From the NCBI GenBank assembly GCA_001275005.1, contig JWZX01000750.1, positions 1 to 20,832 of the forward strand: a stretch of 20,832 nt of DNA. The letters are read 5' to 3'. Under the pieces are notes generated by a model that saw only the letters and a list, made by a program, of their open reading frames with translations, was not told the DNA's origin and searched no databases. This DNA is from Chrysochromulina tobinii (taxonomy: Eukaryota > Haptophyta > Prymnesiales > Chrysochromulinaceae). Positions 1 through 20,832 of the stretch are shown in pieces; positions within the stretch are counted from its first letter, which is position 1; each line of letters opens with the position of its first letter. Made by a program: the position numbers and the translations under genes.

Positions 1-162
1 CTAAAGTACCCGGTAAGAGCTCCTCACCACCGAAACGAGAAACGACAAACGGGGGTGGGGAAGCCGGCGGTAGCACTCTAAACATTAAGTGATCAAACAC
101 ACAAACACACGTTCACATTCACACACGTTCACATTCTCCCCCGGTGTTTTCATATTGTCTCG

Positions 163-179
163 CACATTCACATTCACAC
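163..179 (+). promoter_or_regulatory. CACATTC-type repeat upstream of gene A
   Basis: This is the best copy in a CA-rich stretch (about 95-180) made of repeated CACATTCAC-like words, ending about 85 bases before the ATG of gene A. A 14-base part (ATTCACATTCACAC) recurs at 5723-5736, about 80 bases before the ATG of gene C. The shared spacing suggests a promoter or 5' leader element. It could also be plain microsatellite drift. Confidence 0.3.
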
Positions 180-264
180 TCAATTTTGTGCCGTGCCCCC
201 CATCGTCGCACGCGAGACCTCTTTATTCGCACGCGCCGCACAACCCGCCGGCGCTGTGTGTACC

Positions 265-1473
265 ATGGAGATGCTGCAGGCCGGCCTTCGCGACCCCCCC
301 GGCCTCTGGATTCTCGCGCTTTCAACCGCGCTCCACATCAAGACCCACATCACAGGTGGGGATTGGCTGACGTATTCGATGATGTTCGCATTTGATGCGG
401 TGTTCATCTGGTGGTGCTGGACCACACCTCAGCCGGTCGCTGTCGGCAAGGTGACGCAGCTGATCATCTACCCACTCAAGTCGGCGCGGGGGGTCTCGGT
501 GAGCTCCGCAAAGCTGGATGCGTTCGGTCTGGCCTATGATCGGCGTTGGATGGTCGTGGACAAGGGCGGCAACTTCATGTCGCAGCGCCGCGCGCCGCGC
601 CTGGCACTCATCGAGGCGCAGCTGCCCAAGTCGGACGACGAGCCGCTGCGGCTCCAGGACACCTCCGGCAAGATGAAGCCCTTGAGAGTGCCTCTCGTGC
701 GCCACGCCGCGGAGGAGAGCCAAGTGCGTTGTTGGGATGACCACATTTCAGCCGTGGATCAGGGTGACGCGGCTGCCGCGTGGCTTGCAGCGGTGCTGGG
801 CGTCGACGATGTTCGGCTGGTGCGCATGGCCGATGGCGCGACCCGACCGTGCAGCCCCAAGTACGCGCCCACGACGGCGCAGACGGCCTTCTCTGATGGG
901 TTCCCCATCCTCCTCACCAACGACGCGTCACTCGCACAGCTCAATGCCCGGCTCGAAGCGCGCGGGAAGGGCACCATCCCCATGGACCGGTTCCGACCCA
1001 ACCTGGTCATCGGGGCCGCCAACGGCAGCGGCGAGGGCGGGGCGCTCGGGATGGCGCCCGGCCCCTTTGCCGAGGACGAGTGGGCGGCGATCACCATCGA
1101 ACGAAATGGTCGAAATGAGGCGTCGTTTCGTGTCGTCAAGCCGTGTGCCCGCTGCAAGATGCCCACGATCAACCAGCAGACCGGCGTCCCCGACGGGCGC
1201 GGCTCGAGCGATGCCGTGCTCGGCGCCGACGACACCGATGAGGGGGGCGGACCCGTCGCGAGTGCGGAGCCGACGGCGACGCTGCGCACGTTCCGAACGG
1301 GTGAGCTCCTTGGCTACAAGAAGGCCGGGTGGAAGAACGACGTCTTCTTTGGTCAGAACCTGGTGATGCATGACGCGGAGGGCGCCACGATCCGCGTGGG
1401 TGACGCGGTCGTCGCCACGCAGCGCCGCCGACCGAGCTGGCTCGCTCGGGGCGTCCTCGGAGTTCACTATTGA
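265..1473 (+). CDS. MOSC-domain protein, mARC-like molybdenum oxidoreductase, membrane anchored
   Basis: A 402-residue intronless protein. The frame is open further upstream, but the first ATG (265) has a good context (ACCATGG) and is chosen as the start. Residues 34-52 are hydrophobic and aromatic (a likely N-terminal anchor), as in the outer-mitochondrial-membrane mARC proteins. Next come the MOSC N-terminal beta barrel (about 62-160; YPLKSARG at 69-76, DRRWMVVD at 92-99, SQRRAPRLALI at 106-116) and the MOSC domain (about 195-385; CSPKYAPTTAQTAFSDGFP from 196, IPMDRFRPNLVI at 238-249). The motif KPCARCKMPT (292-301) matches the place where mARC proteins bind molybdenum cofactor through a cysteine; C294 or C297 is the candidate. 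The family reduces N-hydroxylated compounds with cytochrome b5 and its reductase. The substrate here is unknown. An acidic/Gly insert (about 310-335) follows the Cys motif. Family call is firm; location is inferred. Confidence 0.9.
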   Translation: MEMLQAGLRDPPGLWILALSTALHIKTHITGGDWLTYSMMFAFDAVFIWWCWTTPQPVAVGKVTQLIIYPLKSARGVSVSSAKLDAFGLAYDRRWMVVDKGGNFMSQRRAPRLALIEAQLPKSDDEPLRLQDTSGKMKPLRVPLVRHAAEESQVRCWDDHISAVDQGDAAAAWLAAVLGVDDVRLVRMADGATRPCSPKYAPTTAQTAFSDGFPILLTNDASLAQLNARLEARGKGTIPMDRFRPNLVIGAANGSGEGGALGMAPGPFAEDEWAAITIERNGRNEASFRVVKPCARCKMPTINQQTGVPDGRGSSDAVLGADDTDEGGGPVASAEPTATLRTFRTGELLGYKKAGWKNDVFFGQNLVMHDAEGATIRVGDAVVATQRRRPSWLARGVLGVHY

Positions 1474-1519
1474 GAGACGAAGCGCCACAGGGCGGCGCGA
1501 TGTGACGGGGTTGCTGCTC

Positions 1520-4500
1520 ATGGAAGTTGGGCTTGACATGTCAAGCAGGTACCGGGTAGGGCTCAGGATTTCAGAGCCTCCAAACTGAAAATTTCGCGTC
1601 GTCCTGTGGCCACGGCGACCGTACTGTGCGACCTCGTCAGCCTCCTCCCGAGGTGCCGCTGCTGCTGCTGCCTCCGTGGCCAGGAGGACCGAGAGCCCTT
1701 GCGCGCGGCGACCTTGACTGCCGGCATCTCCTCAAGTGATCCGAAACCCTTTGGCCACGGCCTGCAGCGCTCGGCGAACGAGGTGACCGCAGAGGCCATC
1801 CGAGCCCAAGAGTGGTGCTTGGAGAACCTCGCCGAGCCGCAGGCGAAGAACGCACCTCGTGAGGAGGACGATGGGCGGCGGCGGCATACGCATCGCAAGC
1901 AGCGCCGACTGGAAGCCTCGAGTGGAGTGGAGCTCGCTGCTGCGGCGGGCAGCAGCACGACGACGTGGGAGCTGCCCGATGGCCCGGCTGAGGCGCACCT
2001 GGATGCGGCAGTGGCCGCGCTGCTGCCGAAACTCGAGGCTATCCCGAGCGGTGCGCTCATCACGAAGGTCAGCAGCATGAGCGGCAATCTATCCGAGCTC
2101 CTCGCGGTCGCGCAGCTCGTCGCGGACCGTGTGAGTACCGAGGGCGCGGTGCTCGTGCGTGCCGGCTGCTTCGCGTGGCTCGCGGCCGCACTGCGCCGCA
2201 CCGACGTGCTGAGCAGTGCGGCCGCGGCGCACCGGCTGTGCTACGCCACCCGATGCGTGCTCGAAGCGTGCGCCGCCACCGCGAGCGCTTCGACACCGAC
2301 GGGAGTGCAGGCGACGTTGCTCGTACGCTCCCGCTCCGCTCTCCGACGCCTGCACGGCGAGTGCATGCAAGTGCTCACCACGGCGCCTTTCCCCACAGGT
2401 ACGCTCGGCGCTCTGCGACGTCTCGACGATGAGTGCAAAGGGCGATAGCCCGACGAGCCTCGCCGTTGGCCTGTGCGGTCTCCTCCGGCGTCACGACGAC
2501 TTTGGGCCGTTGTGCATGGACGCCTTGCATGCGTTGGCTCTCTCCATCCAGCTTGGTGGCGGCGGAGCAGCCACGGCAGCCCTGAGCGCTGCCCTGAGCG
2601 CTGGGGCCGTCGAGCTGTCGCTCGAGTGGGTAGGCCGACGCGGCGGCGGTGCGCTGGCGGAGCGGGAGATGCAAGCGGCGGGCGCGGCGGTGCTGGCTGC
2701 GACCTTCGGTGCGAGGACGGCCGTTGGGGGCTCCGCTGAAGAGGAGGAGGGTGCGGAGGAGGGTGGTGGGCGGCTCGCCCAGGCGCCCGCGACGGCGCTC
2801 GCCCGGGCGCCCGCGACGGCGCTGTGCTCCGCGTCGTCTATTGCCGATGCGAGTGCGCCTGACGAAACGCGCCGCCGTGGGCACCCGGGCGAGCCTGACG
2901 AAACGCGCCGCCGCGGGCACCCAGGCGAGCCTGACGAAACGCGTCGCCGCGCCGCTGTCCTCCGAAGCGCAGCGCAACGCCTCGTCAGTGCGGGAGGCGT
3001 CGGGATCATCGGAAGTGCGCTGCATGCGCATGCCAACCCGAGTGCCACCACCGACCACTTGGTGCTCGCACTCCTAGGAGCGTACCAAGCGATCGCGCCC
3101 ACGTTTGCGGACTGCTGGGCGCAGCTCGAGGACGCAAGGGTGCTGCAGGCCTGCACCGGCATTGTGCTGGCTGCGTCCTCGGGTACGCCTTTGGGCGGCG
3201 GTGCGAGCGCCGCATGTGCTGATGGAGCTGATGGAGCCCACCGCGGCAGAGGTGCACAAGGGATGGCCGTTACGACCGCTGGTAACGGGCGCGATGCTTT
3301 GAGTGTCCTTCGATCCCGCGTGTCCCGCCATGCAAGTGCTCACTACGGCGCGACCCGCATTGCAAGTGCTCACTACGGCGCGTTCCGCCTGCAAGTGCTC
3401 ACTACGGCGCCACTCCCCCCACAGGTGCCTTGAGTGCCCTTCGATCCCGCGCGTCCCGCCATGCTGCCAAGGCCTCGCTCCACCTGCTGTGCGCCGCCCT
3501 CTTGATGCGCACGCACGGCGGCACTCCGGGAGGCGCCGTCTCGGGCGTCTCGGGCACTCCGACGCACTCGTGCGCGCGCGGCGCCGTCTTGGGCGGGCTC
3601 GGTGCTCCTTTGGCGCAGTCGTCCGCTTCATCAATGGCCCTTTCCTCGGCTGTGCTGCAACTGCTGGCGGCGCTCGCGCGGCTGGCTGTGGAAACGCGCC
3701 ACTACGCGCCCAAGCTGCTGGGGGATCTTGAGAGGGCGGCGCCGGCAGCAGCGGCCGTGCCGCACGTCCTTCGTGGCGATCGCGAGGGTGAGGGCTCCTA
3801 ATGACCCTCGATTGCTCTCCTAATGACCCTCGATTGCTCTCCTAATGACCCTTGATTGCTCTCCTGATGACCCTCGATTGCTCTCCTGATGATCTTTGAT
3901 TGCTCTCCTAATGACCCTTGATTGCTCTCCTAATGATCTTTGATTGCTCTCCTAATGACCCTTGTGCGGATCGCGAGGGTTCGCTGCATGCGAGCTCTGC
4001 GCACTCCTCGAGCCTAGCATGCAAGTGCTCACCACGGCGCCATTTCCCCACAGGTGCGCGGGCTGCATGCGAGCTCTTAGCGCTCCTCGACCCCTCAGCG
4101 GCACCGCCCAAGGGTATCGTCAATGCGCTGGTCGCCGCGGCCCGAAGCACTCGAGAGGATGAGGACGAGGGCGGCCAGGGGGACCAGGGAGGTAAGGGCG
4201 GCAAGGGCGGTTGGACGGACGGTGGGAACGCGATGCGCACGTGGCGCCGCCCTGCATGCAAGTGCTCACCACGGCGTGATGTCCCCCACAGGTGTGTGGT
4301 GTGCCGCGCTTCTGAGCCTGTGCTGTCGCCCCCGCCCCATCGAGTCGGCCGCCGCCACGTCGCAGTCTCATCAGGCCTTCGAGGCGTTGGCGAGCATTGC
4401 GCTTCACAAGAGCGACACGTCTTCACAGCAGCGCTACACGTCTTCACAGCAGGCGCTGCCTCTGAGCTTGCTGTCGGTGGCGGCATGCCTCGCTGTGCTG

Positions 4501-5609
4501 CCACCAACGCGAGCGGCCGAGCTGGCCGACTCTCTCTGTGAGGCCGAGCTCGGACTCCTTGATATGATTCGATGGGCTCTCGGTCCCTTAGCCGCTGGCA
4601 TGCGCACGGGCGGCGCGGCTGTGAATCGGCACGCTGTGAATCGGCGCGCCGCCGCCCCCGCTGCCGCCGCCCCCCTCGGCGCCGCCGAGGGTCGTGATGC
4701 GCCGGGTGAGCTGCCCCTAGGCACAAGCCCCCGTGCTCTGGCGGCCTCCTTGCGCCTCGTGAGCGCGCTGCTCCGATATGACGGCGCACCGCGCCGGCAG
4801 GCTTACATCGAGTTGCCCATCCTCGGACGACCCGCAGCGCTCGCAAGCTTATTGGGTCGTGCCGATCTGAGCGCCGTCCCGAGCGTCCAGGCGGCAGGCT
4901 GCGCTCTTGTGCGCGTCCTCCTCACCAATGCAGGCAGCGGCGGCGGTGCTGGCGGCGGCGGCGGTGCTGGCGGCGGCGGCGGTGCTGGCGGCTGTGGGCT
5001 CCGCCACTCTCTTTCAGAGGGGGGGAGCTGTTGCGGCCTGTCGTCGCGCCAAGGCTGCGAAGCTTCGTCAACTGCTTCGTCAACTGCTTCGTCAACTGCG
5101 TCTTCGGCGCTCGACGAGTACTTCGAGGCCACGCTCGCGGCGCTCGTCGCCCATGGCCATGATGGCCGGAGCGCCGCGTCCCTCGAGATCGCGTGCGACG
5201 CGTCGGAGGTGCTCGGCGTCTTCGCACTCCTCGAGCCTTGCATGCAAGTGCTCACTACGGCGCCATCCCCCCACAGGTGCTCGGCGTCTTCGCCACCCGA
5301 CAGGCGGGCGCCCTCCATCACAAAGGCGCCCTCGTCGTCGGCGCCGTCGTGGGCGCTCTCGAGGCTCACGGGCGCACGTCGACCGAGGCGGCGCGCGCTG
5401 GCTGCTACGCGCTGCGCGCCCTCTGCCTCGCGCGCAGTGACCAGGGCGATAAGCGAGCGCGCCTGGCGGCACGGCAGCGCCTCGACGAGCTGCGCTCGAT
5501 GGAGGGGGCTCGACACCTCAAGGCGACACTCGACGCGCAAGGGCACAAGCTGCCGCGCCCGCTGCGCACGTCATGCGTAGAGCTACTCCAGGATATGGGC
5601 GCAAAGTAA
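1520..5609 (+). CDS. ARM/HEAT-like helical repeat protein, seven exons (gene B)
   Basis: Proposed exons: 1520-1548, 1641-2322, 2399-3281, 3425-3787, 4054-4191, 4292-5208, 5277-5609, which sum to 3345 bases (1114 residues). The frame changes at several junctions and every one closes in phase, which supports the model. The product is Ala/Leu-rich with paired amphipathic helices typical of armadillo or HEAT repeats, for example VLVRAGCFAWLAAALRR, PSVQAAGCALVRVLLTNAG and STEAARAGCYALRALCLARS. Low-complexity inserts interrupt it: a 12-residue repeat encoded at 2858-2950, a Gly run near 4930-4990, and a Ser/Thr/Ala repeat near 5060-5105. Such proteins are usually protein-binding scaffolds; I see no enzyme motif and assign no function. 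The first exon (ATG 1520) is the weakest part: the main frame from 1641 has no ATG before 2077, and the proposed AG|GTACCG donor with acceptor at 1640 restores phase. Exon 2 between about 3190 and 3281 is also uncertain, because another frame looks equally protein-like there. Confidence 0.7.
1549..1640 (+). other. Candidate intron 1 of gene B (ordinary, weak)
   Basis: Donor AG|GTACCG, acceptor CTCGTCAG. It joins the only nearby ATG (1520, second ATG at 1538) in frame to the long open frame. It holds neither the cassette nor an array. Support is phase agreement only; a non-AUG start or a start at 2077 remain possible. Confidence 0.35.
2323..2398 (+). other. Intron 2 of gene B with introner cassette
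   Basis: Donor CTC|GTACGC, acceptor CCCCACAG, 76 bases, phase 0. The intron begins with an imperfect copy of the exon that follows it (GTACGCTC, then a similar CTCYGCGACG-type stretch). The cassette occupies 2364-2398. Splicing changes from frame 1 to frame 2 and removes the stop at 2446-2448. Confidence 0.8.
2364..2398 (+). mobile_element. Introner cassette copy 1
   Basis: A 35-base unit: CATGCAAGTGCTCACC, ACGGCGC, short pyrimidine spacer, CCCCACAG. The GCTCAC core resembles a branch site and the end is the acceptor, so the unit carries all 3' splicing signals. Other copies lie at 3389-3424, 4018-4053, 4255-4291, 5241-5276, 13630-13667, 14477-14514 and 14791-14831. All are in the same orientation as their gene. 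No terminal inverted repeats or coding capacity are visible, so any mobility would be non-autonomous. Confidence 0.65.
2858..2950 (+). repeat. 36-bp in-frame tandem repeat in gene B
   Basis: Two full copies (2858-2893, 2894-2929) and a partial third encode the 12-residue unit PDETRRRGHPGE. A shorter 24-base duplication giving LAxAPATA lies just upstream (about 2773-2822). The array keeps the frame, so it is a coding low-complexity linker between helical segments. Confidence 0.85.
3282..3424 (+). other. Intron 3 of gene B with three cassette copies
   Basis: Donor G|GTAACG, acceptor CCCCCACAG, 143 bases, phase 1. A copy of the next exon (ATGCTTTGAGTGTCCTTCG, compared with GTGCCTTGAGTGCCCTTCG) starts at 3294, 12 bases inside the intron. 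The GT expected at its edge has become AT, and the donor appears moved to the in-frame GTAACG. Three cassette cores follow in tandem (from 3329, 3359 and 3389); only the last has the acceptor tail. Confidence 0.6.
3329..3424 (+). mobile_element. Triple tandem introner cassette
   Basis: The core TGCAAGTGCTCACTACGGCG occurs three times about 30 bases apart. The first two lack the CCCCACAG end and run into CCGC-rich spacers, as if the core had been duplicated without the acceptor. Confidence 0.6.
3788..4053 (+). other. Intron 4 of gene B, hybrid of array and cassette
   Basis: Donor G|GTGAGG, acceptor CCCCACAG, 266 bases, phase 1. It holds an 8-unit 22-bp array (3795-3963), then a copy of the upstream exon end (GGATCGCGAGGGT at 3968-3980), then a copy of the downstream exon start (GCTGCATGCGAGCTC, about 3983-3997), then the cassette (4018-4053). 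It is the one intron here in which both construction types meet. Confidence 0.75.
3795..3963 (+). repeat. 22-bp tandem array of branch-site-like units
   Basis: Eight units with exact 22-base spacing (CTAAT/CTGAT at 3798, 3820, 3842, 3864, 3886, 3908, 3930, 3952). The consensus is CTCCTAATGACCCTCGATTG plus CT. Each unit carries CTAAT or CTGAT, both good eukaryotic branch-point sequences. Confidence 0.9.
4192..4291 (+). other. Intron 5 of gene B with introner cassette
   Basis: Donor G|GTAAGG (the most canonical donor of the gene), acceptor CCCCCACAG, 100 bases, phase 1. The cassette is at 4255-4291. No convincing copy of the downstream exon is seen at its 5' end, unlike most others. Confidence 0.8.
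5209..5276 (+). other. Intron 6 of gene B with introner cassette
   Basis: Donor GAG|GTGCTC, acceptor CCCCCCACAG, 68 bases, phase 0. The first 17 bases (GTGCTCGGCGTCTTCGC) are identical to the first 17 of the next exon (5277-5293). The cassette is at 5241-5276. A clean example of the exon-copy architecture. Confidence 0.9.
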
Positions 5610-5818
5610 TCTTCAACTCAGTAGAGGTCCCGAAGCGAATAGCGCTTTCATGTATCTTTGACACCCAGAGTGTCTTTCTTTTGAGTAGGATCCTTGTTGA
5701 CAAAGAAGTCACACAGACACATATTCACATTCACACGTGTGGCGTTCGTGTGGATGCGTTGGTGACGTGGCCGCGCTCGAGAGACGCTCGATAATTTCCG
5801 CGAGCGCTTCGCTCGAGA
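5610..5818 (+). promoter_or_regulatory. Intergenic region between B and C, likely promoter of gene C
   Basis: A 209-base spacer. It holds the CACATTC-type word shared with gene A (5723-5736) and a CACGTG core in CACACGTGTGG (5731-5741). No TATA box stands out. Confidence 0.35.
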
Positions 5819-6814
5819 ATGTCCGAAGAGGCAGGACTCGCCTTCCTTGAAGAGAACAAGGCCAAGGAGGGCGTGATCACTCTCCCGTCTGGGCTCCAGT
5901 ACAAGGTGCTGGTCGAGGGCGGCGGTGTGGAGCATCCGACGGTCAGCTCTCCGTGTGAGTGCCACTATGCGGGACGGCTCCTCGACGGCACAGAGTTCGA
6001 CTCGTCGTACAAGCGAGGCCAGCCGACCACCTTCGCGCCCAACCAAGTCATCAAGGGCTGGACTGAGGCCATGCAGCTCATGGTGCAGGGTGACAAGTGG
6101 GAGATGTACATCCCATATCAGCTCGCATACGGTGCAGCCGGCAAGCCGCCCAAGATCCCGGCCAAGGCGATGCTCATCTTTGTGATGGAGATCGTCAAGA
6201 TCAAGGGCGACACCGTGCCGCGGAAGCTGCCGTACCCGGAGTGGACGGAGGCGGAGCTCGCGCTCTGGCTGGACAAGGACGAGGCGGCGTGCACGACTTG
6301 GCGCGAGGGGCGGCTTCAAAAGTGGGAGGCGGGCGACGAGAAGTTGAAGAGCTCGTACCCGACGCGTGAGGCGCTCGACGCCTGGCTTGACGGCCAGTGC
6401 CTCAACTCGCGCAACAAGAGCCTGTGGAAGCGCACCCGAGCCGCCAAGAAGATGGCGGAGGCGCCGACCCCTCCGCCCGCCGCGCCCGCGATGACGCCGA
6501 AGTTTGCGCGCACGCTGCTGGACCAGGCGCTCGCGGCCTTCACGGTGCCCGAGAACAAGTCGAAGCTGACGGCCATCGTCGCAGAGTGCGAGGCGGCGCC
6601 GCCCGAGTCGCAGATGATGATGCGCATGTCGAAGATCATGCCAGCCGTACAGGAGATGATGACGAAGCCGCTCGAAGAGGCCGGCTTCCGAGCGGACGAC
6701 TTGATGAGTGTGATGATGCAGATCCGCTCCTTCGAGGCGCAGGACCCCTCGATCGCTGCTGACTGCGCCAAGCTGACGAAGGCGGTCATGGGCGACCTCT
6801 CCGACTTTGCGTGA
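5819..6814 (+). CDS. FKBP-type peptidyl-prolyl cis-trans isomerase with a novel C-terminal extension
   Basis: A 331-residue intronless protein. The N-terminal stretch (GLAFLEENKAKEGVITLPSG, 6-25) is like the Mip/FklB lead-in to the FKBP fold. The FKBP domain (about 26-128) keeps the expected pocket residues: Y50, F60, D61, V77-I78, W81, Y104 (LAYG) and F121. It should catalyse proline isomerisation and may bind FK506-type ligands. Residues 135-331 match no family I know: a Trp-rich part (EWTEAELALWLDKDEAACTT from 141, RLQKWE), a basic stretch near 220, a Pro/Ala linker, then a Met-rich helical segment (QMMMRMSKIMPAVQEMMTK). No signal or transit peptide is evident, so it is probably cytosolic or nuclear. 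The ATG follows an in-frame stop closely, so the start is secure. Confidence 0.93.
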   Translation: MSEEAGLAFLEENKAKEGVITLPSGLQYKVLVEGGGVEHPTVSSPCECHYAGRLLDGTEFDSSYKRGQPTTFAPNQVIKGWTEAMQLMVQGDKWEMYIPYQLAYGAAGKPPKIPAKAMLIFVMEIVKIKGDTVPRKLPYPEWTEAELALWLDKDEAACTTWREGRLQKWEAGDEKLKSSYPTREALDAWLDGQCLNSRNKSLWKRTRAAKKMAEAPTPPPAAPAMTPKFARTLLDQALAAFTVPENKSKLTAIVAECEAAPPESQMMMRMSKIMPAVQEMMTKPLEEAGFRADDLMSVMMQIRSFEAQDPSIAADCAKLTKAVMGDLSDFA

Positions 6815-7306
6815 GGTCTGAAGCCCGGGCGAACCTCTGACGACAGGCAGGAGGTTTCTCCAGAGAGGTCTCTGATACGAATTAACGGAACCTGAGTCGA
6901 CGACAGGTGGAGGTCTCTCCACCCACGCGGGGTACTGTATCTAAGGATCGGATAGCTGATCGCACATGACGTGACGCAGCGGCGGTGTGTCCGGTGTGTG
7001 TATCGACACAGGTTGGCGTGGAACACGCTGCTCAGACGTCGCACACCGACACAAGCACACTAACCGCTTTCGGCTACTGAATTCGGGTCTGTCACAGTCA
7101 CACACCTTGAGTTCCACACCCGCACGGACCCGCCACTCGCCACATCCGCGACCGCGGCCCCGCCCGGGAGGACATGAGATGTTTGCATGCGCGTGTTCGT
7201 GCTTGCAACAGCCGCCGCTCGCTCACGGCGCGGTGTCGATGCTCCCCGCGCGTAATTCCCTCGGCCTGGGGGGGAGGGGGGGGGTGCTCCTGTCCGTCGC
7301 TTCCGC
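6815..7306. other. Convergent intergenic region between C and D
   Basis: 492 bases holding the 3' ends of both genes. It contains two related GACGACAGG...GAGGT...CTCTCCA stretches (about 6839-6870 and 6899-6926). The second forms a perfect 7-bp hairpin with a 4-base loop (6906-6923). A purine/G tract lies at 7267-7284, just past the end of gene D, and would be C-rich in its transcript. No gene is convincing here. Confidence 0.6.
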
Positions 7307-8224
7307 TCAGAAGGGGATCTGTCCCTCACGGAACAGGGGTGTGTCTTCCTCACCCTCGGCCTGGGTGCTCGGACCGAAGAGGTCATCCATCTCCGCGTCG
7401 AGCTCGGCGCCGCGCTCGCCGCCGCGCTCCGCGCGAGATAGCATCTGGTCATCAAGGGGGCTGCCGTCGCCACCGCGTGACGAAGCCATTGCCGCGCCCG
7501 CCACGGCGCCAAAGGCGCTGCTACCCATACCGGCCGCCAGACCGGCGACGTTGGCGGCGACGTTGGCCTTGTAATTGGCCGGGTTGTACGCGCCGTCGTT
7601 GGCGCCGCCCTTGCCGCTCATCTCGTCGATGAATCTCGAGATCTCAGCCCGATCGCTCAGCTGTTCGTAACTCAAGCCCACCTGCTTCTGTCGCGCGAGC
7701 GTCGCGGCGTACAGCAGCTGCTTATCGGTTGGGAGGAGCGAGTCGGACGCGCTGCTGCGGAGCGAGCTGCCACCGCCGCCGTAGGAACGCCCACCCGCCG
7801 CAGGCGTCGCCAAGTGCTGGTTCTGGTCGATGTACTCGCTGATGGCCTTGGCGCTGCTGCGCACCGCGGCCGGCAGTGGCTCGTTCTTGGTGGCCGCGAG
7901 GCTCTCAGCAAAGGCAATCTGGCGCGCCGAGGGCGCGGACTTGCCGAGGGCCTCCTCGATGAAGGCGCTGCACCGCTCGCGGTCGAGGAGCGCGTCCTGC
8001 GGCAGCGCCAGGCCAGAGCGCTGCGCCAGCTGCTGCGCGTACCGGACCTGCTTCTCACTCGGCTCGGAGCCATAACCCCCGGCCGAGTCGGTGAATTGCA
8101 TGCGCGTCGCATGCAGCGCAGCCGTATGCGCGCGCAGTGGCGACGTCAGGGCCGCGAGGCGCAACGTCGCCGGCGGAGTAGAGGCGAGCGCTCGAAAGAG
8201 GACGCTCGCCAAGTTGCTCGCCAT
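7307..8224 (-). CDS. PSxKQ-repeat protein with organellar presequence and SSB-like C-terminus
   Basis: A 305-residue intronless protein read from 8224. The frame extends to another ATG at 8308, but the start at 8224 begins a classic presequence (MASNLASVLFRALASTPPAT and onward; Arg, Ser and Ala, no acids, for over 40 residues), suggesting a mitochondrion or plastid. Three related segments follow: 55-94 (PSEKQVRYAQQLA), 98-135 (PSARQIAFAESLA) and 165-203 (PTDKQLLYAATLA), each ending in a LP/LS...FIDE-type helix. I associate such repeats with C-terminal regions of some topoisomerases and other DNA-binding proteins, but cannot confirm the family. An Ala/Gly-rich middle (220-250) leads to an acidic tail ending EGQIPF, reminiscent of the DDDIPF tip of bacterial SSB. 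There is no OB fold. A role in organelle DNA maintenance is a guess. Confidence 0.8.
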   Translation of the reverse strand: MASNLASVLFRALASTPPATLRLAALTSPLRAHTAALHATRMQFTDSAGGYGSEPSEKQVRYAQQLAQRSGLALPQDALLDRERCSAFIEEALGKSAPSARQIAFAESLAATKNEPLPAAVRSSAKAISEYIDQNQHLATPAAGGRSYGGGGSSLRSSASDSLLPTDKQLLYAATLARQKQVGLSYEQLSDRAEISRFIDEMSGKGGANDGAYNPANYKANVAANVAGLAAGMGSSAFGAVAGAAMASSRGGDGSPLDDQMLSRAERGGERGAELDAEMDDLFGPSTQAEGEEDTPLFREGQIPF

Positions 8225-8374
8225 CAGCCCTTGGCGACTCAAACTTTGTTGATTACACTCGACATTTCTTTCCTGTGTTCGGTCCAAACTAAAGAGAAGG
8301 GCTTCCATGCCGTAGTGGAAGACTGAATTCCCTTTTTCGGCAACTTTTTCGAGCTCCCATCTCTCATCCCATCC
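8225..8374. promoter_or_regulatory. Divergent promoter region of D and E
   Basis: 150 bases separate the two start codons. The region is AT-richer than its surroundings (for example TTTGTTGATTACACTCGACATTTC). No TATA box is clear. Both genes carry Arg/Ser/Leu-rich N-termini and may serve the same organelle, but co-regulation is only inferred from position. Confidence 0.4.
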
Positions 8375-9595
8375 ATGCTCTCTTCAGCTCTCGTGGCGCG
8401 ATTGCTGGTGCTACAGCCGCCACAGCAGTGTCGATGGGCCGTGTCGATGAATGCCAAGGCTTCTCCACTCGTGCTACATGAGGGTGATGGCTGGTTGGTG
8501 GTCAACAAGCCGCGCGGAATGATTGTGCACGATGGGCCGGAAAGCTTGATTGATGCACTTGCATCGGCAGGCTACAAGGGCACGAGCCCAGTCCACCGGC
8601 TCGACGCGGAGACCTCTGGGGTGATGCTGTTCTCGCAGAATCCGCGTGGTGGAAAATCGGATATCAAGGGACTGCTCACCGCCTGCCTTGCCGATCCGCT
8701 GACGGTCAAGCAGTACGTCGGCGTGATGAAAGGCGACCTGGTAGGCAGCGGCACGTGGGACCAGACGATTAGCCCAAAGGCCGAGGGCCGGAAGAATCCA
8801 CGTGGCGTCTCGGCAGTGCGTGTGTCGGCCGAGACCGATTATGTCGCACTCGGGCTGCACAGCCATCTGAGCGTTGCGAGCTTCGTGCTTCGTACTGGGC
8901 GCACGCATCAGATCCGGAAGCACGCCGCTTGCAACGGGTTCCCGATTGTGGGCGATGCACGGTACGGCGACCCGAAACACGACGAGAAGGTGTGCGAGCG
9001 GTGCGCGTTCGAGGGCATGGCGCTGCACGCCTCGCGCCTCCACATCACCATCGAGGGCACCACGCACGACTTTGTGGCACCAGTGCCGTCCGAATGGAAT
9101 GGACTCCTTTCCCAATTTGGGTCGTTGGCACTGCCGGCGGTCGGCGACGCCCTCCCACAGCCGGCGCCACGCAGCGCCAAGGCTCGTGGCAGCGCTGGGG
9201 CCAAGCCTGGCGGGCTCCGCCAGTCGGGCGAAGTCGCGACTTGGAATCGCGTCAAGGGCTATGGCTTCATCAAGCGCGAAGGTAAGGGCCTCGACAACAT
9301 CTACGTGCACCAGAGGAGCATTAAAGGTGTTGCGGGCTTCCGATCACTTCTCGAGGGCGAGTCGGTCCAGTTCGATGTGGGCACGATGGCCGACGGGAAG
9401 CTCGAGGCGTTACACGTCACTGGCCCCGGAGGCCGGCCTGTCATCGGCCTGCCGCCAAGGACAGAGGAGGAGCGAAAGCCGAGCGACCCACAGCTGTCGG
9501 CGGGCCGCGGGCAGCCAAAGACGGAGAAGGTCAAGGTCGCCTATGGGTCGCTGCCGCCAGGAGCTTACGCACCGAAGAACAAAAAGGTCGCGTGA
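8375..9595 (+). CDS. RluA-family RNA pseudouridine synthase fused to a cold-shock domain
   Basis: A 406-residue intronless protein. The N-terminus (1-30, with Arg/Leu/Gln and no acids) may be a targeting peptide. The RluA domain spans about 31-240. Motif II HRLDAETSGVMLF (74-86) includes the catalytic aspartate D77; GRTHQIRKHA (175-184) and PIVGDARYGD (190-199) are the other signature blocks. A basic Ala/Gly/Pro linker (about 258-282) leads to a cold-shock domain (284-352) with both nucleic-acid-binding motifs, KGYGFIK (294-300) and NIYVHQ (309-314). The tail is charged and Pro-rich. The enzyme should convert uridine to pseudouridine in rRNA or tRNA, with the cold-shock domain as an added RNA grip. 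RluA proteins more often carry an S4 or no extra domain, so the fusion is unusual. CERC at 207-210 is a small insertion. Confidence 0.92.
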   Translation: MLSSALVARLLVLQPPQQCRWAVSMNAKASPLVLHEGDGWLVVNKPRGMIVHDGPESLIDALASAGYKGTSPVHRLDAETSGVMLFSQNPRGGKSDIKGLLTACLADPLTVKQYVGVMKGDLVGSGTWDQTISPKAEGRKNPRGVSAVRVSAETDYVALGLHSHLSVASFVLRTGRTHQIRKHAACNGFPIVGDARYGDPKHDEKVCERCAFEGMALHASRLHITIEGTTHDFVAPVPSEWNGLLSQFGSLALPAVGDALPQPAPRSAKARGSAGAKPGGLRQSGEVATWNRVKGYGFIKREGKGLDNIYVHQRSIKGVAGFRSLLEGESVQFDVGTMADGKLEALHVTGPGGRPVIGLPPRTEEERKPSDPQLSAGRGQPKTEKVKVAYGSLPPGAYAPKNKKVA

Positions 9596-10261
9596 GGCAT
9601 CGGCGTGCATGCGAGGACAATGGTGAATCCCCCGGGTGTGCGCTGGCAGCACCTGTGCGTTGTGCCTGATGATTGTGCGCTGTCCCTGTGGGTATGCACT
9701 CTGCGCCTGTGGTCTGTGAGTCCCTCCTGTGGGTGTGGCACTCTGGGGAGATATCATGCCGGCCCGGCGCACGGGGAACCTCAATGACGCCTGTGAGCAG
9801 CCTGGATAGATCAGAGAGGCCGGCCGCGCGCGGCGGGGCTCGACCCGCTCACTCAACAGCCCGCCCGGGGCCCGAGGCGGCCGGGCCGACGTCGGGTCGC
9901 TTGACGCTCCGGAGGAGCGAATGTCAAAGTCGAGACGATGTACTATACCAGCATACTGTATCACCAAATCGGGCACCTACATGGCAACACTCGACTCTGT
10001 CGGAGCAGACAGGGTCGCGACGACGTCCGAGGTCTCGGCGTGTGCTGTCGGGTCCACGACGCACCCGCGAACCACGCGTCCACGCCGACCACGTCCCCCG
10101 GCATGCACACATGCACCATGTAGTCTATCTCCTCTGTCTCGCTCTCGCACTATCTCTCGCGCGCCATTCGTGCTCGCGCCGCCACACACGGCGCTGCCCG
10201 GGCGCTGTTCACGTGCTCTCTCTCTCTCACACGCGTGACCGTCCTTCTCTCGCGCCATCGC
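9596..10261. other. Convergent intergenic region between E and G
   Basis: 666 bases between two 3' ends. It holds an imperfect direct repeat (CCTGTGGGTATGCACTCTG at 9685-9703 against CCTGTGGGTGTGGCACTCTG at 9726-9745), a GC-rich patch (about 9820-9895) and a TC run (about 10216-10231). No open frame has recognisable protein character, and no tRNA fold was seen. Probably two 3' untranslated regions. Confidence 0.5.
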
Positions 10262-10984
10262 TTACGAGTCGGCCGCGAAGCCATCGTCGCCGCCGCCGAT
10301 GGTGCCGTCGCTGCCGCCGCTCACGTAGCCGCCTCCGCCGTAGTCGCCACCGTAGCCGCCGTTGTGGTGATGGTTGCCCGCATCCATGGCTTGGCTGATC
10401 ATCATGCCGCCGAGGAAGCCCGCCGCGGCGCTGCCTGCGACCGCGGTGCCGCTGTACCCGCCGCCGTAGGCTGGGTAGCCGTACCCAGGGTAGGCAGGGG
10501 CTGGGTGCATGCCCGCGGCAGGCATCGGCTGGGGCACGCCGTACACGGGCTTGCCCATCGGCATGCCGCCATACTCGGGGTGGTACACGTCCGCTTGGCT
10601 GCGGAAGCAAAAGTAGAGGGCGCTGAAGATGGCCACGGACCAAAACAGGTTCGACACCCAAGCAGGCGTCAGATCCTCGTTCCGACGGGGATCCTCGTGC
10701 CGATGGGGCGGGGAGCGCACTGCAGTGCTGCCGCAGATAGTGGCCGAAGCGACTCCCGTGTAGCAGCGGTACGAGCCCGTGCACCTGTAGCACTTGGCGC
10801 CTTCGAGAGCACCCGGGCAGCAGAACGCCTGCCCGCCGTCGCTGGCGCCGCAGCACTTGCCCGGCTGGCCCTTGAAGGCCTTGGAGCAGTCGCCGCCGGG
10901 CGCGCAGCACTGTTGGCAGGGCGTAAGCGAGGCTTGCGCTGGCACCTGCGCCGCGACGAGCAGGGTGACCAAAGTGACCACCAT
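10262..10984 (-). CDS. Secreted/membrane Cys-rich protein with one TM segment and Gly/Tyr/Pro-rich tail
   Basis: A 240-residue intronless protein. Residues 1-19 form a signal peptide (VVTLVTLLVAAQVPAQAS). A luminal or extracellular Cys-rich domain follows with twelve cysteines (23, 26, 27, 33, 44, 45, 55, 56, 65, 68, 74, 84), including three CC pairs, which suggests a disulfide-knotted module. A basic segment (about 90-108) precedes a transmembrane helix (about 112-127, NLFWSVAIFSALYFCF). The cytosolic tail has a Tyr/Pro/Gly/Met-rich region (about 133-175), a small hydrophobic Gly/Ala patch (GTAVAGSAAAGFLGGMMIS) and His/Gly/Tyr-rich repeats. The layout resembles single-pass Cys-rich membrane proteins with proline-rich tails (Shisa/WBP1-like), but I claim no homology. 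It is divergent from gene H, with 171 bases between. Confidence 0.8.
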   Translation of the reverse strand: MVVTLVTLLVAAQVPAQASLTPCQQCCAPGGDCSKAFKGQPGKCCGASDGGQAFCCPGALEGAKCYRCTGSYRCYTGVASATICGSTAVRSPPHRHEDPRRNEDLTPAWVSNLFWSVAIFSALYFCFRSQADVYHPEYGGMPMGKPVYGVPQPMPAAGMHPAPAYPGYGYPAYGGGYSGTAVAGSAAAGFLGGMMISQAMDAGNHHHNGGYGGDYGGGGYVSGGSDGTIGGGDDGFAADS

Positions 10985-11155
10985 CCCCGATTAGGGGGTA
11001 TGAATATTGAAGAACGGAAAGAAACACGTAAATTAGAATGAAGTAAGGCCATTCATAGCGTGGATGCATCAAGCAGGAGGTGTGTCTTTCTACGGCAACT
11101 TCAAGCCACGTCATTCTGTTCTCGCGTGCCACGTCTCTCGACCTTCAGACCCTTC
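10985..11155. promoter_or_regulatory. Divergent promoter region of G and H
   Basis: 171 bases between opposite start codons. Bases 11000-11055 are A-rich on the + strand (GAAGAACGGAAAGAAACACG, TAAATTAGAATGAAG), in contrast to the GC-rich surroundings. The frame of gene H stays open through part of it but has no ATG before 11156. Confidence 0.4.
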
Positions 11156-12462
11156 ATGCGCTCGATCTGGAAAGGGATCCCGCACAACGAGGCTGACGCG
11201 GCCGTCGCGGCGTGGCTCTCCGCGCCCGACGGCGCGGAGAGACCACTCCCCGCGGATGCACGCGCTGCCGTCGTCGAAGAGCTCCGCCACCGCCCAAAGG
11301 CGCGTCTCTCGCACACGTTCCTGTACGATGAGCTCGGCTCGACGCTGTACGAGGAGATCTGCAAGACGCCCGAGTATTTTCTGACTGGCCACGAGGCCGC
11401 GCTCGTCAAAGCCAAGGCCGCCGACATCGCCTTCGATGCCTTCCACTCGGCAGCCGCCAATGGTGACGAGCAGGACGTGCAGGTGGTCGTCGAATTCGGC
11501 TCCGGCGACGGCCACAAAACGCTCGCGCTGCTGCGCGCGCTTCGGCCGCTCGCGCAGCACACTATCTACGCTCCGCTCGACTTGAGCGCCGAGGCGCTCC
11601 AAACGTGCGTCAGTGCGGTCAGCGCCATGGTCTCGTCCGAGCCGGGCCGTCCGCTCTCGACCATGCCACTCCATGGCAACTACGACGAGACGCTGTTCGA
11701 GGCGGCAGCGCTGCCCGGCCGCAAGCTGTACCTCTTCATGGGCTCCAACCTGGGCAACTTCACCGACGCGCAGGCCATCGCCTTCCTCCGGGGCGTCGCG
11801 CGCCACATGACCCACCGTGATCGGCTCCTCCTCGGTGTAGACACGCCAATTTCGTCCACTAAGAGCTCGAGCATGATCGAGGCGGCCTACAACGACGCGC
11901 GCGGCGTGACGGCGGCGTTCACGATCAACGCGCTGCGCCACGTCAACCGCGTCGCCGGCCTCGACTTTGACTGGCGCGACGGCTGGTGCCACGAGGCGAG
12001 GTACTCTCACGACGAGCGCGCGATCGTCACGCACCTCGTGTCTCGTCGAGAGCAGGTGAAGGCTTCGTCAGCGCCTCATGATTGCCTTGTAATTGCCTCG
12101 CCGATTGCCTCATGATTGCCTCATGATTGCCTCGTCAGTGCCTCGTCAGTGCCTCGTCAGTGCCTCGTGAGTGCCTCTGATTGCCTCTGATGGCGCGATC
12201 GTCACACACCTCTTCACACCTCCGTATCCCGAAAATGTCACAGACGGTGCGCCAGACGACGACGACGACGAGGGCAGAGGAGGAGGAGGAGGAGGAGGGC
12301 GCCGCCGGCGCGATCGTGCGCACGTACCAAGAAGGCGAGCGCATCTTCGTCGAGCAGTCGCGCAAGTTCGACGCGCCGAGCCTCGAGCGTCTTTGCCGCA
12401 GCGCCGGCCTCTTCACACGTCGCACGTGGAGCGACACCGATGGGTTCACCCTGATCAGCGAG
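11156..12462 (+). other. Domain 1: EgtD-type histidine N-alpha-trimethyltransferase (exons 1-2)
   Basis: Residues 1-373. Visible family blocks: LRHRPKARLSHTFLYDELGS (43-62), EEICKTPEYFLTGHE (66-80), SAM-binding EFGSGDGHKT (113-122), LYLFMGSNLGNF (191-202), LLLGVDTP (224-231), EAAYNDARGVTAAFTINALR (242-261) and HLVSRREQ (293-300). After the intron the frame resumes with TVRQTT, an acidic Glu run (an insert) and RTYQEGERIFVEQSRKF, the usual C-terminal lobe. The family trimethylates histidine with three SAM to give hercynine. Length is slightly above the usual 320-330 because of the Glu-rich insert. Confidence 0.9.
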
Positions 12463-15400
12463 GTGAGTGTCGTTAATTGCCTCTTGATTGCCTCTTCGCA
12501 CACACGATGGGTTCACCCTGATCAGCGAGGTGAGTGTCGTTAATTGCCTCTTGATTGCGTCTTCGCACACACGATGGGTTCACCCTGATCAGCGAGGTGA
12601 GTGACGCCCTCGACGGCGCCCTCGGCCTCGGAGTGCCACTGAGTGCATGCTGATTGCGCTTGATGGTCGTCCTCATCAGGTGGTGCCCTCGACGGCGCCC
12701 TCAGCTGGACCGAATGCGCTCTCCCGCCCACTGCGCGTCGTCGTGATCGCCTCGATGACGTCGCACACGGGCAACGCGGTCACCGCAGCACGGATCATGA
12801 GGCTCTTGCCCGCCGCCCACGTGAGCGCGCTGGACATTCACACGGTTTCGTCACGCGCCGTGTTGGCCACCCATCTCGTGGCGGGGGGATCGGGCACTCC
12901 GGCGGCGGGCCTCGTTCTCGGCGTGCATGCGTACCGGTCGGGCAAGCTGCTGCTCGGCTGCGGCGTGCCGTACATGATCGTCCTCGGCGGGACGGACGTG
13001 AACATCGATCTGCACGAGAGTGCCAAGGGAGAGGTGATTCGACGCGTCATCGCCGAGGCGGCGGCGGTCGTCGCGTTCAATGAGGAGCTCAAGACGGGGC
13101 TCCTCGCGCGGGTCCCCGAGGCGCGCTCCAAAGTGTTCCTGATTCCACAGGCGGTGGAGCTCGAACCCCCCGAGATCGTTGACGAGACCGAGGATGACGA
13201 AACGCGCTTCCGTGAGCGCCTGCGGGCTGCGCTCGACGTAACCGCCAACGAGCAGCTGCTGCTGCTGCCCGCGGGGGTGCGACCTGTGAATGATTGCTGC
13301 CCGCGGGGGTGCGACCTGTGAATGATTGCTGCCCGCTGGGGTGCGACCTGTGAATGATTGCTGCCCGCGGGGGTGCGACCTGTGAATGATTGCTGCCCGC
13401 GGGGGTGCGACCTGTGAATGATGCCCGCGGGGGTGCGACCTGTGAAGGACGTGCTCCGAGTGTCGTTAATGGCCTCTTGATTGCCTCATCAGGTGCGACC
13501 TGTGAAGGATGTCCTCTGGGCGGCCGAGGCGATCGCCCAATGGCATGCGAGCGACCCACGCATCTGTCTGCGCATCGTCGGCCCCGTGCTCGATGCCAAG
13601 TACGCGCAGGCAGTCAAGGCGACGCTCGGCATGCAAGTGCTCACCACGACGCCCTCACTCCCCACAGGTACGCGCAGGCAGTCGAGGCGGCGCTCGCGGC
13701 GCTCGCGACGGCGCCGTCCACCGCTCGGGCGGTGCGCTACGTGGGCGCGTTGCCGCGGGCACAGCTGCACGAGGCGATGAGGATGGCGGCGATGGTGATC
13801 AACACGAGCGAGAGCGAAGGGCAGTGCAACTCGCTGCTCGAGGCGATGCTCGCAGGCACGCCCATCGTGGCGCGTGCCAATCTGGGCAACACTTCACTCC
13901 TCGTCGCTCCAGGGACAGTGCACCAGCGCTACGGGCTGCTCGGCACGACGCCCGCGGAGCTCGTGAGCCAAGCCCAACGGCTGCTTGCGTCTGATTGCGG
14001 CTGATTGCGTCTGATTGCGTCTAATTGCGTCTGATGGCGTCTGATGGCGTCTGATGGCGTCTGATGGCGTCTGATGGCGTCTGATTGCGTCTGATTGCGT
14101 CCCTCATCAGGTGAGCCAAGCGCAACGGCTGCTCGCCGATGGCGATCTCGCAGCACGGCTCACACACGCCGCCAAGGCCAAGGTGAGTGTCGTTAATTGC
14201 CTCCTGATTGCCTCTTCACACACGCCGCCAAGGCCGAGGTGCAAGCCGAGATTGCGGTCGAGCTCGAGGCCGCTTGATGGCCTTTGATTGCCTCCCTTAT
14301 CAGATTGAGTGCCTCCCTCATCAGGTGAGCGACGAGCTCGAGGCCGCTTGATGGCCTCTGATGGCCTCCGATTGCCTCCCTAATTAGATTGAGTGCCTCC
14401 CTCATCAGGTGCAAGCTGAGAATTCGGTCGCGCTCGAGGGGGAGAGGTACGCGGCAGCGGCACAGCACGCGCTCGCCATCCAAGTGCTCACCACGACGCC
14501 CTCACTCCCCACAGGTACGCGGCAGCGGCACAGCACGCGCTCCAGTACGCCGGCCCTGCGCCGCGCGACACGACCTACGTAGGGCTCCATGCGCCGCCGC
14601 CAGAGGCCCTCGGGCTGCGCCTGAGCAAGGCGGGCGTCGTGGCGGGCGTCTTCGAGGCCCTCGAGGTGTACGAATCCATACGGGCGCACACGTGGCAGGC
14701 GCGTGCTTCACGCCTCCACGCCCAGCATGCATGCGCTCACCACGGCGCGCGGGCCCTTCGCGCGCTTCATGGCCCCGCCTCCTCGCCCAGCATGCAAGTG
14801 CTCACCACGGCGCCCGGGACCTTCCCCACAGGCGCGCGCTTCATGGCTGCGCGCGCAGCTCTGGACGTCGTACCGGCGCTTTCTGGCAGCGGTGCCGGCG
14901 GCGCAGCTCGCTCGATCTCCGGGGCTCTACCCGACGGACTGGTCGATTGGCCACGTCGCCTTCACCTTCGACTACCTCGTCGCCCTCCCGCTGCGCCTTC
15001 CAACGGCCGGAGTGCTCTGGCGCCCAACTCGGCGCCCGACCAAGGAGGGCGCCGCCGCCGCCCAGCTCGGCGCCCAGCACGGCCTGCCGTTGGCGGCGAT
15101 GATCCAGCAGGCGTCGAGCGCCGCCGTGGGCGCGCTCGGCGAGTGGTGGAGTGGCGGCGCCCATGACGGCGCTGAAGGTGGCGCCCACCACGGCGCCCAG
15201 GGTGGCGCCCACGACGGCGCCGGTGTGTTGGCCGACGACGGGTGTGGGGGGGAGGCGACCTTCTGCAGCGCCCACGGCGGCGCCAAGCGCGGTGGCGGCG
15301 ACTCGGATCGCGCCGTGTTGCGCACTCAGGCGTGGACGTTATACGACTCGATGCGGGTGAGCGGAGCAGAGCGCTGATGACCGCTGATGACCGCTGATGA

Positions 15401-16643
15401 CCGCTGATGACCGCTGATGACCGTTGATGACCTCCCTCATCAGGTGAGCGGAGCAGAGCGCTGGGCGCTGTGGGAAGAAGGCGAGCTCCCCGACGCGCGC
15501 CTGTACCTGCACCAGGTGCATGCGATGGCCGACACCCTTGACTTGACCTGACTTGACCTGACTTGACTTAACTTGACTACCAGGTGCATGCGATGGCCGA
15601 CACCCTTGACTTGACCTGACTTGACCTGACTTGACCTGACTTGACTTGACTTGATTTGACTTGACTACCAGGTGCATGCGATGGCCGACACCCTCATCAG
15701 CGACTGCATCGGCGGCGTCTCCACGGGCCAGCCCGGTGCTTGCAACGGCGCTCACGACGGCGCGGCGGCAGAGGGCACGAAGGTAGCACTGCTGCCTCCG
15801 TGCGTCTCGTACCTTCTCTTGTACTCGATCGTACACACGCTCTGGCACACTGAAGAGCTCATCCACGCGCGCAACCTGCATAAGCAGCCGCCGCCGCCGC
15901 CGCCTGCCGAAGACGAGGCAGAGCCCGCGCCGCCCCCGACCCCCCCGAACCCCCGAACCCCCGAACCCCCCGACCCTGACCCCGGCGCCGACCCCGCCGC
16001 CCGCGCCTATAACGGCGCAGGACGCGCCAGCAGAGGGGAGGACCGTGCAAGATTCCCCACAGCCTCCATCTTCCGTGCCGGAGCCGCCCTGCCCGCCGCC
16101 GCCGACCCTGCCGCCGCCGCCGACAATGCCGCCGCCAACCCCGCCGCCGACAGCGGCCTTCGGGCCTTGCCAGGGCGTGGACGATGTGTGCATTCCGGGG
16201 GGCATCTTCTTCCTTGGAGCCGAACGGGATGGGCCGCCGAGCGACGCGCACCCACGCTTGATCCTCGACTGTGAAAAGTGGGCCCACACCCCTGATCTCC
16301 CGTGAGCTCCGAGATTGATCCTCGACTGTGAAATGTGGGCCCACCCCCCTGATCTCCCGTGAGCTCCTGAGCGCCTCTGATGACCGATGATGAACGCTGT
16401 GATGACCGCTAATGACCTCCCTCATCAGGTGGGCCCACCCGGTGCCCCTCGAGCCATTCCGCATCGCCAAGCACTGCGTGACCAATCGCGAGTTCGCCGC
16501 GTTTGTGCTCGCGGGCGGGTACGCAGACGAGTCGTTCTGGAGCTTCGACGGAGTGCGCTGGCTTCGTCAAGCGAAGCTGGAGCACCCGTACAAGTGGCGA
16601 CGCGTCGCTCGCGAGGACGGCGCTGGCACCAATGGAGTATGCC

Positions 16644-16674
<31 letters not shown>

Positions 16675-17570
16675 GGGCGAGGGCGACTGGCAGGCTACCC
16701 TCAGCTGCGCGCAGCTCCGCCACGCCGGTCACGGCCACGCCAGCAAGGACCCCAGCAAGGACCCAATCAAGGACCCAAGCGAGGACCCATGCTGCCGCCA
16801 ATTTCGTCTGCAGTGGTTCGACCGCATGATCCCGCTGCCGCCCTATCAGCCCGTGAGCCACATCTCGTACTACGAGGCCGAAGCGTTCTGTGCGTGGGCG
16901 GGCCGCCGACTGCCCACCGAGGCCGAGTGGGAGGCGGCGTGCTGCGGCGTCCCCACAGCTGATGACGGCCACCTCGCGCCGCATAAGGGTCGCCCGATGC
17001 CCTGGGGAGACGGACCGCCCACGACGGCGCGTGCCAACTGTGGCATGCGCCACGCCACACTGCTCGACGTTCATGAGCTGCCCGCGGGAGATTCGATCTG
17101 GGGGGTGCGCCAGATGCTCGGCAACGTGTGGGAATGGACCTCGACACAGTTCTACCCGTACCCAGGCTACGTAATGGACTTTCCGTACGTGACTGAGTGC
17201 CACTGAGCGCGTCTGATCGCCTCTGATTGCCGCTGATGGACTTTCCGTACGCGACTGAGTGCCTACTGAGTGCCACCGAGAGTGCCACTGAGTGCCACAG
17301 AGCGCGTCTGATCGCCACTGATTGCCACTGATTGCCACTGAGTGCCGCTGAGTACCACTGAGTGCCTCTGATCGCCACTGAGTGCCGCTGATCGCCGCTG
17401 AGTGCCACAGGTACCGCGAGCAGTCGGCACCGCACTTTGGCGGGTCGCGGGTCGCGCGAGGCGGCTGTTTCGCGACGCCCGACCTCATCGTGCGCGGCGA
17501 GTACCGCTCCTTCTACCACCCGACCAACCGACCGGAACTCGCCATTGGCTTCCGCACGTGCGCGCTCTGA
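11156..17570 (+). CDS. EgtD - SenB/GLT1D1-like glycosyltransferase - EgtB/SenA trifunctional fusion (gene H)
   Basis: Thirteen exons: 11156-12055, 12244-12462, 12680-13276, 13493-13599, 13668-13962, 14111-14182, 14409-14446, 14515-14698, 14832-15356, 15444-15515, 15672-16277, 16429-17184, 17411-17570. They total 4531 bases; with one base removed for an apparent slip in a C run (near 15940-15970) this is 1510 codons. Every junction restores a conserved motif in frame. Order: histidine trimethyltransferase (1-373), GT4-like glycosyltransferase (about 390-735), DinB three-His iron-site domain (about 800-1110), Pro-rich linker, FGE-like domain (about 1160-1509). EgtD makes hercynine; EgtB (fungal Egt1) adds sulfur, whereas bacterial SenB and SenA make a selenosugar and join it to hercynine. 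The middle transferase favours a selenoneine-type product; ergothioneine or a glycosylated derivative are alternatives. Probably cytosolic; no targeting signal is clear. Start is the first ATG in frame. Confidence 0.85.
12056..12243 (+). other. Intron 1 of gene H, 11-bp array type
   Basis: Donor CAG|GTGAAG, acceptor ATGTCACAG, 188 bases, phase 0. The body is an array of about 11-base units (ATTGCCTCATG changing to AGTGCCTCGTC). Near the 3' end a copy of the upstream exon (GCGCGATCGTCAC, 12193-12205, like 12019-12031) precedes the acceptor. This is the one clear case of upstream, not downstream, exon copying. A second in-phase acceptor exists at 12255. Confidence 0.75.
12439..12603 (+). repeat. 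67-bp tandem repeat of exon end plus donor
   Basis: The end of exon 2 with its donor (GATGGGTTCACCCTGATCAG, then CGAGGTGAGTG) is present at 12439, 12506 and 12573. Copies 1 and 2 also include GTCGTTAATTGCCTCTTGATT. There are thus three donors (12463, 12530, 12597). Only the first keeps the frame when joined to 12680. Confidence 0.9.
12463..12679 (+). other. Intron 2 of gene H, nested
   Basis: Donor GAG|GTGAGT, acceptor CCTCATCAG, 217 bases, phase 0. After the 67-bp repeats, the last donor copy is followed by a copy of the next exon (GCCCTCGACGGCGCCCTC at 12605-12622, identical to 12685-12702). Its inner part thus shows the exon-copy architecture as well. It separates the methyltransferase from the glycosyltransferase. 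Confidence 0.8.
13277..13440 (+). repeat. 32-bp tandem array carrying the donor site
   Basis: Period 32 (five starts exactly 32 apart, then one of 28). Each unit holds GTGCGACCTGTGAATGATTG followed by CTGCCCGCGGGG, i.e. donor, exon-start copy and a copy of the upstream exon end (CTGCCCGCGGG). The array is thus a serial duplication of the exon-exon junction itself. Confidence 0.92.
13277..13492 (+). other. Intron 3 of gene H with a repeated donor
   Basis: Donor GGG|GTGCGACC, acceptor GCCTCATCAG, 216 bases, phase 0. The exon start GTGCGACCTGTGAA occurs six times inside the intron (13277, 13309, 13341, 13373, 13405, 13433) and once as the true exon (13493). The last copy is followed by GTCGTTAATGGCCTCTTGATT as in introns 2 and 6. 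Removing it creates the conserved LPAG-VRPVKD block of the glycosyltransferase. Confidence 0.9.
13600..13667 (+). other. Intron 4 of gene H with introner cassette
   Basis: Donor CCAA|GTACGC, acceptor CCCCACAG, 68 bases, phase 2. The first 16 bases (GTACGCGCAGGCAGTC) are identical to the next exon (13668-13683), and similarity continues to about 29 bases with three changes. Cassette at 13630-13667. Confidence 0.92.
13630..13667 (+). mobile_element. Introner cassette copy in gene H
   Basis: CATGCAAGTGCTCACCACG, then ACGCCCTCACTCCCCACAG. It shares the subfamily changes (ACGACGCC, CTCACTCCCC) with the copy at 14477-14514, so these two are each other's closest relatives here and one likely gave rise to the other. 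Confidence 0.75.
13963..14110 (+). other. Intron 5 of gene H, 10-bp array type
   Basis: Donor CTC|GTGAGC, acceptor CCCTCATCAG, 148 bases, phase 0. The first 23 bases match the next exon with one change (GTGAGCCAAGCSCAACGGCT, then GCT). The body is the exact 10-bp array at 13991-14100. Confidence 0.92.
13991..14100 (+). repeat. 10-bp tandem array of branch-site-like units
   Basis: Eleven contiguous 10-base units, CTGATTGCGT or CTGATGGCGT, with one CTAATTGCGT and one CTGATTGCGG. Each begins with CTRAT, a branch-point consensus. Confidence 0.95.
14183..14408 (+). other. Intron 6 of gene H, nested
   Basis: Donor AAG|GTGAGT, acceptor CCTCATCAG, 226 bases, phase 0. Inside are a copy of the upstream exon end (CACACACGCCGCCAAGGCC, 14217-14235), a copy of the downstream exon start (GTGCAAGCCGAG from 14239), two copies of CGAGCTCGAGGCCGCTTGAT (14258, 14333) and an internal acceptor/donor junction CCTCATCAG|GTGAGC at 14324/14325. 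Confidence 0.8.
14447..14514 (+). other. Intron 7 of gene H with introner cassette
   Basis: Donor GAGAG|GTACGC, acceptor CCCCACAG, 68 bases, phase 2. The first 28 bases are identical to the first 28 of the next exon (14515-14542; GTACGCGGCAGCGGCACAGC and on). It is the longest perfect exon copy in the window and so probably the youngest. Cassette at 14477-14514. The preceding exon is only 38 bases. Confidence 0.93.
14699..14831 (+). other. Intron 8 of gene H, GC-AG type with two cassettes
   Basis: Only the boundary CAG|GCGCGT ... CCCCACAG| keeps the frame (TWQ then ARASWLRAQLW). The exon copy at the 5' end, GCGCGTGCTTCA, matches GCGCGCGCTTCA at 14832 and therefore supplies GC, not GT. Cassette cores start at 14726 and 14791. 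Between them lies a third copy of the exon start (CGCGCTTCATGG, 14761-14772). Confidence 0.75.
15357..15443 (+). other. Intron 9 of gene H, 10-bp array type
   Basis: Donor CGG|GTGAGC, acceptor CCTCATCAG, 87 bases, phase 0. The first 20 bases (GTGAGCGGAGCAGAGCGCTG) are identical to the next exon (15444-15463). The body is six 10-base units of CCGCTGATGA (15371-15430). Confidence 0.95.
15516..15671 (+). other. Intron 10 of gene H, double unit with a recursive AG|GT
   Basis: Donor CAG|GTGCAT, acceptor TTGACTACCAG, 156 bases, phase 0. The exon start GTGCATGCGATGGCCGACAC (then CCT) occurs at 15516, 15584 and 15672. Two arrays of 10-base units (ACTTGACCTG) fill 15537-15580 and 15605-15668, each ending TTGACTACCAG. 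The junction at 15583/15584 is acceptor and donor at once. Confidence 0.93.
15940..15970 (+). other. Apparent frameshift in a C-rich run (exon 11 of gene H)
   Basis: The DinB part reads in frame 3 up to the Pro-rich linker, and the FGE part reads in frame 1 from it. Downstream of about 15970, frame 1 gives a natural linker (TPAPTPPPAPITAQDAPAEG). No GT donor exists between about 15840 and 16040, so an ordinary intron is unlikely. The run of CCCCCCC/CCCCCGAA units is prone to sequencing or assembly error; one surplus base would explain it. Confidence 0.6.
16278..16428 (+). other. Intron 11 of gene H, array type with repeated upstream end
   Basis: Donor GAAAA|GTGGGC, acceptor CCTCATCAG, 151 bases, phase 2. 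It begins with a copy of the next exon (GTGGGCCCAC). A duplicated block (TTGATCCTCGACTGTGAAAW, then GTGGGCCCAC, at 16258 and 16315) repeats the exon end and donor. Units of GATGACCGMT follow before the acceptor. Confidence 0.85.
17185..17410 (+). other. Intron 12 of gene H, ACTGAGTGCC array type
   Basis: Donor TCC|GTACGT, acceptor GTGCCACAG, 226 bases, phase 2. Units such as ACTGAGTGCC and CTGATYGCC at about 10-base spacing fill it. A copy of the exon end with donor (ATGGACTTTCCGTAC) recurs at 17236-17250. Splicing creates MDFPYREQS, a conserved block of the EgtB/SenA C-terminus. Confidence 0.85.
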
Positions 17571-17679
17571 AGCTCAAGGCATGCAGAAGGTGCGGCATGA
17601 TAGACTCATGTAGATTGAGACCACATTGGAGGTGAGCTAACTGAGCGGGCTGGCGGCGGGCTCAAATTTACTCGAGTGG

Positions 17680-17712
17680 GCTCGTGCGTAAAGATCACGT
17701 TTACGCACGAGC
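17680..17712 (+). repeat. 13-bp perfect inverted repeat, 7-base loop
   Basis: GCTCGTGCGTAAA, loop GATCACG, TTTACGCACGAGC. It lies 110 bases after the stop codon of gene H, so it would fold in the 3' untranslated RNA. It lacks the ATGA/AA/TGA core of a SECIS element. Confidence 0.8.
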
Positions 17713-17771
17713 CAGTAAAGATCACGTAGAGCATTTCGTCCGTCGCTCTGAAAAGAAAATAGCTCGGCCTT

Positions 17772-17808
17772 GCAAGCAAGCTAAGTAGTCTTTTTTTGGC
17801 TTGCTTGC
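17772..17808. repeat. 10-bp inverted repeat GCAAGCAAGC/GCTTGCTTGC
   Basis: A perfect 10-bp stem with a 17-base loop that includes seven or more T. It could act at the transcript end of gene H or be a simple-repeat by-product. Confidence 0.55.
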
Positions 17809-17934
17809 TTGCTCGGCCACCAGCTCTCGGGCGGGCTGTTTCGTTTTGACAGACCCCGGGAATCGCGGCGAAACGGCGGCTTGGAGGCTCCTGCTGGTAT
17901 TGCTGTCAAAGAGCGACCGTCCGCTTCACGCTTC

Positions 17935-18747
17935 ATGGCGCCGCGAACTGGCGACGTTGTCGCGCGACAGCCTTCTTGGATACCCGACGAGCTCGTTACA
18001 GCGTGTGGAGGATGTGCCATGGAGTTCGGGCTCATCAAACGCCGGCACCATTGCAGAGCATGCGGTGGCATCTTTTGTTCAAGTTGCTCGCTCTCGCGAG
18101 AAGCCTTCCCGCACCTTGGCTACCACGAGCCCGTTCGATGCTGCAACCCCTGCGCCACCATCATGCACGAGCAGAGGCAGCGCCCTGCACGTGGCGCGCC
18201 GGCCCAAGCTGAGACCTCGGGAGCACCGCCCGCGCACGCAGAGAAGGGTGCACGCGTTCGAGTCTTCGGCCTCGAAGCCAAGCCAGAGTACAACGATCAG
18301 ATGGGCACGGTCACCTTGTGGGATGACGCAAGGAAGCGCGCGGGCGTGCTGCTCGATAGCGGCACGAAGGTAGCTCTCAAGCTAGCGAACCTACGAGCTG
18401 CCACAGAGCCACCCGCCGCTGCGGCACAGCCGTCGTCGTCGTCGGAACTGCCACCCGCCGCGCTGGCACAGCCATCGTCGGAATTGCCGATCTCCGCGGC
18501 TCTACCACTGCCACGCCGCCGCTCGGCGCCGCCGCTCCTCACGACCCAAACGCCGGCCGCCCTGCCCGCTGCAGCGCCACCTGGTGCATCGAAACCCTCT
18601 TCGCTCCTGCCGAGGGACAGCGCCCGGGACGGCGCTATTCGGGTGGACAAGATCTACCATGGCAGCGCTGTCATGTTCCTACTCGAACTGGCCTTCGCTG
18701 CAGCGATGAGCGAGCTCGCGGAGAATCGCCCTGCCGCAAGCGCTTAA
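17935..18747 (+). CDS. FYVE zinc-finger protein with an SH3-like segment
   Basis: A 270-residue intronless protein; the start is the first ATG of the frame. The FYVE finger spans about 13-76: WxxD (W15, D18), KRRHHCRACG (35-44) as the phosphoinositide-binding basic patch, and the zinc ligands C24/C27, C40/C43, C48/C51 and C70/C73; the usual RVC is VRC here (67-69). FYVE fingers bind PI(3)P on endosomes, so the protein should be endosome- or vacuole-associated. Residues about 102-152 (RVRVFGLEAKPEYNDQMGTV and on, ending KLANLRA) form a small beta-rich segment common in algal multidomain proteins. The rest (155-240) is Pro/Ala/Ser-rich and disordered. A hydrophobic helix (about 246-262, VMFLLELAFAAAMSELA) closes the protein. 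Target unknown. Confidence 0.88.
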   Translation: MAPRTGDVVARQPSWIPDELVTACGGCAMEFGLIKRRHHCRACGGIFCSSCSLSREAFPHLGYHEPVRCCNPCATIMHEQRQRPARGAPAQAETSGAPPAHAEKGARVRVFGLEAKPEYNDQMGTVTLWDDARKRAGVLLDSGTKVALKLANLRAATEPPAAAAQPSSSSELPPAALAQPSSELPISAALPLPRRRSAPPLLTTQTPAALPAAAPPGASKPSSLLPRDSARDGAIRVDKIYHGSAVMFLLELAFAAAMSELAENRPAASA

Positions 18748-19110
18748 AGGCTCTGGCCCCTGCTTCGACCAAGGCTTCGACTCGAGATTCAACGGCACAA
18801 CTACAAGAGGCTGCACAGAGTGTGTGTGGACTTCGTGTCACACTCGGAACACGAACTTTGGTGTGCGGTGCAGAATGGGTTTACACGAGCGCAATTATCC
18901 GGATTCGTAACCAGAAATCCAGAGAGCAGAGTCGCCAAAATTCGACCGTTGACCTTTTCACCGGCTTCAAAAGCCGCCCCCTGGGGTACATTTTGCTGAG
19001 TCCGGCGGCAAGGTGATGACTCGTCCTGAAAGCTTCGGTGATTTCATCGCAAGTTCGACGACACGCGCCCATGACGACGCATCTCGAATTCGCCATTTTT
19101 CGAAAGCGAG
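18748..19110. other. Intergenic region between I and J
   Basis: 363 bases between two + strand genes. A short hairpin CGGCTT-CAA-AAGCCG (18962-18976) and a GT-rich word (GAGTGTGTGTGGAC near 18819) are the only structures noted. It presumably holds the 3' end of I and the promoter of J. Confidence 0.5.
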
Positions 19111-20832
19111 ATGGCCGAAGCGACGACGACGACAGAGGCGATGCCGGCAGAGGCGGCGATTGAGACGAAGAACTCGATCCTCGAGGTCGGCAACTCCATG
19201 CTGAACGCGATTGTGCTGGCCTTCTCGCCGCGTGGGCCGCTTTCATCGGGACCGACGAGCGTTCCCGCGCGTGCGCTTTCAAGCGCGCGCACTGTGCAGG
19301 CGGCAGCGAAACAGACACTTCCAGAAACGCCCACTGAGGTTGAGCTGCCGACGCTCAAGCCAGAGTCTGACGCTGCCTCTCACTTGGCGCCGCCGCCGGC
19401 GCACCGCCACCAAATGGGCCCCACGCGGCCCGATGCCTTGGATAATGGGGACGACACCAACCTCGACGACATCGACGACGACGACGACGACGCTATTCGG
19501 AATTCGCGTCGCAAGCGTTGCCCCACGCGCAAGCACGTCGACATCGACCACGAGGTGAAGCGCGAGTTGAGTGCGCTCGACAGCGACCTGGCGGAGGTGC
19601 TCGGACGCGGCGATATTGCGCTCGTGAGCACGAAATGGCTGAAAGCCCAGCTCGCCCGGCAGCCAGACTACCGCATCGTCCGCCGGCAGGACCTCAAGCC
19701 TGTGGGCGGCATCAAGCCACATCTGACGCCCAAGGAGGCCAAGCGGCTCCTTCTCGAGGGCAGGCGCGCAGTCGGCGCGTTCTCTCTCGGCTGGCCCACC
19801 CAGGGCAACCCGGACCCGACCGGCCACCGCATCCAGGCCTTTGGGCGTGCCCTTTTAGAGCGGCCCGACATCGAGGCCTTTTTCTGGGATTACCCATCGC
19901 TGTACCAGAACAGTGACCACAGTCCCCGCACCAAAAAGCAGGAGCGCTCCTTCAAAAGAGGGCTTCGCGTGGTAAGGCGCTCGCGATCAGAACGCTCCTC
20001 CGGAACGCCCCACGTCATGCCCCCCTCCTCTCTTCATGCTGTCCTTCGCACCGCCTCGCTGAGAGAATGCCGCCCACCCCCGTCGGCCTCTGTGCCGTGC
20101 GTGCGTCCTCGCCGCAGATGGGCAGCCTCTATGCCTCCGCTATCGGCACGACCGTGCTGCAGCTCAAAGAGCTGCCGCCGCGACCGCGAGAGTACGATGG
20201 CAAGCTCTGCCTCTTCGACGTCGCCCCGGGCGTTGACGGGGCGGCGATCAAAGCGGCGCTTGTGCCCTACGGCGACATCGTCAGCTGCATGCTCGGCAAA
20301 ACTGCGCGTCCTGCGACCGTGTGCTTCGCGACGCACGCGGCGGCGCAGGCGGCCAAGCGCGCGGCGGCGCAGCTCGTGCACATCGCCGGCGGCGTGGACA
20401 CGCTCTTCAACGAGCGCTCGTACGATGGACGGCACGGCGAGGCCGGCCTCGACGACGACGAGGGCCGCGGCTGGTGCGTCTTCGAGTCGGCGGTGAGCGG
20501 CGAGCTCATCCTGCGGCTGTCCGTCGTCCCACGGCTGAAGGCGGAGCTGGATAAGCTGCCGCCCAAGATGCTTCAGGTCCGCAGCGGGCACTCCCTCGAG
20601 CCCGTCGACTTGAGCGCCGGCCGGCTCGAGACGCGCGTCGCCGAGGTGGTAGCCCGCATCGAGGGAGCCACCTTCACCGGCAAGGGCGACAAGGCCATGG
20701 TCATCGACCTTTACAAGACGTTTGTGGAACGGATTGCGGGCGCGCTGGCGCGATTGTTGCCCAAGATGCGCGCGTCCCACGGTGCGACGGCCGCGCCGCC
20801 GGAGCCGCTGCCGCAGGTCGATGCGCCCGCCG
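19111..20832 (+). CDS. Conserved algal protein of the FFWDYPSLYQ / RGWCVFE family, partial at 3' edge
   Basis: Exons 19111-19971 and 20118 to beyond the window, at least 525 residues. The N-terminus (1-110) is low-complexity; an acidic run (about 113-127) is followed by a basic cluster (RNSRRKRCPTRKH, 130-142) that could be a nuclear signal. FFWDYPSLYQ (257-266), the PRTKKQERSF block (272-281), SLYASAIGTTVLQLKELP (289-306) and GRGWCVFESAV (403-413) are hallmarks of a family of unknown function that I associate with haptophytes and dinoflagellates. Between the last two, about 316-372, lies a segment with RRM-like spacing (KLCLFDVAPG, LVPYGDIVSC, ATVCFATHAAAQAA). The C-terminal part (about 420-520) has mixed helices. 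No enzyme role can be stated. Confidence 0.75.
19972..20117 (+). other. Ordinary intron of gene J
   Basis: Donor GTG|GTAAGG, acceptor CCTCGCCGCAG, 146 bases, phase 0. It has no cassette, no tandem array and no exon copy, and is a control for the unusual introns of B and H. Joining it links SFKRGLRV to MGSLYASAIG, the family order. Confidence 0.8.

Follow-up and report, generated by a model that had tools for sequence, protein, structure and literature searches.

Among the closest described counterparts of the locus reported here is the bacterial pathway to selenoneine, a selenium antioxidant, in which SenC (SelD), SenB and SenA are encoded by separate genes. In fungi and plants, Egt1 combines EgtD, DinB and FGE domains, in that order, in one chain (PMC13358676, PMC4659905). 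An algal FGE-domain protein with a transferase piece has also been described, namely the SUMF of Ostreococcus tauri, which was reported as a sulfatase-modifying factor and in which the PF00534 domain is incomplete (PMC4659905).

How does the present locus compare with these systems? The window, by which we mean the whole 20,832-nt stretch of Chrysochromulina tobinii DNA that was analysed, contains on the plus strand, at positions 11156-17570, the coding sequence of an EgtD, followed by a GT4 glycosyltransferase and then a DinB/FGE (EgtB-type) enzyme. The kinds of step would be the same as in the bacterial pathway; the third part is nearest to SenA among the NCBIfam models, and the transferase keeps most residues of the SenB substrate site. 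However, the host is a eukaryote, EgtD is part of the chain, and the transferase belongs to another GT4 group, lacking the T83 and EGGAHV of SenB. Unlike Egt1, which we know from descriptions, the algal gene has a full GT4 domain of about 400 residues between EgtD and DinB, and its third part leans toward SenA. With the O. tauri protein, also compared by description, it shares PF00534 in the transferase. From these sequence comparisons, we consider it on balance probable that a single chain carries histidine to selenoneine, with the selenosugar made by a transferase other than SenB.

Architecture of the gene and its genomic context

The spliced model comprises 13 exons and 12 introns. Part 1, the EgtD (histidine N-alpha-methyltransferase; residues 1-373), is encoded by exons 1 (11156-12055) and 2 (12244-12462). 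Part 2, the GT4 glycosyltransferase (12680-14698; residues 374-804), spans exons 3-5 (12680-13276, 13493-13599 and 13668-13962) and 6-8 (14111-14182, 14409-14446 and 14515-14698). Part 3, the SenA/EgtB-type DinB and FGE enzyme (14832-17570), spans exons 9-11 (14832-15356, 15444-15515 and 15672-16277) and 12-13 (16429-17184 and 17411-17570), with the stop codon at 17568-17570. The fusion of EgtD, transferase and EgtB/SenA on one strand that a preliminary description had proposed is thus borne out by the spliced model and the profile matches. Its algal host is also confirmed, being photosynthetic with a psaB closest to those of haptophytes.

All three parts score under the curated NCBIfam cut-offs, with chance expectations for the best models of 1e-64 (EgtD), 3.5e-62 (transferase) and 9.6e-74 (third part); the Pfam values are 7e-74, 2e-14 and 1e-42, respectively. 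A histidine-specific methyltransferase domain is present in the first part (PF10017, 249 bits, gathering score 23), which reaches 219 bits on TIGR03438 (cut-off 291) and shares 33% identity with two actinobacterial EgtD. Its catalytic motifs GSNLGNF, AYNDARGVTA and EQSRKF are kept, the last aligning with the TEISAKF motif.

SelD, named in the preliminary description as the source of selenophosphate, has a counterpart in this genome: a SelD-type domain (290-293 bits, cut-off 125) fused to an NADH-dehydrogenase, the fusion also matching TIGR04369 'fusion_not_SelD' (426 bits, cut-off 700). Fusion to NADH-dehydrogenase is the commonest in protist SPS2, as described in PMC4561486. The genome also contains a tRNA-Sec (71 bits, gathering score 47) with the anticodon TCA. 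The genome search found no second EgtD and no other EgtB/SenA-type gene.

Affinities of the third part

The third part contains the FGE-type domain PF03781 (147 bits), and its best NCBIfam model is SenA (NF041186, 249 bits), followed by EgtB (200) and OvoA (112); with the low-complexity inserts cut out, the scores are 292, 219 and 125 bits. The lead of SenA over EgtB is therefore 49 bits for the whole part and 73 without the inserts, although both SenA scores lie under the cut-off of 420 bits and true EgtB proteins reach 283-354 bits on the same model, equal to or above the algal values. In controls, the SenA-minus-EgtB difference was +146 to +210 for five SenA, -94 to -178 for five EgtB and +13 for the OvoA of this alga. 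Identity is 36.7-40.4% to 15 SenA, 31.7-35.0% to seven actinobacterial EgtB and 25.2-29.6% to nine other EgtB.

The expected iron ligands lie in IGHVAF (14946-14963), aligned with the GH of SenA, and VHTLWHTEE (15831-15857), aligned with its HEDMH; these three His (GH, HxxxH) are accompanied by the SenA-type letters YDS, RW, EKWAHPV, GN before WEW, and FRTCA. The motifs IGH, HTLWH, PYREQS and the C-terminal FRTCAL are kept. In the signature CEKWAHPV (16270-16444, split by intron 11), which was aligned with SenA and EgtB, the fourth letter is W in 15/15 SenA and P in 13/16 EgtB. By score, tree and signature letters, the third part leans toward SenA rather than EgtB or OvoA, as the preliminary description had supposed.

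Might the product nevertheless be a sulfur compound? The gene could encode an Egt1-type ergothioneine synthase that uses either a cysteine donor, the transferase being accessory, or a transferase-made thiosugar, selenium entering only by chance. Fungal and plant EGT1 indeed show the order EgtD-DinB-FGE (PMC13358676), the SenB site in the alga has lost its T83, and SenB itself is described as selecting only 10-20-fold against thiophosphate (PMC10702425). In a tree of 31 rows, built without fungal/plant Egt1 and OvsA sequences, the third part grouped with 14 SenA (support 99/99), but by AU tests a position among the EgtB is retained as well, whether with those of actinobacteria (p 0.128) or with the rest (p 0.151). 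When OvoA and a Hydrogenophaga protein were added to this set, its place floated, whereas EgtB closed without it (98/99). Against the sulfur product, at the 15 columns that split SenA from all 16 EgtB, the third part has the SenA letter at seven, the EgtB letter at one and neither at seven. At a column with R in 15/16 EgtB and H in 15/15 SenA, it has G; we take that R to have a role in gamma-Glu-Cys binding. The SelD-type gene and tRNA-Sec also argue for selenium, although selenoproteins alone would account for both. We regard a sulfur product as unlikely, and selenoneine as the better candidate.

The transferase: family and substrate site

Is the transferase a SenB, as the preliminary description considered? 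By score and tree it is not: it reaches 70 bits on the SenB model TIGR04348 (cut-off 300), and a grouping with SenB is rejected (p-AU 0.008). Its best family model is that of the GPMC-system GT4 (NF038229), at 210 bits under a cut-off of 400, the next model after these two scoring 39; a Streptomyces relative scores 235 bits on NF038229. In the tree it groups with GPMC/GLT1D1-type GT4 rows (support 100/99). The GLT1D1 label, which follows the preliminary description, stands here for the bacterial relatives that were compared; in this sense the alternative offered there, a GLT1D1-type transferase, agrees with score and tree. At the 46 columns splitting SenB from these GPMC/GLT1D1-type relatives, the transferase has the relatives' letter at 22, that of SenB at five and neither at 19. 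In a sequence search of the PDB, its four top matches are SenB (E 6e-7 to 1e-6), followed by MshA (0.08).

Since the SenB substrate site is largely preserved, the transferase may still act as a SenB does. According to PMC10891094, from which we took the site residues, N20, T23, E231 and K158 are key to SenB. In an alignment of 19 SenB and five bacterial relatives, ten site residues were kept in the alga: N20, T23, H58, R61, T85, D86, R155, K158, E231 and E239. E231 and K158 are general to all rows compared. In contrast, N20 occurs in 19/19 SenB and one of the five relatives, and R61 in 18/19 SenB and none of the relatives. T83, present in 19/19 SenB, is replaced by G, and EGGAHV reads EGQCNS, where the 19 SenB rows have EGGAN for EGGAH.

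On the acceptor side, these residues lie in HTGNAVTA (12764-12787; N20/T23), GVHAYRSG (12920-12943; H58/R61) and GGTDVN (12986-13003; T85/D86), and on the donor side in GVRPVKD (13274-13510, split by intron 3; R155/K158) and ESEGQCNSLLE (13810-13842; E231/E239). The core motifs TGNAVTA, HAYRSG, GGTDVN, RPVK and the E-X7-E pair are thus all present, and the catalytic motifs expected in each domain are kept.

Because GT4 enzymes differ widely in their acceptors and the algal transferase is not orthologous to SenB, it might instead act last, adding a sugar to ergothioneine or selenoneine to give a storage or export form. An ergothioneine-sugar step is known from lincomycin biosynthesis. We judge this less likely still, since the phosphate-site residues N20, H58, R61 and T85 of SenB are all present, including R61, which none of the five relatives has. 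Selenosugar synthesis remains our preferred role for the transferase. Among three neighbourhoods of its bacterial relatives (one annotated plasmid and two ORF lists inspected by eye), no selenium genes were seen.

Exon structure and the single chain

Could two or three adjoining genes, or a damaged copy, have been read as one? The claimed in-phase joining through 12 introns holds for every exon joint, but within exon 11 the frame shifts by one between the DinB and FGE halves, in a Pro-rich linker with C-runs (about 15,900-16,180). A possible 13th intron (15918-16062, plus strand, GC-AG, 145 b) would restore the frame and give a model of 1461 aa. Because 67 candidate introns (2 GT, 65 GC) could do so, a slip of the assembly within the C-runs (15933-15971) is just as likely as a 13th intron. 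Moreover, since in-frame ATGs occur in intron 2 (12647) and intron 8 (14727 and 14769), the sequence alone is compatible with separate transcripts.

On the other hand, no stop codon separates the three parts, and GT-AG borders are present in 11/12 introns, intron 8 (14699-14831) being GC-AG. The exons are without Met at residues 241-398 and 669-893, which cover the sequence before the end of the transferase's first strand and before the first iron ligand, respectively. A dispersed element, which has at least 42 matches on other contigs, closes introns 4 and 7 and supplies their acceptor. Together with the 12 in-phase joints, these features make separate or damaged genes improbable, and the three parts would form one polypeptide.

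The 68-b intron 4 (13600-13667, plus strand) holds one copy of this dispersed element (ATGCAAGTGCTCACCACG...CCCCACAG), and further copies lie in intron 7 and at the end of intron 8.

A possible route to selenoneine

In the proposed route, the EgtD part would trimethylate histidine to hercynine, while the GT4 domain would join selenophosphate, supplied by a separate SelD-type protein, to a UDP-sugar. The SenA-like iron domain may then use oxygen to link hercynine and the resulting selenosugar, giving a selenoxide that would collapse to selenoneine with no need of a lyase. The transferase would do the job of SenB either because both groups retain an ancient site or because they converged.

We speculate, more doubtfully, that the GLT1D1/GPMC-type GT4 family includes selenosugar synthases of a second lineage, distinct from SenB and fixed in marine algae between EgtD and a SenA-like enzyme. 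The fusion gene would then hint at selenium-sugar enzymes of a new family. Animal GLT1D1, which is not known to have an assigned function, would in that case become a candidate maker of mammalian selenosugars.

If the main reading is correct, eukaryotes have a route dedicated to selenoneine, and the selenoneine of fish and fish-eating people could stem from a primary producer of the sea. Small compounds were reported to receive about 70% of the selenium label in Emiliania huxleyi (PMC7238072), and LMC1, 2, 4 and 5 among them were described as unidentified as of 2009 (PMC6254913). Selenoneine is a candidate for these, directly testable if relatives carry the gene. Among the matches listed in open-literature subject searches, whose scope did not extend to the founding selenoneine and ovoselenol papers, no paper dealt with an EgtD-transferase-SenA fusion or with haptophyte selenoneine genes.

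Finally, the third part might set selenium on another ring carbon to give an ovoselenol-like product, in the manner of OvsA, the selenoxide synthase of the ovoselenol pathway and its top PDB match; we consider this very improbable, because an annotated SenA has the same top match and the chain starts with EgtD, the maker of the SenA substrate hercynine. The PDB scores of the third part are 166-193 bits for OvsA (E 9e-48), 139-163 for mycobacterial-type EgtB and 115-141 for SenA, a ranking that does not decide, because that annotated SenA gives the same order (OvsA 266, EgtB 230, SenA 181). The genome also encodes an OvoA, separate from the fusion gene.

The EgtD-transferase-SenA-like chain

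What is new in this gene? Fusions of the order EgtD-DinB-FGE are reported by PMC13358676 and PMC4659905 from fungi, plants and green algae, and an FGE protein of O. tauri carries an incomplete transferase domain (PMC4659905). The alga's gene (11156-17570, forward strand) encodes a full EgtD-GT4-SenA-like chain, of which we found no report in the literature searched. Its new point is the transferase.

The first part (exons 1-2) is EgtD as judged by sequence, in agreement with the preliminary description. It matches PF10017 at 249 bits and shares 33% identity with two actinobacterial EgtD proteins, on whose TEISAKF its EQSRKF aligns; its best NCBIfam model, TIGR03438, scores 219 bits, under the cut-off of 291.

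The second part (exons 3-8; 12680-14698) is a complete GT4 transferase, for which SenB had been the first candidate. First, its best family model is NF038229, a GPMC-system GT4 (210 bits), followed by the SenB model TIGR04348 (70 bits) and all others at 39 or less. Second, it grouped with five actinobacterial GT4 enzymes in two trees (100/100 and 100/99). Third, a grouping with SenB was rejected (p-AU 0.008). We therefore conclude that this transferase is not SenB. With eight other GT4 enzymes as the contrast, SenB and this actinobacterial-type group come out as sister groups, at weak support (74/65). GLT1D1 is a presumptive label for the group, shared with the preliminary description; the rows compared were SenB, the actinobacterial relatives and other GT4 enzymes.

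The SenB site has been defined from structures and mutants (PMC10891094), and SenB numbering was assigned motif by motif, taking M. populi SenB as reference. The transferase keeps most of this site, namely N20, T23, H58, R61, T85, D86, R155, K158, E231 and E239. T23, T85, D86, R155, K158 and both glutamates are common to every row compared; N20 occurs in 19 of 19 SenB and one of five relatives, and R61 in 18 of 19 SenB (K in the remaining one) and none of the five. We regard N20 and R61 as the telling SenB-site residues. Position T83 holds G, which the relatives share, and EGQCNS stands in place of SenB's EGGAHV. Late addition of the sugar, onto the product, remains an alternative.

The third part (exons 9-13; 14832-17570) scores 249 bits on the SenA model (NF041186), 200 on EgtB and 112 on OvoA, or 292, 219 and 125 with inserts cut out. 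Because true EgtB proteins reach 283-354 bits on the SenA model, the score level alone carries little information and it is the SenA-minus-EgtB difference that matters: +146 to +210 in SenA controls (n = 5), -94 to -178 in EgtB controls (n = 5), +13 in the alga's own OvoA and +253 in a Hydrogenophaga protein beside SenB.

The comparisons covered SenA, EgtB and OvoA, with fungal and plant Egt1 outside the set. Of the 15 SenA rows, one was M. populi SenA, as annotated; the other 14 came from loci retrieved through a SenB match, one being a contig-end fragment under the cut-off. These 14 were assigned to SenA from phmmer scores with the M. populi protein as query (379-456 bits; EgtB at most 254), and all four that were profile-scanned exceed the SenA cut-off. 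Eight of the 16 EgtB rows are annotated and five were profile-scanned.

The third part is 36.7-40.4% identical to SenA, against 31.7-35.0% for actinobacterial EgtB and 25.2-29.6% for other EgtB. At the 15 columns separating SenA from all EgtB, the third part has the SenA letter in seven, the EgtB letter in one and neither in seven; the counts are 25, 13 and 40 for the 78 columns against actinobacterial EgtB alone, and 12, 5 and 20 for the 37 against other EgtB. A 31-row tree grouped it with 14 SenA (99/99). Its branch is long, its position is no longer fixed when the tree also includes the Hydrogenophaga protein and OvoA, and EgtB placings are not rejected by AU tests (p 0.128 and 0.151). The third part thus appears SenA-like by score difference and by the 99/99 tree, with EgtB placings possible. 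Its PDB matches are, best first, OvsA, EgtB and SenA, an order likewise given by annotated SenA; a product of the OvsA type remains an alternative.

The Hydrogenophaga protein, adjoining SenB on a plasmid (L077 1385-3496), is annotated solely as SUMF1/EgtB/PvdO family; against the SenA model it reaches 418.5, just under the cut-off of 420.

Proposed pathway and selenium setting

For SelD, named in the preliminary description as the selenophosphate supplier, the genome gave one match (293 bits; cut-off 125), a SelD-type domain fused to an NADH-dehydrogenase-like domain (L005 1-2550, elsewhere in the genome). According to PMC4561486, this kind is the most frequent among the SPS2 fusions of protists. 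A tRNA-Sec (anticodon TCA) is also present. The SelD-type fusion additionally matches TIGR04369, 'fusion_not_SelD', under that model's cut-off.

Most likely, the EgtD part would make hercynine, the middle domain would convert selenophosphate and a UDP-sugar to a selenosugar, and the SenA-like domain would couple the two; the selenoxide would then break down without a lyase, in line with the description of the SenA route in PMC10702425. A sulfur version of this pathway remains as a rival.

No second EgtD was found in genome searches, which intron-split genes may escape. Besides the fusion gene, the SenA-model search gave OvoA (152 bits) and weaker places at 78, 56 and 34 bits, two of these three looking FGE-type in their ORF lists. 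OvoA (L006 610-3567, reverse strand) joins 5-histidylcysteine sulfoxide synthase and a methyltransferase in one open frame, both above cut-off, and through it the alga may also produce ovothiol.

Gene structure and introns

The gene has 13 exons and 12 introns (intron 8 is GC-AG), from an ATG at 11156 to a stop ending at 17570. A single frame change is left, within the proline-rich linker of exon 11. A 145-base GC-AG intron, one of 67 candidates able to restore the frame, would, if accepted, give a predicted protein of 1461 residues; because of C-runs there, an assembly slip is as likely as a thirteenth intron. A multi-gene reading in place of one chain remains an alternative.

Several introns consist of tandem copies of exon edges (AGGT-type duplications): 12463-12679, 13277-13492 (a 32-base unit, 5.9 copies at 13263-13446) and 15516-15671. 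Others contain ATGCAAGTGCTCACCACG...CCCCACAG, with 11 matches in the window against 0 expected (up to two mismatches): four at 13631, 14478, 14727 and 14792, and the other seven within 2365-5259. Of 45 sequence matches listed by a genome search, 42 lie on contigs other than this one. It appears to be a dispersed, introner-like element, represented elsewhere in the genome by sequence matches.

Organism and contig

The window is one whole contig of the assembly (53 Mb, 2253 contigs). In that assembly psaA and psaB lie together on one contig, and the three PDB chains closest to psaB are about 110 bits ahead of the next; two of them, 9JJ8 and 8Z11, are from the haptophytes Emiliania huxleyi and Isochrysis galbana (PMC13219633, PMC12716418). 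From these genes and matches, we therefore take the source to be a photosynthetic eukaryote, closest to haptophytes in psaB. Frames near the fusion gene include MOSC, FKBP, FYVE and pseudouridine synthase (four of eight scanned had no Pfam match), and the neighbouring open frames are consistent with a nuclear contig. Single open frames join an FKBP isomerase with a Protein C10 domain (5795-6811) and a pseudouridine synthase with a cold-shock domain (8327-9592).
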